Shown one piece after another: positions 1 to 64,000 of a stretch of 64,000 nucleotides of DNA (its first letter is position 1; the number at the start of each line of letters is the position of its first letter). The stretch comes from Thermococcus onnurineus NA1 (GTDB lineage Archaea; Methanobacteriota_B; Thermococci; Thermococcales; Thermococcaceae). Position numbers and translations under genes: made by a program. Below the pieces are notes generated by a model. It was not told where the DNA came from and ran no database searches. It was given only the letters and a program-made list of their open reading frames with translations. The DNA lies in NCBI RefSeq assembly GCF_000018365.1, contig NC_011529.1, positions 124,001 through 188,000 on the forward strand, in the 5' to 3' direction.

Positions 1-1
1 G

Positions 2-868
2 GATTTCATCATAAACGACCTTGCAGACGAGCTCATGAAGGTCATCGACCTTAGAAAAGGGCACTCGGCGATAACGTGGTCACAGGTGAGTGGCAAGTCC
101 GTCAAGTACGCCAACTCCCTCAAGTCGCTCAGGAAGTTCAAGCGCCGCTGGAGCCTTGCGGCTATAGAGAATCTCATAGAAGACGCCAATAACCAGGCAA
201 CGGTTGATCCGATCCAGCTCACCCTCGGCGCGGTCGCTTCCATAATAGCCCTCTTCGGATTGATAAACGACAGCATCGTGATGATAATCTCTGCCATGCT
301 CCTTTCTCCTATCCTTGGCCCTCTCTACGGATTCTCTCTCAACGTCGTCATGGGTAGAGGGAGAGATGCCTTAGATGCCGTCTATTCCATCCTTAAGCTC
401 TTGGTAGTAATATTTCTCTCTGCCGCCATCGTGACGCTCCTTCTCAAGCTGGCTGGAACTATGCCTCCTCAGCCAACCTATGAGATAGCGATTCGCGGAA
501 ATTCTGGCCTCGTTTACATCCTGCTGGCCGTTATACTCGGCTACGCGGGTATCGTGGCTATAGTCAGCAAGATACCCGAGATACTGGCTGGCGTTTCCAT
601 TGCTGCCGCCCTCGTCCCCCCAACGACGGTCATTGGAATATCCCTCGTCATGGGCTGGTGGGATGTTTTCAGCGGCTCGCTGATCCTAACTCTTGAGAAT
701 ATCCTTGGCCTGCTGACCGGCTCGTTGCTCGGGCTGTATATCCTCAACGTCTCGCCGAGGAGCTACTATGAGAGGAGAGCGGCGAGACTCTACACAAAGA
801 GGACCATGCTCGTCCTAGCGTTGATGATAACCCTGATAGTTCTCCTTGAACTTATGGTTCCGGGCTAA
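2..868 (+). CDS. DUF389 (TIGR00341-type) membrane protein, 5' end outside window
   Basis: The reading frame is open from base 2 in front of the first internal ATG (35), so the true start lies upstream and only the C-terminal part is seen. From about 60 residues after that ATG there are six or more hydrophobic segments with Gly/Pro-rich turns (e.g. ISAMLLSPILGPLYGF), the hallmark of the DUF389 core. Members are integral membrane proteins without an established biochemical role. The TAA stop overlaps the stop of the convergent gene by 4 bases. Family assignment is by recognition of the motif; function is unknown. Confidence 0.8.
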   Translation, partial: DFIINDLADELMKVIDLRKGHSAITWSQVSGKSVKYANSLKSLRKFKRRWSLAAIENLIEDANNQATVDPIQLTLGAVASIIALFGLINDSIVMIISAMLLSPILGPLYGFSLNVVMGRGRDALDAVYSILKLLVVIFLSAAIVTLLLKLAGTMPPQPTYEIAIRGNSGLVYILLAVILGYAGIVAIVSKIPEILAGVSIAAALVPPTTVIGISLVMGWWDVFSGSLILTLENILGLLTGSLLGLYILNVSPRSYYERRAARLYTKRTMLVLALMITLIVLLELMVPG

Positions 869-1311
869 GCAACCTCGGTCTGCTCATAGACAGGTTCACC
901 CTTCCTGTGCTTGACAAGCAGGCTGTAGAAGAACTCCTTCATTTCGGGACTCATGTCGTCATCGAGCAGCAAGTCTGCTCTGCCTCTGTAATCCTTCTCT
1001 GCCCTCGTTATGAGGAGAGCTATCTGCGGTGTGAGATGTTCGAGCAGGATTCTAACGAGCTCGGAATAGGCTTCCTCCTCCAGTTCCTCGTCGGCCTCTA
1101 TGCCAAGGTAAACGGTGAAGCCCTTCATCTGGACAGCAAGGACAAACTCATTCTCACTCAACTCGAAGAACGAAAAGTTGTAGCTCTTGGATTCGACTCT
1201 CGCAAGCAGGACTCCCCGTATTGAGAGCGTAACAGGCTCATCCTCTATCTCGAACACAAGGTCCTTCGCAAGCTCCCTCTGCGCTATTGTGTAAAGCTTC
1301 TCTATCCTCAT
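865..1311 (-). CDS. conserved hypothetical protein (148 aa)
   Basis: I do not recognise a family. The protein is soluble and strongly acidic in its second half (runs such as [13 protein letters not shown]), with alternating beta-like hydrophobic stretches in the N-terminal half. It has no signal peptide, membrane segment or cysteine motif. It is divergent from nikR across an 81-base gap that must hold both promoters, so NikR could act on it. That is only positional inference. Its stop codon overlaps that of the DUF389 gene. Confidence 0.7.
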
Positions 1312-1392
1312 GATTTTCCATCATTATCTGGGGATAAAAGGGTTTCGCGTCACGTTTTTAACGATGAACTTCAAAAATATCACGGTGGTGTT

Positions 1393-1809
1393 ATGAAGAT
1401 CACGCGCTTCGGTGTCTCTGTTCCGGACGAGTTGCTCGAGAAGTTTGACAGAATCATAGAAGAGAAAGGCTACGTCAACAGGAGCGAGGCGATCAGGGAT
1501 TTAATGAGGGACTTTATAGTTAGGCACGAGTGGGAGGAAGGGGACAGGGAAGTTGCTGGTACAATAACCATCGTATATAACCACGACGAAGCGGATGTTG
1601 TTAAAGAGCTTCTCGAACTCCAGCACGACTACGTTGATGAAATCGTTTCAAGCCTTCACGTTCACATGGATGAACACAACTGCCTCGAGGTTGTGGTCGT
1701 CAAGGGTAAGGCAGGAAGGATAAAGGAGATCGCCGAGAGGCTCATAAGTCTGAAAGGCGTTAAACACGGAAAGCTTGTGATGACGACCACTGGGAGGGAA
1801 CTGGTGTGA
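1393..1809 (+). CDS. nikR: NikR-family nickel-responsive transcriptional regulator
   Basis: This is a 138-residue protein with an N-terminal ribbon-helix-helix DNA-binding domain (about residues 1-45, with [15 protein letters not shown] and a VNRSEAIRD turn) and a C-terminal ACT-like metal-sensing domain. The four nickel ligands of the family are present as H78, H89, H91 and C97. In the family, nickel binding drives tetramer binding to an operator and represses nickel uptake. The start ATG is preceded by a good Shine-Dalgarno (GGTGGTG). No nickel transporter or hydrogenase gene lies in this window, so its targets are elsewhere or include the divergent gene. Confidence 0.95.
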
Positions 1810-1831
1810 TTGAATCCCGGAGGGAATGGGT

Positions 1832-2245
1832 ATGAGGCTGCTCGGTTTCCTGTCCTCAATCGTCGCTGCTCTATCCTTTGTTCTCCCATGGTTCCGGTTG
1901 CCCTGGGATGGACAAATAACGTTTCTTGGCATCCTCCGTGAGATCCTGGCAGGTTCCAATGGATTTGAAGGTGCATTCTGGTGGCTCAACCCTAACACTA
2001 CGGGCACTATCTTTCTCTTCATAGCGTTCTTCGCGGGTATATTCATGATACTCATCGGGATACTCTTCGGGCTTCTCGGCGGCAGGCTTGGGCCGGGCAT
2101 TGGAGTGGTTGGAATGCTTGTGTTTACCCTCACCGCGTGGCACATATACGGGCAGGGCTTCTTTGGAACGCTCGCTGAGGGATACGTAATAGCGCTACTG
2201 AGCTTCATCGTCGGCTTTGTCGCTGGTGGGGGGAGGAGTCTCTAG
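1832..2245 (+). CDS. small membrane protein, unknown function
   Basis: A protein of 137 residues with about four transmembrane segments: an N-terminal helix, two Gly-rich helices in the middle (FGLLGGRLGPGIG) and a C-terminal helix. An ATG at 1826 is abutted directly by the Shine-Dalgarno GGAGGGA. The in-frame ATG at 1832 has the normal 6-base spacing and is chosen as start. It follows nikR by 22 bases in the same direction, so the two may be co-transcribed. Its TAG stop is interleaved with the stop of the convergent rqcH gene. I do not recognise the family. Confidence 0.65.
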   Translation: MRLLGFLSSIVAALSFVLPWFRLPWDGQITFLGILREILAGSNGFEGAFWWLNPNTTGTIFLFIAFFAGIFMILIGILFGLLGGRLGPGIGVVGMLVFTLTAWHIYGQGFFGTLAEGYVIALLSFIVGFVAGGGRSL

Positions 2246-4191
2246 CCGATGACCTCGACTATATCGCCGTTCCCGGGGGGCAGGGTAGCCATGATGTCCT
2301 CTTCCTTAACTTTGTAGCCCCACTTCTCGAGGATGCGCCTGATCCTCTTCACGAGCTCGCTCTTCTTCAGTGAACCAGGTCTTATGATGATGTACTTATC
2401 CGTGTGGGCTTTTATTGCCTCCACCGGCGCACAGACAACGTAATTTTCGCCCTCGTGCTCGATGACACCAACGGCCAGCTTAAGTGGTAGACCGCGGAGC
2501 CAGTTCCTCTTTCCGTAGACCATGAATGCACCTTTGCCGAGATACTCTCCGCTAGGCGCCTGCTTTGTCACCTGGTTTGGATACGCCCAGTATGCATCGG
2601 CGCTGTAGAGCCCCTGGCTCCAGGCTTTGCTCATCGAAACGGCGAACTGACAGGCCTCGAAGATAGTCTTCTCTCCAGCCTTCTGACCATCTTTTATAAC
2701 GACGTGCGGCGCTCCGTAAACGTCCGCGTGGCAGTAGAGATCGTTCTCGTCCATGTGTTTCTTTATCAGATTCTCGTTGGTACTCGCGTCCTTTCCTGCC
2801 AGAACGAGGAAGCCCTCACTCGACACGAACCAGCGGAACTTCTCGAACCACTTCTTCTTTCTGCGCTCTATTCTCTTTACCGCAAGTTCCTTTTTCATCT
2901 CCTCTTCTATGAGCTTCTCGATTTCATCCAGCTTTCTCTTAGTATCCTCGTAGGCCTTAAGTGCGCCTTCAAGTTTGTGCTTGGCCTTCTTGGCCTTCTC
3001 GTAGTAGAGCTCCGCGTTTTCGCCTATGCTCTTGTTGAGGTAGAGCCTGACCTTTTTCCCCTCGAGCTCTATCGTCACGGCCTTCTCCTTAGGGTCAATG
3101 GACTTTACCATAAGCGCCGCCTTGTTCCCTGCCTTCTTGCCTTCATCTATTCTCTTCTTGAATTCTTCCCAGCCGAGCCTTTCGGTTGCCTTCCTGAACT
3201 CATCCAGAAGCCTTTCGACCATCGTGAAGTTGGCGTATATCAAGTCGCCTATCTCCTGGTTGGCCTTCGCCTGCTCTTCGAAGCCCTTCAGCAGCTCCTC
3301 CTGCTTCTTAAGCGTCATGAGGAGCTGCCTCTTCTTGGCCTCGAGCTTCTTTGTCTGTTCAATCTTTGCCTTCTCGAGGGTTACCTTCCCGAAGTATTCA
3401 TCCAGGGCCTCGCTGAAGGTGCTGAAATAGCGCTTTTCGAAGTTTTCATAAACCTTCAACTCTACCGGTACTACATCGTGCATGTTGCCGTCTTTGTAGA
3501 CGATGTTTGGCTTCGGATCCTCGGTGAAGAGGGCCTTCATAGTCTCGAAAATCAGCTTGAGCTCCTCCTCGCTCAGCTCGCTCGCTTTTTTCTTCTTGTC
3601 CACCTCTGCCCGAAGAAGAATTTCCTCCGCGTATAGGCCGCCCATGTTGAGCTTTCTAGCCAATGCCCTGACGACTTCAACTTCTTCCTCCAGGATTAAC
3701 TCCTTAAAGCGCTCCCACTCAACATCGAGCGGGTTCTCCCTTGCTGGCGGGAACTTGTATTCTGCCTTCGGCTTTATCGCCCTGTCCTTGAACTCTTCAT
3801 AGCGTAAAGCGGCGACAATCCTGTTCTCTCCGTCAACGAGTATGATGTTTCCCCTCCTGAAGAGCTCGCCTATGAGCGTGTAATCGCCAACCCGTATCTT
3901 TACAATCCTATCGAAGTCGTGCTGCTCTATGGCATCGATGAAGCCGCCGCTGAGGTGCTTTCTCAGAAGCATCGTGAAGCTTGACGGCATTTTGGGGGCT
4001 TCCTTTACGTAAGTCGTGACGTGGAATCGCTTCCCTGCCTGAAGGATGAGATCTTGCCTGCCCTCCTTAGTGCGGAGCTTTATTCTTATCTCGTCGCCGT
4101 CGTGATATATCTTATCAACGCGAGAGCCGACCAACGATTGGAGCTCTCTCACGACATAGCGTATATCAACGCTGCTCATCTCCTCCTTCAT
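2242..4191 (-). CDS. rqcH: RqcH/NEMF (NFACT) ribosome-associated quality control protein
   Basis: This 649-residue protein has the full NFACT layout: NFACT-N (about 1-170), HhH region, long charged coiled coil (about 270-450) and NFACT-R/DUF814 (about 455-570; STNENLIKKHMDENDLY). The conserved Asp-Arg pair needed in bacterial RqcH and eukaryotic Rqc2 for C-terminal tailing is present as D94-R95. Family members bind 60S/50S subunits obstructed by peptidyl-tRNA. It is often mis-annotated as fibronectin-binding protein. The start ATG follows GGTGAG; an ATG four codons inside follows AAGGAGG and is an alternative. The GH57 gene is divergent. Confidence 0.93.
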   Translation of the reverse strand: MKEEMSSVDIRYVVRELQSLVGSRVDKIYHDGDEIRIKLRTKEGRQDLILQAGKRFHVTTYVKEAPKMPSSFTMLLRKHLSGGFIDAIEQHDFDRIVKIRVGDYTLIGELFRRGNIILVDGENRIVAALRYEEFKDRAIKPKAEYKFPPARENPLDVEWERFKELILEEEVEVVRALARKLNMGGLYAEEILLRAEVDKKKKASELSEEELKLIFETMKALFTEDPKPNIVYKDGNMHDVVPVELKVYENFEKRYFSTFSEALDEYFGKVTLEKAKIEQTKKLEAKKRQLLMTLKKQEELLKGFEEQAKANQEIGDLIYANFTMVERLLDEFRKATERLGWEEFKKRIDEGKKAGNKAALMVKSIDPKEKAVTIELEGKKVRLYLNKSIGENAELYYEKAKKAKHKLEGALKAYEDTKRKLDEIEKLIEEEMKKELAVKRIERRKKKWFEKFRWFVSSEGFLVLAGKDASTNENLIKKHMDENDLYCHADVYGAPHVVIKDGQKAGEKTIFEACQFAVSMSKAWSQGLYSADAYWAYPNQVTKQAPSGEYLGKGAFMVYGKRNWLRGLPLKLAVGVIEHEGENYVVCAPVEAIKAHTDKYIIIRPGSLKKSELVKRIRRILEKWGYKVKEEDIMATLPPGNGDIVEVIG

Positions 4192-4241
4192 TCTCTCACC
4201 CGTTGAGATTTCTCAGAGAAGTTTAAAGGGTTGCTGGCTGA

Positions 4242-4260
4242 TTTCGTTTTCCAAACGAAA
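4242..4260. repeat. 8-bp perfect inverted repeat in the rqcH/GH57 promoter region
   Basis: TTTCGTTT and its exact complement AAACGAAA are separated by three bases, giving a 19-base palindrome. It sits between the divergent TATA-like elements of rqcH (about 4216-4230) and the branching-enzyme gene (about 4274-4282). It could be an operator for an unidentified regulator; no factor can be assigned from sequence. Confidence 0.5.
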
Positions 4261-4294
4261 AATTAAAGGTTAAGGTTAAATAGTTGGCCGTACA

Positions 4295-4311
4295 TAACAC
4301 TCTAGGTGATA
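4295..4311 (+). promoter_or_regulatory. Thermococcales Glycolytic Motif (TGM)-like Tgr site
   Basis: TAACAC-N5-GTGATA matches the Tgr/TrmBL1 consensus TATCAC-N5-GTGATA in 11 of 12 fixed positions. A TATA-like element lies at about 4274-4282, so the motif covers the predicted transcription start. In known Tgr-controlled genes, a TGM downstream of the TATA box means repression without maltooligosaccharides. The 3' half-site also overlaps the ribosome-binding region of the branching-enzyme gene. Confidence 0.7.
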
Positions 4312-4315
4312 TATA

Positions 4316-6013
4316 GTGAAAGGATATCTAACCTTTGTTCTCCACACCCACATCCCCTACGTGAGGAAGCACGGAAAATGGCCGTTCGGTGAGGAGTGGC
4401 TCTACGAGACTATGAGCGAGACCTATCTGCCCCTGCTTATGGAGTTTGAGAGGCTGAAGGCTAAAGGCGTGAAGTTCAGTCTGGTCATAAACGTCACACC
4501 GGTTCTCGCCGAGCAGCTGACCGATGACTATATCAAACATAGCTTTGAGGGGTACTTGACACACAAACTGAAAGCAACGGAGAAAGACCTGAGGAGTGGA
4601 AAGTACGACGAGAAAGCTGTAAGCTTCATGCTCGACCACTTCAGAAAAGTCCACTACTACTGGAAAGCTATCAATGGTGACATCATAGGGAAGCTCCGCG
4701 AGCTTCAAAAGGAGGGCTACATCGAGGTGATAACTTCAGCCGCGACCCACGGTTACTTGCCCCTGCTTGGCAGGGACGAGACCATACGTTCTCAGCTCGC
4801 CAACGGCATTTTAACCTATGAGAAGCACTTCGGCAGGAAGCCTAGGGGGATATGGTTGCCCGAATGCGCCTACAGGCCAGGGGGAGAATGGCCACTGCCC
4901 GGCGGAAAGAACGTGTGGAGACGGGGAATCGAGAAGTTTCTCGAGGAGTTAGGTCTGGAATACTTCTTCGTGGAGAGCAGCCTAATTGATGAGGGGCCCG
5001 TAACGAGGGAGTACGGTGAGGTGCCTCTGGCCGAGACGGAGAAGAGCACACTCCGGCCTTACTGGATCAAAGGAAGCAACATTGCGATCTTCGCCAGAAA
5101 CCGCGAGGCTGGCCACCGGGTCTGGAGTGCCCACTTCGGCTACCCCGGTGACTTCTGGTACAGGGAGTTCCACAAGAAGGCCGAGGAGAGTGGCGGCCAA
5201 TACTGGCGGGTAACGGGTAGGGACGTTGGCCTCGATGATAAGGAGTCCTACGACCCTGACAAGGCTATGGAGCGTGTTGAGGAACATGCGAGACACTTCG
5301 TTTCGCTGATTGAGCGCCTCCTGGCGGAGCATGAGGAGAATTTCGGTGAGAAGGGGATAATCGTCTCGCCGTATGACACTGAGCTCTTCGGCCACTGGTG
5401 GTTTGAGGGGGTTAAATGGCTTGGAAGGGTTCTTGAGCTCATGGCAGAGTGCGAGATAAGGACGACGACGCTTTCAGAGTTTCTCGATAGCTACTCCGGT
5501 GAGAGGCACGAGATAGAACTCCCCGAGGGTTCCTGGGGCAAAAATGCGGATCACTCGATATGGTGGAACGAGGAGACGGAATGGACCTGGGAGTACGTGT
5601 ATTCAGCGGAGGACAGGATGGTGGAGCTGGCGACTAAATACTATGGTAAAGACCGGCTAGCTGACAGAATTCTGGAGCAACTCGCAAGGGAACTCCTCAT
5701 CTTGGAGGCGAGCGACTGGCAGTTCCTCATCACTACGGGTCAGGCGAAGGAGTACGGTAAGAGAAGGATCCTCCTCCACGTAAGTGACTTCCACAGGCTA
5801 GCCAATGAGCTTGAGATGTACATGGAGACCAGACAGTTTAACTTCAAGCTTCTCGAGGAGCTCGAAGAGCGCGACAATCTATTCAGATCCATTATCGTTG
5901 CTCACTACTTGAGCGGGAATCCTCCTGGGGTTCCGGAATACGTTGAGCCACCTGAGGTTCCGCCTGAGAAGATGGAGGAAAAACCCGAAAAACTCGTCAA
6001 GATGGAAGAGTAA
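4316..6013 (+). CDS. GH57 1,4-alpha-glucan branching enzyme (catalytic part only)
   Basis: This enzyme makes alpha-1,6 branches in glycogen by transglycosylation. The frame starts at GTG 4316 after AGGTGAT. The N-terminal HTHIPY motif, nucleophile E183 (WLPEC) and acid/base D354 (SPYDTE) are all present, at the positions I recall for T. kodakarensis TK1436. That characterised homologue is longer (about 675 residues) and ends in helix-hairpin-helix repeats. This frame stops at 565 residues, close to where truncated active constructs of the homologue end. Activity is therefore expected although the tail is lost. The promoter carries a TGM-like site. Downstream remnants are annotated separately. 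Confidence 0.95.
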   Translation: MKGYLTFVLHTHIPYVRKHGKWPFGEEWLYETMSETYLPLLMEFERLKAKGVKFSLVINVTPVLAEQLTDDYIKHSFEGYLTHKLKATEKDLRSGKYDEKAVSFMLDHFRKVHYYWKAINGDIIGKLRELQKEGYIEVITSAATHGYLPLLGRDETIRSQLANGILTYEKHFGRKPRGIWLPECAYRPGGEWPLPGGKNVWRRGIEKFLEELGLEYFFVESSLIDEGPVTREYGEVPLAETEKSTLRPYWIKGSNIAIFARNREAGHRVWSAHFGYPGDFWYREFHKKAEESGGQYWRVTGRDVGLDDKESYDPDKAMERVEEHARHFVSLIERLLAEHEENFGEKGIIVSPYDTELFGHWWFEGVKWLGRVLELMAECEIRTTTLSEFLDSYSGERHEIELPEGSWGKNADHSIWWNEETEWTWEYVYSAEDRMVELATKYYGKDRLADRILEQLARELLILEASDWQFLITTGQAKEYGKRRILLHVSDFHRLANELEMYMETRQFNFKLLEELEERDNLFRSIIVAHYLSGNPPGVPEYVEPPEVPPEKMEEKPEKLVKMEE

Positions 6014-7407
<1,394 letters not shown>

Positions 7408-7445
7408 CATAAAAGCACCTCCAAAAGATAAAATAAAAGGGAGCT

Positions 7446-7556
7446 TTAAGCCTTTTGCTCCTTTTCGGCACGAAGTAGCTTTGTAATGCTCCAGTACATC
7501 AGGGTAAATATTGAACCCCACGCAAATATTAGGAATACCAGAGCGCCTGTGTCCAT
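7446..7556 (-). CDS. MetS-like small subunit of NSS transporter (36 aa)
   Basis: A small ORF encodes a 36-residue protein with a single hydrophobic helix (ALVFLIFAWGSIFTLMYW) followed by a basic/acidic tail. It begins 10 bases after the stop of the NSS transporter, with GAGGTGATGAAA in front of its ATG. In Corynebacterium MetPS and related systems, a one-helix partner of this size is encoded directly after the NSS permease and is needed for transport. Size, topology and position support the same role here. Confidence 0.75.
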   Translation of the reverse strand: MDTGALVFLIFAWGSIFTLMYWSITKLLRAEKEQKA

Positions 7557-7566
7557 TTTCATCACC

Positions 7567-9150
7567 TCAGAGTTTTATGAGCACCTCGTTCTTTGCGAGC
7601 TCTTCGCCGTACTTCTTCTTGATGGCCAGGTAAGCCTCGATAGCACCGATGACGAGGATTATGATGATAACTATCCTAGCCCTAATGATGAGGCTGATGA
7701 TTTCTGGGGTGTAGTCGTAGCCGAGAACCTGAGTGACGTAGGCCTCTGAGACGCTGAAGGCTCCTTTCTTGATGTAGTCAAGGGTGTTGCCACCGAGGAG
7801 GAACAGCATGAACAGCGGCGCTATTATGGTCATTATTGGCCTGTACCACTCTGGAACTTTAATGTAAGCACCCTTGTGGAGCTCCTCCCAGAAGTTGTCG
7901 GGCTTGAAGAGCCAAACTGCAACTATGATGTCGAAGAGACCAAGCAGCACGAGGAAGTAGGAACCAACCCACATGTCGAGCTCGCTGAGGTACGCTAGGG
8001 TGCTGTCAAGGGCAACTGGCAGTCCAAGCAGGAACAGGAATATGAACACTAGCCAGGTGCCAACCTTCCTCTCAATGTGAATGTCCTCCTCGAGCATGGC
8101 GACGAGGTAGTTGTAGGTGGCTATAGCTGAAGTGAATCCCGCGAACCAGAGCAGGAGGAACCACATGGCACCGAATATCTGACCTGCCGGCATGTTGGCG
8201 AAGACGTTCGGAAGGGCCATGTATGCGAGACCGACACCACCCTTGACGGCCTGCTCTGGACCGAGGTAGGCGAAGGCTATCGGGATGGCGAGAGAACCAC
8301 CGAGGATGACCTCTGCGAACTCGTTGAGTGAAACTGTGGCGAGACCTGAGAGGGCAACGTCGTCCTCAGGACCGAGGTAGCTTGCGTAGTTGTGTATGAT
8401 ACCCATACCGAGGGACAGTGTGAAGAATATCTGTCCCGCCGCTGCCAGGCTTATCCTGAAGAAGTTCTGGCTGAGTGTCTGAAAGTCAGGCTTCCAGATG
8501 TACTCGAGACCCTTGATGGCGCTCCACTCTGGCTTTACGGGTGAGCCAAGGGTCAGTGCCCTGAGAACCAGGAGTACAGCGAACACGTACAGGAGGGGCA
8601 TCATGACTTTAACCCAGCGCTCGATACCTTTGCTAACTCCCTGCCCAACTGCTATTCCAAGGAAGAGCATCGTCAGTCCCCAGAAGAATATCACTGCCTT
8701 GGTGTTGGCGACATAGTCAAGGAAGAACTGCACTGTATCCTTGCCGAAGTAGGCTCCGGTTAGGCTGTAGTAGGTGTAAGCCGCGGACCAGCCTATGACC
8801 TGATAGTAGTATGAGCTGAGCAGGGAAGCGACCGAGAAGGCCAGCATTCCACCGATGATACCGAAGATCATGGCTGTCCTTGGCTTGAGGCTCTCCCTGG
8901 CCATGAGGTAGAACATTGGTCCGATTGTACCGTGTCCGTATTTACCACCGTAGCGACCGGTGGTCCACTCAATCCACATCACAGGGATTCCCAGGAACAC
9001 CAACGCTATGAAGTACGGTATCATGAATGCGCCGCCACCGTTGCTAGCGAGCTGGTATGGGAACCTCCAGAAGTTTCCAAGACCTATGGCATTTCCGGCC
9101 ATGGCTAAAATTAAACCAATCTTGGTTGCCCACTGATCCCTCTGTTCCAC
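7567..9150 (-). CDS. sodium-dependent NSS/SNF-family amino-acid transporter
   Basis: A twelve-helix protein of 527 residues with the NSS signature near the N-terminus (AMAGNAIGLGNFWRFPYQ). This forms the first transmembrane helix and Na+/substrate site of LeuT-fold transporters. Two GTG codons are possible starts. The one at 9150 has GGGGTG at good spacing and is preferred over GTG 9159. It heads an operon with a MetS-like subunit and a coiled-coil membrane protein. The substrate is probably a hydrophobic or neutral amino acid, in keeping with the nearby glutamate dehydrogenase and Liv importer. Confidence 0.92.
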   Translation of the reverse strand: MEQRDQWATKIGLILAMAGNAIGLGNFWRFPYQLASNGGGAFMIPYFIALVFLGIPVMWIEWTTGRYGGKYGHGTIGPMFYLMARESLKPRTAMIFGIIGGMLAFSVASLLSSYYYQVIGWSAAYTYYSLTGAYFGKDTVQFFLDYVANTKAVIFFWGLTMLFLGIAVGQGVSKGIERWVKVMMPLLYVFAVLLVLRALTLGSPVKPEWSAIKGLEYIWKPDFQTLSQNFFRISLAAAGQIFFTLSLGMGIIHNYASYLGPEDDVALSGLATVSLNEFAEVILGGSLAIPIAFAYLGPEQAVKGGVGLAYMALPNVFANMPAGQIFGAMWFLLLWFAGFTSAIATYNYLVAMLEEDIHIERKVGTWLVFIFLFLLGLPVALDSTLAYLSELDMWVGSYFLVLLGLFDIIVAVWLFKPDNFWEELHKGAYIKVPEWYRPIMTIIAPLFMLFLLGGNTLDYIKKGAFSVSEAYVTQVLGYDYTPEIISLIIRARIVIIIILVIGAIEAYLAIKKKYGEELAKNEVLIKL

Positions 9151-9188
9151 ATTATTCACCCCCGTTCTTAAATGCGTGGGTAACGAAA

Positions 9189-9243
9189 CCCCGTGTACTA
9201 TAACGGGGCATTATGTATGGGCTCTTGCATTCTATAAAAAGCT
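9189..9243 (-). promoter_or_regulatory. promoter of NSS operon with 5'-end hairpin
   Basis: On the minus strand an AT-rich TATA-like stretch (CTTTTTATAG, about 9229-9243) is followed about 25 bases on by CCCCGT...ACGGGG (9189-9208), a 6-bp stem with an 8-base loop. If transcription starts at the usual distance, the hairpin is at the extreme 5' end of the mRNA. Role unknown. Confidence 0.45.
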
Positions 9244-9449
9244 TTCTAATGCCTCTTTTCGATAAAAGACGATTTACTTGGCCACAAAATGGTTGAAATT
9301 CTTTTCTTGTCATTTTGTTAGTACGTCAAAATAACGTAAGTAGATATCTGACATTATGACAATAGTTCCCCAATTTAAGGATGCTAATGACAAAGAATAT
9401 CCCAAGACCTAAGGCAAAGATTTAACTTGTGGTCAACAATAAATAGGGA

Positions 9450-9511
9450 GGGGTCGATGATTGGAACGAGAGTGAGCTGAGGCATGATGACCGACTTCTC
9501 GCTGAGACCCC
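9450..9511 (+). ncRNA. C/D-box methylation-guide sRNA
   Basis: A 62-base element has all parts of an archaeal C/D sRNA in order: terminal stem GGGGTC (9450-9455), C-box core GATGA (9456-9460), guide, D' box CTGA (9477-9480), C' box TGATGA (9485-9490), guide, D box CTGA (9502-9505) and matching stem GACCCC (9506-9511). A TATA-like TTTAACTT begins at 9421, about 25 bases ahead, so it probably has its own promoter. Guides lie at 9461-9476 and 9491-9501. Target rRNA positions were not determined. Confidence 0.8.
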
Positions 9512-9694
9512 CTCAGTTTAACCTCATTTCATTCGTTTTTATTCAGCGCTGCTTTATTATGTTCGTTAATGTATAAAAAATCTTGGATGTACAGCCCTGT
9601 TTTTGCCTTAAAATTTCGGTAGATTTTTTCTTTTGGCCGAAAATTTCCGTATATAACTTTTTGTTTGAAATTAACCGTTCTCCTGCCTCCTTTA

Positions 9695-9710
9695 GCGAAA
9701 GGTTTATATA
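9695..9710 (+). promoter_or_regulatory. BRE/TATA promoter of gdhA
   Basis: GCGAAA (BRE) is followed by GGTTTATATA, a near-consensus archaeal core promoter. The predicted start is about 9735, giving a leader of about 25 bases that contains GAGGTGGG before ATG 9762. The remaining spacer between the sRNA (9511) and this promoter is AT-rich, with nothing else recognisable. Confidence 0.85.
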
Positions 9711-9761
9711 TGCAAACGTCTAACTGGGTATCGCAAATTACCGAAACCCGAGGTGGGAAAA

Positions 9762-11021
9762 ATGGTCGAGATTGACCCATTTGAGATGGCCGTTAAGCAG
9801 CTTGAGAGGGCTGCCCAGTTTATGGACATAAGTGAAGAGGCTCTTGAGTTCCTTAAGAGGCCCCAGAGGATTCTTGAGGTCAGCATCCCCGTCGAGATGG
9901 ATGATGGTTCTGTTAAGGTTTTCACCGGTTTCCGTGTCCAGTACAACTGGGCACGCGGCCCGACTAAGGGTGGTATAAGGTGGCACCCTGAGGAGACCCT
10001 CAGCACCGTCAAGGCCCTTGCCGCCTGGATGACCTGGAAGACCGCCGTTATGGACCTCCCGTACGGCGGCGGTAAGGGTGGTATCATCTGCAACCCGAAG
10101 GAGCTCTCTGACAGAGAGAAGGAGAGGCTCGCCAGGGGATACATAAGGGCTATCTACGACATTATCAGCCCGTACACTGACGTTCCTGCCCCTGACGTTT
10201 ACACCAACCCACAGATTATGGCCTGGATGATGGACGAGTACGAGGCTATCAGCAGGAGGAAGGTTCCAAGCTTTGGTATCATCACCGGTAAGCCGCCTGG
10301 AGTCGGTGGTATTGTTGCCAGGATGGATGCCACCGCCAGGGGCGCTGCCTTTACCGTCAGGGAAGCAGCTAAGGCCCTCGGCATGGATCTCAAGGACAAG
10401 ACCATCGCCATCCAGGGCTACGGTAACGCCGGTTACTACATGGCCAAGATTATGAGCGAGGAGTTCGGTATGAAGGTCGTCGCCGTCAGCGACAGCAGGG
10501 GTGGCATTTACAACCCGGACGGACTCAACGCCGACGAGGTTCTCGAGTGGAAGAAGAAGAACGGCAGCGTTAAGGACTTCCCAGGTGCCCAGAACATCAC
10601 CAACGAGGAGCTCCTCGAGCTCGAGGTCGATGTCCTCGCCCCGAGCGCCATCGAGGGCGTTATCACCAAGGACAACGCCGACAAGATCAAGGCCAAGATC
10701 ATTGCTGAGCTCGCCAACGGCCCGACCACCCCGGAGGCCGACGAGATCCTCCACGAGAAGGGTGTCCTTGTCATACCGGACTTCCTCTGTAACGCCGGTG
10801 GTGTCACTGTCAGCTACTTCGAGTGGGTCCAGAACATAACTGGAGACTACTGGGACCTTGAGACCACCAGGGCTAAGCTCGACAAGAAGATGACCAAGGC
10901 ATTCTGGGACGTTTACAACACCCACAAGGAGAAGAACATCAACATGCGTGACGCCGCCTACGTCGTCGCTGTCCAGAGGGTCTACGACGCCATGAAGTGG
11001 CGCGGATGGGTGAAGAAGTGA
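9762..11021 (+). CDS. gdhA: glutamate dehydrogenase
   Basis: This enzyme catalyses reversible oxidative deamination of glutamate to 2-oxoglutarate and ammonia, a very abundant protein of peptide-fermenting Thermococcales. The 419-residue product has the substrate-binding glycine/lysine motif (PYGGGKGGI) in domain I and a Rossmann GYGNAG in domain II. ATG 9762 is chosen over GTG 9753 because GAGGTGGG lies at correct spacing and [11 protein letters not shown] is the family N-terminus. The strong promoter and biased codons fit high expression. The long open frame on the opposite strand is an artefact of that codon bias. Confidence 0.98.
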
Positions 11022-11157
11022 TCCTTCTCTCTTTTCTTACACCTTTACCAGCTTCTGGCCTTCTTTCCATCACGTAAACCTGCTGGCATTTTTCGCTAAT
11101 GATAAAAAGAGGAGATTGTCCCCGAGGCAGCTAGGGACAGAAATGGGGACTATGGGT

Positions 11158-12186
11158 TTACCTTCCGTCTCTTAACCGCTTTATTGGCCCTGTCAGTATC
11201 TGACCCTCTCTTATTAACCCCTCCGGCCTGTAGTAGATTATCAATAGGGCTAAAACACCAAATAGAATGTATTCTAGCCATACTGGCTCAAAGGGTATGT
11301 GTAGTAGCTGTACCAGCTGGAACTTGTAAGTCTCTATTAGAACTTTCAGCGTCACAAAGATAGCTGTTCCAAGGAGAACTCCTCTGTTATTGCCCCTTCC
11401 CCCTAGGAGTATCATGATGAATGGGTAGAACGCCCACTCAATCCTAGTGAATGCGCTACTTATCAGGTTAAGAGCATGGAAGCCATAGAGGACTCCGCCG
11501 AGAGCTGCTATTCCCGAGCCAATAATTGAGGCTTTAATCCTAATCCTCATAACGTCCCGACCGAAAGCCTTCACAACTTCCTCGTTCTCCCTGTGGGCCT
11601 TCAACAGTCTTCCAAAGGGTGTGTTGAGAAGTTTCTCAGCGAATATGAATACCAGTACCATTACCAGGAGAACAAGCCCTATGAATACCCACTCCCTGTT
11701 GCTTCCCGACAAAAAGGCTAGTGGGTCTGGAACCGCTGTTCCATAGTACCCGCCCATTAAAGATGGAGTGTAGTAGGCCAGCAGAAACGTTACCTCACCT
11801 ATGGCCAAGAGCGTCATTCCGAGGTAATCCCCCTTGAGCCTAGCGCTCGGTAGTATGAAGAGGGCACCCAAGAGGGCCCCGAACAGGAAAGCCAATGTTA
11901 GAGAGCCAAAGAAATAAACCAGTCCATAGATGGGGTGGACTGCGAAGAGGCTGTTGGCTTTGAAGACGAGATCGGTGGTTCCAGTTATAAGATCGCCGTC
12001 GATTCTGAGCATAGCCATGAGGATACGATTTACAGCTCCACCAAGCATAATCGCCCCTATAAGGACGGCGAAGTGCCTTCCGAAGTTTGGTATTCCTGTG
12101 TAACCGTACTCAATGTTCAGGCTTATGTTTACTACCGCATATATCCCAATCCAGACGAGTATGAGCTGGAGCAGTTCCATGATCAT
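11158..12186 (-). CDS. livM: branched-chain amino-acid ABC transporter permease LivM
   Basis: An integral membrane permease of 342 residues with about nine hydrophobic segments and the LivM-type EAA loop region (LNTPFGRLLKAHRENEEVVKAFGRD). This loop contacts the ATPases. It is the last gene of livK-livG-livF-livH-livM. Its ATG overlaps the TGA of livH (ATGA), showing translational coupling. Specificity for branched-chain or other hydrophobic amino acids is inferred from family and operon. Confidence 0.92.
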   Translation of the reverse strand: MIMELLQLILVWIGIYAVVNISLNIEYGYTGIPNFGRHFAVLIGAIMLGGAVNRILMAMLRIDGDLITGTTDLVFKANSLFAVHPIYGLVYFFGSLTLAFLFGALLGALFILPSARLKGDYLGMTLLAIGEVTFLLAYYTPSLMGGYYGTAVPDPLAFLSGSNREWVFIGLVLLVMVLVFIFAEKLLNTPFGRLLKAHRENEEVVKAFGRDVMRIRIKASIIGSGIAALGGVLYGFHALNLISSAFTRIEWAFYPFIMILLGGRGNNRGVLLGTAIFVTLKVLIETYKFQLVQLLHIPFEPVWLEYILFGVLALLIIYYRPEGLIREGQILTGPIKRLRDGR

Positions 12187-13088
12187 CTCATCAACCTCCT
12201 CCAGACCTTTGTGCCGGTAATCCCCTCGGGCATCAGAAGTAGTACGGCTATCATTATCATGAGAGAAACCACCTTTCCGTAGACGAGAATCCCAGTCCCG
12301 AGAACGTCTGAGAGACCGAAGGTAACAAGTGACTCGGAAAGGCCTATTATGTACCCGCCAATGAGACCACCGCTGATGTTCTTTAGTCCACCGACTATAC
12401 TGGCCGCGAAGACTGACACTATTATAAAGCCTCCAGTTCCGGGTACTGTCTCCTGAAGGAAGGGCAAGACTGCACCAACCATGCCCGCCAGTGCCGCCGC
12501 CAGAAACCAGGAAAACAGCCTCGTCCTCTCGACGTCTATCCCCATTGCTTCGGCTAGGGCAGGGTTTTCCATCGACGCCCTTAGAGCGGTTCCGAACTTG
12601 GTGCGGTACAGCAGGATGTAGAGTGCGACGAGCGTCGCAACTACAAGGAGGCTGGAAACGACTAACCTGCCGGGAATTCCTGACACAGCAAAGTCAGCGT
12701 TCGTAAAGACAAATTTGCTAGCGTTTCTCTTGAATGCAGAACTTATGACGTCTGAATAGGCACCGAGTAGGCCGTATAGGATAATGTCCACCGCCAGTGT
12801 GGCCATCATCAGCATATCAACCGAAGCACCTTTTCGGATTAAGGGCTTCAGCGTGAGCAGGTAGACAGCTATACCAAATAGACCTCCTGTAATAGGAGCC
12901 GGAATGAGAGCCAAGTAGGGGTTGAGCCCGAGCCCTACGTAGAGCGTGTACGCTAGATACGAACCTATCACCGCGAAGGAACCGTGGGCAAAGTTTGGAA
13001 CTCCAGTGGTTATGTAGGTGAGCGTGAGCCCTAGGGCCAAGAGGGCCAACAGGTTGGCGTAGGTCAGCGCACCTTCAAGAACACCCAT
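12183..13088 (-). CDS. livH: branched-chain amino-acid ABC transporter permease LivH
   Basis: A permease of about 301 residues, LivH type: [19 protein letters not shown] near the N-terminus and a cytoplasmic loop [23 protein letters not shown] for ATPase coupling. The frame is open further upstream into livF. ATG 13088 ([10 protein letters not shown]) has GGTGAT at good spacing, ATG 13094 is the alternative. Either way it overlaps the end of livF by 14-20 bases. It pairs with LivM to form the membrane channel. Confidence 0.92.
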
Positions 13089-13848
13089 CGACATCACCCG
13101 CCTCAAGCTTTTCCGTCTTTTCCCCAACGATTTCAACGTCCTCAATTATGCCGAGGAAGTGTCTCTGGAATTTATCATCCGTTATAAGCCTAACTGGGTC
13201 TCCCTCGTAGAAGACCCTACCACTAACGAGCATGTACCCCTTGTCACTTATCTCCAGGGCCTTCTTTGCGTTCTGCTCTACGAGAAGGACCGTAAGCCCG
13301 TGATCGTCCCTCATCTCCACTATCTTTCCGAATATTACGTCGGCAAGCTTGGGAGCGAGCTGGGCAGTCGGTTCGTCGAGGAGTAAAAGTTCACTGTTTC
13401 TAATTAATGCAGTCGCCATGGCCAGGAATTGCCTCTGACCACCACTTAGGTTCCCGGCCTTTCTCTTCAACAGGTTTTTTATCTCCGGAAACACCGAGAG
13501 AGCAAGCTCTAGCCTGTCTTTGAATTCTTCTTCAGAGAGTATGTAGCCGGCCATCCTGAGGTTCTCCATGACGGTTAGATTAGCGAACACGTTGTTGGTC
13601 TGGGGCAGGTATGCCATTCCCATCCTTGTTCTTTTAAAGGGGGGTAGTTTCGTGACGTCGGTGCCTTTAAACAGTATCCTCCCAGAGTAGACCGTCGTCA
13701 GCCCGAAGACCGTTTTCAGGAATGTTGACTTTCCGGAGCCATTGGGGCCAACTATCGTGGTGATCTTTCCCTTTTCTGCCTCGATACTCACGTCAAAGAG
13801 TATCTGGAGCTTTCCATAGCCGGCGTTAACTTTTTCTGTCTTCAGCAT
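13075..13848 (-). CDS. livF: branched-chain amino-acid ABC transporter ATPase LivF
   Basis: An ABC ATPase of 257 residues: Walker [10 protein letters not shown], signature [16 protein letters not shown], Walker [14 protein letters not shown] and the switch His region. The short N-terminal lead and [13 protein letters not shown]-loop are typical of LivF. It starts 3 bases after livG and its 3' end overlaps livH. It energises amino-acid uptake with LivG. Confidence 0.93.
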
Positions 13849-13850
13849 GT

Positions 13851-14618
13851 CTAACCCCCCATGTATATCTCGGCCACGCGAGGATCGTTCACAACCCTTT
13901 CAATACCCACTCTGCCCTTGCCCTCGGTGAGAACCTTGCCGTTGAACATTACATAGAGGTGGTCTACGTATCCTAGGACTATGTCGAGCCTGTGCTCTAT
14001 GAGGAGCACGGTTATCCCTTGCTCCTTTAAGCTGACAAGCTTCTGGAGTATGTCGTGGGCAAGGGACGGTGCAACTCCTGCAACGGGCTCGTCCATGACT
14101 ATCAACTCGGGCTCAGTCATCAAGGCCCTCCCGATCTCGAGGAGCTTCATTTGACCACCACTTAGGCTCCCTGCTGGTCTGTCCCAGAGATGGTCAAGCT
14201 TAAGGAACTTCAAGAGCTCCCACGCACGTTCTACGTACTCCTCTTCCGTCTCTAACCACTGACTTTTTCTGAGGGCTGAGATGACTCCCTCACCAGGGTG
14301 GACATTGGCTATGAGCATGTTCTCGAGGACAGTGAGTGATTTAAGTAGCTGGGGAGTCTGAAAAGTCCTGACGATACCTTGGCGATACACTTCGTTGGGA
14401 GGCATGTTGGTTATGTCTTCTCCTTTGAAGAGAACCCTGCCACTATCAGCCTTCAAAAAGCCCGTTATCACGTTTATCAGCGTGGATTTCCCTGAACCGT
14501 TGGGACCTATTATGAGTGTCAGGGTTCTCTCATCCACCTTAATACTCACTCCATCAACGGCCCTTAACCCACCAAACGTTTTGACAAGATTTTCAGTTCT
14601 CAGTATAGTTCCACCCAT
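13851..14618 (-). CDS. livG: branched-chain amino-acid ABC transporter ATPase LivG
   Basis: An ABC ATPase of 255 residues: Walker [10 protein letters not shown], signature [16 protein letters not shown] and Walker [14 protein letters not shown], the last being the usual LivG form. [18 protein letters not shown] is the characteristic Q-loop region. ATG is preceded by GGGGGGT. It lies 47 bases downstream of the binding-protein gene and only 2 bases ahead of livF. Confidence 0.93.
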
Positions 14619-14665
14619 CTAGACCCCCCGATGGACTTCGATAAAACAAAACAGAGGGAGAGGCT

Positions 14666-15952
14666 TTAGTGCCACTCAACCTCTCCGGTCGAGGACTTCC
14701 AGAGCCCGACCATCTCCCAGCTTCCATCCTTAACAGCCCATATGGCATAGTCGCCACTAGCCCTGTCGTTCCATTCGTCGAGCTCTATGTCGCCGGTTAC
14801 TGATGAAACGCTAAGTTCTCCAGAGCTGTATTTTGACAGTATTTCCTTTATTTTCTCGACCATCAAGTCAGGATCGTAGGTTCCATTCTCTTTCAAGACC
14901 TCGGCATAGGAGAGAGCAGCAACCCAGGCCGCGTCGTAGGCTATGAGGGCATACTCACTGGGCTCTATTCCGAACTTCTCTTTGAACCTCTCGATAAGCT
15001 TCTTTCCTGCATCGCTCTGGGCGTAGAACTGGGTGGAGAACAAGGCAACCTTTGAGGCCTTGTCTCCTGCCTCCTCAACTATCTTGTCGCTGAGCACGTT
15101 TCCGTCCGAGCCAAACCACTTGACGCTAAGCAGTTCTGAATCGTCAGGAATCTGGGAGAGAAGCGTCGCTATCTCGTCAAACCCGATGACCCACACTGCC
15201 ACTTGGTCAGCCGAGTACTTAGATAATAGAGAATTAATTCCATCCTCTGCCTTTGAGATGTACGGTGACCAGTCTGTTGGTTCTGGATTGCTGGGATAGC
15301 TTATGTCCTCGGCGATCTCGATATCACCCTTAATCTGTTCGATCGTCGCATCGTGCAGTCCTTTACCCCAAGCGTCTCCACGGTAGAGGATCACGAGCCC
15401 CTTGATTCCCTTGCTTTTCAGCTCTGCCGCTATAGCCTCGCTCTGGAATAAGTCTGTTGGAACGAAGCGGAACACGTACTTTTTCTCCTCGGGACTTGCG
15501 AATCCAATGAACTTTGGTGGCGCGGTCGATGCCTCGGAGATAACCACAATCTTGTGGGCAGCCACGTAGCTCCTCATGTTCTTAAGCTCACCGCTTGATG
15601 TGGGTCCAATTATCACCTTAATACCCTGGGCATCGAGAGTCTGGACTTTTTCCAATGCAACTTTGGGATCAGTCCTCGTGTCTTCAAAGTAAATTTCGAC
15701 CTTAAAATTCATATTGTTCTCGGAAAAGTACCTGTTTATGTCCTCCTGAGCCAGCTCAAGGGCGTTCTTTATCTTCTTTCCGTCCGATGCTATCGGTCCT
15801 GACAAGTCAAGCAGGGCACCGAGTTTGATTATCTGAACCGAAGAGCTGCTAGACTGTTGGCTGGACTGGCTTAGAGACTGGGAAGATCCTCCTATACAGC
15901 CCGCTGCAATTACCAGCAGGCTCACCAAGAGGAGTGCTGCCAACTTCTTCAT
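14666..15952 (-). CDS. livK: branched-chain amino-acid ABC transporter substrate-binding lipoprotein
   Basis: A 428-residue type I periplasmic-binding-protein fold (Leu/Ile/Val-binding). The N-terminus is a lipoprotein signal ending in IAAGC, followed by a Ser/Gln-rich linker of about 25 residues that tethers the domain to the archaeal membrane. KLGALLDLSGPIASDGKKI is the classic start of the mature domain. It is first in the liv operon. The 266-base gap upstream is AT-rich and holds its promoter (near 15990-16010). Ligand specificity cannot be read from the sequence. Confidence 0.92.
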   Translation of the reverse strand: MKKLAALLLVSLLVIAAGCIGGSSQSLSQSSQQSSSSSVQIIKLGALLDLSGPIASDGKKIKNALELAQEDINRYFSENNMNFKVEIYFEDTRTDPKVALEKVQTLDAQGIKVIIGPTSSGELKNMRSYVAAHKIVVISEASTAPPKFIGFASPEEKKYVFRFVPTDLFQSEAIAAELKSKGIKGLVILYRGDAWGKGLHDATIEQIKGDIEIAEDISYPSNPEPTDWSPYISKAEDGINSLLSKYSADQVAVWVIGFDEIATLLSQIPDDSELLSVKWFGSDGNVLSDKIVEEAGDKASKVALFSTQFYAQSDAGKKLIERFKEKFGIEPSEYALIAYDAAWVAALSYAEVLKENGTYDPDLMVEKIKEILSKYSSGELSVSSVTGDIELDEWNDRASGDYAIWAVKDGSWEMVGLWKSSTGEVEWH

Positions 15953-16218
15953 GGTGATCCCTCCTGAATTTTTCTCCGCCTATCAAGTTTACCAAGGTTA
16001 AATGTTTATCGAAGGTTTTTTTGAATCTATGACAAAATTCCTAATATTTTGCGACCATGCATATTAGGATCGTGCACATTCCTTAAAAAATGATTGACAT
16101 TCTGTCAACATGTATAATTATAATTTGACTATAAATCAGAATAAATTAAATGTCGTTGTCCAAATGGGTGCACACTGTCGGCATAATCAGAAAAACATGG
16201 GGGATGGAATACTTGTAT

Positions 16219-17382
16219 TCATGCCTTAGCCCAGTATTCTTTCTCTTCGACCATTGCCCTTATCATCTCGTCTTCGTCCTTGAACATGGTTCTTCTCGAT
16301 GGATTCTGCATGCCGTAGAACTCCATGAAGGGGCTTGGCCTCCTCTCGAACGGGTAGTAAAGGTATATTGCAGCAAGCGTCCGATAGGCCTCTGCCATTT
16401 CACTGATTACTCCCGCTGAGACACCTTCAGCGTAATGATAGACGGCTATAGCTTTGCTGACATCGACCAAGTTGAAGTCCCTCTCCACAAGCTGTCTTCT
16501 TAGGATGTCGGTAGCCTGCTCTATGTCTTCCCTGTCAAGCTCCTCAACCTCTTCGCCGTCGAGTAGGTGTTTGATTTTGATCCTCTTAATCGAGGGATCT
16601 TTGTTCACCTGGTTATCATACTCGGCAACGACCCACCAGTCGTCGAGGGCGCCAGGGTCAAGGACTGTGAAGTGCTCGCTCAGCTTGTCGTAGAAGTCCC
16701 TGACGCGGTGGTAGTACTCATCCTCGTGGCCCGTCATCGGGTAACTGAGATAGATTATGGGCTTCTCGTTCTCCCTGAAAATCAAGTTGAGGAAGACCTC
16801 ATGTGGATGCCTTATGCCGAACTGGAGGACGTAGCGGACTTCAAGGCCTTCTTTCTTCAGCTCGTGGACGAGGGTCTTCACGTGGTTTATGGCATCCTCA
16901 CGCCACATGACGAGAGTCGTGAGCTTTATGTTCTCGGGGTCTTTGCCGAAGCGCTCGAACCACTCAGGGTCGTTTATTATCCTCCTCCTGACGGAGAGAA
17001 CGTCGTCGAGGACTATTATAACGCGGTTCGGCTTCAGGAGCTTGAGGTTGCTGGTAGTAAAGCCTATAACACTTCCGCTTCCCCATCGGAAGAGGCTAGG
17101 AGTTGAGACAAGGTGGTACTTCTTATCGCTCTCATCTATCTCCTTTCTTATTCTATTGAATGCCTCGTCCCTTATCTCGTTCATCAGATCTTGGTGACTT
17201 ATTGCGAAATCCAAAACGTTCTTCCGGGTTATTTTAACGCCCAGTTCTTTACCGACTTCCCTTATGTAGTCGAAGACGTGGTAGTATGTGTAGCTCTCTC
17301 CGTTTGCAATCTTGAGGGCCTCGGTTATATACTCGTCTCTGCCGTTGAGAGGGGGGCCTGTTAAGAGTATTACCTCCTTCAT
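16219..17382 (-). CDS. P-loop-like protein with degenerate Walker A and second nucleotide-like domain
   Basis: A 387-residue protein starting MKEVILLTGPPLNGR. The N-terminal half looks like an adenylate-kinase-type P-loop fold, but Walker A reads GPPLNGRDEY with no Lys-Ser/Thr pair. The C-terminal half starts at KPIIYLSYPMTGHEDEYY, which recalls the strand-turn of nucleoside 2-deoxyribosyltransferase-like domains. It contains a DPGALDDWWV segment. It is divergent from psmB with a 109-base gap. Function unknown; both domain assignments are by eye. Confidence 0.7.
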   Translation of the reverse strand: MKEVILLTGPPLNGRDEYITEALKIANGESYTYYHVFDYIREVGKELGVKITRKNVLDFAISHQDLMNEIRDEAFNRIRKEIDESDKKYHLVSTPSLFRWGSGSVIGFTTSNLKLLKPNRVIIVLDDVLSVRRRIINDPEWFERFGKDPENIKLTTLVMWREDAINHVKTLVHELKKEGLEVRYVLQFGIRHPHEVFLNLIFRENEKPIIYLSYPMTGHEDEYYHRVRDFYDKLSEHFTVLDPGALDDWWVVAEYDNQVNKDPSIKRIKIKHLLDGEEVEELDREDIEQATDILRRQLVERDFNLVDVSKAIAVYHYAEGVSAGVISEMAEAYRTLAAIYLYYPFERRPSPFMEFYGMQNPSRRTMFKDEDEMIRAMVEEKEYWAKA

Positions 17383-17491
17383 TCTACCACCCTAGAAGTC
17401 CCCTTAGGACGAAACCTTTAAATACTATTCCCCTAAACCGCACTTGTAGAAGTTCTTCTATTCTAAAAGCATACCAGCAGGGGTGTTGTAA

Positions 17492-18103
17492 TTGGCTGAA
17501 AAGCTAAAGGGAACGACTACGGTCGGCATTGTATGTAAGGACGGTGTTGTCCTAGCGGCGGACAGGAGAGCATCGCTCGGCAACATGGTGCTGTCAAAGG
17601 AAGTCACTAAGGTGTTTCAGATAGACGACCATCTGGCTCTAGCTGGAGCTGGGAGCGTCGGGGACATTCTCTCGCTCGTTAGACTTCTGAGGGCTGAGGT
17701 TAAGCTCTACAGGGCCAAGGTCGGGAGAGAGATAAGCGTTAAGGCCCTCGCAACGCTTACTTCTAACATTCTCCACGGGAGCAGATTCATGCCATACTTT
17801 GGGTGGTTTCTCATAGCCGGTTATGATGAGAAGCCCGCACTGTATTCCCTCGATATGGCGGGCGGCGTTACAGAGGATAAGTTCACCGCAGCCGGCTCTG
17901 GAATGGAGCTAGCCTTCGCAGTTCTTGAAGATGGGTATAAGGACGACATTAATGTTGAAGAGGGCGTTAAGCTTGCCCTCAAGGCTATAAAAATTGCCAC
18001 GAGGCGTGATGTTTTCACAGGCGATGGAATAACACTCGTAACCGTGACGGAGGAGGGCTACAGGGAGCTGAACAGAGAGGAAATAGAGGCTCTTCTGAAG
18101 TGA
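17492..18103 (+). CDS. psmB: proteasome beta subunit (catalytic)
   Basis: This is the catalytic subunit of the 20S proteasome. The frame starts at TTG 17492 after GGGGTGTTG. A seven-residue propeptide (MAEKLKG) precedes the mature Thr8 nucleophile in GTTTVG. The conserved DRRAS, SGMELA and GDGITLV regions are present. Thermococcales encode two beta subunits; this position, one base before the fttA frame, corresponds to the one I recall as PsmB1. Co-transcription with fttA is likely. The alpha subunit is not in this window. Confidence 0.96.
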
Positions 18104-18104
18104 G

Positions 18105-20060
18105 GTGGTGACTTTGATAAGGAGAGAGACGTTCGTTGACGACATTCTACGTGATATAAAAGCGGTAATCTCGCAGATGGTTCCGAGGGAGGCTAGAATA
18201 ACAGACATCGAGTTCGAGGGACCGGAGCTCGTCATCTACGTCAAGAACCCCGAGGCAATAATGCAGGATGGAGAGCTCATCAAGAACCTCGCCAAGGTTC
18301 TCAAGAAAAGGATAAGTGTCAGGCCTGATCCGGAAGTTCTTCTCCCGCCGGAGAAGGCCGAAGAAATGATAAAGGAGATAGTTCCGCCGGAGGCAGAGAT
18401 AACCAGCATCAGCTTTGATCCGTCCGTGGGTGAGGTCCTCATAGAAGCCAAGAAGCCGGGTCTAGTGATAGGTAAGAACGGTGAAACGCTCCGCTCAATA
18501 ACCCAGAAGGTTCACTGGGCTCCCAAGGTGATACGAACTCCTCCGCTCCAGAGCCAGACGATATACTCCATCAGGCAGATACTCCAGACCGAGAGCAAGG
18601 ACAGGAGGAAGTTCCTCCGTCAGGTCGGCAGGAACATCTACCGCAAGCCCGAACTCAAGAGCGAGTGGATAAGGATAACCGGTCTAGGAGGCTTCAGGGA
18701 AGTCGGTAGGAGTGCCCTTCTCGTCCAGACCAACGAGAGTTATGTTTTGGTTGACTTCGGTGTTAACATAGCTGCCCTCCGTGACCCCAAGAAGGCCTTT
18801 CCCCACTTCGATGCTCCGGAGTTCCGTTACGTCCTGGATGCAGGCCTTCTCGATGCGATAATCATAACTCATGCTCACCTCGACCACAGCGGTATGCTTC
18901 CATATCTCTTCCGCTACAAGCTCTTCGACGGGCCAATATACACGACTCCACCTACCAGGGACCTTATGGTTCTCCTCCAGCAGGACTTCATCGAGATTCA
19001 GCAGATGAACGGTGTCGAGCCGCTTTACAGACCTAGGGACATCAAAGAGGTCATCAAGCACACCATAACCCTGGATTACGGCGAGGTCAGGGACATAGCG
19101 CCAGACATGCGTTTAACGCTCCACAACGCCGGCCACATCCTTGGTTCTTCTATAGTTCACCTCCACATAGGAAACGGACTTCACAACATAGCAATTACCG
19201 GAGACTTCAAGTTCATCCCAACGAGGCTTTTCGAACCGGCCGTTTCAAGGTTCCCAAGGCTTGAGACCCTCGTCATGGAGTCTACCTACGGTGGAAGCAA
19301 CGACCATCAGATGCCGCGTGAGGAAGCTGAGAAGCGCCTGATTGAGGTCATTCACCAGACAATAAGGAGGAAGGGCAAGGTTCTCATTCCGGCCATGGCC
19401 GTCGGTAGGGCCCAGGAGATAATGATGGTTCTCGAGGAGTACGCGAGGGTTGGTGGCATAGAGGTGCCGATTTACCTCGACGGAATGATTTGGGAGGCCA
19501 CCGCCATACATACGGCCTATCCAGAATACCTCAGCAGACACCTCCGCGAGCAGATATTCCACGAGGGCTACAACCCATTCCTCAATCCGATATTCAAGCC
19601 CGTCGCCAACTCCAGGGAGAGGCAGGACATCATAGACAGCGGTGAGCCGGCGATAATCATAGCTACTTCAGGCATGCTTGTCGGCGGACCAAGCGTGGAG
19701 TACTTCAAGCAGCTCGCTCCGGATCCAAAGAACAGCATGATATTTGTCAGCTACCAGGCAGAGGGAACCCTCGGAAGACAGGTGCAGAGGGGACTCAGAG
19801 AAATCCCGCTCGTCGGCGAGGGGGGCAAGACCGAGGTCGTCAAGGTCAACATGGAGGTTCACACCATCGACGGATTCTCAGGTCACGCTGACAGGAGGGA
19901 GCTCATAAGCTACATAGCAAGGCTGAGACCCAGGCCCGAGAGGATCATAACAGTCCACGGAGAGCCTCACAAATGTCTTGACCTCTCAACAAGCATCCAC
20001 AAGAAGTTCGGCATCAGCACGAGGGCCCCAAACAACCTCGACGCAATCCGGCTGAAGTGA
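18105..20060 (+). CDS. fttA: aCPSF1/FttA transcription-termination ribonuclease
   Basis: This is the archaeal CPSF73-like beta-CASP nuclease that cleaves nascent RNA and triggers termination. Domains in order: two KH domains (about 1-145), metallo-beta-lactamase with THAHLDHSG zinc motif (about 250), beta-CASP insert (about 385-585), and C-terminal motifs ATSGMLVGGPS and HTIDGFSGHAD. Start choice is open: GTG 18105, GTG 18108 (giving MTLIRRET, the family-like N-terminus) or TTG 18114, which has the best-spaced GAGGTGGTG. The start of the next gene overlaps the stop. Confidence 0.95.
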   Translation: MVTLIRRETFVDDILRDIKAVISQMVPREARITDIEFEGPELVIYVKNPEAIMQDGELIKNLAKVLKKRISVRPDPEVLLPPEKAEEMIKEIVPPEAEITSISFDPSVGEVLIEAKKPGLVIGKNGETLRSITQKVHWAPKVIRTPPLQSQTIYSIRQILQTESKDRRKFLRQVGRNIYRKPELKSEWIRITGLGGFREVGRSALLVQTNESYVLVDFGVNIAALRDPKKAFPHFDAPEFRYVLDAGLLDAIIITHAHLDHSGMLPYLFRYKLFDGPIYTTPPTRDLMVLLQQDFIEIQQMNGVEPLYRPRDIKEVIKHTITLDYGEVRDIAPDMRLTLHNAGHILGSSIVHLHIGNGLHNIAITGDFKFIPTRLFEPAVSRFPRLETLVMESTYGGSNDHQMPREEAEKRLIEVIHQTIRRKGKVLIPAMAVGRAQEIMMVLEEYARVGGIEVPIYLDGMIWEATAIHTAYPEYLSRHLREQIFHEGYNPFLNPIFKPVANSRERQDIIDSGEPAIIIATSGMLVGGPSVEYFKQLAPDPKNSMIFVSYQAEGTLGRQVQRGLREIPLVGEGGKTEVVKVNMEVHTIDGFSGHADRRELISYIARLRPRPERIITVHGEPHKCLDLSTSIHKKFGISTRAPNNLDAIRLK

Positions 20061-21400
20061 TGGGTATGTTCGTTAGGTGTCCCTCCTGCTGGAGGCTCTA
20101 TTCTTCTCTTATTCCCCCCACGTGCTCCTGCGGCGAGCCACTTAGGATAGCCTACGACTACGAGAATGTTGATGTGTCAAGATGGCGAAACAGGGATAAG
20201 GGCGTCTGGCGCTACAGGGAGCTTCTGCCAGACGTTAATGAGATTATCAGCCTCCACGAGGGTGGAACGCCTCTTCTGAGAGCCAAACTTGGTGAGGAAC
20301 TCGGACTAAACGTCTTCATCAAGGATGAAACGAGGAACCCGACCGGCTCCTTCAGGGACAGGCTCATCACTGTTGCCGTTTCCTATGGCCTACCCCATGC
20401 TGAGAACGGTTTCGTCGTTGCCAGCAACGGGAACGCGGCGGCTTCCCTCGCGGCCTATGCAGCCAGAGCTGGCAAAGAGGCCTACACGGTAGTCCCCAAG
20501 CTCATAGAGAAGTGCAAGCTAACTCAGATTGTTGCCTTTGGGGCCAAAATCATACGCTACGGCGAGAGCGTTGACGAGGGCATAAGCTACGCTGAGGGGC
20601 TGGCCGAAGGTAAGGGCCTGTACAACATCACCCCCGAGAGCAACCTGATTGGTCTTGAGGGCCAGAAAACGGTGGCTTTCGAGCTCTGGGAGGAGCTCAA
20701 CCCTACCCATGTGATAGTGCCTACTGGAAGCGGCAGCAACCTTTACAGCATCTACAAAGGTTTTAGGGAACTCCTAGAGATTGGCGTAATCGAGGAGATG
20801 CCCAAGCTCATAGCAGTTCAAACTGAGAGATGCTCCCCTATAGCGAGCGAGGTTCTCGGCGTTGAGCCTAAGGCCGAGCCGACCAAAGCTCTGGCTCTCT
20901 ACGTCAAGAACCCCCTCACGAAAGAGCTCGCCCTTGAGGCTATACGGGAGACGGACGGAACTGCAGTCCTCGTTGGGGAAGACGAGCTTGATTTGGGCGA
21001 GAGGCTCCTCGCGAAGGAGGGTATCTTTGCCGAGTACGCTTCGGTGGTAATAGTTCCGGCACTCCTCAAGCTCGCCGAGGAGGGCTATTTTGAGAGGGAC
21101 GACAGAATAGCCCTAATCGTGACGAGCTCCGGATTAAAAGGCCACTATTCGGAGGGCAGGGAAAAGTTCACCCTTGGGGGAACCAAGCTCGAAATCCTAA
21201 AGCTGCTCAGCGAAAGGAGCATGTATGGCTACGAGATATGGGAAGCACTGGAGAAGCCCCTCAAGTATCAGGCCGTCTATCAGCACCTGCGCGAGCTCGA
21301 AAGCCTCGGTCTCATAGAGGAATCTCACAAGAAGGGACGGCGCGTGTACTACGGGCTCACGGAGAAGGGTAGGAAGTTCCTCGAGACGCTCTCTGCCTAA
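20060..21400 (+). CDS. threonine-synthase-like PLP-fold protein lacking the PLP lysine, fused to a PadR-like winged helix
   Basis: The 446-residue protein begins with a four-Cys zinc ribbon (RCPSC...CSCG, residues 6-25). A fold-type II PLP domain follows with SNGNAAASLAAYAARAG, the phosphate loop PTGSGSN and the TSSGLKG end motif. The Schiff-base motif normally read as GSFKDR is GSFRDR, so the expected Lys is Arg99 (codon AGG at 20354). The last ~75 residues form a PadR-like wHTH (MYGYEIWEALE... YQHLRELESLGLIEE... GRRVYYGLTEKGR). It overlaps fttA by one base. Annotation as a working threonine synthase would be unsafe. A PLP- or amino-acid-sensing regulator is inferred. Confidence 0.85.
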   Translation: MGMFVRCPSCWRLYSSLIPPTCSCGEPLRIAYDYENVDVSRWRNRDKGVWRYRELLPDVNEIISLHEGGTPLLRAKLGEELGLNVFIKDETRNPTGSFRDRLITVAVSYGLPHAENGFVVASNGNAAASLAAYAARAGKEAYTVVPKLIEKCKLTQIVAFGAKIIRYGESVDEGISYAEGLAEGKGLYNITPESNLIGLEGQKTVAFELWEELNPTHVIVPTGSGSNLYSIYKGFRELLEIGVIEEMPKLIAVQTERCSPIASEVLGVEPKAEPTKALALYVKNPLTKELALEAIRETDGTAVLVGEDELDLGERLLAKEGIFAEYASVVIVPALLKLAEEGYFERDDRIALIVTSSGLKGHYSEGREKFTLGGTKLEILKLLSERSMYGYEIWEALEKPLKYQAVYQHLRELESLGLIEESHKKGRRVYYGLTEKGRKFLETLSA

Positions 21401-21448
21401 CGGAAAGGTTTTAAAACATCTTTTAAAAGCTAACCGTAGGTGAAGAAT

Positions 21449-21793
21449 GTGAAGCTGACGATTGAGCATAAGTTTTCACTGTCCGTGTATCTATGGGGAC
21501 TGATCACCGGATTAATCAGCGGAATAGCTGCAGCTAAGGTTCAGTACGGCTGGCTGCTCGGCATCGCGCTATACTTCGTCATCGACAAGTTCGTGCTCGC
21601 TCTAATAAAAGAGCTGCCACCAGAGATAGAGGACGAGCGCATGATTCTGAAGAAGGCCTTCTGGAGCTGGTTCCTGTTCTGGCTCTACTTCACCATGCTC
21701 AGCTACACGCTAGTGATAAACTTCCAGCCCCAGTTCTACTCAAACCAGAGCCTGCTGTATCAACTCACGCAGAACGGAGCGGTGGCGGGGTGA
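21449..21793 (+). CDS. small membrane protein, possibly EMC6-like
   Basis: A 114-residue protein from GTG 21449 (AGGTGA at proper spacing; GTG 21440 is the alternative). It has three hydrophobic helices: a Gly/Ala-rich hairpin (LWGLITGLISGIAAAK, LLGIALYFVIDKFVLALI), an acidic loop, then KKAFWSWFLFWLYFTMLSYTL. The hairpin, short loop and aromatic last helix resemble archaeal EMC6-like proteins proposed as relatives of the membrane-insertion complex. This is pattern recognition only. It ends 4 bases before rpiA and is probably co-transcribed. Confidence 0.55.
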   Translation: MKLTIEHKFSLSVYLWGLITGLISGIAAAKVQYGWLLGIALYFVIDKFVLALIKELPPEIEDERMILKKAFWSWFLFWLYFTMLSYTLVINFQPQFYSNQSLLYQLTQNGAVAG

Positions 21794-21797
21794 GCGT

Positions 21798-22481
21798 ATG
21801 GAAGAACTGAAAAGAGCCGTCGCAAAGGAGGCCCTGAAGTTCATCGAGGATGATATGGTAGTGGGCCTCGGTACCGGCTCAACAACCGCCTATTTCATCG
21901 AGTACCTTGGCAAGCTCATCATGGAGGAGGAGCTTGAGGACGTCTACGGTGTTCCAACCTCTTATCAGGCACGGCTTCTCGCTCTCGAGTACGGCGTTCC
22001 GGTGGTCAACCTTGATGAAGTTGATGCTATAGACATAGCCGTCGACGGCGCTGATGAGGTTGACCCGTACCTCAATCTCATAAAGGGGCGCGGTGCGGCT
22101 TTGACCATGGAGAAAATCATCGAGTACCGCGCCGGAACCTTCCTCGTCCTCGTTGATGAGAGCAAGCTCGTGGAGAGGCTCGGCCAGAAGATGCCGGTTC
22201 CCATAGAGGTTATTCCTGCCGCTTGGCGCGCAATAGCAGAGGAGCTCGAGGTCTTCAACGCCACGGCTGAGCTCAGGATGGCGAGCAAGAAGGACGGTCC
22301 GGTCGTTACAGAGAACGGTAACTTCATCCTCGACGCGAGGTTCCACAGGATAGACGACCCGCTCGACCTCGAGATAGAGCTAAACAACATCCCCGGCGTC
22401 GTCGAGAACGGCATCTTTGCTGACATAGCTGACATTGTCCTCGTCGGTACGAGGGAAGGAGTTAAGAGGATGGAGCGCTGA
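21798..22481 (+). CDS. rpiA: ribose-5-phosphate isomerase A
   Basis: This enzyme interconverts ribose-5-phosphate and ribulose-5-phosphate, the pentose-supply step in archaea that use the RuMP route. The 227-residue product has the phosphate-binding GLGTGSTTAYFI, the catalytic DGADEVD loop, and KGRGAALTMEKI with the catalytic Lys. Its length is normal. GGGTGAGCGT precedes the ATG. Confidence 0.96.
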   Translation: MEELKRAVAKEALKFIEDDMVVGLGTGSTTAYFIEYLGKLIMEEELEDVYGVPTSYQARLLALEYGVPVVNLDEVDAIDIAVDGADEVDPYLNLIKGRGAALTMEKIIEYRAGTFLVLVDESKLVERLGQKMPVPIEVIPAAWRAIAEELEVFNATAELRMASKKDGPVVTENGNFILDARFHRIDDPLDLEIELNNIPGVVENGIFADIADIVLVGTREGVKRMER

Positions 22482-22628
22482 ATTCTTCGATTTTGTCTTT
22501 TCTATGCGTCTCTTCTATGTTGGCCTTCTGTGAATGATCTGGGACTGTTAAGTGCACAAAACCCTGGGTTCAGCATTTCAGAAGCAGTTAGAATCCTTCC
22601 GCCAGCGCTTGCTCTGCAAGTGCTGTAC

Positions 22629-22706
22629 TGGTGGGGCCGCCGGGATTTGAACCCGGGTCACGGGCTCCCAAAGCCCGCAGGATGGACCAAGCTACCCCAC
22701 GGCCCC
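22629..22706 (-). tRNA. tRNA-Pro (anticodon TGG)
   Basis: A complete cloverleaf: acceptor GGGGCCG/CGGCCCC, anticodon stem CGGGC/GCCCG with loop TTTGGGA giving TGG, and T-arm with TTCAAAT. Discriminator A is followed by an encoded CCA (22629-22631). No intron. It lies 27 bases downstream of tRNA-Thr on the same strand and is probably cut from one transcript. Confidence 0.95.
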
Positions 22707-22733
22707 CTGCCCAGAATAGCCCTTCAAGAAGTT

Positions 22734-22810
22734 TGGAGCCCCGGGCGGGGTTTGAACCCGCGACCTGCCGCTTACCAAGCGGCCGCTCCACCAGGCTGAG
22801 CCACCGGGGC
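22734..22810 (-). tRNA. tRNA-Thr (anticodon GGT)
   Basis: A complete cloverleaf: acceptor GCCCCGG/CCGGGGC, anticodon stem GCCGC/GCGGC with loop TTGGTAA giving GGT, and T-stem GCGGG/CCCGC with TTCAAAC. Discriminator T and an encoded CCA (22734-22736). No intron. It is first in the Thr-Pro pair. Confidence 0.95.
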
Positions 22811-22834
22811 GTCGATGATACCATGCAGGTGAGC

Positions 22835-22846
22835 ATTTATAAATTT
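22835..22846 (-). promoter_or_regulatory. TATA box of the tRNA-Thr/tRNA-Pro transcript
   Basis: An AT-rich ATTTATAAAT element lies 25-36 bases ahead of the tRNA-Thr 5' end, so transcription should start almost at the mature end. The TATA box overlaps the stop codon of the same-strand RNA-ligase-partner gene (22837-22839). Confidence 0.7.
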
Positions 22847-23436
22847 TTCCCTTCGCCCATTTTTGCCACGAGGCCCTCAAGAACCTCACGAAAGTTGGCC
22901 GCGTCGATCCACTTGATGCCCATCTTCTGAGCCCAGGTGAGTATCCCGACATCAGCAGAAACTATCGTCGCATCGAGCTCTTTTGCTAGTAAGATAAGCT
23001 CAAAATCTTCCTTGCTATCAACGATGCCCTCACGGAGGGCTTTGCGGTAGTTCCGCCTCAGCTTCTGGATTATTCTATCGACGTTGTCAGTTTCGATTAC
23101 ACTCTCGCGGACGGCTTTCTCAGCGACGCGGAGGCCCTTGTCTATGCGCCTCCTTATGTCGTCAATCAGTTCGTAGACTACAAAGGCGGGAATCTTAATG
23201 TCGTGGACGTTGGGGGGCTTCTTTATGATGTAGAGCTCGATTTCAGGCAGGAGTTCGTCTTCATCGACGAAATGCATAACCTCGCGGTAGATACCGGGGG
23301 GCATGTAGAACTCCACCCTACCGAAGAGCATCTCAGCATATCCAAGAAATGTTCTCATAGCCTCGGTCGGGTTGTCCCCAAACTTTCGCCTTATTTCTGG
23401 ATTGACAAAGATGCTCGTATCGAGCACGAACCTCAT
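22837..23436 (-). CDS. RNA ligase partner protein (PINc-type)
   Basis: A 199-residue protein beginning MRFVLDTSIFVNPEIRRKFG. It carries the acidic PIN-domain residues (D in LDTS, later VSADVGILTW). It matches the TIGR03875 'RNA ligase partner' family usually encoded beside Pab1020-type RNA ligase. The frame is open 40 codons further upstream, but this ATG follows GGTGGTC and matches the family start. The ligase itself is not adjacent here. Function of the family is unproven; RNA repair or cleavage is inferred. Confidence 0.85.
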   Translation of the reverse strand: MRFVLDTSIFVNPEIRRKFGDNPTEAMRTFLGYAEMLFGRVEFYMPPGIYREVMHFVDEDELLPEIELYIIKKPPNVHDIKIPAFVVYELIDDIRRRIDKGLRVAEKAVRESVIETDNVDRIIQKLRRNYRKALREGIVDSKEDFELILLAKELDATIVSADVGILTWAQKMGIKWIDAANFREVLEGLVAKMGEGKNL

Positions 23437-23489
23437 GACCACCACAAGCTTATTTAAGCGGGGAAGTTTAAAACAGTTAGGTGGAAAGT

Positions 23490-24698
23490 ATGAGAGTCGG
23501 AGTCGTTTTTGGAGTAAGCGAGCTGGCAAGTCCAAAGACCTTTGAGAAGAAAGCATCTAAGTTCATAACCGAGCTCGCGAAGGAGTTCGACGTCGTTGGG
23601 GGCTTCTTTATTTCCACCAAGAGGGACTTCAAGGAAGCCAAGGAAGAGGTAAACTTCAATGAGGTTGATGCGATAGTCCTTTATCCTCTGACTGGTGGAA
23701 CCGAAGGAGCCTTAAAGGAGTTCGCGGTTTACAGAAGGCCGATAATAATCTACGGCGACACATTCAATAACTCCCTCGCGGCGGGAATAGAGCTGCGCGA
23801 ATACTTCAGGGACAGACTAGTTCCCTCAACCCTCGTCAAGGACTTTAACGGACTCAAAGCGGCCCTTCTCGGTTACGAGGACATGAAAGAGACCCTCGAC
23901 AAGTTCCTGAGGATGCGCCTTGGCATAATAGGCCGTGTCTCGCCGTGGCTCATAAACGAGAAGTTCGAGCTACCCTACACCAGCATAAGCCTCAAGAAGT
24001 TCTACGAGTACTATGAGGCAACGACCGACGCTGAGGGCTGGAAGGTTGTCGAGGAGATAGTGGCAAAGGCCAGAGAGATAAAAGAACCCAAGCGGGAGGA
24101 TCTGGTCAAAGCCGGGAGGATTTATCTAGCCATCAAGCGCATCCTTGAGGACTATCACCTGGATGGTTTCACAATAGGCTGCTTTGACCTCATAATGAAG
24201 ATAAAGGCCACACCCTGCTTGGCCCTTGCGATGTTCAATGCGGAGGGAATTCCAGCGGCATGCGAGGGAGAGCTGAACGCACTCCTAGGGATGGCGATAG
24301 TGAAGCGTTTCTTCGACAAGCCAGCATTCATGGGCAACATAGCTGACTACGGCGACGACTACATCATCCTTGCCCATTGTACCGCTCCCCTCATCAGTGG
24401 ATACATCATAAGGTCACACTTTGAGAGCGGAATGGGAGTTGGCGTTGAGGTCGAGCTGCCAAAGGGCAAAGCCTCACTCCTCAAAATACGCGGCAGAAAA
24501 GCCGTCGTTGCCGGTGTTGAAGTCGTTGGAAGGGAGCGCAGCGAGCACCGCTGCAGAACCCAGATGAAGCTCCGGATAGAAGAAGCTAGGGACTTCATAG
24601 ACGGCACCCTGGGCAACCACCATCTGCTGGTTTATGTGGATAGCGAGGAGCTGGCGGATCTCCTCAGCGAACTTGGCTTTGAAGTCATGCTGTACTGA
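23490..24698 (+). CDS. L-fucose/L-arabinose isomerase-like protein
   Basis: A protein of 402 residues, starting at the ATG after TAGGTGGAAAGT. The fold pattern fits FucI/AraA-like isomerases: N-terminal Rossmann-type domain (MRVGVVFGVSELAS...VDAIVLYPLTGGTEGAL), a central substrate domain with AACEGELNALLGMAI, and a C-terminal barrel (LAHCTAPL). Similar archaeal proteins are annotated as fucose-isomerase-related without tested activity. No sugar kinase or aldolase is beside it, so a substrate cannot be named. Confidence 0.75.
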   Translation: MRVGVVFGVSELASPKTFEKKASKFITELAKEFDVVGGFFISTKRDFKEAKEEVNFNEVDAIVLYPLTGGTEGALKEFAVYRRPIIIYGDTFNNSLAAGIELREYFRDRLVPSTLVKDFNGLKAALLGYEDMKETLDKFLRMRLGIIGRVSPWLINEKFELPYTSISLKKFYEYYEATTDAEGWKVVEEIVAKAREIKEPKREDLVKAGRIYLAIKRILEDYHLDGFTIGCFDLIMKIKATPCLALAMFNAEGIPAACEGELNALLGMAIVKRFFDKPAFMGNIADYGDDYIILAHCTAPLISGYIIRSHFESGMGVGVEVELPKGKASLLKIRGRKAVVAGVEVVGRERSEHRCRTQMKLRIEEARDFIDGTLGNHHLLVYVDSEELADLLSELGFEVMLY

Positions 24699-24760
24699 TG
24701 TCCATAATGTATTTTTTTCTACCTCTTTTTGGACAGTTACCCACCCAAAATTTTATTAAC

Positions 24761-24780
24761 CAAAAGTTACTTAATATATA
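24761..24780 (+). promoter_or_regulatory. promoter of the class III signal-peptide protein
   Basis: CAAAAG (BRE-like) is followed by TTAATATATA, a clear archaeal TATA box, with the predicted start near 24803. This leaves an extremely short leader before ATG 24806. The Shine-Dalgarno GGGGGTG at 24794-24800 would be mostly upstream of it unless the true start is earlier. Confidence 0.55.
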
Positions 24781-24805
24781 TTGAGAGGTGAAAGGGGGTG
24801 ATAGC

Positions 24806-24976
24806 ATGAGGCGAGCCCAGGCTGTGGTAGAATACCTCATGATGACGGCACTTGCCTTAGTGATGGCCATGTTCACCATTAGGATAGCCCAAAGAACGGC
24901 CAGCGATGCCGCCACTCAGATTACGAGAACCTCCGAGGAAATAATAAAAACAATGAACGAAATGATAGAGGATTGA
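24806..24976 (+). CDS. type IV pilin-like protein with class III signal peptide
   Basis: A 56-residue protein: a short basic leader (MRRA), then Q-AVVEYLMM and a hydrophobic helix. This is the class III signal processed by archaeal EppA-type peptidases before the Gln. The remaining ~30 residues are a polar helix. ATG 24806 follows GGGGGTGATAGC; an upstream in-frame GTG (24788) would spoil the leader. It has no pilus assembly genes beside it, so it may be an isolated minor pilin. Confidence 0.8.
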   Translation: MRRAQAVVEYLMMTALALVMAMFTIRIAQRTASDAATQITRTSEEIIKTMNEMIED

Positions 24977-24981
24977 GGGGG

Positions 24982-27303
24982 CTATGCCCCCGCAGAAACT
25001 CTGACTCCGTAGAACTTCAGGCCAAGCCAAGCAGCGACTCCTGTCCCAATGATTATTGGGTTCAGTGTCACTCCTGCTAGCCCAATGACCACTAGTATTA
25101 TTCTAACCCACTTCTTCAGGTGTGTCTTATAGAATCCAGTCAGTGCTATCGCCAGCAGGTACATTATGAACAGAGTCGCCAGGAGGTAATAGAGCACCCT
25201 GATTGCCGTTGCAATGTTCCATTCTGGAACCGTTATCAGGAACATCTCCGGGTGAGTGAAATAGATGTAGGGTCCTATGTAGCCAGCTAAGGCGTACTTG
25301 ACCGCGTTCATGGCAGTCTTCCAAAAGTCTCCACCAGCTAAAGCTGAACCTGCGTAGCTTGCTAGGGCAACCGGTGGAGTGACGTCTGCTAGTATACCAA
25401 AGTAGAAGACGAAGAAGTGCGCCGCGAGAAGAGCTATCGCAGTGGCGAAGCCTGGAACTGGCTGGTCGTACGGGGCAACACTTTGAACCGCATTGAAAAT
25501 AGCAGGTGCCGCAACTAGAGAGGTGATAATGTAGTTGGCGGTCGTAGGAACTCCCATTCCTAGGATGAGGCTGAATACCATAGTAAGGATCAGCAGCAGT
25601 AATAGGTTCCCGGCAGTCAAATCAACGAGGCGATATCCAATGCGGGTAACGAGGCCGGTCATTGTTAGAACTCCCTGAATCAAGCCTGCAGAAGCTGCTG
25701 CTAGCATGACGCTGGTACTGGTTTTGCCTGCGTCAATGACTGACTCATAAGTCGCCGAGTACATCCGCCTGCCCTCTTCACTATTGGATATGTATCCCAC
25801 GATGAGAGAGAAGGCAATTCCCATGACACCGCTCATCAGCAGTATCTGCTCCTTGGTCATTCCGAGATGCTTGGTGAGGGCTATGAAAAGTATGAACATC
25901 AGGCTGATATAGAGTTTTTCGTTGAAGTCTACTAGGTCCGTCATAAACGCTAGGCCCACCAGTACAAGCGAGAGAACCACTAAAAGACCCGCAACAAGTC
26001 CTGTCATTGACTTTCCTGTAAACATCATGAGAGTCGTTAGGAGGACAATGCCGACATAGAACCCTTCGTGACCATTTATCTCGTCCCTAGCGATCCAGGC
26101 TACCCAAATGGCAATTCCAAGGGATGAGATGGCAGATATGTGGGGTGGGATTCCCCAGACGAGAGCGACTGTAATGACTGCTACGGGCAAGAGGATATAG
26201 AGCTTTCTGAGGAAATACCCGAGCTTCTTTGACTCTTCAACTGCCATGCTCTTGAGTCCAAGCCTTTTAGTCTCGAGGTCTATGAAGATGTAGACGCCGG
26301 AATAATACACGAGAGCGGGGATGACGGCAGCTATTATCAACTTGTTGTATGGTATTCCAAGGAACTCGGCCATTATGAATGCTGCTGCACCCATTATTGG
26401 AGGCATCAGCTGTCCGCCTGTTGATGCAACCGGCTCAACGGCACCGGCTATCTCGGGGGGATATCCAGCTTTTTTCATGAGGGGTATCGTGAAAGTTCCA
26501 GTTGTGAGGACGTTTGCAACACTAGATCCGCTGACGGTTCCCATGAGGCCACTTGAAACAACGGCGGCCTTTGCAGGTCCACCCGGACGGGAACCGAAAA
26601 GCGCTATCATGAATTCGGTAATGTAGTCGCTGATGCCTATCCTGAGAAGGAATGCTCCAAAGAACACGAAAGCAAATACGTATATTGTCATGACGAAGAA
26701 CGGAATTCCAAAGATTCCTTCATCAAAGTAGAGTTGCTGGGTAAATCGTATCCAGTTGAAGCCTATGTTGTTGATTCCGTATAGCAGAAATACTGTGACA
26801 ACGAGTGGCAGAACCCATCCGAGGACTCTACGTGTCGCTTCAAGGACGAGAATTATTGCCATAATGCCAAATATGACATCGGTCTGTGTTACTTCGGCGA
26901 ACTCAGCGTAGCGTTGGTAAACTGCAAACAGGTATAGTGATGAGATAACTCCGAGAGCTGCCAGTACATAGTCATAAATTGGTACCTTTTTCAGGTATTT
27001 CTCTTTCTTACGAATTGGGTAGAGCATAAACGTAATAAAGAGTATCATGGCCAAAACAAATGCTTCTCCCTGTTTTGTTTGGAACGTCGTCTTCAGAAAA
27101 CTTATTTCGATACCCATACGGGAAAACATGTCGTATAGTGTGTAATTGAAGTTGAATATAAACAGTATTTCGTAGATGCCTATAAGAATCGCTGCTATGG
27201 TTACGAGGCGTTCGAGCGAAGGAGGCAGTACCCGGATCTTTTCGAGCACAACCCCCTCGACTTCTTCCGCTTTCTTTTTAGGCTTTTTATCCTCCACGGC
27301 CAT
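24982..27303 (-). CDS. TRAP transporter fused 4TM/12TM permease
   Basis: A 773-residue membrane protein combining the small DctQ-like (first ~190 residues) and large DctM-like subunits. DctM signatures include FGSRPGGPAKAAVVSSGLMGTVSGSS and ILGMGVPTTANYI. ATG 27303 follows GGAGGTGTTAAA, five codons inside the longest frame. It forms an operon TAXI binding protein - DUF1850 - permease. TRAP systems use ion gradients to import organic acids; this TAXI subgroup's substrate cannot be read from sequence. Confidence 0.93.
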   Translation of the reverse strand: MAVEDKKPKKKAEEVEGVVLEKIRVLPPSLERLVTIAAILIGIYEILFIFNFNYTLYDMFSRMGIEISFLKTTFQTKQGEAFVLAMILFITFMLYPIRKKEKYLKKVPIYDYVLAALGVISSLYLFAVYQRYAEFAEVTQTDVIFGIMAIILVLEATRRVLGWVLPLVVTVFLLYGINNIGFNWIRFTQQLYFDEGIFGIPFFVMTIYVFAFVFFGAFLLRIGISDYITEFMIALFGSRPGGPAKAAVVSSGLMGTVSGSSVANVLTTGTFTIPLMKKAGYPPEIAGAVEPVASTGGQLMPPIMGAAAFIMAEFLGIPYNKLIIAAVIPALVYYSGVYIFIDLETKRLGLKSMAVEESKKLGYFLRKLYILLPVAVITVALVWGIPPHISAISSLGIAIWVAWIARDEINGHEGFYVGIVLLTTLMMFTGKSMTGLVAGLLVVLSLVLVGLAFMTDLVDFNEKLYISLMFILFIALTKHLGMTKEQILLMSGVMGIAFSLIVGYISNSEEGRRMYSATYESVIDAGKTSTSVMLAAASAGLIQGVLTMTGLVTRIGYRLVDLTAGNLLLLLILTMVFSLILGMGVPTTANYIITSLVAAPAIFNAVQSVAPYDQPVPGFATAIALLAAHFFVFYFGILADVTPPVALASYAGSALAGGDFWKTAMNAVKYALAGYIGPYIYFTHPEMFLITVPEWNIATAIRVLYYLLATLFIMYLLAIALTGFYKTHLKKWVRIILVVIGLAGVTLNPIIIGTGVAAWLGLKFYGVRVSAGA

Positions 27304-27304
27304 T

Positions 27305-27754
27305 TTAACACCTCCCAATCGCTATCTCGAACAGACTGCATTCCTTAACCTCAAATTCAACAAGGGTTTCTCGTCTGGGTGAAAAAACTAACTTCCCATT
27401 TACCCAGATTTCAGCGCTATTCAAGGGGATGAACCAGAAGTCCAAGCTCTCCCCAAGGGGAATGTTGATTTTCTTGACGTAGTAACCGTTTTCTGTGGAT
27501 TGAATATCTTCCGGGAGACCCGCACCGAAATCCCTCCATCGCATTTCCTCCGCGTAGATGCCACTCCTATTCACTTTCAGGACTTCGATGACTTCACTTC
27601 TTTGGACACTGTGGACGTATTTTATGGTTACGTTAACATCCCCCAAAAGGAAGACGCTCTTTGAGACTCCATCGCTTATCATGAAAACCTTCAGGGGATA
27701 GGAGAGTAGAATTAAAGATAGCAGGAAAGTCAAAAAAATAAAAGACTTCCTCAA
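27305..27754 (-). CDS. DUF1850 protein of TAXI-TRAP operon
   Basis: A 149-residue protein with an N-terminal membrane anchor or signal (IFLTFLLSLILLSYPL). An extracytoplasmic beta-rich domain follows, containing YVHSVQRSEVIEVLKV and a WRDFGAGLPE motif typical of DUF1850. It lies between the TAXI binding protein (14 bases) and the permease (1 base). DUF1850 genes are commonly found in exactly this place in TAXI-TRAP operons, so a transport-accessory role is likely. Confidence 0.85.
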   Translation of the reverse strand: MRKSFIFLTFLLSLILLSYPLKVFMISDGVSKSVFLLGDVNVTIKYVHSVQRSEVIEVLKVNRSGIYAEEMRWRDFGAGLPEDIQSTENGYYVKKINIPLGESLDFWFIPLNSAEIWVNGKLVFSPRRETLVEFEVKECSLFEIAIGRC

Positions 27755-27768
27755 GGATGCTCACCCAT

Positions 27769-28758
27769 TCAAGGTTTGAGCTCTGACGGGATAGTCATGC
27801 CATTCTCTTCGTAGTATTTAGCGGCTCCAGGATGGAGCGGGATGCTCATGCCATCGAGTGCAGTCTCGAGGCTTATGTACTGGGTCTTGGCGTGGACTTT
27901 CTGGAGCTCGGCAACGTTGTCAAAGAGTATCTTGGTCATCTGATACACGACGTCCTCTGGGAGATCGGCACTGACGACGAGAACAGCTTTAACTGCAACT
28001 GTCGGAGTGTCTTCAGTCATTCCGTTGTACGTGTCCTTGGGGAGAACCTGCCTCACATAGAAGATGTATCCCTCATCTTTAAGCTTGTTTAGAATGTCGT
28101 CTGGAATCGGGAGAATCCTGACGGGAGTCTGAACGGCAATCTGATTGACTGCAGGTGTTGGAGCACCCGAGACTATGACTGCAGCATCAACCTGACCAAG
28201 CTTGAGACTCTGAGAAGCTTCGCTAAAGGCCTGGTTAACTTTCTGGATGCTGTCCCATACCCCTGCAGCTTTGAGTATCTGCTCCGCGGCAACAGCAGTA
28301 CCGCTTCCGGGGGCGCCGATTGCGACCTTTTTGCCTGCAAGGTCTTGGAGGCTCTTTATGTCACTGTCCGCCCTCACGACAAATTGGACGGTTTCAGGAT
28401 ACAGCGCTGCAACACCACGGAGCTTCTCAATCTTGTTGCCCTCAAACATGTATAGACCGTGATATGCATAATATGCAACATCATTCTGCATTATAGCAGC
28501 TTGGGCAGTTCCATCACCAATGGCTTTAGCATTGGCAACACTCGCACCGCTGGTAACAGCCTTAGCATTGACACCGTTCTTGCTGAGTATCTCTGCGTAT
28601 TTTGAGCCCAGTGGGAAGTAAACTCCGCTGGTTCCACCGGTGTAGATAGTTATCTCCTGGGTCTGCGTCGTCTGACCTCCTTCACTGCCAATACAACCAG
28701 CTATAACCACTGCAAGAACCAAAACGGCAACGAGCCCGATTGACATCACTTTTTTCAT
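27769..28758 (-). CDS. TAXI-family TRAP transporter substrate-binding lipoprotein
   Basis: A 329-residue protein with lipoprotein signal ending VIAGC and a short Gly/Thr/Gln linker. The TAXI domain (ITIYTGGTSGVYFPLGSKYAEIL) is the family hallmark. A longer frame exists, but the ATG at 28758 has GGGGGTG in front and begins the signal peptide. It captures the substrate outside the membrane for the fused permease. Confidence 0.93.
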   Translation of the reverse strand: MKKVMSIGLVAVLVLAVVIAGCIGSEGGQTTQTQEITIYTGGTSGVYFPLGSKYAEILSKNGVNAKAVTSGASVANAKAIGDGTAQAAIMQNDVAYYAYHGLYMFEGNKIEKLRGVAALYPETVQFVVRADSDIKSLQDLAGKKVAIGAPGSGTAVAAEQILKAAGVWDSIQKVNQAFSEASQSLKLGQVDAAVIVSGAPTPAVNQIAVQTPVRILPIPDDILNKLKDEGYIFYVRQVLPKDTYNGMTEDTPTVAVKAVLVVSADLPEDVVYQMTKILFDNVAELQKVHAKTQYISLETALDGMSIPLHPGAAKYYEENGMTIPSELKP

Positions 28759-28982
28759 CTTTTGTGCACCCCCAAACCTTAATGTGCATACATGGTCAAA
28801 CGACCACATTAGGATATTGGAGTATATTTCGGGTTATATAGTTTGCGTTACTTTTTCGTAAATCTTCCTTATGAAATTTTGGGCACGAAACGTCGTACCC
28901 TCGGTATCCACTAGACAAAAGTAAAGGTTCGGACCGGGTAAAGCCTTTTAATTCCCGAGCCGAGCATCAAGGGGGTTGCAAG

Positions 28983-29801
28983 ATGAAGGTAATAATGACG
29001 ACGAAGACAGACCTAGCTTCAATGAACATAATGGAAAAACTGGTGGAGAACTTCGGCTTTAAAGAAACTGACAGGCTCTTCGATGGAAATCCCGTCTATT
29101 CAAAGGGCGATACGCTCATTCTGACCACCAACGACGAGATGATTTACTACGACAACCTCGACAAGGCCATCGAGCACCAGCTCGGTCTCGTCCCTGAAAT
29201 CATAGTCTTCGCCTCGAGGCACTCCAGCAAACAGAAGCTGCCTGCACTTACCACTCATATAACCGGTAACTGGGGCAACGCAATGTATGGTGGAAAGGAC
29301 GAGAGCCTGGCCATAGCCCAACCGAGCGCAATGAAGCTTGCGCTCCTCAAGATGAATGAGCTCAATGATCTGAACTGGATCATCTGCTATGAGGCCACAC
29401 ACCACGGCCCGAGTGAGCTGAACGTCCCGAGTCTGTTCATCGAAATAGGCTCGAGCGAGGAGGAGTGGGTGAACGACAGGGCAGGAGATATACTAGCAGA
29501 GACAATAACATATGTGCTGGATAAATACAGAGAGACCAAGTTCCCAGTTGCCATAGGGATAGGTGGCGGTCACTACGCCCCAAAGCAGACAAAAAGGGCG
29601 CTAGAGACAGACCTGGCATTCAGCCACATAGCACCAAAGTATGTCCATCCGCTCAAGAAAGAACTCATTCTCAAGGCCATCGAGAGAACCGCCGAAAAAG
29701 TGGATGCCATATACGTTGATTGGAAGGGCAGCAAAGGTGAAACGAGGCAGATGGCGAAAGCTTTGGCTGAGGAGCTCGGCTTGGAGTTCATACGGGACTG
29801 A
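28983..29801 (+). CDS. dtdA: D-aminoacyl-tRNA deacylase (DTD2/GEK1 type)
   Basis: This enzyme hydrolyses D-amino acids from mischarged tRNA. The 272-residue product has the archaeal/plant DTD2 motifs: ASRHSS near residue 80, [12 protein letters not shown], and the [10 protein letters not shown] metal-binding region. The ATG follows GGGGGTTGCAAG. It stands alone between the TRAP operon and ftsZ. Confidence 0.93.
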
Positions 29802-29862
29802 TAATCGAAATCTTTAAAGATGTTAAGCGGGATTTTAAAATCAGCACTCGACTTTAGCTAAA

Positions 29863-29870
29863 TTTATATA
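29863..29870 (+). promoter_or_regulatory. TATA box of ftsZ
   Basis: TTTATATA lies about 59 bases before ATG 29922. Predicted transcription start is near 29895, leaving a leader of about 27 bases that contains GGAGGGTG. Confidence 0.75.
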
Positions 29871-29921
29871 CTACCTGCCTACAAAGTGAAACAGATGTTA
29901 AATTGCCCGGAGGGTGAAAAG

Positions 29922-31043
29922 ATGCTGAAGCTGATTGAGGACGCTATCGAAAGAACCTCCTCCGACCTTAACAAGGTTCCGGAGGCCCAGGCTCCGCAGA
30001 CCGACATCGACGAGGAGCTTAGGAGGATTCTGGAGCAGATACAAGCTAAGATTTATGTTATTGGTGTTGGGGGTGCCGGCTGTAACACTATAAACAGAAT
30101 GATGCAGGTCGGCATCCAGGGTGCGAAGGTTATCGCTATCAACACTGATGCTCAGGATCTCCTCAAGGTTAGAGCTCACAAGAAGATACTCATAGGTAAA
30201 GAACTTACCCGTGGTCTCGGTGCAGGAAACAACCCCAAGATGGGAGAGGAAGCTGCCAAGGAGAGCGAGAGAGAAATTCGCGACGCCCTTGAAGGTGCCG
30301 ACATGGTCTTCATCACCTGTGGTCTCGGTGGCGGAACCGGTACTGGGGCCGCTCCAGTTGTTGCCGAAATAGCCAAGAAGATGGGCGCTCTCACCGTCTC
30401 AGTCGTTACCCTTCCATTCACCGTCGAGGGCATCAGGAGGATAAAGAACGCCGAGTACGGTCTCGAGAGGCTCAGGAAGAACAGCGACACCGTTATTGTC
30501 ATCCCGAACGACAAGCTCATGGAGGTCGCTCCTAACCTGCCGATACACATGGCCTTCAAGGTCGCCGACGAGATACTCGTCCAGGCCGTCAAGGGCATTA
30601 CTGAGCTCATCACCAAGCCAGGACTTGTTAACCTCGACTTCAACGACGTCAGGGCTGTCATGAAGGACGGCGGCGTTGCGATGATAGGTATTGGCGAGAG
30701 CGACAGCGAGAAGAGGGCCCTCGAAGCTGCCCAGCAGGCACTCAACAGCCCGCTTCTCGACGTTGACATAAGCGGTGCCAAGGGAGCGCTCATAAGCATA
30801 AGCGGAAGCGACGTCAAGCTCGAGGAGGCCCAGCAGATAATAGAGCTGGTCACGAGTAAACTCGACCCAGAGGCTCAGGTCATCTGGGGAATACAGCTTG
30901 ACGAAGAACTCGGAAAGATGATAAGGATCCTCATCGTGGTTACTGGAGTCAGCTCCCCATACGCTGTCGCCGAGGAGGAGCCCACTTACTACGGTGAGGA
31001 GCCCGAGAGAAAAGTTATTAAACTCGACCTTGAGGAGCTTTGA
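29922..31043 (+). CDS. ftsZ: cell-division GTPase FtsZ
   Basis: A 373-residue tubulin-family protein. It has an N-terminal acidic extension of ~45 residues, GVGGAGCNT, the tubulin signature [14 protein letters not shown] in INTDAQDLL and the T7-loop [13 protein letters not shown] 29922 follows GGAGGGTGAAAAG. Its linkage to secE-spt5 is common in euryarchaea; the 38-base gap suggests co-transcription. Thermococcales carry two FtsZ paralogues; which one this is cannot be settled here. Confidence 0.96.
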
Positions 31044-31081
31044 TAACCATTTCATTTTCAAAATTTAGAGGGGTGACGAGT

Positions 31082-31267
31082 GTGGCAACAACTACGGAAA
31101 AGCTTAAAAACTTCTTCGCGGAGTTGCGGAGGGTTTTACTGGTCACAAAAAAACCGGGCTGGAAAGAGTTTAAGATGGCTGCAAAGATTACCGGCATCGG
31201 AATGATTTTAATTGGCCTCATAGGCCTCGTAATCCGTATGATCGGCTACCTTATTACTGGCGCCTGA
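31082..31267 (+). CDS. secE: preprotein translocase subunit SecE
   Basis: A 61-residue SecE/Sec61-gamma: a short amphipathic N-terminal part ([18 protein letters not shown]) and one C-terminal transmembrane helix. It starts at GTG 31082 behind GAGGGGTGAC. With SecY and Sec61-beta it forms the protein-conducting channel. It lies directly before spt5, the classic archaeal and bacterial secE-nusG linkage. Confidence 0.93.
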
Positions 31268-31287
31268 GCCAGCAACGGGTGATAGAG

Positions 31288-31746
31288 ATGAGCGACGGCA
31301 GGATATTCACAGTGCGTGTCACAGTTGGTCAAGAAGAAACTACTGCCAAGCTGATATACAGCAAGATTAAAACATACAATCTCCCGGTCTATGCCATATT
31401 GGCTCCGTCAAAGGTGAAGGGATACATATTCGTCGAGGCCCCCAGCAAGAGCGCAGTCGATGAAGCCATCAAGGGTATAAGGCATGCTAAGGGTACCCTT
31501 CCGGGCGAGGTCAGGTTCGAGGAGATTGAGCACTTCCTCGAGGAGAAGCCAGCCGTTAGCGGCTTCGAGCCTGGCGACATAGTTGAGCTCATCGCTGGCC
31601 CGTTCAAGGGTGAAAAGGCTAAGGTTGTCAGGGTTGACGAAGCCAAGGACGAAATAGTCGTCGAGCTTATTGGTTCAATCGTCCCGATTCCGGTTACGGT
31701 GAGGGGCGAATACGTTAGACTTATAAGCAAACGCCAGAAGGAGTGA
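31288..31746 (+). CDS. spt5: transcription elongation factor Spt5 (NusG)
   Basis: A 152-residue protein: NGN domain (about 1-85) that clamps RNA polymerase with Spt4, then a KOW domain ([22 protein letters not shown]). ATG 31288 follows GGGTGATAGAG; the GTG 31279 in frame is within that ribosome-binding site. Spt4 is not in this window. FttA, encoded 11 kb away, is known to depend on Spt4-Spt5 for full termination activity. Confidence 0.95.
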
Positions 31747-31775
31747 ACGGACTCAGATAACTAGAGGTGAGAAAG

Positions 31776-32267
31776 ATGCCGCAGGTTGTTGAGGTGCTCG
31801 TTGAGGGAGGAAAGGCTTCACCAGGTCCGCCACTCGGTCCCGCTATTGGTCCGCTCGGACTTAATGTTAAGCAGGTTGTTGACGAGATAAACAAGGCCAC
31901 CAAGGACTTCGAGGGGATGCAGGTTCCAGTCAAGATCATCGTGGAGGATCCCAAGAAGAAGACCTTCCGCATTGAGGTTGGTGTTCCTCCAGTCAGCCAG
32001 CTAATCAAGAAGGAGCTTGGCATACCAAAGGGCTCCAGCGAGGCCGGTCACAGCCCAGTCGGAAACCTGACCATGGAGCAGGTCATCAGGATAGCTAAGG
32101 CCAAGATGGACCAGATGCTTGCCGCTGACCTCAAGGCTGCAGCCAAGGAGGTCATCGGTACAGCGCTCAGTATGGGTGTTACCGTCGAGGGCAAGGACCC
32201 TAGGGAAGTCCAGAAGGAGATTGACGAAGGCGTTTACGACGAGATTTTTGCGAACGCCGAAGAGTGA
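31776..32267 (+). CDS. rpl11p: 50S ribosomal protein uL11
   Basis: A 163-residue uL11 with the flexible N-terminal proline segment ([15 protein letters not shown]) and C-terminal rRNA-binding domain. The start ATG follows GGTGAGAAAG; the upstream in-frame GTG is part of that site. It forms the base of the GTPase-associated stalk. It lies 29 bases after spt5. Confidence 0.96.
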
Positions 32268-32275
32268 GGGAAAAG

Positions 32276-32331
32276 TTTAAAAATCCCTCTTTTTACGCAT
32301 TTTTGACTTTTCGGTGCTTAAATCAAAAATG
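32276..32331 (+). promoter_or_regulatory. internal promoter and 9-bp inverted repeat ahead of rpl1
   Basis: TTTAAAAAT at 32276-32284 is a probable TATA box for the L1-P0-P1 genes. The 9-base perfect repeat CATTTTTGA (32298-32306) / TCAAAAATG (32323-32331) follows, spaced by 16 bases and ending just before the Shine-Dalgarno AGGGAGGG. Because the left arm coincides with the predicted transcription start, it could be a DNA operator. On read-through transcripts from spt5-rpl11 it could form an RNA hairpin. Confidence 0.5.
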
Positions 32332-32346
32332 AAGGGAGGGCTGTAA

Positions 32347-32997
32347 ATGGCCTTTGACAGGCAGAAATTCGTGGAAGCGGTGAAGGAGGCGAAGGCCCGG
32401 GCTAAGCCGCGTAACTTCACACAGACCGTCGAAGTGGCAGTCAACCTCAGGGATATAGACCTCCGCAAGCCGGAGAACAGGTTTAAGCTTGAGGTTGTGC
32501 TGCCCCACGGTCGTGGGAAGGAGCCCAAGATCGCGGTCATCGCTGATGGTGCCGTTGCCGAGGCGGCTAAAAAGCTCGGGCTGGATGTAATTAGTGGAGA
32601 GCAGCTTGAGGAACTTGCCAAGAGCCCGAGGCAGGCAAGGAAACTGGCAAAGAGCTACGACTTCTTCATTGCGGCAGCTCCGCTGATGCCGAAGATCGGT
32701 AGGTACCTCGGTAGGTACCTCGGTCCAAGGAACAAGATGCCGCAGGTCGTTCCACCGACCATGACCAACTTGGAGCCCATAGTTGCAAGGCTCAAGAAGA
32801 CCGTCAGGATACAGCTCAAGAACAATCCGGTTGTGCACGCTCCGATAGGAACCGAGGACATGGACGATGAGAAGCTCGCTGAGAACGCTGAAGCAGTGCT
32901 CAATGCCATCATCAACAAGCTCGAGCGCGGAGAGAACCAAGTGAAGTCAGTGTACGTTAAGACCACCATGGGACCGGCCGTTAAGGTGGAGAGGTGA
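32347..32997 (+). CDS. rpl1p: 50S ribosomal protein uL1
   Basis: A 216-residue uL1 that binds 23S rRNA at the L1 stalk. Conserved LGPRNKMPQ loop and two-domain pattern are present. In some archaea L1 also represses its own mRNA. The ATG follows AGGGAGGGCTGTAA. The rplP0 start region overlaps its TGA. Confidence 0.96.
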
Positions 32998-33002
32998 GGG
33001 AG

Positions 33003-34022
33003 ATGGCCCACGTCGCTGAGTGGAAGAAGAAGGAAGTTGAAGAGCTCACCAACATCATCAAGAGCTATCCAGTGATAGCACTCGTTGACGTTGCCAATGT
33101 CCCAGCTTACCCGCTCTCAAAGATGCGTGAGAAGCTCAGGGGCAAGGCACTCCTCAGAGTCTCAAGGAACACACTCATTGAACTCGCCATAAAGAGGGCC
33201 GCCCAGGAGCTTGGAAAGCCAGAGCTTGAGAAGCTCATTGACCACATCCAGGGTGGAGCTGGAATCCTCGCCACCGAGATGAACCCGTTCAAGCTCTACA
33301 AGCTCCTTGAGGAGAGCAAGACTCCTGCTCCGGCCAAGCCAGGTGTGCCGGTTCCAAGGGACGTCGTTATACCAGCCGGTCCGACCTCGATCTCACCGGG
33401 TCCGCTCGTCGGTGAGATGCAGGCTCTTGGTATACCCGCGAGAATCGAGAAGGGTAAGGTCAGCATCCAGAAGGACTACACCGTGCTCAAGGCTGGTGAG
33501 GTCATAACCGAGCAGCTCGCGAGGATCCTTAACGCTCTTGGCATCGAGCCCCTTGAGGTTGGTCTCAACCTGCTCGCTGCCTACGAGGACGGAATTGTCT
33601 ACACTCCGGAAGTCCTCGCTATCGACGAGGAAGAGTACATCAACCTGCTCCAGCAGGCTTACATGCACGCATTCAACCTGTCCGTCAACACTGCCTACCC
33701 GACCAGCCAGACCATCGAGGCCATCATCCAGAAGGCCTACCTTGGAGCCAAGAACGTTGCAGTCGAGGCTGGCTATATTACCCCAGAGACCGTCGAGGAC
33801 ATCTTTGGCAGAGCTCTGCGCGCTGTCCTGCTCATAGCCCAGAACCTGCCTGAGGAGCTACTCGACGAGAAGACCAAAGAGCTTTTAAACCAACAGGCAC
33901 AAATAGCCGTTGCAACTCAGCCTCAGCAGGAGGAGAAGGTTGAGGAGGCTGAGGAAGAGGAGGAAGAAGAGGAAGCCTCCGAGGAGGACGCGCTCGCTGG
34001 ACTGGGCGCGCTCTTCGGCTGA
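33003..34022 (+). CDS. rplP0: ribosomal stalk protein uL10 (P0)
   Basis: A 339-residue archaeal P0: rRNA-binding N-terminal domain (about 1-105 and 180-210 around an insertion), a helical spine carrying several P1-dimer binding helices, and a Glu-rich hinge. It ends in [11 protein letters not shown], the same tail as P1 that recruits translation GTPases. ATG 33003 is preceded by GAGGTGAGGG, which spans the stop of rpl1. Confidence 0.96.
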
Positions 34023-34091
34023 ACTTTCCATTTCCCTCGTATCCCTGAATAAAACCGTGTGAAAAAATGAAGATGATTGGAGGTGCGAAAA

Positions 34092-34409
34092 ATGGAGTAC
34101 GTGTATGCCGCTCTGCTGCTCCACGCCGCTGGTAAGGAGATAACTGAGGAGAACCTCAAGGCCGTCCTTGAGGCTGCTGGAGTCAGCCCGGATGAGGCCA
34201 GGATAAAGGCTCTCGTTGCCGCCCTTGAGGGCGTCAACATCGACGAGGTCATCGAGAAGGCCGCCATGCCGGTTGCCGCCCCGGTCGCCGTTGCCGCTGC
34301 TCCAGCTGCTGGCGCCGAGGCCGCTCCGGCTGAGGAGGAAGAGGAGGAAGAAGAGGAGGAGGCCAGCGAGGAGGAGGCCCTCGCTGGACTCGGTGCCCTC
34401 TTCGGCTGA
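34092..34409 (+). CDS. rpl12p: ribosomal stalk protein P1 (aL12)
   Basis: A 105-residue stalk protein: N-terminal dimerisation helices ([20 protein letters not shown]), Ala-rich hinge, a run of Glu and the factor-binding tail [13 protein letters not shown] 34092 follows GGAGGTGCG. The 69-base gap after P0 shows no clear TATA box, so it is likely transcribed with P0. Confidence 0.96.
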
Positions 34410-34446
34410 ACTCCCTTCCTCTTTTGTCCGCCCTCGGGCGGACATC

Positions 34447-34887
34447 TCAAAACTTTTCTTCGCGATTCTTAATGATCCAGAACGCAGTCCATATCCGTTT
34501 GTATCTACCTGGGTCGAGCTTTCTCCTGAGCATCTCAAGGAACGCCACCAAGGCCAGGAAAAACACGATCGTGACGAGGGCCTTTTCGGTGAAACCATTA
34601 AGGCTTGTAACGACGTTTATCCACACCACCCCACCGAACCACATCGTCAGGAACTCGATAATCTCATAAATGGCAACTTTTCTGGGTAGGGTCTCCATCT
34701 TCCAGAGGGCGATGCCAGCCATCAGGGAAAAGAGTCCTACAATGCCGAGTATCACCGTCACCGCGTCAATTGTCTCTGCCCCATACCTGCCCGCGAGAAC
34801 TGGATAAAGCGAAAACGCCGGAGCGAGGGCAAAGAACCCCACTATCGCCAGGGCGCTTACCGCGAGCGGTGCTACGCTCTTCCTCAT
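34447..34887 (-). CDS. four-helix membrane protein, unknown function
   Basis: A 146-residue protein with four hydrophobic helices and a basic C-terminal tail. The frame opens at ATG 34914, but ATG 34887 has GGTGGAGG immediately upstream and is preferred. It is convergent with the ribosomal stalk operon, with a 37-base gap rich in T after rpl12p. No family recognised. Confidence 0.6.
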   Translation of the reverse strand: MRKSVAPLAVSALAIVGFFALAPAFSLYPVLAGRYGAETIDAVTVILGIVGLFSLMAGIALWKMETLPRKVAIYEIIEFLTMWFGGVVWINVVTSLNGFTEKALVTIVFFLALVAFLEMLRRKLDPGRYKRIWTAFWIIKNREEKF

Positions 34888-34980
34888 GTCCTCCACCAGA
34901 TTAACATCGGGCATGGTAACCTAAAAGATTTTCGAAAAAGACCGCAAGGTTTATCTTTGGCCGTTATGAACCACCATCGT

Positions 34981-35056
34981 GGGCCCGTGGCCTAGGGGAT
35001 ATGGCGCCGGCCTTCGGAGCCGGTAGTCGCGGGTTCAAATCCCGCCGGGCCCGCCA
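34981..35056 (+). tRNA. tRNA-Arg (anticodon TCG)
   Basis: Cloverleaf: acceptor GGGCCCG/CGGGCCC, anticodon stem CCGGC/GCCGG with loop CTTCGGA giving TCG, and T-arm GCGGG-TTCAAAT-CCCGC. Discriminator G is followed by encoded CCA (35054-35056). A TATA-like GTTTATCTT lies about 27 bases upstream. No intron. No second copy of the tRNA 3' end is seen downstream. Confidence 0.95.
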
Positions 35057-35673
35057 TAGCAACCCTTTGCTTCGCAAAGCGTTGACGGAAAAATTGCGTG
35101 CGATTCTGACGTGCTTGATTCTCGAGGGGGTTTGCTCTTCAATTGTTGGTTTTACAGTGTTTCACTGCGAGAATAACGCCCAAAGGGCGTTAAGAAAAAA
35201 AGTAAAACCTTACCCACTCATGTTTTTGCAGTTAAACCCTCATTTGAGGGCGAGTTTTAGAGTGCACGCTTTTTCCAAGAGCCTGCTCGCTTGCCCGACG
35301 TCGAACTCTGCTCGACGCAGGGAACAACAGTCCCGCGGAGTTTGATCAAGGTCGTGGCTCCTTGCGTGAACTCCAGTTTGTCAAATTTTCCTAGTGCCAA
35401 CCCCTATTTAATGGGGAGAATCTATTATATGGCCGTTTCCCGGGGGTTTACACTTTCTCGACGCACTCGGGCACCTAACTCCAAAGTTAAACCCTATCTC
35501 AAAAGCTAAACTCCCGTGATTCTCCCTTACTAAACCGCAAGATTCAATTGGAAAACACTGCGAATTGGACAGGCTAGCAAAGAGCCACGAACTTTGATGA
35601 AACTTTGTCCCGCAAAGTCTCTGTGGTCAGCTTTTTAAGCACTTCCTCGTTTAACCTTGGGGTGATTAATGTG
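35057..35673. other. 617-base hairpin-rich non-coding region, origin unknown
   Basis: No credible gene: open frames are short, lack ribosome-binding sites and have unlike composition. The region holds many short perfect hairpins, e.g. CTTTGC-TTC-GCAAAG (just after the tRNA), AACGCCC/GGGCGTT near 35176, CCCTCATTTGAGGG near 35238, and ACTTTG-TCCCG-CAAAGT near 35602. It also holds several runs of AACCC/GTTTAAAC type. The look is that of a dispersed Thermococcus non-coding element or a remnant of integrated DNA beside a tRNA gene. Neither can be proved from one copy. Confidence 0.45.
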
Positions 35674-36141
35674 ATGCTCCCGGACTGGAAAATTAGAAAG
35701 GAGATTCTAATCGAGCCCTTCAACGAGAAATCCCTTCAGCCGGCCGGCTACGACTTAAGGGTTGGAAAGGAGGCAATGGTGAACGGAGAGTTCATAGACG
35801 TTGAGAGGGAAGGGAAGGTTGTAATCCCTCCCAAGAACTATGCTCTCATTCTAACGCTTGAGAGGATAAAGCTCCCCGATGACGTCATGGGTGACATGAA
35901 GCTCAGGAGCAGTCTCGCAAGAGAAGGACTGATGGGCTCCTTCGCCTGGGTAGATCCCGGCTGGGATGGCAACCTCACCCTCGGAATCTTTAACGCCTCT
36001 GACGAACCGGTTGAGCTGGCTTACGGAGAACGCTTTGTTCAGATAGCGTTCATCCGGCTTGAAGGGTCTGCAAAGAACCCGTACAGGGGCAACTATCAGG
36101 GAAGCCAGCATTTAGCGCTGTCGAAGAGGAGGAAAAAGTGA
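35674..36141 (+). CDS. dCTP deaminase / dUTPase-family protein (Dcd-like)
   Basis: A 155-residue trimeric dUTPase-superfamily protein. Family motifs: QPAGYDLRVG, the phosphate-binding LRSSLAREGL, DPGWDGNLTL, and the C-terminal NPYRGNYQGS. In E. coli Dcd the catalytic Glu138 lies in DPGW-SG-CIVLEF. Aligned here is NLTLGIF, with Gly in that place, and the loop before DPGW is two residues shorter. Deaminase activity is therefore doubtful, and dUTP pyrophosphatase or another dNTP role is possible. ATG 35674 is used; the frame is open 23 codons further up. Confidence 0.85.
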   Translation: MLPDWKIRKEILIEPFNEKSLQPAGYDLRVGKEAMVNGEFIDVEREGKVVIPPKNYALILTLERIKLPDDVMGDMKLRSSLAREGLMGSFAWVDPGWDGNLTLGIFNASDEPVELAYGERFVQIAFIRLEGSAKNPYRGNYQGSQHLALSKRRKK

Positions 36142-36424
36142 GACTTATGAAATCAGGCTCAACACTTTGCCCTATTCTATTTCTTGTGCCATTCAAGCAC
36201 AACTAATGAACAAATAAATTTTTCCCGAGAACTTTAGGGCCATTAAAAAGTGTACTGGGGAACTATAGCTTCTCAAAGGCATCATCTGGGTAATGCCTCC
36301 TATTGAGCACTGTGCTTTTAACTGGTTATCTATCTTCCTCAAGGTTCACGAGAAAATCAATCTCGTCAAGTTGGTTGCGTCTAAGGGCGCAGTAGGCATC
36401 TAATCGACGTAGATGGCCCCGTTT
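36142..36424. other. intergenic region with three hairpins, no gene seen
   Basis: Between the Dcd-like gene and the histone promoter there is no supported ORF. Three perfect inverted repeats are visible: TTGTGC-N7-GCACAA, AGGCAT-N10-ATGCCT and AGCAC-T-GTGCT. The 3' part on the minus strand could encode a short peptide rich in Arg/Leu/Asp, but it has no start or partner and is not called. Confidence 0.35.
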
Positions 36425-36441
36425 ACCGAAAGGTTTATATA
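36425..36441 (+). promoter_or_regulatory. BRE/TATA promoter of the histone gene
   Basis: ACCGAAA (BRE) directly precedes GGTTTATATAT, nearly the same core promoter as that of gdhA. It predicts a start near 36466 and a short leader with GGAGGTG before ATG 36492. Confidence 0.85.
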
Positions 36442-36491
36442 TCTCCAATCGCCTAGAAAATAGTGAAAAACCTTTCCTGGAGGTGTTGTGG

Positions 36492-36695
36492 ATGGCTGAG
36501 TTGCCGATTGCCCCGATTGACAGGCTGATTAGAAAGGCCGGTGCTGAGAGGGTCAGCGAGGAGGCTGCCAAGGTCCTCGCCGAGTACCTCGAGGAGTACG
36601 CTATGGATCTTGCTAAGAGAGCCGCCGAGTTCGCCAGGCACGCTGGCAGGAAGACCGTCAAGGCCGAGGACATCAAGCTCGCTATCAAGACCTGA
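36492..36695 (+). CDS. archaeal histone (HMf/HTk family)
   Basis: A 67-residue histone-fold protein ([20 protein letters not shown]...) with the DNA-contacting R and the RKTVKAEDI strand-helix of the family. It wraps DNA as dimers or extended multimers. ATG 36492 has GGAGGTG in front; the frame upstream is not part of the protein. By neighbourhood it corresponds to the histone I recall as HTkA (TK1413) of T. kodakarensis. Confidence 0.96.
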
Positions 36696-36761
36696 AGGTC
36701 TTTCTCTCTTCTTGCTTTTGTAACTCATCAGCTTTTTAAACCGCTCTTCTGATTGTTCATC

Positions 36762-38036
36762 ATGCAGGAGATAGCCGTTAGAATGACCAGGCGCAACCAC
36801 AATGCCTTTGTTCACCTCCTCGGAGCCCTAGAGAGTCAAGGTTTTGATCTCGGAGAAATGTTAATAACGAAGGACTTCAACGAAATTTTGAAGGCCAGAC
36901 CAAAGGTCGTTCTCTACTCGTTCTTCACGGAGGAAATATGGGGGAGTCTTCCTCAGGAGGTCCGGCTTCTCAAGGAAAGGGGTGTGCTGTTAATAGCCGG
37001 TGGATACCATGCTATAGCCATGCCTAAACATACCCTAGATCAGCTTGGTTTCGATATAGCAGTCATTGGCGAGGGGGAGGAGGTTCTGTATCATCTTCTG
37101 AAGACGCTCAAAAGAACGAACTACAAAATCACCAGGGAGCTCCTCAACATTACTGGTCTTGCTTTCTACCTCAATGGCGAGTTCGTCTTTACCGGATTCT
37201 CCAAGGTTGAGGACTTCTGGCGATTTCCACCGTATCCAGAAAGCGTTCGTCTTATCTCGCCGATAGAAATAACCCGTGGCTGCCCCTTCGGCTGCTATTA
37301 CTGTCAGACCCCATACATAAAAGGCCTCCGCATGAGGCACAGGCCGATAGACCAGATAGTGAAGTACTCTCGCCGGATGAAGGACATGCGCTACATAACG
37401 CCAAACGCATTCGCCTACGGAAGTCCTGGGGCAATACTCAAAATCAATAAGCTTGAGGCCCTTCTCAAGGCCCTTCAGCCCCTAAGGAAGGAAGGCCGGA
37501 GGCTTTTCTACGGCACGTTTCCCAGTGAGGTCAGGCCGGAGTTCGTCCTCCCAGAGACTTTGGAACTCCTGATTGATTATGCTGATAATAGACGCTTGGC
37601 TATCGGCGCTCAGAGCGGTGACGACGCAATGCTGAGAGCCATGCACAGGATCCACAAAGTGGAGCACGTCCAAAAGGCCGTTGAGTATATGCTGGAGTAC
37701 GGCTTCGAGCCTGTGGTTGATTTCATCGTTGGCCTGCCGAACGAGACGCCTGAAAGCCAGAGGAAGAGCATCGAGCTTATGGAGTGGATCATTAAGAAGG
37801 GCGGCAAGGTCAGAGCACACTACTTCATGCCCCTTCCAGGAACCCCGTGGGCACGGTGCAAGCCTTCACCTCTGAGTGAGGAGATGAAGAAATTTCTGGG
37901 CAGGATGGCAGCAAAGGGCAAGATAGAGGGGTCGTGGGGCAAGCAGATTGAGCTCTCAAGAAAGCTCCAGAATCTTATGGATGAGTTTTACGAGGAACCT
38001 ATGAGCTACATTGGAACCGTGCGGAAGGTTTGCTGA
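36762..38036 (+). CDS. B12-binding-domain radical SAM protein (TIGR04013/MJ1487-like)
   Basis: A 424-residue protein: N-terminal cobalamin-binding-like domain (about 1-130, LLIAGGYHAIAMPK and IAVIGEGEEV), then a radical SAM core with the CxxxCxxC cluster motif (GCPFGCYYCQTP). HYFMPLPGTPW and VDFIVGLPNET are later core motifs. The reaction is unknown for this group. A TATA-like CTTTTTAAA lies only 22-30 bases before ATG 36762 and no Shine-Dalgarno is seen, so the mRNA is probably leaderless. Confidence 0.9.
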   Translation: MQEIAVRMTRRNHNAFVHLLGALESQGFDLGEMLITKDFNEILKARPKVVLYSFFTEEIWGSLPQEVRLLKERGVLLIAGGYHAIAMPKHTLDQLGFDIAVIGEGEEVLYHLLKTLKRTNYKITRELLNITGLAFYLNGEFVFTGFSKVEDFWRFPPYPESVRLISPIEITRGCPFGCYYCQTPYIKGLRMRHRPIDQIVKYSRRMKDMRYITPNAFAYGSPGAILKINKLEALLKALQPLRKEGRRLFYGTFPSEVRPEFVLPETLELLIDYADNRRLAIGAQSGDDAMLRAMHRIHKVEHVQKAVEYMLEYGFEPVVDFIVGLPNETPESQRKSIELMEWIIKKGGKVRAHYFMPLPGTPWARCKPSPLSEEMKKFLGRMAAKGKIEGSWGKQIELSRKLQNLMDEFYEEPMSYIGTVRKVC

Positions 38037-38110
38037 AATAGACAGAAAAGCGTCAAAAATTATCCAATAAACTTATAACCCCATTCGTTCGTTATCAGCA
38101 CGACGGCAAC

Positions 38111-38512
38111 ATGTACGCCGAAAACTATAAAAGATTCGAGGAGCTTATAGACAAACTGCGAGAGTTTGAAGGGGCCATCATAGTTGAGGGCCCGCGAGAC
38201 GAGGTGGCTCTGAGAAATTTGGGGGTCAGGGCGGAGATAATAAGACTTTCACGCCTCCCACTATCAGAAATCGCGCTCATCGCGTCATCATATGGAGAGG
38301 TCATGATACTTACAGACTTCGACAGAAAGGGCGAAGAGCTTGCAAGGAAGCTCCTCCGCTATCTGGAGGGGTATCCCTGCAGAGTCGATTCAGAGACGCG
38401 GAAGGAGCTCAAAAGGATAGCAAAGAAGGACATTAAGGGGATTGAGGACCTCTATGGCCTCTATCTTAAGGTCATCTCCGTTTCTGACCCCCACTTGGAG
38501 GGAATTCGATGA
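38111..38512 (+). CDS. small Toprim-domain protein (UPF0292)
   Basis: A 133-residue protein with a Toprim core: EGAIIVEGPRDEVALRNLG (catalytic Glu) and MILTDFDRKGEELA (DxD). It is related to the Toprim part of DnaG-type primases and RNase M5. Its stop overlaps the start of dnaG (ATGA), so the two are translationally coupled and may work together. Confidence 0.88.
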   Translation: MYAENYKRFEELIDKLREFEGAIIVEGPRDEVALRNLGVRAEIIRLSRLPLSEIALIASSYGEVMILTDFDRKGEELARKLLRYLEGYPCRVDSETRKELKRIAKKDIKGIEDLYGLYLKVISVSDPHLEGIR

Positions 38513-39903
38513 AGAGGAAAAAGACAGTGCTTCACCACATTTTAGCTGAAAAGCAGAAGTTTGAAAAACGGAAAGAGGGTGGTAGTATGTCAGCCAAAGA
38601 TGAATTTGGAACGACCAAATATGTAATCTATGCCGAGTTTGAAGCAAACGGAATTGTTGAAAGGCCCGACGTTGTTGGTGCTATTTTTGGTCAGACTGAA
38701 GGTCTTCTTGGTGACGATCTGGACTTAAGGGAGCTTCAAAAGACCGGAAGGATCGGAAGGATAAGGGTTGAGGTTCACGCAAAGGCTGGAAAGACCTACG
38801 GAACGATAACCGTTCCTTCGAGCCTTGATAGGGTTGAGACGGCCATTTTGGCGGCTGCTCTTGAGACGATAGACAGGGTCGGTCCAGCCGAGGCCAAGAT
38901 AAAGGTTCTCCGCATAGAGGACGTCAGGGCAACCAAGAGGAAATATATTATCGAGAGGGCCAAGGAGATCCTCGAGACCCTGATGGAGCAGGAAATCCCA
39001 GAGACCCAGGAGCTCACAGAGGAAGTCAAGAAGGCCGTAAGGGCTAAGGAGCTCATAGAGTATGGGCCGGAGAAGCTTCCCGCCGGACCGCATGTACCGT
39101 TCTCTGATTCAATCATTGTCGTTGAGGGAAGGGCAGATGTACTAAACCTGCTCAAGCACGGCATAAAGAACGCCATAGCCGTCGAAGGCACCTCAGTTCC
39201 GGAGACCATAATAAAGCTCAGCAAGGAGCGCATCGTTACCGCCTTCACCGACGGCGATCGCGGTGGAGAGCTCATCCTTAAGGAGCTCCTTCAGGTCGCA
39301 GATGTTGACTACGTCGCCAGAGCACCAGAGGGCAAAGAAGTCGAGGAGCTCACCAAGAAGGAGATAGTGAAAGCACTTAGGAGCAAGGTGCCTGCTGAGC
39401 AGGTCATAACCGAGATATTCTACAAGGGTAGAAACTTCTACGAAGTCATAAAGGAGAAGGAAAGGGCCAAGAACGGCAGGGAGGAGAAGGTAAGGGAGGT
39501 CAAACCGCCAGCACCTGCACCAGCTCCAGCACCTGCACCAAAGCCAATAGAAAAGCCTGAGCCTAAGGAGAGGGAGGAGAAGATAGTCAAGCCGATTCAG
39601 CAGCCCAGGCCGAGCGAGCTGGACGAGTTCGGCGAGTTCATCGAAAAGGTCAAAAGCTCCAAAGACTCGATGGCGCTCCTACTCGACAAAGACAAGAGCG
39701 TCATAGCGGAAATACCCGTCAGAGAGCTCACCAACCAGCTCAAGGAAAGAAAGGACGTTTACGCTGTCGTCTTCAACGGCGTCATAACCCAGAGGCTCAT
39801 CGACACAGTCAGCGAGAGCGGGGTAAAGTACCTTGTCGGGGCGAGGAAGTACAACGTCGTCAGAAGGCCTGTCAATCTCAAGATAGTGACCTTTGCGGAG
39901 TGA
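38509..39903 (+). CDS. dnaG: archaeal DnaG-like primase/exosome subunit
   Basis: A 464-residue protein. The central Toprim domain (about 195-275) has VVEGRADVLNLLKHG and the TDGDRGGELI metal site. An Ala-Pro repeat linker (near 345) and a C-terminal conserved domain follow. Archaeal DnaG is mainly an exosome component that aids RNA degradation, with some primase activity reported. The conserved start MKRKKTVLHHIL is used; a second ATG (26 codons inside) with GAGGGTGGTAGT in front could give a shorter form. Confidence 0.93.
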   Translation: MKRKKTVLHHILAEKQKFEKRKEGGSMSAKDEFGTTKYVIYAEFEANGIVERPDVVGAIFGQTEGLLGDDLDLRELQKTGRIGRIRVEVHAKAGKTYGTITVPSSLDRVETAILAAALETIDRVGPAEAKIKVLRIEDVRATKRKYIIERAKEILETLMEQEIPETQELTEEVKKAVRAKELIEYGPEKLPAGPHVPFSDSIIVVEGRADVLNLLKHGIKNAIAVEGTSVPETIIKLSKERIVTAFTDGDRGGELILKELLQVADVDYVARAPEGKEVEELTKKEIVKALRSKVPAEQVITEIFYKGRNFYEVIKEKERAKNGREEKVREVKPPAPAPAPAPAPKPIEKPEPKEREEKIVKPIQQPRPSELDEFGEFIEKVKSSKDSMALLLDKDKSVIAEIPVRELTNQLKERKDVYAVVFNGVITQRLIDTVSESGVKYLVGARKYNVVRRPVNLKIVTFAE

Positions 39904-39971
39904 GCTCCGCACCTTCTTATTTCCCATCACAAAACTTTCAACTTTTTTGGGTAGAATCTTCTGGTGGTTCC

Positions 39972-40034
39972 ATGGATGAGGGTCTTGAGCTGATGCTCTT
40001 TGGGAGTTTCGTTTCATTCTCTTTGGGATACTAA
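39972..40034 (+). CDS. possible 20-aa leader or truncated membrane ORF
   Basis: An ATG preceded by GGTGGTTCC opens a 20-codon frame (MDEGLELMLFGSFVSFSLGY) whose TAA overlaps the ATG of the next ORF (TAATG). It is either a coupled micro-ORF or the first half of a small two-helix membrane protein split by a frameshift. Confidence 0.35.
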   Translation: MDEGLELMLFGSFVSFSLGY

Positions 40035-40147
40035 TGAGCAATAACAGAGGCATGTTCTTCGGAATCCTCGGTTTAGCCATGGTGTTCCTGGAGATACTCC
40101 TGCCGCAAGAGAAACGGAAGGAAGAACCACGTTGCGAAGGGGAGTAA
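40034..40147 (+). CDS. small membrane protein (37 aa)
   Basis: A 37-residue ORF with one hydrophobic helix (MFFGILGLAMVFLEILLP) and a charged tail. Its ATG shares an A with the stop of the preceding 20-codon ORF and has no Shine-Dalgarno of its own, so translation would depend on re-initiation. It ends 40 bases before gltX, spanning into that gene's promoter (CTTTATAAC near 40148). Confidence 0.4.
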   Translation: MSNNRGMFFGILGLAMVFLEILLPQEKRKEEPRCEGE

Positions 40148-40187
40148 CTTTATAACTCCTCCCTCCCTTCTTCTCCCGGTGAGGAGA

Positions 40188-41909
40188 ATGAACGTGGAAG
40201 AGTTGATTATGAAGTACGCGCTCATCAATGCGATCAGCCACAAGGGTAAGGCCAACCCAAAGGCTGTGATAGGGAAGGTTCTCGGCGAGAACCCGGAACT
40301 TAGGCCCAAAGCAAAGGAGATAATCCCACTCGTCAACCAGATAGTGGAGCAGGTCAATGGAATGGACATCGAAGAACAGGAAGCAAAGCTGAAGGAGATT
40401 TATCCAGAGTTCTTCGAGGCAAAGAAGGAAAAGAAAGAGGAAAAGAAAGGCCTTCCGCCCCTCCCGAAGGCAGAGAAGGGTAAGGTGGTTACCCGTTTCG
40501 CCCCTAATCCTGACGGAGCATTCCACCTCGGTAACGCTCGTGCTGCTATCCTAAGCCACGAGTACGCAAGGCTCTACGGCGGCAAGTTCATCCTCCGCTT
40601 CGATGACACTGATCCAAAGGTCAAAAGACCCGAACCTAAGTTCTACGAGTGGATCATCGAAGACCTCAAGTGGCTTGGCTTCCAGATTGACGAAATCCAC
40701 ATAGCCAGCGACAGGCTTGAAATCTACTACAAGTACGCAGAAGAACTCATCAAGATGGGTAAGGCTTACGTCTGCACCTGCCCGCCGGAGAAGTTCCGCG
40801 AGCTGAGGGACAATGGAATCGCCTGCCCTCACAGGGAAGAGCCGGTAGAGGTTCAACTCGAGCGCTGGAGAAAGATGCTCAACGGCGAATATAAAGAAGG
40901 CGAAGCTGTGGTTAGAATAAAGACAGATCTTAAGCATCCGAACCCAGCCGTTCGCGACTGGCCCGCTCTTAGGATAATCGACAACCCGAGCCATCCAAGA
41001 ACCGGTGATAAGTACCGCGTCTGGCCGCTTTACAACTTCGCCTCAGCCATAGACGACCATGAACTAGGCGTTACGCACATCTTCCGCGGTCAGGAGCACG
41101 CCGAGAACGAGACAAGACAGCGCTACATCTATGACTACTTTGGCTGGGAATATCCTGTCACCGTTCACCACGGCAGGCTCTCAATTGAGGGTGTTATTCT
41201 CAGCAAGTCTAAGACTAGAAAGGGAATAGATGAAGGCAAATACTTCGGCTGGGACGATCCAAGGCTTGGAACCATAAGGGCGCTCAAAAGGCGCGGTATA
41301 AGGCCGGAGGCTATAAGAGAGCTTATTATAGAAGTCGGCCTTAAGAGGAGCGACACGACGATAAGCTGGGACAATCTTGCTGCCATAAACAGGCGCATAG
41401 TCGAGCCAATAGCCAACCGTTACTTCTTCGTTGCCGACCCGATACCGATGTATATTGAAGGCTACGATGAAGAATTCGTGGCAGAGATACCGCTGCATCC
41501 GGATCATCCGGACAGGGGAGTCAGAAAGCTTAAGTTCGAGCCAGGCAGGCCCGTCTACGTTTCCAAGGATGATATGGAACTGTTCAAACCGGGTAGCTTC
41601 GTCCGTCTCAAGGATCTCTTCAATGTGGAAATCCTTGAAGTTTCAGAGGAAGGCATAAAAGCCAGGTTCCACAGTATTGAGTACGAAATCGCCAGAGAAA
41701 ACCGCTGGAGGATGGTGCACTGGGTCACTGAAGGCAGGGCCTGTGGGGTTCTCATTCCGCAGGGCGACGAGCTGATAGTCAGAAAAGGCCTGCTCGAGAG
41801 TGACGCCAACGTCAAGGTTGATGACGTTGTCCAGTTTGAGCGTTTCGGCTTTGTAAGGATAGATGATGTGACACCCGAGAAAGTGGTGGCGATATTCGCC
41901 CACAAGTGA
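40188..41909 (+). CDS. gltX: glutamyl-tRNA synthetase (archaeal type)
   Basis: Charges tRNA-Glu. 573 residues. The non-eukaryotic N-terminal helical extension (about 1-95) is followed by the class I catalytic core: HIGH-type motif PDGAFHLGNARAA and KMSKS-type motif VILSKSKTRKG. A C-terminal beta-barrel anticodon domain as in archaeal/eukaryotic GlnRS-like enzymes closes it. ATG 40188 follows GGTGAGGAGA. A good TATA box lies about 40 bases upstream. Confidence 0.96.
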   Translation: MNVEELIMKYALINAISHKGKANPKAVIGKVLGENPELRPKAKEIIPLVNQIVEQVNGMDIEEQEAKLKEIYPEFFEAKKEKKEEKKGLPPLPKAEKGKVVTRFAPNPDGAFHLGNARAAILSHEYARLYGGKFILRFDDTDPKVKRPEPKFYEWIIEDLKWLGFQIDEIHIASDRLEIYYKYAEELIKMGKAYVCTCPPEKFRELRDNGIACPHREEPVEVQLERWRKMLNGEYKEGEAVVRIKTDLKHPNPAVRDWPALRIIDNPSHPRTGDKYRVWPLYNFASAIDDHELGVTHIFRGQEHAENETRQRYIYDYFGWEYPVTVHHGRLSIEGVILSKSKTRKGIDEGKYFGWDDPRLGTIRALKRRGIRPEAIRELIIEVGLKRSDTTISWDNLAAINRRIVEPIANRYFFVADPIPMYIEGYDEEFVAEIPLHPDHPDRGVRKLKFEPGRPVYVSKDDMELFKPGSFVRLKDLFNVEILEVSEEGIKARFHSIEYEIARENRWRMVHWVTEGRACGVLIPQGDELIVRKGLLESDANVKVDDVVQFERFGFVRIDDVTPEKVVAIFAHK

Positions 41910-41960
41910 CCTCTTCTTTTATTTTCCATGGCAAAACAAAAATAAGGATATGGGGCCTAT

Positions 41961-43247
41961 TCAGGCCTTTTCGGGCACAAGTTTGTCGCCGAAGAGACCG
42001 AACAGAATCACTACCGCGGCAATGATTCCCGAGACAACGTAGACGCCGCCAGCCCTGAAGACTGCAAATAGGGCGTAGAGACCACCAACGAGGAACAGCA
42101 CCGCTGCTATTCCAGCCATTGCGAGGGCTGAAGTTGATGGTTTTTCCTTGGAAGCCAGCACTGGATAGAGCTCAAAAATTGCCGTGAAGAACGTTGTCAC
42201 ACTCACTGCTTTGAGCACCATGTCTGCTGTTGATGGAGAGGAGTCTATTACGCCTATTGCAAGGGCCACAGCTACAAGATAGGCAGCAGCTTTATTCCTG
42301 CTCACCCTAAGGGTTGATTCAACTATCTGGAGACCGATCTCCGCAGTTGGCAGCAGACTGGTGATACCTGCAAAGAACGCAGAGATTCCTATGAGGAGTA
42401 TCAGCGTCGGATAGTCCGCAAGGATGTGTGGCAGTTCGCCCATGAGCTGAATAGCACCTTCTTCACCACCATGGACATACTGGAGAAGCCTGTCAGGGGT
42501 GGTGGGAGCAATTGCATAGACAACAGTTATCGTTGATAGAATCCCGATGAAAAGCTGAACCAGGATTCCAACCCCAATGATTACCTTCGCGTTGAAGCGC
42601 TCGTTGATAAAGCTTCCGAGCATCAAGTAGAATGCAAATCCAAGTCCAACACCGTAGATTGCCCTTTCAGCGGCAGCTTTTATGAGGTCAAGTGTTATTG
42701 GGTGCCTTGCAACGAGCATGTGCTTGGCCATTGCCAGGTAGGTGGCACCCTCAGATATCTGTACCTTGAACGCAACCGTAGTTATTGTAACCGCGACGAC
42801 AAATATCACAGAACCTATCGCCATGATTGCGAAGGTCTTCTCTTTAGCCCTAGTGAGGATAACGAAGGCTATAGCAAACATCAGTATCTTGGCTATGAGC
42901 CTGGCGACGGTTCCTGTTCCAAGAACCGGTGAGAGAACGGTCAGCATGGTGTTGGCGGTGTAGTACGAGAGGAACATTGCAATGGCAGCGAAGATTGAGA
43001 GCACCATAGCGGGCCGTTTTGAGACTTTGTTGTAGAGTTCAACGAAGTAGTAGCCGGATTTCATGACGGTCTCAGCCTCGAGTATTGCGACATACGTTAG
43101 TATTGCAAGGAATACTAAGTGCACAACCATTCCAGTCAAACCGTACTGGAGCCAGAACTGCGGGAATAGACCGATGCTACCTGCTCCAGTGGCGAATCCG
43201 GCAACAAGGAATATCAGGTATATTGTCCACTTCTTAATTTCATCCAT
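41961..43247 (-). CDS. NSS-like sodium-dependent transporter
   Basis: A 428-residue protein with about eleven to twelve transmembrane helices. The first helix (LVAGFATGAGSIGLFPQFW) resembles the NSS/LeuT entry helix but is more divergent than the transporter at 7.6-9.2 kb. The longer frame is rejected: ATG 43247 has GGGGTGAAACC in front. No MetS-like subunit follows. Substrate unknown; an amino acid or other small organic solute is likely. Confidence 0.75.
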   Translation of the reverse strand: MDEIKKWTIYLIFLVAGFATGAGSIGLFPQFWLQYGLTGMVVHLVFLAILTYVAILEAETVMKSGYYFVELYNKVSKRPAMVLSIFAAIAMFLSYYTANTMLTVLSPVLGTGTVARLIAKILMFAIAFVILTRAKEKTFAIMAIGSVIFVVAVTITTVAFKVQISEGATYLAMAKHMLVARHPITLDLIKAAAERAIYGVGLGFAFYLMLGSFINERFNAKVIIGVGILVQLFIGILSTITVVYAIAPTTPDRLLQYVHGGEEGAIQLMGELPHILADYPTLILLIGISAFFAGITSLLPTAEIGLQIVESTLRVSRNKAAAYLVAVALAIGVIDSSPSTADMVLKAVSVTTFFTAIFELYPVLASKEKPSTSALAMAGIAAVLFLVGGLYALFAVFRAGGVYVVSGIIAAVVILFGLFGDKLVPEKA

Positions 43248-43383
43248 GGTTTCACCCCCTGGTTTGTATATCCCACAATGGACGTTTGAGGTTAAAAATA
43301 TGACTTCCCACGAGGAACGTCTAAAAGTTCTTACTTCTAGTTTATGGAGTAAATTTTGCCAAAAATGAAACAATGGGGAAGAC

Positions 43384-45885
43384 TCACTCAAAGAAACCTC
43401 TCCACTTCACCAATCCGAGCAAGAACCGGTGGGGTAGCTTTTCGTGGTGGGGGTAAATCCTTATCGCATAGTTCCAGCAGGAATTACCGAGGTGCCTCAG
43501 AGCACTTCCCTCATAGGTGTAGAGCCACCTCCCACCCCCGAGCTCCTTTGGATGCCTCAGCTCAACGATATGCGGTTTCTCTATGCGTTGCTCCTCGGCA
43601 TGGACGCCGTAGTAGAGCTCAAGACGGACGTCTTCGGGCTTAAGTTCATCGAGGTAGACGAGGATCTCAAGTCTGCTTCCATCTTTTATGGCTACACTTT
43701 CGATGCTCACGTTGTTCCATGCACTGATAACGCGGTCTTTCCATGCGGCCATCTCCTTGGCACCGGCGTAGTTACCCCTCGTGAGCCAGATGTAGTTACT
43801 CATAGCCTTGGAATAGAAACGATCCATGTATTCCTTGACCATCCTGTGAGTGCTGAAGCGCGGGGCTATGCTCTTGATGCTCTCCTTCATCATGTAAATC
43901 CATTTCCCGCGGTTGCCGTAGTAGGTTGGGATTATTTCCCTCTCCAGCAGATTGTAGAGGCTCTCTGCGTCCTTTATGTCGTCGGCTTCGGTCTCGGGCT
44001 CCGTACTCTCCTCTCCAATGATCCACCCGTTCCTGCCGTTGTAGCCTTCCACCCACCAGCCCTCGTAGATGCTCGCGTTGAGCACTCCGTTCAGCCCGGC
44101 TTTCATTCCACTCGTTCCGCTAGCTTCCATCGGCCTGCGCGGATTGTTGAGCCAGAGGTCAACTCCGGCCACCATGAGCCTTGCACTTCCCATATCGTAG
44201 TTCTCAAGGACGAATATCTTGCCCCTGAACTCGGGCATCTGAGAGGCCTCGTAGACTTTCTTTAGGAACTCTTTGCCGGCCTCGTCCATTGGATGGGCCT
44301 TTCCACCAAAGACTATGTAGACTGGCCTCTCTGGGTTGTTCAGAAGTCTCTTGAGCCTTTCAATATCCGTAAAGAGTAGGGTGGCGCGCTTGTAGGTCGC
44401 GAAGCGCCGGGCAAAGCCTATGATGAGCGCGTTCTCGTCTATCTCTGGCAGGGGATCATCTATTCCAAGCCTCTCGTTCCTCGCCCTAATCTTCCTCTTC
44501 AGTAGCTCTATGAACTCCCTCTTGGCCTTAAGATGGGCCTCCCAGAGCTCTTCATCGGGAATCCTCTCAATGGCGTACCACAGACCCTCGATGTTCGTGT
44601 GCTCGCGCCATGCCTTTCCGAGATAGCGGTCAAAGAGCTTTCTCATCTCGCTGTGAACCCAGGTCATGGTGTGTACGCCGTTGGTGATGCCCTCGATGGG
44701 TATCTCATCCAGCGGAACTCCGGGCCAAAGATTCTGCCACATGCGCTTGCTTACCTCGGCATGGAGCTTACTGACGCCGTTGACGTAGCTGGAAGTTCTT
44801 ATGGCCAGTAAGGTCATGTTGATTTCATCCCTCTCACGGCCGAGCTCCAGGAGTCTCTCGTCCTTATCCTCAAGGAACTTGGCGAGCCTCTTCCTGACCT
44901 CCTCAATTGGGAAGCGATCGTGGCCCGCTGGAACTGGGGTGTGCGTGGTGAAAACCGTAGTCCCTCTGACAATACTCAACGCCTCGGTAAAGGTCAACCC
45001 TTCATCCATGTACCAGGCTATCCTCTGAAGGTTAGCAAAGGCTGGATGCCCCTCGTTGAGGTGGACAACGCCGGGTTCAATGCCCAAAGCTTTAAGCAGG
45101 CGCATTCCACCGATTCCTAGAAGTATCTCCTGCTTTATGCGCTTGTCTATCTCGGCATTGTAGAGGTAGTCGCATATGGTTCTGTCGTCCGCGCTGTTCT
45201 CGGGAACGTCGGTGTCCAGTAGATATATCTTCACCCTTCCAACCTCAACCTCCGAGGCCCTCGCGTAAACGATTCTGTCCTCTATGGGGACCTCTATAAG
45301 GAGTGGCTTTCCATCCTTCCCGAGAACCGGTTTTATCGGCATCTCCTCTGGCCTGTACTCTGGGAAGATCTCGATCTGTCTTCCGTCTCTGTCTATCTCC
45401 TGCTTGAAGTAGCCGTGCTTATAGAGCAGACCTATTGCTATGAAAGGCAGGCCAAGGTCACTGGCGGTCTTCACGTGGTCACCAGCGAGTATCCCCAGAC
45501 CACCAGAGTATATGGGCAGAGTCCTGCTTATGCCGTACTCCATGCAGAGATACACTATGGGCTTGTCCCACTTGGGGTAGTTGGTTGAGAACCAGGTCGA
45601 ATCTGGATTCATATAATCCCGGAATTGTTCCATAACGAGCTCGTAGAGGTTCATGAAGTCGTCGTCCTTCAGAAGCTCCTCGAGGCGCTCCTCGGAAACG
45701 TCGAGAAGGAGCTTAACCGGATTCTTGTGTTCCCTCCAGTGTACCGGGTCAATATACTCCCAGAGCCTCGTTGCCCTCCTGTTCCAGCTCCACCAGTAGT
45801 TGTAGGCCAGATCAGCCAAATCCTTGATGGGATGGGGAAGCTTCTCCCTGATTAAATCGTGGGTGGGAGTTTCAACGTCGGCCAT
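43384..45885 (-). CDS. malP: maltodextrin (alpha-glucan) phosphorylase
   Basis: A GT35 phosphorylase of 833 residues that releases glucose-1-phosphate from alpha-1,4-glucans. It is the short archaeal/Thermotoga type, with CMEYGISRTLPIYSGGLGILAGD, HLNEGHPAF and the PLP-pocket region SGTSGMKAGLNGVLNAS. ATG 45885 is used (AGGTGGTCGCC in front). A TGM operator lies 15 bases upstream. It is downstream of pckG on the same strand but has its own promoter. Confidence 0.95.
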   Translation of the reverse strand: MADVETPTHDLIREKLPHPIKDLADLAYNYWWSWNRRATRLWEYIDPVHWREHKNPVKLLLDVSEERLEELLKDDDFMNLYELVMEQFRDYMNPDSTWFSTNYPKWDKPIVYLCMEYGISRTLPIYSGGLGILAGDHVKTASDLGLPFIAIGLLYKHGYFKQEIDRDGRQIEIFPEYRPEEMPIKPVLGKDGKPLLIEVPIEDRIVYARASEVEVGRVKIYLLDTDVPENSADDRTICDYLYNAEIDKRIKQEILLGIGGMRLLKALGIEPGVVHLNEGHPAFANLQRIAWYMDEGLTFTEALSIVRGTTVFTTHTPVPAGHDRFPIEEVRKRLAKFLEDKDERLLELGRERDEINMTLLAIRTSSYVNGVSKLHAEVSKRMWQNLWPGVPLDEIPIEGITNGVHTMTWVHSEMRKLFDRYLGKAWREHTNIEGLWYAIERIPDEELWEAHLKAKREFIELLKRKIRARNERLGIDDPLPEIDENALIIGFARRFATYKRATLLFTDIERLKRLLNNPERPVYIVFGGKAHPMDEAGKEFLKKVYEASQMPEFRGKIFVLENYDMGSARLMVAGVDLWLNNPRRPMEASGTSGMKAGLNGVLNASIYEGWWVEGYNGRNGWIIGEESTEPETEADDIKDAESLYNLLEREIIPTYYGNRGKWIYMMKESIKSIAPRFSTHRMVKEYMDRFYSKAMSNYIWLTRGNYAGAKEMAAWKDRVISAWNNVSIESVAIKDGSRLEILVYLDELKPEDVRLELYYGVHAEEQRIEKPHIVELRHPKELGGGRWLYTYEGSALRHLGNSCWNYAIRIYPHHEKLPHRFLLGLVKWRGFFE

Positions 45886-45899
45886 GGCGACCACCTATG

Positions 45900-45916
45900 T
45901 ATCATTTTCGGTGATA
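45900..45916 (-). promoter_or_regulatory. Thermococcales Glycolytic Motif upstream of malP
   Basis: TATCAT-N5-GTGATA (read on the plus strand) matches the Tgr consensus in 11 of 12 fixed bases. The TATA-like CCCTTTTTAACCCC is at about 45932-45945 on the minus strand, so the site covers the predicted transcription start. This is the arrangement of Tgr-repressed glycolytic genes: repression is relieved by maltooligosaccharides. Confidence 0.8.
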
Positions 45917-45995
45917 CTATGTGGAGAGTGGGGTTAAAAAGGGTTTTGGGAGTACCCAGAAAAGTGCACCCGGAGAAGGAAAAGAAGAGAAGGGC

Positions 45996-47873
45996 TCATG
46001 CCTTCTCAAGCTGGAAGGGGCTGATATAGTCACCGTACTTTTCCCTGGCCTCGAGCAGCCTCTTCCTCTCCTCCTCGAGAACCTGGAAGAGCTCCTCCGG
46101 AGCTTCCTTAACCTGTTCGCGGTAGATCTTCTCGATACGTTCTATCTTCGCCAGAAGTTCCGGAACCCTAATGGTGAACTGCTTCTCGTAGTCCTCCCTG
46201 CTGTAGTCCTTGTTGAGAACCTCCCTGAAGAGCCTTGCTAAGTCCCCATACTTCGGGATGTAGCCTATGGGAGTATCTATGGCATCGACGTCGCCGTGAA
46301 CGCGGAGCTCCATCCACTTGAGCCAGACTGCCTTGTCGAGCTTATGGTTGAGCCAGTTGCCGTCCTCATCGCGGAGGAAGTAGTTCACCGCGAATATCTT
46401 GGGGGCTTTTCTGAGCTTCTTCTCGAACTCAAGGTAGTTCTCGATGTATTCGCCGAGGGGAACACTCATGAAGTCGAGTATAGCCATCGGGTTGAAGGCT
46501 CTAACTCCTTCCTTTCCAAGGGTTGCGGCGGTTGTCTCACTCTCAAGAGCAGCACCCATCGTTATGACGCCATGCTTCCAGTCGAAGGCTTCCCTGACTG
46601 GCGGCCATGTGTCCTTGTCCCTGCCTCCGAAGATCATGCCACCAACCTCGACGCCGCAGGGGGCCTCAAGCGCTTCAAGGTCAACATTCGGGAAGTGCTC
46701 AAGGCTGACTGTGAAGCGAGCGTTCTTGTGGCTCGGCGGAATCTCGTTTCCTTCGGCGTCTTTCTTTCCGCGCCACCACTCCCCGCTGTGGTTTTCACCC
46801 TCGCCTGGTATTGGTACGCCCATCTCGTTCCAGTAGGGCTTTCCGTCCTTGACGAGGACGTTGGAGAAGATTATCTCGACGGGCGAATGGAGAACCTGCC
46901 AGATTATCGGATCGTCTTCGGGATTGACGCCCTGGATTATGCCAAAGACACCCTTCTCGACGTTTGCTCCACGGGCTATTCCGTTCATGGGTACGATGAA
47001 CGTCAAATCATCGCCGACGATGTTCTCCCAGGATATCATGGCGGTGGATGTCTTTCCGCACATGCTGGGATAAGCGCCGGTGAAGTAGGTCTTCCTGCCG
47101 TTGGGACCGTTTACTCCCATCAGGAACATGTGTTCGCTGAGCCAGCCCTCTCTAACGGCGCGCTGGATGGTGAGCCTGAAAGCGAGCTTCTTAAGGCCTA
47201 TCGTGTTACCGCCGTACTGGGTGTTGACAGAGTAAACGGTCTCATCAACTAGGTCGATGTAGATACGCCTCTTATCGAGGTTCTTGCTCGTCTTCCTCTC
47301 GTCGAGCTCCCCAGCTGAGTGGACAAACTTGAAGAAGCGTGCGCTTCTTCCGAGACGTTTAAACTCTTCATAGCCCTTCCTGTAAAGGATGAACTCTGAG
47401 TGGGCTACATAAGCAGAATCCGTGAGCTGGACGGCAGGAATCGTGAAGACCGAGTTCTTCGGCCCAAGGACGAAGAAGCACACGAAGAGCTCCTTACCCC
47501 TCATAACTCCTTTCATCAGCTCGCGGATTTCCTTCAACCCCTCGTCCCTATCCTTAGTGTTGAGGAAGGGAATCTTCTTTCCACCAGGAACGAGGAGCTT
47601 AGTATTGGCCTTGTCGCGGGCCTGGTCGTAGTAGTTGTCGTAATGGACGGTGTGGTTCGGTGTCTCGAGAATCTTTTCCTCACCGTAGTAGAGCGCCTTC
47701 CAGCGGACGTAGAACTCGTCCTCTTCGTTGTCAGTACAGACGAAAACCTTGCTTGGTTCAAGCCACTCAATCCACTCCACCAAAAACTTGTGAAGCTCTG
47801 GATTGTCGATGGCTTTAATCTTCTCAAATTGCTCTTTATCGAGGAGCTTTTCAAGCCTTTCGAGGGCATTCAT
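45996..47873 (-). CDS. pckG: phosphoenolpyruvate carboxykinase (GTP)
   Basis: Converts oxaloacetate + GTP to PEP + CO2 + GDP, or the reverse. 625 residues. The GTP-type P-loop (kinase-1a) with its hyper-reactive Cys is AYPSMCGKTSTAMIS. Substrate motifs YGGNTIGLKKLAFR and the metal/kinase-2 region WENIVGDDLTF are present. ATG 47873 follows TCTGGAGGCGATAAC; the longer frame crosses the promoter. A 7-bp inverted repeat flanks its TATA element. Confidence 0.96.
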   Translation of the reverse strand: MNALERLEKLLDKEQFEKIKAIDNPELHKFLVEWIEWLEPSKVFVCTDNEEDEFYVRWKALYYGEEKILETPNHTVHYDNYYDQARDKANTKLLVPGGKKIPFLNTKDRDEGLKEIRELMKGVMRGKELFVCFFVLGPKNSVFTIPAVQLTDSAYVAHSEFILYRKGYEEFKRLGRSARFFKFVHSAGELDERKTSKNLDKRRIYIDLVDETVYSVNTQYGGNTIGLKKLAFRLTIQRAVREGWLSEHMFLMGVNGPNGRKTYFTGAYPSMCGKTSTAMISWENIVGDDLTFIVPMNGIARGANVEKGVFGIIQGVNPEDDPIIWQVLHSPVEIIFSNVLVKDGKPYWNEMGVPIPGEGENHSGEWWRGKKDAEGNEIPPSHKNARFTVSLEHFPNVDLEALEAPCGVEVGGMIFGGRDKDTWPPVREAFDWKHGVITMGAALESETTAATLGKEGVRAFNPMAILDFMSVPLGEYIENYLEFEKKLRKAPKIFAVNYFLRDEDGNWLNHKLDKAVWLKWMELRVHGDVDAIDTPIGYIPKYGDLARLFREVLNKDYSREDYEKQFTIRVPELLAKIERIEKIYREQVKEAPEELFQVLEEERKRLLEAREKYGDYISPFQLEKA

Positions 47874-47894
47874 GTTATCGCCTCCAGAAAGAGT

Positions 47895-47935
47895 TGAACG
47901 ATGTCTTAAATAGTTTATTTGGTAAACCTCGTTCA
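47895..47935 (-). promoter_or_regulatory. 7-bp inverted repeat flanking the pckG TATA element
   Basis: TGAACGA (47895-47901) and its exact complement TCGTTCA (47929-47935) bracket an AT-rich ACTATTTAAG core promoter on the minus strand. Spacing of half-sites is three helical turns (34 bases start to start). A looping or dimer-of-dimers repressor is possible. No TGM is seen here. Confidence 0.4.
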
Positions 47936-48011
47936 TCAGTGTATTTATGAGTTCAGTCATGTCCCCGTACGCAGAGTATATCGACCTCTGGATAGTCCAG
48001 CGGTGCATGGA

Positions 48012-48758
48012 ATGAAGGCAGTTATTCTGGCGGGGAAGGGAACTAGACTACTTCCGCTCACAGTCTACAGACCAAAGTCCATGATACCGTTCTTCAACAG
48101 GCTGCTGATGGAGTACACTTTCCAGAACCTCATCAAAGCCGGAGTTGAGGAGATATACATTCTCTTTGGCTATCTCAAGAAGCGCATCATGGAGTACTTC
48201 GGCGAGGGTAGTCAGTGAGGAGTTGAGATACACTAATCCAACGGCAAGAACGTCAAGCTTGAGACGGCAGGTGTGATAAAAAGGTGGTCACTCACATAGA
48301 CGAGACATTTTTCGTCGTTTCCAGTGATGTGCTCACGAACCTTGACCTCAAGGCGCTCTACAATTACTACATCAGGAAAAGGGCCTCGCGACGATAGCAC
48401 TGTCCAAAGTTGAAGATCCAACGCAGTATGGCGTAACCATAATAGACCACAACGGCTGAATCATTAGATTCGTCTGAGATAAGGGGCTTCGCCCTACTCG
48501 GGGATGATGTGGAAATCGGCAGAAACGTTAAAATAGAGCGTTTGGTGATATTATCAAATGTCACTCATAGATAAAGGTGTCGAGATTGAGGAAGTCATAA
48601 TAGGCGAGAATGTTCACATAGGTAAGGGCGTGATTATCCAGTCCGGAAGCCTTATAGGTGATAACACGCTCATCGAAGACTTCGGCAAGATCTGCTCCAA
48701 CGTTAAGGTTTGGGTGGAGTCGAGGATTGGTAGGGAAAGTATTATACTGCCTGACTGA
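48012..48758 (+). pseudogene. decayed sugar-phosphate nucleotidyltransferase (mannose-1-P guanylyltransferase-like)
   Basis: A start-to-stop remnant of a gene normally coding for ~410 residues. Frame 1 gives the N-terminal nucleotidyltransferase signature (MKAVILAGKGTRLLPLTVYR, one Gly short) and stops at 48218. Other frames give TFFVVSSDVLTNLDLKALYNYY, ALSKVEDPTQYGVTIIDHNG followed by an in-frame TGA. The left-handed beta-helix end follows (LLGDDVEIGRNVKIER ... IGRESIILPD). At least two frameshifts, one nonsense codon and an internal deletion of about 100 codons are implied. It sits directly before a phosphohexomutase-like gene, its usual pathway partner. Confidence 0.85.
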
Positions 48759-48768
48759 GGTGGTGAAT

Positions 48769-49476
48769 GTGGAAGTGTATTACTCCCAGAGGTTCAACCC
48801 CGAGGAGCTTGCCCTTCTTGGAAGGGCCATAGGAACGATATCCCACGGGACCATAATCGTCGGAAGGGACGGCAGAGCGATTTCCCGATACGGAAAGAGG
48901 GCAATGGTGGTCGGAATAGTCAGCACCGGCTCGACCATAATGGACGTCAGGCTCATTCCCCTCATAGCGCTCAAAGATTTTGCACACAGGAAGGGTCTTC
49001 CTCTGGCTTACGTCTACTACTACGGCGGCGTTAGGGTTTACGTCAGTGGCATAGACAGCGAGGAAATAAAAGCCATCCTCGAGAGCAAGAGCTTCATAGA
49101 AGCGCAGCCCAACGACATTGGCGCGACAGTCTATTATCCCAACGCTCTCGACGACTTCCTGCACGAAATATTCAAGCACTACAACTTCCGCGTTAAGGGC
49201 AAAGCCCTTGTGGATGCAATGAACACCCCCGCGGTGCTCTTCTTCCCACGGATAAGCGACCACTTCGGCTTCGAGGTCGAGCTGATAAACGACATGATGA
49301 CGAGCTATTTACCGCCGAAACCGAAGGAGGTCTTCCTTCATAAGCTGAACAAGGGGGACTACGACTTTGGACTGCGCTTCAGGCCAGAAGGTGTCGTCGA
49401 GTTATACAAAGATGGCGAAGAGCTTGAGTTTAGCAGCATGTGGAAGCTCCTCGATCACATGAAGAAGAACCTTTGA
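48769..49476 (+). CDS. degenerate phosphomannomutase-like protein
   Basis: A 235-residue protein from GTG 48769 (GAGGTGGTGAAT in front). It aligns by eye to domains I-II of alpha-D-phosphohexomutases: IIVGRDGRAISRYGKRAMVVGIVSTGSTI is the domain I fold, and the region ALVDAMNTPAVLFFP is domain II. The phosphoserine loop (normally TASHNP) is replaced by YYYGGVRVYVSG, and the Mg-binding DGDGDR by FGLRFRPEG. Domains III-IV are absent. It cannot be a conventional mutase. Its frame is intact although the upstream partner has decayed. Confidence 0.75.
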   Translation: MEVYYSQRFNPEELALLGRAIGTISHGTIIVGRDGRAISRYGKRAMVVGIVSTGSTIMDVRLIPLIALKDFAHRKGLPLAYVYYYGGVRVYVSGIDSEEIKAILESKSFIEAQPNDIGATVYYPNALDDFLHEIFKHYNFRVKGKALVDAMNTPAVLFFPRISDHFGFEVELINDMMTSYLPPKPKEVFLHKLNKGDYDFGLRFRPEGVVELYKDGEELEFSSMWKLLDHMKKNL

Positions 49477-49578
49477 GATTTTTTACTCTCTCTTTTAAAG
49501 CCTTTAAAAAATCCAAAGAGAAAAGCGTTAAAAGGGGAGTCCCTTATACCTCTCCCGTTCATTTTGGGGGTGGCACCT

Positions 49579-50202
49579 GTGGGAATGTTCATTGTCATTG
49601 AAGGCATCGATGGTGCAGGCAAATCAACTCAGGCAAGGCTTCTGGCGGAGTGGTTCAAAAAGAAAGGCTACGACGTTGTTCTGACGAAAGAGCCGACCGA
49701 TACCGCCTTTGGAAAGCTCATCAGGAGGCTCGTCCTAACGGGTGGTAAGGAAGGTATAATAGATGGCGCTCGAATAAGCCACGAAGCAGAGGCGCTCCTC
49801 TTCGCGGCCGACAGGGCTGAACATGTCCATAAGCTGATAAAACCCTCCCTCAAGACAGGGAAGATCGTTATTTCAGATCGCTACTTCTACTCCTCACTCG
49901 CCTACCAATGGGCTCGCGGTCTCGATCTCGAGTGGCTGATTGACTTAAACCGCTTTGCCGTAAGGCCTGACCTCGTTATTCTGCTTGATTTGCCGGTCAA
50001 GGAGAGCATGAAGCGCATAAACGGCAGGAGCATAAAGACGGAGTTCGACAAGATAGCAGAGCTTCAGAAGAAGGTCAGGGAGAACTATCTCAAGCTCGCG
50101 GAGAGGTTCCCCGAGATGAGGATAGTGAACGCACTGGCAAGCGTGGAAGACATCCACAACGACATCGTGGCCCTGGTCGAGCACGAGCTCCTCAAGAGGT
50201 AA
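49579..50202 (+). CDS. tmk: thymidylate kinase
   Basis: Phosphorylates dTMP to dTDP. 207 residues: P-loop [20 protein letters not shown] (DR motif) and a lid segment. GTG 49579 lies 5 bases after GGGGGTGGCA and is preferred; ATG 49585 is two codons inside. Normal length and single gene unit. Confidence 0.95.
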
Positions 50203-50324
50203 GGGGTCGGCCAGTGCCGATGTCATCATGTGCCGCACGGAGCGCGGTCTCAGACCGGTAAACGCTCCTCATCCCCCGCTTTTCTTCGGCGGATTCTTTT
50301 TAAACCTTGAGGCGAACTCTTCTC

Positions 50325-50384
50325 GGCCGATGACGAGCGTTAGCCACGCTGAGCGGTGAGGAAAAGAGGGTTAGCCGAGGCCAC
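50325..50384 (+). ncRNA. possible C/D-box sRNA (weak)
   Basis: Downstream of tmk (the gap 50203-50423 has no gene) lies GGCC-GATGA (C core 50329-50333), CTGA (50349-50352), TGAGGA (C'-like, 50357-50362), CCGA (D-like, 50375-50378) and GGCC, which pairs with the first GGCC. A TATA-like CTTTTTAAA at about 50296-50304 is at promoter distance. C' and D deviate from consensus, so this is only a candidate. Confidence 0.35.
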
Positions 50385-50423
50385 TTTTTCACGAGGAAAA
50401 GGTAAAAGAGGGTCAAAAGCTTC

Positions 50424-51293
50424 TCAAGCCATCCACTTCCTCAAAAACTCTTCCACTTTTGCCTTCCAATCCTCTGGATGGAACTTCAATGTTCTGACGT
50501 GTGGAGCATCTGTAACCCACAGCTCAACGTCGGGGTTGATTTTCCTGTTCCTCTCGTAGAACTCCCTAACCTCATCCACCATGACGAGTGGATCCTTTTC
50601 GCCGGCTATCAGTAGGAGTGGCTTTCTGATCCTGTCCGAGTATTTCAGCGGGTGAAACTCCCTGCCGCCGCTAAAGAGCTTTGTAAAAGGCTTGACGAAG
50701 ATGTAGAGCCACTCAGGAAGGTTGGCGAAGTACCTGAGACCTCTCGCCCCTGTCTTGTCGAGATCCATCGGGGGTGAATCTGCAACACCGCAGCAGACTT
50801 CTTCAATCTCGGCTAGCGAGCGTATCGTCACTATGGCACCCATGGAGAATCCGACGAGGGCTATCTTCCCGGCCCTTTCCGGATGGTTTTCCTTGAGCCA
50901 CCCAATGGCGGCTTTGATGTCGAGCAGTTCTCTGTCACCAACGGTCGTGTACTTTCCCTCGCTTCTTCCGTGAGCCCGGAAGTCGAAGGCAAGGACGTTG
51001 TAGCCCTCCACGAGGAGGAACTCGATAACCGGTTTCATATAGACGTCGTCCCATCTGCTCCTTGTGTAGCCGTGAAGAGGGATAACCGTTTTCTCGCTCC
51101 CATTGTCGATCCACCAGCCGCTGAGCTTCAGGCCGTCCTCAGTTGTGAACTCAACGTCCTCGTATTCGAAGCCAAAATCTCGGGGTGTCCAGTCTTCCAC
51201 AAGCCGGGGGGGCTTCACCATCTTGTAGCCGACGAATGCGACGAAGAGAATAAAGAGGAAGATAAGGATCCCAAGGCCAATAAGCCAGCCCAT
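50424..51293 (-). CDS. membrane-anchored alpha/beta hydrolase
   Basis: A 289-residue protein with one N-terminal membrane helix (GLGILIFLFILFVAFVGY) and a serine hydrolase domain: HGYTRSRW oxyanion region, nucleophile elbow GFSMGA, acid in AGEKDPLV and a late His (APHVRT). Such proteins are lysophospholipase/esterase-like. It is followed upstream by two MFS genes in the same direction, and its start lies 9 bases from the MFS stop, so it is probably in an operon with that gene. Confidence 0.85.
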   Translation of the reverse strand: MGWLIGLGILIFLFILFVAFVGYKMVKPPRLVEDWTPRDFGFEYEDVEFTTEDGLKLSGWWIDNGSEKTVIPLHGYTRSRWDDVYMKPVIEFLLVEGYNVLAFDFRAHGRSEGKYTTVGDRELLDIKAAIGWLKENHPERAGKIALVGFSMGAIVTIRSLAEIEEVCCGVADSPPMDLDKTGARGLRYFANLPEWLYIFVKPFTKLFSGGREFHPLKYSDRIRKPLLLIAGEKDPLVMVDEVREFYERNRKINPDVELWVTDAPHVRTLKFHPEDWKAKVEEFLRKWMA

Positions 51294-51302
51294 GCTATCA
51301 CC

Positions 51303-52613
51303 TCACTCTGATTCTGCTTTGCTGACCTCGAGGTTCCTCATGTGCCATATCATCGGCATGGCCAAGAGCACGAGGATTGCGCCTATCGGGAAGAGTATTC
51401 TGTAGTTCTCGCCGGCCAGATCAACTATGGCACCGCCGACTATTCCTGCCAGCAGCACCGGAAGGGAGCGCGTCGCCTCAAAGAAGCCATAGTATCTGCC
51501 AGTGAAGGCCTCTTTTTCATAGTGGGTAAGCAGATCGCCGATAACAGGGTAAGAGGCTGCCATCAGGATTCCCCAGCCGATTCCCGCTATTCCAAGGGCT
51601 ATCACTATCTCCGTCTGGTTTGTTATGAACCAGCCCCAGAGCTGCGGTAGTGCAAAGATAACGCCGCCAAGGATTATGCTGAGCCTCCTGCCAAGCTTGT
51701 CGTAGATGAGACCTCCCGGGAGAGCACCTAGCAGAACAGTGACATTAAAGAGTGCCATGAGATAGAGACCGAGGGAGGTCACAGCTTTAACGTTCTCCTC
51801 GCTGGCCGAGCCGTGGAGGATGTACGCCAAGATACCGTAGAGGAAAATCGCTATGAACTCGAAGCTCATCCACCAGAGTGTCTGGGCCGCGTAGAACTTG
51901 AGGAAGTCACGGTTTTCGACGATGCTCTTGAGGTAATCCTTGAGGCTCTCGTTCTCCTCAATCTCCGGTGCTTCGGGCTCCTTAACGATGAAGTAAACGA
52001 AGAGGGCCGCACCTATGAGGAAGAAAGCCGTAACGAGGAATGGAACCTTGAGGTAGGGCGTCTGTGCAAGGGCCTTTATCCCTTCGCTCTCACCAGTTTC
52101 GGCCACGGCCTTTGCTATGAGGTAGCCGGCAAGGCCGAAGAGGAAGAGGTTGCCGGCCCATTCGAGGAGTGTGATAACTCCGCTGGCCTTACCCCTCTGA
52201 CCGCTCTCGATGGTGTCGGGCATCAAAGCCCTATACTGTGCTGTGTAAAGGTGCATCGAGAGGTAGAAAAATCCCAGCGTCAGTGCGAAGCCCCAGAGTG
52301 GGACTCCCATGGCGTAGGCAGTGTAGATCATCAACGCGGCTATTCCTGCCAGAAGACCACCCACCATAATGAATGGCCTTCTCCTTCCGTGCCTTGATTT
52401 GAGCGTATCGCTGTAATAGCCGAGAAGAACGGGGATGAACAGACCGATGAAACCCTCGAAAGCCAAAATCGTTCCTTTCACAAAGGCCGATTGTGTGTAG
52501 CTCGAAAGCAGCGGGAAGGAGAGGCCCTTATTCAGTGCCCAGCCGACGCTCCTGCTGAATCCGAGCAGGGCCAGACCGAGAACAACACTCCAGCTGAAGC
52601 CTTTCCTGTTCAT
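51303..52613 (-). CDS. MFS transporter (SLC45/GPH-like)
   Basis: A 436-residue, twelve-helix carrier. Helix 2-3 loop motif YYSDTLKSRHGRRRPFIMVGG is the SLC45/sugar-cation symporter form of the MFS A-motif. A long charged central loop (EAPEIEENESLKDY) divides the halves. The ATG follows GGAGGTGAAACC. Substrate unknown; sugars or polyols are likely by family. The neighbouring paralogue at 52.7 kb shares the architecture. Confidence 0.85.
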   Translation of the reverse strand: MNRKGFSWSVVLGLALLGFSRSVGWALNKGLSFPLLSSYTQSAFVKGTILAFEGFIGLFIPVLLGYYSDTLKSRHGRRRPFIMVGGLLAGIAALMIYTAYAMGVPLWGFALTLGFFYLSMHLYTAQYRALMPDTIESGQRGKASGVITLLEWAGNLFLFGLAGYLIAKAVAETGESEGIKALAQTPYLKVPFLVTAFFLIGAALFVYFIVKEPEAPEIEENESLKDYLKSIVENRDFLKFYAAQTLWWMSFEFIAIFLYGILAYILHGSASEENVKAVTSLGLYLMALFNVTVLLGALPGGLIYDKLGRRLSIILGGVIFALPQLWGWFITNQTEIVIALGIAGIGWGILMAASYPVIGDLLTHYEKEAFTGRYYGFFEATRSLPVLLAGIVGGAIVDLAGENYRILFPIGAILVLLAMPMIWHMRNLEVSKAESE

Positions 52614-52707
52614 GGTTTCACCTCCTTATTTTGACACCTTTATGTTAAAATGGAGTTTTTACCTTTTCGGTTTGGCGGACTAAGGAAAAGTAAGAATAGA
52701 AAAGGGC

Positions 52708-54033
52708 TCAGTCCATATCGGGTACGTAGTCGTAGATGTTGCCCTTCCCCCTGACAATGTCTCCCCTTCTGACGAACTGCATGGCTATCATTGATAGTAT
52801 GAAGAACAGCGTCGCGAAGGGCAATAGCGTTTTATATCCAGCCACGTCTATGAATACTCCGGAGAGGGGCGGTGCCACAAGGTTTGCAGCCTGGCTGAAG
52901 AAGTAGTAAAGACCCGTGTAGCCACCGAGCTTTTCTTCGGTAGTCATGTCGACAACCATCGGCAGGGAGTTGACGTTGACCATTGCCCAGCCTATGCCGC
53001 CGACGAAGAACAGTCCCATGAAGCTCATCACTACCGGGTCGTTGAGGGAGCTGCTGGCTGGCTTCGAGCTTTCACCGAGCTGGTAAGCTAAGAGCATTAT
53101 AGCAACGACTATGAGAAGGCCAAGGGTTATTGTCCTCTTTCTTCCAAAGCGACCACCCATGAAACCGGCGGGAATGGCAAATATCATGAAGCTAAGCGAG
53201 AAGACCCCCAGCATGAAGGCTCCAGTGCTCTCATCAATTCTGAGGTGATACTTGGCGTAGCTCGTGAAGAAGGTCTCCAGAGAGTTGAAGGCGATGAACC
53301 AGAAGAATATCGCCACAAGGATTGCAAAGAGGCTCCTTTCCTTACTCGCGAAGACGTCCTTGAGGTTCTCCTTTAACTCGCCGGAGCTCTTTCTGGTTGT
53401 TTCCTTGAGAAGCTTCTTGAGCTCAAGCTTCTTCCCAGGGACGCGGTACTCCTCGGGCTCGGGGACAAAAAGGACCACGAGCAGGTTGGCAAGGAGCATT
53501 ATCGCCGCACCAAGATAGAAGGGATAGGCGTAGTTCATATCATAAAGGGCTTTACCGCCGAAGTAAGCGAGCAGGGCACCAAGGCCGCCCATGAAGTTAA
53601 TTATTCCATTCGCTTGACTTCTCTTTTCACTTGGCGTTATGTCCGGCATGAATGCTATGACCGGCGATCGGAAGAGGGCCATGAAGAAGTTCATGAATAT
53701 AATAGTTCCCATAAAGAGGGCAAGGCTTTCGTATTCCCTGGCCACGGGAATGAGCGCGAACATAAGAGCGGCCGAAGGTGCACCGAGGAGAATGTAAGGC
53801 TTCCTCCTTCCGAGTTTGGTGCGCGTCATATCGCTTAAAGCCCCAAGGAAAGGGAGGAGCAAAACCGCGAATAGGTTGTCTATCGTCATGATAAAGCCAG
53901 TAACAGTCTTGCTGAGGTGGAATGTATCCTGCAGGAAAATCGGTACGTAAGCGTTGTAGAGAGCCCAGATGATGCTTATTCCAAAGAAGCCAAAACCAAG
54001 GATAAATATCCTGCTGTACCTGAAGTCTTTCAT
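52708..54033 (-). CDS. MFS transporter (SLC45/GPH-like), second paralogue
   Basis: A 441-residue, twelve-helix carrier with LGALSDMTRTKLGRRKPYILLGA in the helix 2-3 loop, the same signature as the gene downstream. ATG 54033 has GGGTGATGAAC in front, three codons inside the longest frame. It is divergent from the GDPD/glycerol genes over an 86-base gap with promoters on both sides. A role in glycerol or glycerophosphodiester uptake is only suggested by position. Confidence 0.85.
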   Translation of the reverse strand: MKDFRYSRIFILGFGFFGISIIWALYNAYVPIFLQDTFHLSKTVTGFIMTIDNLFAVLLLPFLGALSDMTRTKLGRRKPYILLGAPSAALMFALIPVAREYESLALFMGTIIFMNFFMALFRSPVIAFMPDITPSEKRSQANGIINFMGGLGALLAYFGGKALYDMNYAYPFYLGAAIMLLANLLVVLFVPEPEEYRVPGKKLELKKLLKETTRKSSGELKENLKDVFASKERSLFAILVAIFFWFIAFNSLETFFTSYAKYHLRIDESTGAFMLGVFSLSFMIFAIPAGFMGGRFGRKRTITLGLLIVVAIMLLAYQLGESSKPASSSLNDPVVMSFMGLFFVGGIGWAMVNVNSLPMVVDMTTEEKLGGYTGLYYFFSQAANLVAPPLSGVFIDVAGYKTLLPFATLFFILSMIAMQFVRRGDIVRGKGNIYDYVPDMD

Positions 54034-54119
54034 GTTCATCACCCATCTATTTTAGCCTCCAATGAACCGGAACGCTGAGTTTTTAAGGTTTTTTGGTCTC
54101 CGCGGATGTGGGAGTGGCG

Positions 54120-54857
54120 ATGGTACCACCAATGATCCTCGGACACAGGGGCTTCAAGGGAAGGCTTGAGAACACGCTTCCCGCCTTTAGAAGGGCGCTC
54201 AGATACGCCGATGGAATAGAATTCGATGTGAGAGTCGCAGGCGACGGAAAGCTTGTGGTTCATCACGACGAGGGTTTTCAGGCTAACGGTTCTTATCAGT
54301 ATATCCGGGAGCTAAGCCTGAGGGAGCTGCGAAGGGTACATCCCAACGGGAGGCTCATCCCAACGGTCAGGAACGTTTTTAGGGAATTCTCTGGGGCCTT
54401 ACTCAACGCTGACCTGAAAGAGATAGATGCTGTGGAGGGAACCCTGGGGCTCGCTGAAAGGTTTGGGATTCTTGAAAACGTAGTTTTTTCAACAGAAAAC
54501 AGAGAAATCGCAGAACACCTCATAAAGGAATGTCCATCCTGCAAGGTGGGCTTTTCCATAGTCAGCTACTCATCTATTGCCCATCTTGCCGGACTGAAAG
54601 GTCTCTATTCCGTCCACGTGCCGATTGATACCATCGGTTACGTCGGCTACAAAGCGTTGGTGGTTCTCCTCAGAACCCTAAGGAAGCGGGGAACGAGGAT
54701 TTACCTCTGGAACTACCAGATGGACGAGCTTTACTGGGTCCCGAGGCTTCTCCCCTTTGTGGACGCAGTCATCTCGGACGACCCTGCCAGATTGAGAAAA
54801 AGTTTTTACCCCAAAGGTCTATTCGCTGGAGGCGATGGCAATGCTATGGGAACGTGA
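54120..54857 (+). CDS. glycerophosphodiester phosphodiesterase 1
   Basis: Cleaves glycerophosphodiesters to sn-glycerol-3-phosphate plus alcohol. 245 residues with the GDPD catalytic elements [13 protein letters not shown], the EFD metal ligands (IEFDVRV) and VVHHDE, and a TIM-barrel pattern. ATG 54120 is chosen with GGGAGTGG nearby; ATG 54132 is also possible. No signal peptide, so the substrate is cytoplasmic. It overlaps the next GDPD gene. Confidence 0.88.
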
Positions 54858-55590
54858 TAGGGTTATCGTCCTCGGACACCGCGGGTACATGAGCAAATAC
54901 CCTGAAAACAGCCTCCTGGCTTTTAGAAAGGCCGTGGAAGCCGGGGCAGATGGAATCGAGCTCGACGTCTGGCTTACCCAGGATGGAAAAGTCATAGTTA
55001 TGCACGACGAGAGCATAGATAGGACAAGCAACCTAAGCGGAAAGCAGAAAGAAATGACGCTGGAGGAGCTCAAGAAGGCGGACATAGGCATGGGCGAGAG
55101 GATTCCAACGCTTGAGGAAGTTTTTGAGGTTCTTCCAAAGGATGCACTGATTAACGTCGAGCTCAAGGACGTCGATACAGCGAGAGAAGTTGCCAGAATA
55201 GTTAGCGAGAACGATCCCGAGCGGGTCATGATATCCTCCTTCGAGATTGAGGCACTCAGGGAATACCGGAAGCATGACACGGAAACGGCCATGGGGCTGC
55301 TCATAGACAGGGAGGAAGTTGTACCCCTCATACCGAAGCTCAAGGAAGAGCTCGACCTCTGGTCGATAAACGTCCCAATGGAGGCCATTCCAGTAATTGG
55401 CCTCGAGAAGACTGTTCAGGCACTCCACTGGGCCCGTTCGATGGGCCTCAAGGTCGCCCTCTGGACGGAGAACGACGTTCTCTTCTACAAAGACGATAAC
55501 CTGGCCAAGCTGAAGGGCCTCTTCGAGATCGTCATAGCGAATGACGTTGAGAGGATGATTGAGTACTTAAGGAGATTGGGACTCAGGTAA
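54841..55590 (+). CDS. glycerophosphodiester phosphodiesterase 2
   Basis: A 249-residue tandem paralogue with the canonical motifs [41 protein letters not shown] and INVELKD. ATG 54841 has GGAGGCGATG at 8-base spacing and is preferred over ATG 54835. Its start lies within the end of the first GDPD. It supplies G3P to the glpK-glpA-type genes that follow. Confidence 0.93.
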
Positions 55591-55649
55591 GGCAACGACC
55601 GAAGCCCTAATATACCATCTTTTACTTTTCTCATCACTGGTGAACAGAG

Positions 55650-57131
55650 ATGGACAGGTTCATTCTCTCGCTTGATGAGGGAACTACCTCAGCCAGGGCC
55701 ATAATCTTCGACAGGGAGAGCAACGTTCTCGGCGTTGGTCAGTACGAGTTTCCCCAGCACTATCCCAGACCTGGCTGGGTCGAGCACGACCCGAACGAGA
55801 TATGGGAGGCCCAGTTCAGGGCGATAAAGACCGCTATCGAACGGGCCAAAATCGAGCCAACTCAGATAGCGGCGATAGGCGTTACCAACCAGCGCGAGAC
55901 GACGATAGTCTGGGATAAAAGCGGAAAGCCGCTCCACAACGCGATAGTCTGGCAGTGCAGAAGAACCGCTGAGATGGTCGAAGAAATAAAGCGGGAATAC
56001 AGCGAGGTCATCAAGGAGAAGACAGGGTTAGTTCCGGATGCTTATTTCTCGGCCAGCAAGCTTAAGTGGCTCCTCGACAACGTGCCTGGCCTAAGGGAGA
56101 AGGCCGAGAAAGGCGAGGTTCTCTTCGGAACGGTTGACACCTTCCTCATCTACCGCCTCACGGGCGAGCATGTTACGGATTACTCAAACGCATCCAGGAC
56201 AATGCTCTTCAACATCAAGAAGCTCGAATGGGACGACGAGCTTCTCGAAATTTTTGGGGTTCCCGAGGGCGTCCTGCCCGAAGTCAAAGAGTCGAGTGAA
56301 ATCTACGGTTACACAAAGAAAGAACTTCTCGGTGCTGAAATTCCCGTGAGTGGCGACGCGGGCGACCAGCAGGCAGCTCTGTTCGGCCAGGCCGCCTTTG
56401 AGACGGGCATGGTTAAGGCAACATACGGAACCGGAAACTTTATCCTGGCCAACACTGGCAAGACCGTCCGCTATTCAGATAACCTGCTCACCACGGTAGC
56501 GTGGGGGTTAAATGGAAAAGTCTCCTATGCCCTTGAGGGGAGCGTCTTCATAACAGGGGCGGCAGTTCAATGGCTCCGCGACGGAATCAAAATCATAAAG
56601 AGCGCGCCGGAGACGGAGGAACTCGCCCGGAAGCTGCAGAGTAACGAGGGGGTTTACTTCGTTCCTGCCTTCGTTGGCCTTGGAGCCCCTTACTGGGATC
56701 AGTTCGCGAGGGGGCTGATAATTGGCATAACGCGCGGAACTGGTAGGGAGCATCTCGCCAGGGCGACGCTGGAAGCCATAGCCTACCTGACGCGCGACGT
56801 GGTCGAGGAGATGGAGAGACTCGTGGGGATAAAGGAGCTCCGCGTCGATGGGGGAGCAACAGCGAACGACTTCCTGATGCAGTTCCAGGCGGATATACTC
56901 AACAGGAGGGTCGTCAGGCCCGTCGTGAAGGAAACTACTGCCTTGGGGGCGGCGTATTTGGCGGGACTGGCCGTCGATTACTGGGAGGGCCTCGAAGAAA
57001 TAAAGAGTCTGTGGAAGGCAGAGAAGGTCTTCGGGCCAGTGATGGACGAAGAAACCCGCAGGAAGCTCTACCGCGGCTGGAAGGAAGCAGTAAAGAGGGC
57101 TATGGGCTGGGCCAAGGTTGTGGATGCTTGA
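55650..57131 (+). CDS. glpK: glycerol kinase
   Basis: A FGGY kinase of 493 residues forming G3P from glycerol and [17 protein letters not shown] (N-terminal ATPase loop), [23 protein letters not shown] and [19 protein letters not shown] are the glycerol-kinase signatures. Its normal length and GGTGAACAG before the ATG are seen. It corresponds by neighbourhood to the characterised T. kodakarensis enzyme (TK1396 from memory). T-rich sequence after the stop probably terminates it; the next gene has its own promoter. Confidence 0.96.
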
Positions 57132-57333
57132 CGAAGGCATGGCCCGTTTTTTCTTTCATCTTTAAGGAGAAGTGAACCCGAACGCCATATATGTTCATTC
57201 GATTGATGTCCACTAATGCTCCCCCCCTTTATGCCCGGAACTGTTCTTTCCTCCCTTTTGGGCCAAACCTGAGGTTAAAGAAAGCTTTAAAACGGTGAAA
57301 GTCCTTTCTCAAGTTAACTCGGAGGGAGAAAAT

Positions 57334-58824
57334 ATGAAAACCAAGGTTGCCATAATCGGCGCGGGAATAAGCGGCGCAAGCATAGCACGCGTTCTGAGCA
57401 GGTACGAGAACCTTGAAGTGCATCTGATTGAGAAAGCCCCAGACGTCGGCTGGGGCGTCAGCAAGGCCAACACAGCCTTAATCCACGGCGGCTACGATGA
57501 CGATCCGAAAAAGTACCCGATGAGGGCCAAGTTGTGCATCCGTGGTAACAGACTCTGGCACCAGTGGGTCAAGGAGCTAGAAATTCCCCACGTCTGGAAC
57601 GGAGCATTGATAGTGGCAACGAAGGAAGAGGACTTCGACGAGCTTGAGAAACTTTTGGAGCGTGGAAGGGAGAACGGCGTGCCCGAGATGAGGATAGTCG
57701 ATAAGGAAGAGCTCTTCCACCTTGAGCCTAACCTCACGAAGGAAGCCATCGGAGCGCTGTGGGTTCCAATAGTGGGTCAGATAGGTCCAATTCCAGCGGT
57801 TATAGCGATAGTCGAGAACGCAGTTGCCAACGGCGTCAAAACCCACCTCGAGACCGAAGTTACCGGGATAAAGGTCGAGAACGGTGAGGTTAAGGGTGTT
57901 GAGACGAAGAACGGCTTCATAGAGGCGGACATAGTTATTAACGCTGCCGGACTTTACGCCGACGAGATAGCCAGAATGGCTGGAATAGACTACTTCGAGA
58001 TTCACCCGAGGAAGGGTGAGTATTTCCTCTTTGATGAGGGCATTCCCGGACCGAGGCGCGTTCTCTTCCCGACGCCGACGCCAATAAGCAAGGGCATAGT
58101 TGTCACAACAGAGATCAGCGGGCACCTTATGATAGGACCGAACGCCCAAGACTTGCCACCCGAGGAAAAGGAAAACCTGGCGACCACAAGGGAAGGACTT
58201 GAACAGGTCTGGGAAGGTGCGAAAAAGCTCTGGCCCCAGCTGCCGCCGAGAAGCAAGGTTATCAGAACGTTTGCCGGTCTGAGGCCCGAACCAACGGGTG
58301 GAGACTTCATAATAAAGGCCGAAGAGGAAGTCTGGGGCTTCATAAATGTCGCCGGAATTCGCTCTCCAGGTCTCACGAGCGCCCCTGCGATAGCCTACGA
58401 AGTGGCCGAAATAATCCGGCACGACCTTGGAATAGAACTCGTTGAAAAGAGGAAGTGGAATCCCTACAGGAAGGAAATCACCCACTTCTTCATGCTCTCG
58501 CCGGCTCAAATAAACGAGGTCGTCAAAAGAGACCCCGCCTACGGAAAGGTTATCTGCAGATGCAACCGCGTTAGCGAGGGGGATGTTCTAGAGGCAATAG
58601 AGAGAATGAAGTTCATCGGTGTAAAGACTCCGAGCGTCGATTCCGTCAAGTTCAGAACCAAGGCAACGACCGGAACCTGTCAGGGAAGCTTCTGCAGGCC
58701 GAGAATAATCCAGCTCCTCGCGAGGGAGTACGGTGTCGGGCCTTGGGAGGTTACACTGAAAGGAAAGGGAAGCGAGGTCGGTATAGGTGACGTTAAGGTT
58801 CTCTTCAGAGGTGAGGATGCATGA
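57334..58824 (+). CDS. glpA: FAD-dependent glycerol-3-phosphate dehydrogenase (GlpA-like) with BFD [2Fe-2S] domain
   Basis: A 496-residue protein: FAD Rossmann motif GAGISGASIARVLSRYE, a DAO fold, and a C-terminal BFD-like domain with four Cys (ICRCNRV ... GTCQGSFCRP). It oxidises G3P to DHAP. ATG 57334 follows GGAGGGAGAAAAT. The next two genes overlap by 4 bases each, forming a three-gene unit comparable to the archaeal/Thermotoga G3P dehydrogenase complexes. Confidence 0.92.
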   Translation: MKTKVAIIGAGISGASIARVLSRYENLEVHLIEKAPDVGWGVSKANTALIHGGYDDDPKKYPMRAKLCIRGNRLWHQWVKELEIPHVWNGALIVATKEEDFDELEKLLERGRENGVPEMRIVDKEELFHLEPNLTKEAIGALWVPIVGQIGPIPAVIAIVENAVANGVKTHLETEVTGIKVENGEVKGVETKNGFIEADIVINAAGLYADEIARMAGIDYFEIHPRKGEYFLFDEGIPGPRRVLFPTPTPISKGIVVTTEISGHLMIGPNAQDLPPEEKENLATTREGLEQVWEGAKKLWPQLPPRSKVIRTFAGLRPEPTGGDFIIKAEEEVWGFINVAGIRSPGLTSAPAIAYEVAEIIRHDLGIELVEKRKWNPYRKEITHFFMLSPAQINEVVKRDPAYGKVICRCNRVSEGDVLEAIERMKFIGVKTPSVDSVKFRTKATTGTCQGSFCRPRIIQLLAREYGVGPWEVTLKGKGSEVGIGDVKVLFRGEDA

Positions 58825-60077
58825 ACGACCTTCCAATGCTCAACTACGACGTTGTCGTCATTGGCGGTGGGCCTGCAGGAATGGCGGCCGCCGTAAGGGC
58901 AAAGGAACTTGGACTTAAAGTTCTCCTCCTCGATGACAACGACTACCTTGGCGGTATCCTGCCCCAGTGCATACATCCCGGCTTCGGACTGCACTACTTC
59001 AAAGAGGAGCTCACCGGGCCGGAGTTTGCGGCACGCTTCGCTAAGAGGCTTGTGGAGCTCGGCGTTGATTACAGGACGGCCGCAAGGGTTTTGGAGATTA
59101 AAAACTACTCAGACCTCGAGAAAGTCGTTGTATTTAGTTCTCCAAGCGGAGCCTATCAGGTCTGGACAAAGACTATAATCTACGCCGCCGGAGCGCGTGA
59201 GAGGCACGCATTTGAGATAGGAATCGTCGGAGACAGGGGAGCGGGAATCTACACCGCAGGAGAGGCCCAAACGCTTATGGACATCTACGGTGTAATGCTG
59301 GGAAAAGAAATCGTCATCGTGGGTTCAGGCGACGTTGGACTAATAATGGCGCGCCGCTTTGCCCTTGAGGGAGCAAAGGTCAAGGCCGTAATCGAGCTGA
59401 TGCCCTATCCCGGAGGCTTGGCCAGGAACATAATGATACTCAGGGACTTCGATATTCCGCTATATCTGAGCCATAAGGTCGTTGAAGTCCGAGGAAAGGA
59501 GAGGGTCGAGAGGGTTAAGATCGTTAAAGTTGATGAGAATCTAAGGGAAATCCCAGGAACGGAGTTCTGGATTGAGGCTGACACACTGATAATCTCGGCC
59601 GGCCTTGTGCCAAGCGTCAAACTCCTCACTGCCATCGGGGTTGAAATAGATCCGACAACAGGAGGACCTGTCGTTAACGACCTCTTTGAGACAAGTGTTC
59701 CGGGAATATTTGCCGCTGGAAACTCGGTCATTATAAACGACCTCGTGGACTACGTTGCCGAGCAGGGTGAACTTGCCGCGGAGGGTGCGAAGCTCTTCAT
59801 AGACAACGAGGGGATACCAACGAGGCGCTGGATTAAGCTGGAAAAAGGCGAGAACGTCAGGCTTTTGGTTCCACATTATCTCAGCGGCGAGAGGGACGTC
59901 TGGATATACGCGCGCGTTTCAAAACCGATGGAGAACGTCGAGGTTCGTTTCCCAGAGATAGGCAAAAAGCTCCGCCTTCCAGTGGTCAAGCCGGCGGAGA
60001 TGCTCAGGATGAAGCTGAGAAAGGAGGAGATCGCGAAGGCCAGGGATGGCATCACCATGGAGGTGGTGCCGCTATGA
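58821..60077 (+). CDS. FAD/NAD-dependent oxidoreductase of G3P dehydrogenase complex
   Basis: A 418-residue pyridine-nucleotide-disulfide-type flavoprotein: FAD motif VVVIGGGPAGMAAAVRAKELG, a second nucleotide-binding motif IVIVGSGDVGLIMARRFALEGA, and GIFAAGNSV near the end. Cys in LPQCIHPGFG is conserved in the family. It starts within the stop of glpA (ATGA). It probably passes electrons from G3P oxidation to NAD(P) or another acceptor. Confidence 0.9.
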   Translation: MNDLPMLNYDVVVIGGGPAGMAAAVRAKELGLKVLLLDDNDYLGGILPQCIHPGFGLHYFKEELTGPEFAARFAKRLVELGVDYRTAARVLEIKNYSDLEKVVVFSSPSGAYQVWTKTIIYAAGARERHAFEIGIVGDRGAGIYTAGEAQTLMDIYGVMLGKEIVIVGSGDVGLIMARRFALEGAKVKAVIELMPYPGGLARNIMILRDFDIPLYLSHKVVEVRGKERVERVKIVKVDENLREIPGTEFWIEADTLIISAGLVPSVKLLTAIGVEIDPTTGGPVVNDLFETSVPGIFAAGNSVIINDLVDYVAEQGELAAEGAKLFIDNEGIPTRRWIKLEKGENVRLLVPHYLSGERDVWIYARVSKPMENVEVRFPEIGKKLRLPVVKPAEMLRMKLRKEEIAKARDGITMEVVPL

Positions 60078-60424
60078 AGAAGACCTACCGCTTTACCTGC
60101 ATTGTCTGCCCCCTCGGCTGTGCACTGGAGGTCGAGGTTGAGAACGGCAAGATCGGCGAGATCAAGGGATACACCTGTCCAAGGGGCAAGGAGTGGGCCA
60201 TCGAGGAGGTTACCAATCCGAAGAGAGTAGTCATGAGCGTCATCAAGGTCAGGAACGGTGCCCTGCCGACGGTGAGTGTTAAGACCGCAGAACCGGTACC
60301 GAAGGAGAAGATCCCAGAGCTGATGGAGTTCCTTTCAAAGCTGGAGGTGGAGGCTCCGGTGGAAATCAGTCAAGTTATAGCCGAATGGGAAGGGGTAAAA
60401 ATAGTCGCAACGAGGGGCGCCTAG
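60074..60424 (+). CDS. DUF1667 small iron-sulfur-type protein
   Basis: A 116-residue protein with four Cys (CIVCPLGC ... YTCPRGK), probably an Fe-S or zinc site, and a C-terminal alpha-beta part. DUF1667 proteins regularly accompany the preceding two flavoproteins. It overlaps the preceding stop by 4 bases and is last in the operon. Confidence 0.88.
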   Translation: MKKTYRFTCIVCPLGCALEVEVENGKIGEIKGYTCPRGKEWAIEEVTNPKRVVMSVIKVRNGALPTVSVKTAEPVPKEKIPELMEFLSKLEVEAPVEISQVIAEWEGVKIVATRGA

Positions 60425-60468
60425 CCCCTCACTCGGTATTTCCTCAATTACAAAAAGTGAAATCATGC

Positions 60469-60912
60469 CTACCAAGGTTCCCTATCCCGGGGCTTGGGAT
60501 ACGGAATTTCCCTGAGTTTGTGTTTCAGATACTCTTTAAGCGCAAACTTACACCAGCTTATGAAGACCTGCCAACAGTAGGTTTCTTCGATCTTATACGT
60601 AGTGTAGGTGTTAACGTAGTCCACAAGGACGTTAGACTTGCTGGGATCATAGTTGAGCTCATGAACGATGCTTTTGGAGACCCTTACGAGGGTTCCTTTT
60701 TCGTAGATGGCCCTTATCTTGCGGTGCACTATTAAGAACTCTCCCTCCTCATCCCATGACAACTCTACCACTAAAGTCCCGTTGTTGAAATCCAATGTTT
60801 TTGAGTTCGGATTTTTCTGGAGTTCCATGGCTATAATATGGGGGTCGTTGAGCTGTCTTAGATCATCAGTTGAAGGCCAGTAAACCCTGACAAACACTCC
60901 AATAAGCTTCAA
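60469..60912 (-). CDS. hypothetical protein (147 aa)
   Basis: A soluble, mixed-charge protein with aromatic-rich C-terminal part (YCWQVFISWCKFALKEYL). The first possible start is TTG 60912, with no clear Shine-Dalgarno; a later start is possible. It lies 19 bases downstream of the 68-residue gene and is probably the last gene of the prsW operon. Family not recognised. Confidence 0.55.
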   Translation of the reverse strand: MKLIGVFVRVYWPSTDDLRQLNDPHIIAMELQKNPNSKTLDFNNGTLVVELSWDEEGEFLIVHRKIRAIYEKGTLVRVSKSIVHELNYDPSKSNVLVDYVNTYTTYKIEETYCWQVFISWCKFALKEYLKHKLREIPYPKPRDREPW

Positions 60913-60931
60913 CGTCTAAGGGAAGAAAGAA

Positions 60932-61138
60932 TCAAAGCGCCTCAAACTTCTGGAGGAATATCCTAAGATCCGTTCTGAAGGGTTCTTCGGCACGCTCAAT
61001 CTCCTCATTCAGGAGCCGAAGGAAGTTCTCCTCGGTCGCTGCCTCCGTCCAGAGCCTTTTTACAAGGTTTTCTAGCTTTTCATAGTACTCCACGTAAGGC
61101 CTCGCCTCAAAGAGGGCCTCGTTAAGCTTGTCACTCAT
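60932..61138 (-). CDS. small helical protein (68 aa), unknown function
   Basis: A 68-residue acidic, helical protein (MSDKLNEALFEARPYVEYYEK...). The start ATG has GGAGGGGTGGGT in front and lies inside the end of prsW (8-base overlap). Translational coupling to prsW suggests a partner or substrate of that protease, but no direct evidence exists. Confidence 0.65.
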   Translation of the reverse strand: MSDKLNEALFEARPYVEYYEKLENLVKRLWTEAATEENFLRLLNEEIERAEEPFRTDLRIFLQKFEAL

Positions 61139-61838
61139 ACCCACCCCTCCTGAACCAGTAGTACCATACCCTACTGGCATCCTCCGCTTGGCCCATCAGG
61201 AGGAAGTAGCGCAGTATCGCCAAGTTGATCATAATGAACAGAATCAACATTATGTGGTATGCCGCCACGTTGTAGCTTAGGAAGGCGTAGTAGTCCCAGA
61301 CGAAGTGCAGGATGATGGCCAGCAGGAAGAACGGGCCCACCGAGTCCACTTTTCCTTCGGCCTTCATGCCGTAGCCAACGCCAATTATTGCGCTCCACGT
61401 GGCGTGGGCAAAGGGCGTTAAGAATCCTCTCACAATCGTGACCGGAATGCCGTAACCGAGGCCATACAGGAAGTTCTCCGTGGCGGCAAAGCCGAGGCCA
61501 GCGGCGACTCCGTAAACAAGGCCGTCCATTATGCCGTCCATCTGGCCTGCCTTGAACGGCCACCTAATCGCCAAGGCCTTGGCTGGCTCTTCCACGATAC
61601 CTGCGACGAGAGCCACATAGAAGGCAGTCGTTGGGAGTACCGGATCCACCCTGCCGCCAATAGTAAGAAACATCTCCAGAATGTACGCTATTCCAACGGA
61701 GAGCGTTCCGCCGAGGATGAATGTGCCTATGACGTATTTTTTGGGCTCTGGCTCGAACTTGTCCGCGTGATAGAAGTACCAGAGTATGACAAGCGCAGGA
61801 GCGTAGGCGAAGAACACAAGTGCACTCAACACGTCCAT
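61131..61838 (-). CDS. PrsW-family intramembrane metalloprotease
   Basis: A 235-residue membrane protein with about seven helices and the PrsW catalytic set: EEPAKALA (EExxK), FAHATWSA (HxxxW) and HFVWDYYA. Bacterial PrsW cuts an anti-sigma factor; archaeal substrates are unknown. ATG 61838 follows GGTGAGCAGCAAT and has a TATA-like element about 40 bases up. It heads a three-gene unit with a 68- and a 147-residue protein. Confidence 0.9.
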   Translation of the reverse strand: MDVLSALVFFAYAPALVILWYFYHADKFEPEPKKYVIGTFILGGTLSVGIAYILEMFLTIGGRVDPVLPTTAFYVALVAGIVEEPAKALAIRWPFKAGQMDGIMDGLVYGVAAGLGFAATENFLYGLGYGIPVTIVRGFLTPFAHATWSAIIGVGYGMKAEGKVDSVGPFFLLAIILHFVWDYYAFLSYNVAAYHIMLILFIMINLAILRYFLLMGQAEDASRVWYYWFRRGGYE

Positions 61839-61956
61839 ATTGCTGCTCACCAAAAAAGAATGGAAAGCTGGAAATTTAAAGGTTTAGCATCTGGCAAGGG
61901 CCTCCTACAAGAGCTTCCTAGTTGGAGTAGGGTATGGGAATATTAAAATGTCAACC

Positions 61957-62637
61957 TCAAAGGTTCTTTAATACTTGAGTCAATCTTCCGAGGGATCCAA
62001 AATCAAGGAGGTCATCCTCTAAGGGCACAAGAACCCTCGAGCCTGTTACATCGTACGCTCTCAGGAAAGGGGACACTATCTCGCGCAGAACATCGTTGCC
62101 GTATGCCCAGGGGCTGAAGGCAGGAAGAACGACCAGATTGTCACTCATAATGAAGGCAGGAACCTTTATGAGCGCCCCTACCTCGTCGCGTAGCCTTATT
62201 GCTGGGTGTTCATGGCCGATAATAAATCGTTCCCCCTCCACGAGCTTATGCCCATGAACAAGCTTCCAGCCGTGAAGTTCAAGCTCGTCAACGATTTCAA
62301 CGCCGGACTCTTTAAGCCAGAGCGTTCCCACGTCGTGGTTTCCTCTTACAAGAACTATCTCATCAACGAGCGGGCTGATTTCATCCACGAGGGTTTTGAG
62401 CTCTTCCCTCTCTCGCCACTCAGGAATGAATGAGTGCTTCAAATCGCCGTCGATTATCAGGATTTTTGGTTTCTCCCTCTTGAGGAGGGTTTTAAGCTGA
62501 CCGACAACCTCATGGAAGACCCTCGGAAGATAAAAGCCTTCCCTCGCCATACTGACTTCGTAGCCTAGATGGAGATCCGCTATGATGAGTGCGCTCCCCA
62601 ATCGGAGGGCCTTGTCGGGGAGGGGTTCTGGCTTCAT
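61957..62637 (-). CDS. calcineurin-like phosphoesterase (TIGR00024/YPT-type)
   Basis: A 226-residue metallophosphoesterase with the complete motif set: DLHLGYE, GDLKHSF, RGNHD, HGH and GHEHP for two metals. It is related to SbcD/Mre11 nucleases and to putative archaeal phosphoesterases near DNA-repair helicases; the substrate is not known. It is alone, divergent from the 92-residue gene. Confidence 0.9.
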   Translation of the reverse strand: MKPEPLPDKALRLGSALIIADLHLGYEVSMAREGFYLPRVFHEVVGQLKTLLKREKPKILIIDGDLKHSFIPEWREREELKTLVDEISPLVDEIVLVRGNHDVGTLWLKESGVEIVDELELHGWKLVHGHKLVEGERFIIGHEHPAIRLRDEVGALIKVPAFIMSDNLVVLPAFSPWAYGNDVLREIVSPFLRAYDVTGSRVLVPLEDDLLDFGSLGRLTQVLKNL

Positions 62638-62728
62638 GGTAGGAGGTTCAACCTCCGGCTTTTAAACTTTGTTAGGGGAACCGAAAAGGTTTTAAATCTG
62701 GCCATTGATGGAACAATGGTGAGTAAAA

Positions 62729-63007
62729 ATGCCCTACATAGGCTTCGTCAAAAGCCCTTACGGGCCGGCTAAAACGTACGAGCTAATTCTGAAAGAGCTT
62801 GAGAAGAGGGGCTTTGATGTCACATTTTCCAAGCACCACTGGATGGGGGATGCACCCTTTGGGCTGATCATCGCTGAGACAGACAGGGGAGAAGTCGCTA
62901 TCAGATGGAACCTCGGGAAGACTTTCGGGCTCAAACTCGAAGAAGTTGAAAAAGGGGACGTTGACGAGTTCGTGGAGGACACCATGGAGTATCTCAGCGG
63001 TGACTGA
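62729..63007 (+). CDS. hypothetical protein (92 aa)
   Basis: A short alpha-beta protein (YGPAKTYELILKELEKRGFDVTF ... GEVAIRWNLGKTFG) with GGTGAG before the ATG. Its 3' end overlaps the convergent HAD gene by 14 bases. I do not recognise a family; no membrane or metal motif. Confidence 0.65.
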   Translation: MPYIGFVKSPYGPAKTYELILKELEKRGFDVTFSKHHWMGDAPFGLIIAETDRGEVAIRWNLGKTFGLKLEEVEKGDVDEFVEDTMEYLSGD

Positions 63008-63683
63008 GTTCTTTTCGCTCCTGCTTCACCCGTTCTATCATATCAAGGAGGCTCCACAGATCCCGTATCACGTGCAGATGTGGAATTAGGGCGAGCCTTT
63101 CGCGGTTTCTTTCTATGAACCTCGCAGTTGACGGAAAGTAGTACCAGACGTACTCAGTGTTCTCATCGCCGTGTCCGATGAAGCGCCAGGGCTTGTCATC
63201 GACCCAGATAAAGACTTCATTCCCGTACTTTTCGCGGACAAGCTTAAACGCCTCGTCTATCGTCAAATCACGCCCGAAAACGATGACATCGTCAAAGAGG
63301 TCGTAGATACCCATAGCTTTGAGCCTTTTCACTTTCATGCCATCTATGAAGTCCTCGGCCGAGAAAGATATCACTGTGTGGCCCTCCTCCTTGAGCCTTT
63401 TCAAGAGCTCGGGAGCATCGTCGAGAGGCTTACTGAGCTTCGCCCGCTCCTCAAACCATGTCTCCATGAACTTAGTCCTAAGGAAGAACGGTGGCTCTGA
63501 CTTCTTCTTGTGACGCCCGAAGGCTGGTCTCTCAAAGTACATCTCGATTTTAGTCAGAACCTTGGCCCAGAAACCCTTGAATGGGAGCCAGCGGTAGCGC
63601 TTCTCTAGGGCTCGCCTGAAGGCCTCCTCGATGCATGAGTACGTATCGGCGAGTGTTCCGTCAAAGTCGAAGGCGATTATCAT
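62994..63683 (-). CDS. HAD-superfamily hydrolase
   Basis: A 229-residue phosphatase-type protein: motif I FDFDGTLADT, motif II ISFSAEDF, motif III/IV in VKRLKAMGIYDLF ... WVDDKPW. A helical cap lies between motifs I and II. Typical substrates are small phosphorylated metabolites; none can be named here. It starts only 9 residues from the end of its promoter region, and its 3' end overlaps the convergent hypothetical gene. Confidence 0.88.
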   Translation of the reverse strand: MIIAFDFDGTLADTYSCIEEAFRRALEKRYRWLPFKGFWAKVLTKIEMYFERPAFGRHKKKSEPPFFLRTKFMETWFEERAKLSKPLDDAPELLKRLKEEGHTVISFSAEDFIDGMKVKRLKAMGIYDLFDDVIVFGRDLTIDEAFKLVREKYGNEVFIWVDDKPWRFIGHGDENTEYVWYYFPSTARFIERNRERLALIPHLHVIRDLWSLLDMIERVKQERKELSHR

Positions 63684-63870
63684 GCTATCCCCCGGCGGAA
63701 TGATGCCCTTTGAACTTTAAGCTTTATCCTCTCAATTCACAATATTCCCCCAATCCCCGCTACGTTTTGACTCAAAACTTGTGGTTCTTGTAACTCCTGT
63801 AACTCGAAAAATTTTTAATTCAGGTTCTCTATTGTTTGATTTGCAGTGCATACAACAAGGAGGGAGTTAA

Positions 63871-64000
63871 ATGAAAAAACTGCTGGCAATATTTCTCGGT
63901 TTTCTGGTTCTAAGTGGACTCGTCAGTGCTTGGCCAACGGACGGTCCAACCCTTGACAACCCCATGAACGTCCACCAGAAGCTGACCTATAAGGCTATTG
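63871..64000 (+). CDS. secreted protein, N-terminal part (cut by window end)
   Basis: The ATG behind AAGGAGGGAG opens a frame that runs off the window. A signal peptide (MKKLLAIFLGFLVLSGLVSA) with likely cleavage after LVSA precedes an extracytoplasmic start WPTDGPTLDNP. Only 43 residues are visible, so no family can be assigned. Confidence 0.75.
   Translation, partial: MKKLLAIFLGFLVLSGLVSAWPTDGPTLDNPMNVHQKLTYKAI

What the first reader, a model, noticed from the sequence alone, without database searches (positions are those of the whole stretch)
48012..48758. Sugar-nucleotidyltransferase pseudogene with clear start and end but broken middle
The N-terminal signature, a middle piece and the left-handed beta-helix end are all recognisable in different frames, with one in-frame TGA and about 100 codons missing. 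Decay of an activated-mannose gene could affect glycan or compatible-solute metabolism in this strain.
Basis: seen in the sequence. Interest (0 to 1): 0.5.

Follow-up and report, generated by a model that had tools for sequence, protein, structure and literature searches.

The report
Decayed sugar-nucleotide gene in Thermococcus
A gene for making an activated sugar is really broken in this heat-loving archaeon, just as it has been lost many times in its relatives, while its neighbour gene is kept; this is ordinary gene loss.

Summary
The pseudogene is real. Window 48012-48758 is the remains of a 361-codon sugar-phosphate nucleotidyltransferase with a left-handed beta-helix tail; the nearest sister (G026) has it intact in the same place. 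The copy has three in-frame stops (not one), two -1 frameshifts, one +1 frameshift, a 3-base loss in the nucleotide-binding signature and a 335-base deletion, so sequencing error cannot explain it. The genome length (1,847,607) is that of Thermococcus onnurineus NA1.

Loss is recurrent. Of 61 genomes of the genus, 33 keep the gene intact, 5 hold remnants, and in 23 the protein search found none (one of these is incomplete). In other genera of the order, 30 of 33 are full-length. Trees suggest about 11 losses in the genus (9 on a conservative count). The next gene (48769-49476), a shortened sugar-phosphate mutase relative that seems to lack its catalytic motifs, is found in 93 of 94 genomes and is strongly conserved.

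'Activated mannose' is not supported: the mannose model's cut-off is not met, an intact GDP-mannose enzyme gene lies elsewhere, and the gene does not track mannosylglycerate synthase (p = 0.61). In three relatives the shrunken remnant is still an open frame ending at the neighbour's start; suggestive only.

The parts
48012..48758 (+). Pseudogene of a 361-codon sugar-phosphate nucleotidyltransferase (PF00483 domain plus left-handed beta-helix tail)
   Evidence: E 3.7e-14 to PF00483 over a stretch read with stops inside; orthologue intact in G026 and 32 other genomes of the genus
48216..48218 (+). First in-frame stop TGA, where G026 has TGG
48234..48236 (+). Second in-frame stop TAA, where G026 has TAC
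48278..48282 (+). A run one base shorter than in G026 (frameshift)
48377..48380 (+). A run one base shorter than in G026 (frameshift)
48457..48459 (+). Third stop TGA, where G026 has AGA
48467..48478 (+). Junction of the 335-base deletion (about 48471^48472)
48558..48758 (+). Remaining open stretch of the beta-helix end, in frame with the native stop (66 codons)
47971..47985 (+). Promoter-like element with three mismatches to GCAAAGTATATTAAC, which 18 of 33 genomes with the intact gene hold without mismatch, sister G026 among them (7 of the 33 have 3 to 5 mismatches). A 4-base deletion against G026 follows at about 47991
   Evidence: The promoter role is inferred from position and conservation
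48769..49476 (+). Downstream gene: shortened sugar-phosphate mutase-like protein, about 235 aa, intact. Its probable ribosome-binding sequence overlaps the native stop of the pseudogene
   Evidence: start codon and ribosome-binding sequence are inferred by eye
45996..48008 (-). Divergent phosphoenolpyruvate carboxykinase gene (TON_0192 in print), upstream neighbour
   Evidence: locus tag from PMC4463584, matched by product name. The true start may be internal, since homologues in other genomes align only from residues 17-48 on, apart from a weak piece in G026

Best explanation
The feature is a unitary pseudogene: the only copy of a sugar-phosphate nucleotidyltransferase, inherited from the ancestor of the Thermococcaceae and inactivated in the Thermococcus onnurineus lineage after it split from its sister G026. 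It used to be the first gene of a probable two-gene operon with a mutase-like partner. Shown: the lesions, the intact orthologue in the same place in relatives, the raised rate of change, and the partner's continued conservation. Inferred: it makes no active enzyme, the enzyme was dispensable because other sugar-nucleotide enzymes remain or its product is needed only in some habitats, and the partner has a function of its own that does not need the enzyme.
For: Lesion map against G026. Same gene order, carboxykinase / nucleotidyltransferase / mutase-like gene / thymidylate kinase, in G026, G045, G018, G003, G034, G047, G051 and in remnants G016 and G036 (some loci end inside a flanking gene). 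33 of 61 genomes of the genus have a full-length copy without stops. In other genera 30 of 33 are full-length; G083 is split over two contig ends, G063 is cut by a contig end and has one stop in the piece held, and G061 has none. dN/dS against G026 is 0.256 for the pseudogene (228 codons) versus 0.059-0.093 for the five intact-intact pairs computed and 0.031 for the downstream gene. Of changes that can be assigned, 41 fall on the pseudogene branch and 10 on the G026 branch. No intact close paralogue: with the N-terminal 68 residues as query, the best other match in the genome is 45% identical over 62 residues.
Against: The codon-position test gave no clear result: 18/7/16 changes at positions 1/2/3 on the pseudogene branch (chi-square p = 0.086, so not clearly uneven) but no difference from the G026 branch either (5/1/4, Fisher p = 1.0). 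dN/dS of 0.256 is well below 1, so much of the branch predates the loss or constraint was partial. The deletion leaves the start, the native stop and a 66-codon open end. No expression data were available.
Confidence: 0.95

Rival explanations
1. Sequencing or assembly errors make an intact gene look broken.
For: Two of the lesions are one-base losses in A runs, a common error type.
Against: Three stop codons made by substitutions, a 335-base deletion, a 3-base deletion and an inserted base together are very unlikely to be errors. The substitution rate of the region is also raised. The genome is one contig.
Confidence: 0.01
2. The remnant is not mere debris: it is kept as a leader frame whose translation delivers ribosomes to the downstream mutase-like gene, and repeated loss of the enzyme shrinks it step by step to nothing.
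For: The probable downstream ribosome-binding sequence overlaps the native stop. In G023, G036 and G044 the shrunken remnant is open from about the native start to the native stop (118, 148 and 87 codons) despite deletions and many substitutions. All five remnants keep 3' sequence. The promoter-like element stays recognisable (at most 2 mismatches) in five genomes without the gene (G022, G039, G041, G054, G056).
Against: In the window itself, and in G016, the frame is broken by stops and frameshifts. The chance of staying stop-free under random change is not small for single remnants (0.13 to 0.72 depending on the assumed number of changes). The pattern was noticed after the fact. In most genomes without the gene the promoter-like element has 3 or more mismatches.
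Confidence: 0.1
3. A programmed frameshift or stop read-through yields a working shortened enzyme.
For: Start and native stop are kept and the length is a multiple of three (747 bases).
Against: Several stops and shifts would have to be recoded at once. The 335-base deletion removes about 112 codons between the nucleotide-binding half and the helix tail, and a residue of the binding signature is lost.
Confidence: 0.01

Closest known systems
GDP-mannose pyrophosphorylase beta-type / archaeal sugar-phosphate nucleotidyltransferases (PF00483 with left-handed beta-helix tail)
   Same: An intact orthologue (361 aa) matches solved mannose-1-phosphate guanylyltransferases (8yre_D 157 bits, 7d72_K 148 bits) over nearly its whole length.
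   Different: The best PDB match is named a UTP-glucose-1-phosphate uridylyltransferase (8x7s, 200 bits). No NCBIfam cut-off was met in the rows seen (25 of 59), so the substrate is open. The window copy is broken.
Unitary pseudogenes and lineage-specific gene loss in prokaryotes
   Same: Single-copy gene decayed in place with neighbours intact.
   Different: Here the same gene has been lost many times in one genus while its neighbour is kept.
Alpha-D-phosphohexomutases (downstream gene only)
   Same: The predicted model of the downstream protein matches these folds (Z 12.6, 3.5 A over 215 residues to 2f7l), and a profile search finds them (best E 9.8e-12, 9ix8).
   Different: Only about 235 aa against about 450. 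No HNP and no DxDxD motif occurs in any of the 26 aligned homologues; that these mark the catalytic and metal loops is recalled.

Membership tests
Nucleotidyl transferase, PF00483 (ancestral gene) | Curated Pfam cut-off for an intact orthologue | tested here: met
   P0001 (from G045) 201.2 bits versus 21.2
Nucleotidyl transferase, PF00483 (window copy) | Continuous reading frame with complete GG-x-GT-R signature | tested here: not met
   Signature one residue short; three stops, frameshifts, 335-base deletion. The first 109 positions still score over the Pfam cut-off (52.9 bits)
Mannose-1-phosphate guanylyltransferase (NF052502) | Curated score cut-off | tested here: not met
   263 versus 440 bits for an intact orthologue
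GMPPB C-terminal domain (PF25087) | Curated Pfam cut-off | tested here: not met
   16.8 versus 39 bits
GDP-mannose pyrophosphorylase | GTP and mannose 1-phosphate as substrates | not testable with these tools
   Needs an enzyme assay of an intact orthologue
Unitary pseudogene | Intact orthologue in the same place in relatives and no intact copy in the genome | tested here: met
Unitary pseudogene | Relaxed constraint | tested here: inconclusive
   dN/dS raised about threefold, but the codon-position test did not separate the branches
Unitary pseudogene | No functional product | not tested
   No expression or protein data
Phosphohexomutase (downstream gene) | Domain I, curated Pfam cut-off PF02878 | tested here: met
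   26.3 versus 22.5 bits
Phosphohexomutase (downstream gene) | Catalytic serine loop (S-H-N-P) and metal loop (D-x-D-x-D) | tested here: not met
   No HNP or DxDxD in any of 26 homologues; the profile alignment puts other residues there, though it ends inside the metal loop. Motifs recalled

The most novel reading that the evidence does not exclude
Across Thermococcus the enzyme gene is lost again and again, but its dying remnant is kept for a time as a short leader frame whose translation feeds ribosomes into the nearly universal mutase-like gene, which has a role of its own. Gene decay would thus pass through a stage in which the debris works as a regulatory leader.
Probability: 0.1. Interest if true: 0.5.

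Novelty: new member of a known kind. Interest (0 to 1): 0.22.

Why it matters
As a pseudogene it is ordinary. The wider pattern makes a question testable: one gene of the pair is dispensable and lost about eleven times in one genus, while the other, a mutase-like protein that seems to lack its catalytic motifs, is found in 93 of 94 genomes examined. That points to an unassigned core function of the partner in Thermococcaceae, and offers intact, remnant and empty versions of one locus for studying how archaeal genes disappear.

Tried and rejected
Co-occurrence with mannosylglycerate synthase (PF09488) was tested and gave no association. Redundancy with the bifunctional GDP-mannose enzyme was looked at: 24 of 28 genomes without an intact nucleotidyltransferase have it over the family cut-off. 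The other four are G015 and G036 (no match) and G016 and G052 (partial), so redundancy alone need not explain every loss. A codon-position test for neutral decay was inconclusive. A shuffle test for frames ending at the downstream start (27 genomes) gave p of 0.007 or less for G000, G023, G036 and G044 and 0.024 for G033, but it is the wrong null for inherited frames, so the simulation is preferred. A 7-base repeat (CCTCCGA) near both ends of the 335-base deletion was seen in G026 by eye, but the junction does not fit it exactly; left open.

Dropped rows: G040 (73% complete; no strong match to either gene) is left out of the tree and locus comparisons, which hold 60 of 61 genomes. dN/dS rows for flanking genes other than G000-G026 were computed but are not used, because pieces may not be in register (the phosphorylase against G018 plainly is not). 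Gene order was compared on 33 loci plus the window, not on all 60. G022 has no carboxykinase match in its locus, so its upstream region is simply the last 300 bases.

Literature: searches listed no paper on this locus by title or abstract start; one search found no paper at all. Most listed papers were not opened and supplements were not readable here, so no claim is made that the locus is undescribed. Passages only were seen of PMC2718504, PMC5316973 and PMC4463584.

Full report
What was checked. The window is C1:124001-188000 of a single-contig genome of 1,847,607 bases. A table in PMC2718504 gives exactly this length for Thermococcus onnurineus NA1 (passage seen). The same table gives 2,045,438 for T. 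gammatolerans and 2,088,737 for T. kodakarensis, which equal the contig lengths of G007 and G012. Names for genomes rest on these lengths. The upstream neighbour, phosphoenolpyruvate carboxykinase, is TON_0192 in PMC4463584 (passage), matched by product name.

The observation. PF00483 matches the first part of the stretch, read in one frame with stops inside (52.9 bits). The intact orthologue of G026, 361 aa, maps onto the stretch in five pieces over three frames at 79-84% identity. The DNA alignment gives a 3-base deletion in the binding signature, stops at 48216, 48234 and 48457, one-base losses in two A runs, a 335-base deletion and one extra base (letters rechecked). A 4-base deletion and three changes in a promoter-like element lie upstream. 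Its estimate of about 100 codons missing is right.

Is it decay. Against G026 the pseudogene has dN 0.064, dS 0.249, ratio 0.256 over 228 usable codons. Five intact-intact pairs give 0.059-0.093. For G000 versus G026 the flanking genes give 0.031 (downstream), 0.072 (carboxykinase), 0.030 (thymidylate kinase) and 0.099 (glucan phosphorylase). With eight outgroups, at least six of them agreeing, 41 changes fall on the pseudogene branch and 10 on the G026 branch. Against a simple reading, changes by codon position are 18/7/16 on the pseudogene branch and 5/1/4 on the G026 branch, which do not differ (p = 1.0); the filter also favours conserved sites. The ratio under 1 suggests that constraint held for part of the branch, so the loss came after the split from G026.

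Distribution. In 61 genomes of the genus, 33 have a full-length copy without stops. G000, G016 and G036 are broken, and tblastn at the locus adds remnants in G023 and G044. In the other 23 the protein searches found no orthologue; of these G040 is incomplete and has no strong downstream-gene match either, and G022 shows traces by eye. Outside the genus, of 33 genomes 30 are full-length, G083 is split over two contig ends, G063 is cut by a contig end and has one in-frame stop in the piece held, and G061 has none. On trees of three neighbouring proteins (60 genomes; 69 with outgroups) the losses in the genus number 11 with midpoint rooting (11 to 16 over all rootings) and 11 with outgroups (13 in all there, counting G061 and G063). 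Merging nodes with support under 0.9 gives 9, and parsimony with gains allowed 10 changes. The two trees differ in places, the largest gene-less clade has support 0.853, and neighbouring genes need not follow the species tree. Five losses look independent by their different lesions; G000, G016, G036 and G044 each have an intact sister on both trees.

What the gene was. An intact orthologue has the nucleotidyltransferase domain and hexapeptide repeats. Its best NCBIfam model is a mannose-1-phosphate guanylyltransferase, far under cut-off (263 versus 440 bits; 25 of 59 families shown). The best solved relative is named a UTP-glucose-1-phosphate uridylyltransferase; mannose-1-phosphate guanylyltransferases come third to fifth (60 of 109 shown). 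The substrate is thus open. The genome keeps five other clear nucleotidyltransferases plus a weaker one, among them a bifunctional GDP-mannose enzyme over its cut-off (529.6 versus 372.95 bits). It has no mannosylglycerate synthase match, and presence of that gene is unrelated to presence of the nucleotidyltransferase in the genus (16 of 33 versus 11 of 28, p = 0.61).

The neighbour. The downstream gene probably starts about 10 bases after the pseudogene's stop. It is found with strong similarity in 60 of 61 genomes of the genus and 33 of 33 outside it (the G063 copy is reported with one stop). Profile search links it to phosphohexomutases. A model of moderate confidence (mean pLDDT 69.9, pTM 0.67) matches their fold (Z 12.6, 3.5 A, 215 residues). 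It is about half their length, and none of 26 homologues holds an HNP or DxDxD motif. It is therefore probably not an active mutase, yet it is kept where the enzyme is gone.

A possible use of the remnant. In G023, G036 and G044 the shrunken gene is still open from about its start to its own stop, next to the downstream start. Simulation puts the chance of a stop-free remnant at 0.13-0.72 each, depending on how many changes came after the loss, before counting the need for in-frame deletions. G000 and G016 do not show the pattern. I treat it as a lead, not a finding.

Verdict. A real, ordinary pseudogene in a lineage where this gene is often lost. The mannose and compatible-solute reading is not supported.

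Noticed in passing
48769-49476: The intact downstream gene is a half-length phosphohexomutase-like protein without HNP or DxDxD motifs, yet it is found in 93 of 94 Thermococcaceae genomes and is strongly conserved.
   Followed up: partly
L076, L079, L085 (G023, G036, G044): Three separate shrunken remnants of the same gene remain open frames of 118, 148 and 87 codons ending at the native stop.
   Followed up: partly
47971-47985: A promoter-like element shared by most genomes with the gene, and by several that lost it, has three changes in this genome compared with none in the sister G026.
   Followed up: partly
48012-48758: 24 of 41 assignable substitutions on the pseudogene branch are C>T or G>A.
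   Followed up: no
G016:C1:1301325-1302266: The bifunctional GDP-mannose enzyme of G016 matches only over 3-324 of 467 positions, under its cut-off, so it may be shortened or broken as well.
   Followed up: no
L075 (G022): In G022 no carboxykinase match lies beside the downstream gene; the glucan phosphorylase comes next instead.
   Followed up: no
45996-48008: The longest carboxykinase frame may start too early: homologues in other genomes mostly align only from residues 17-48 on.
   Followed up: no
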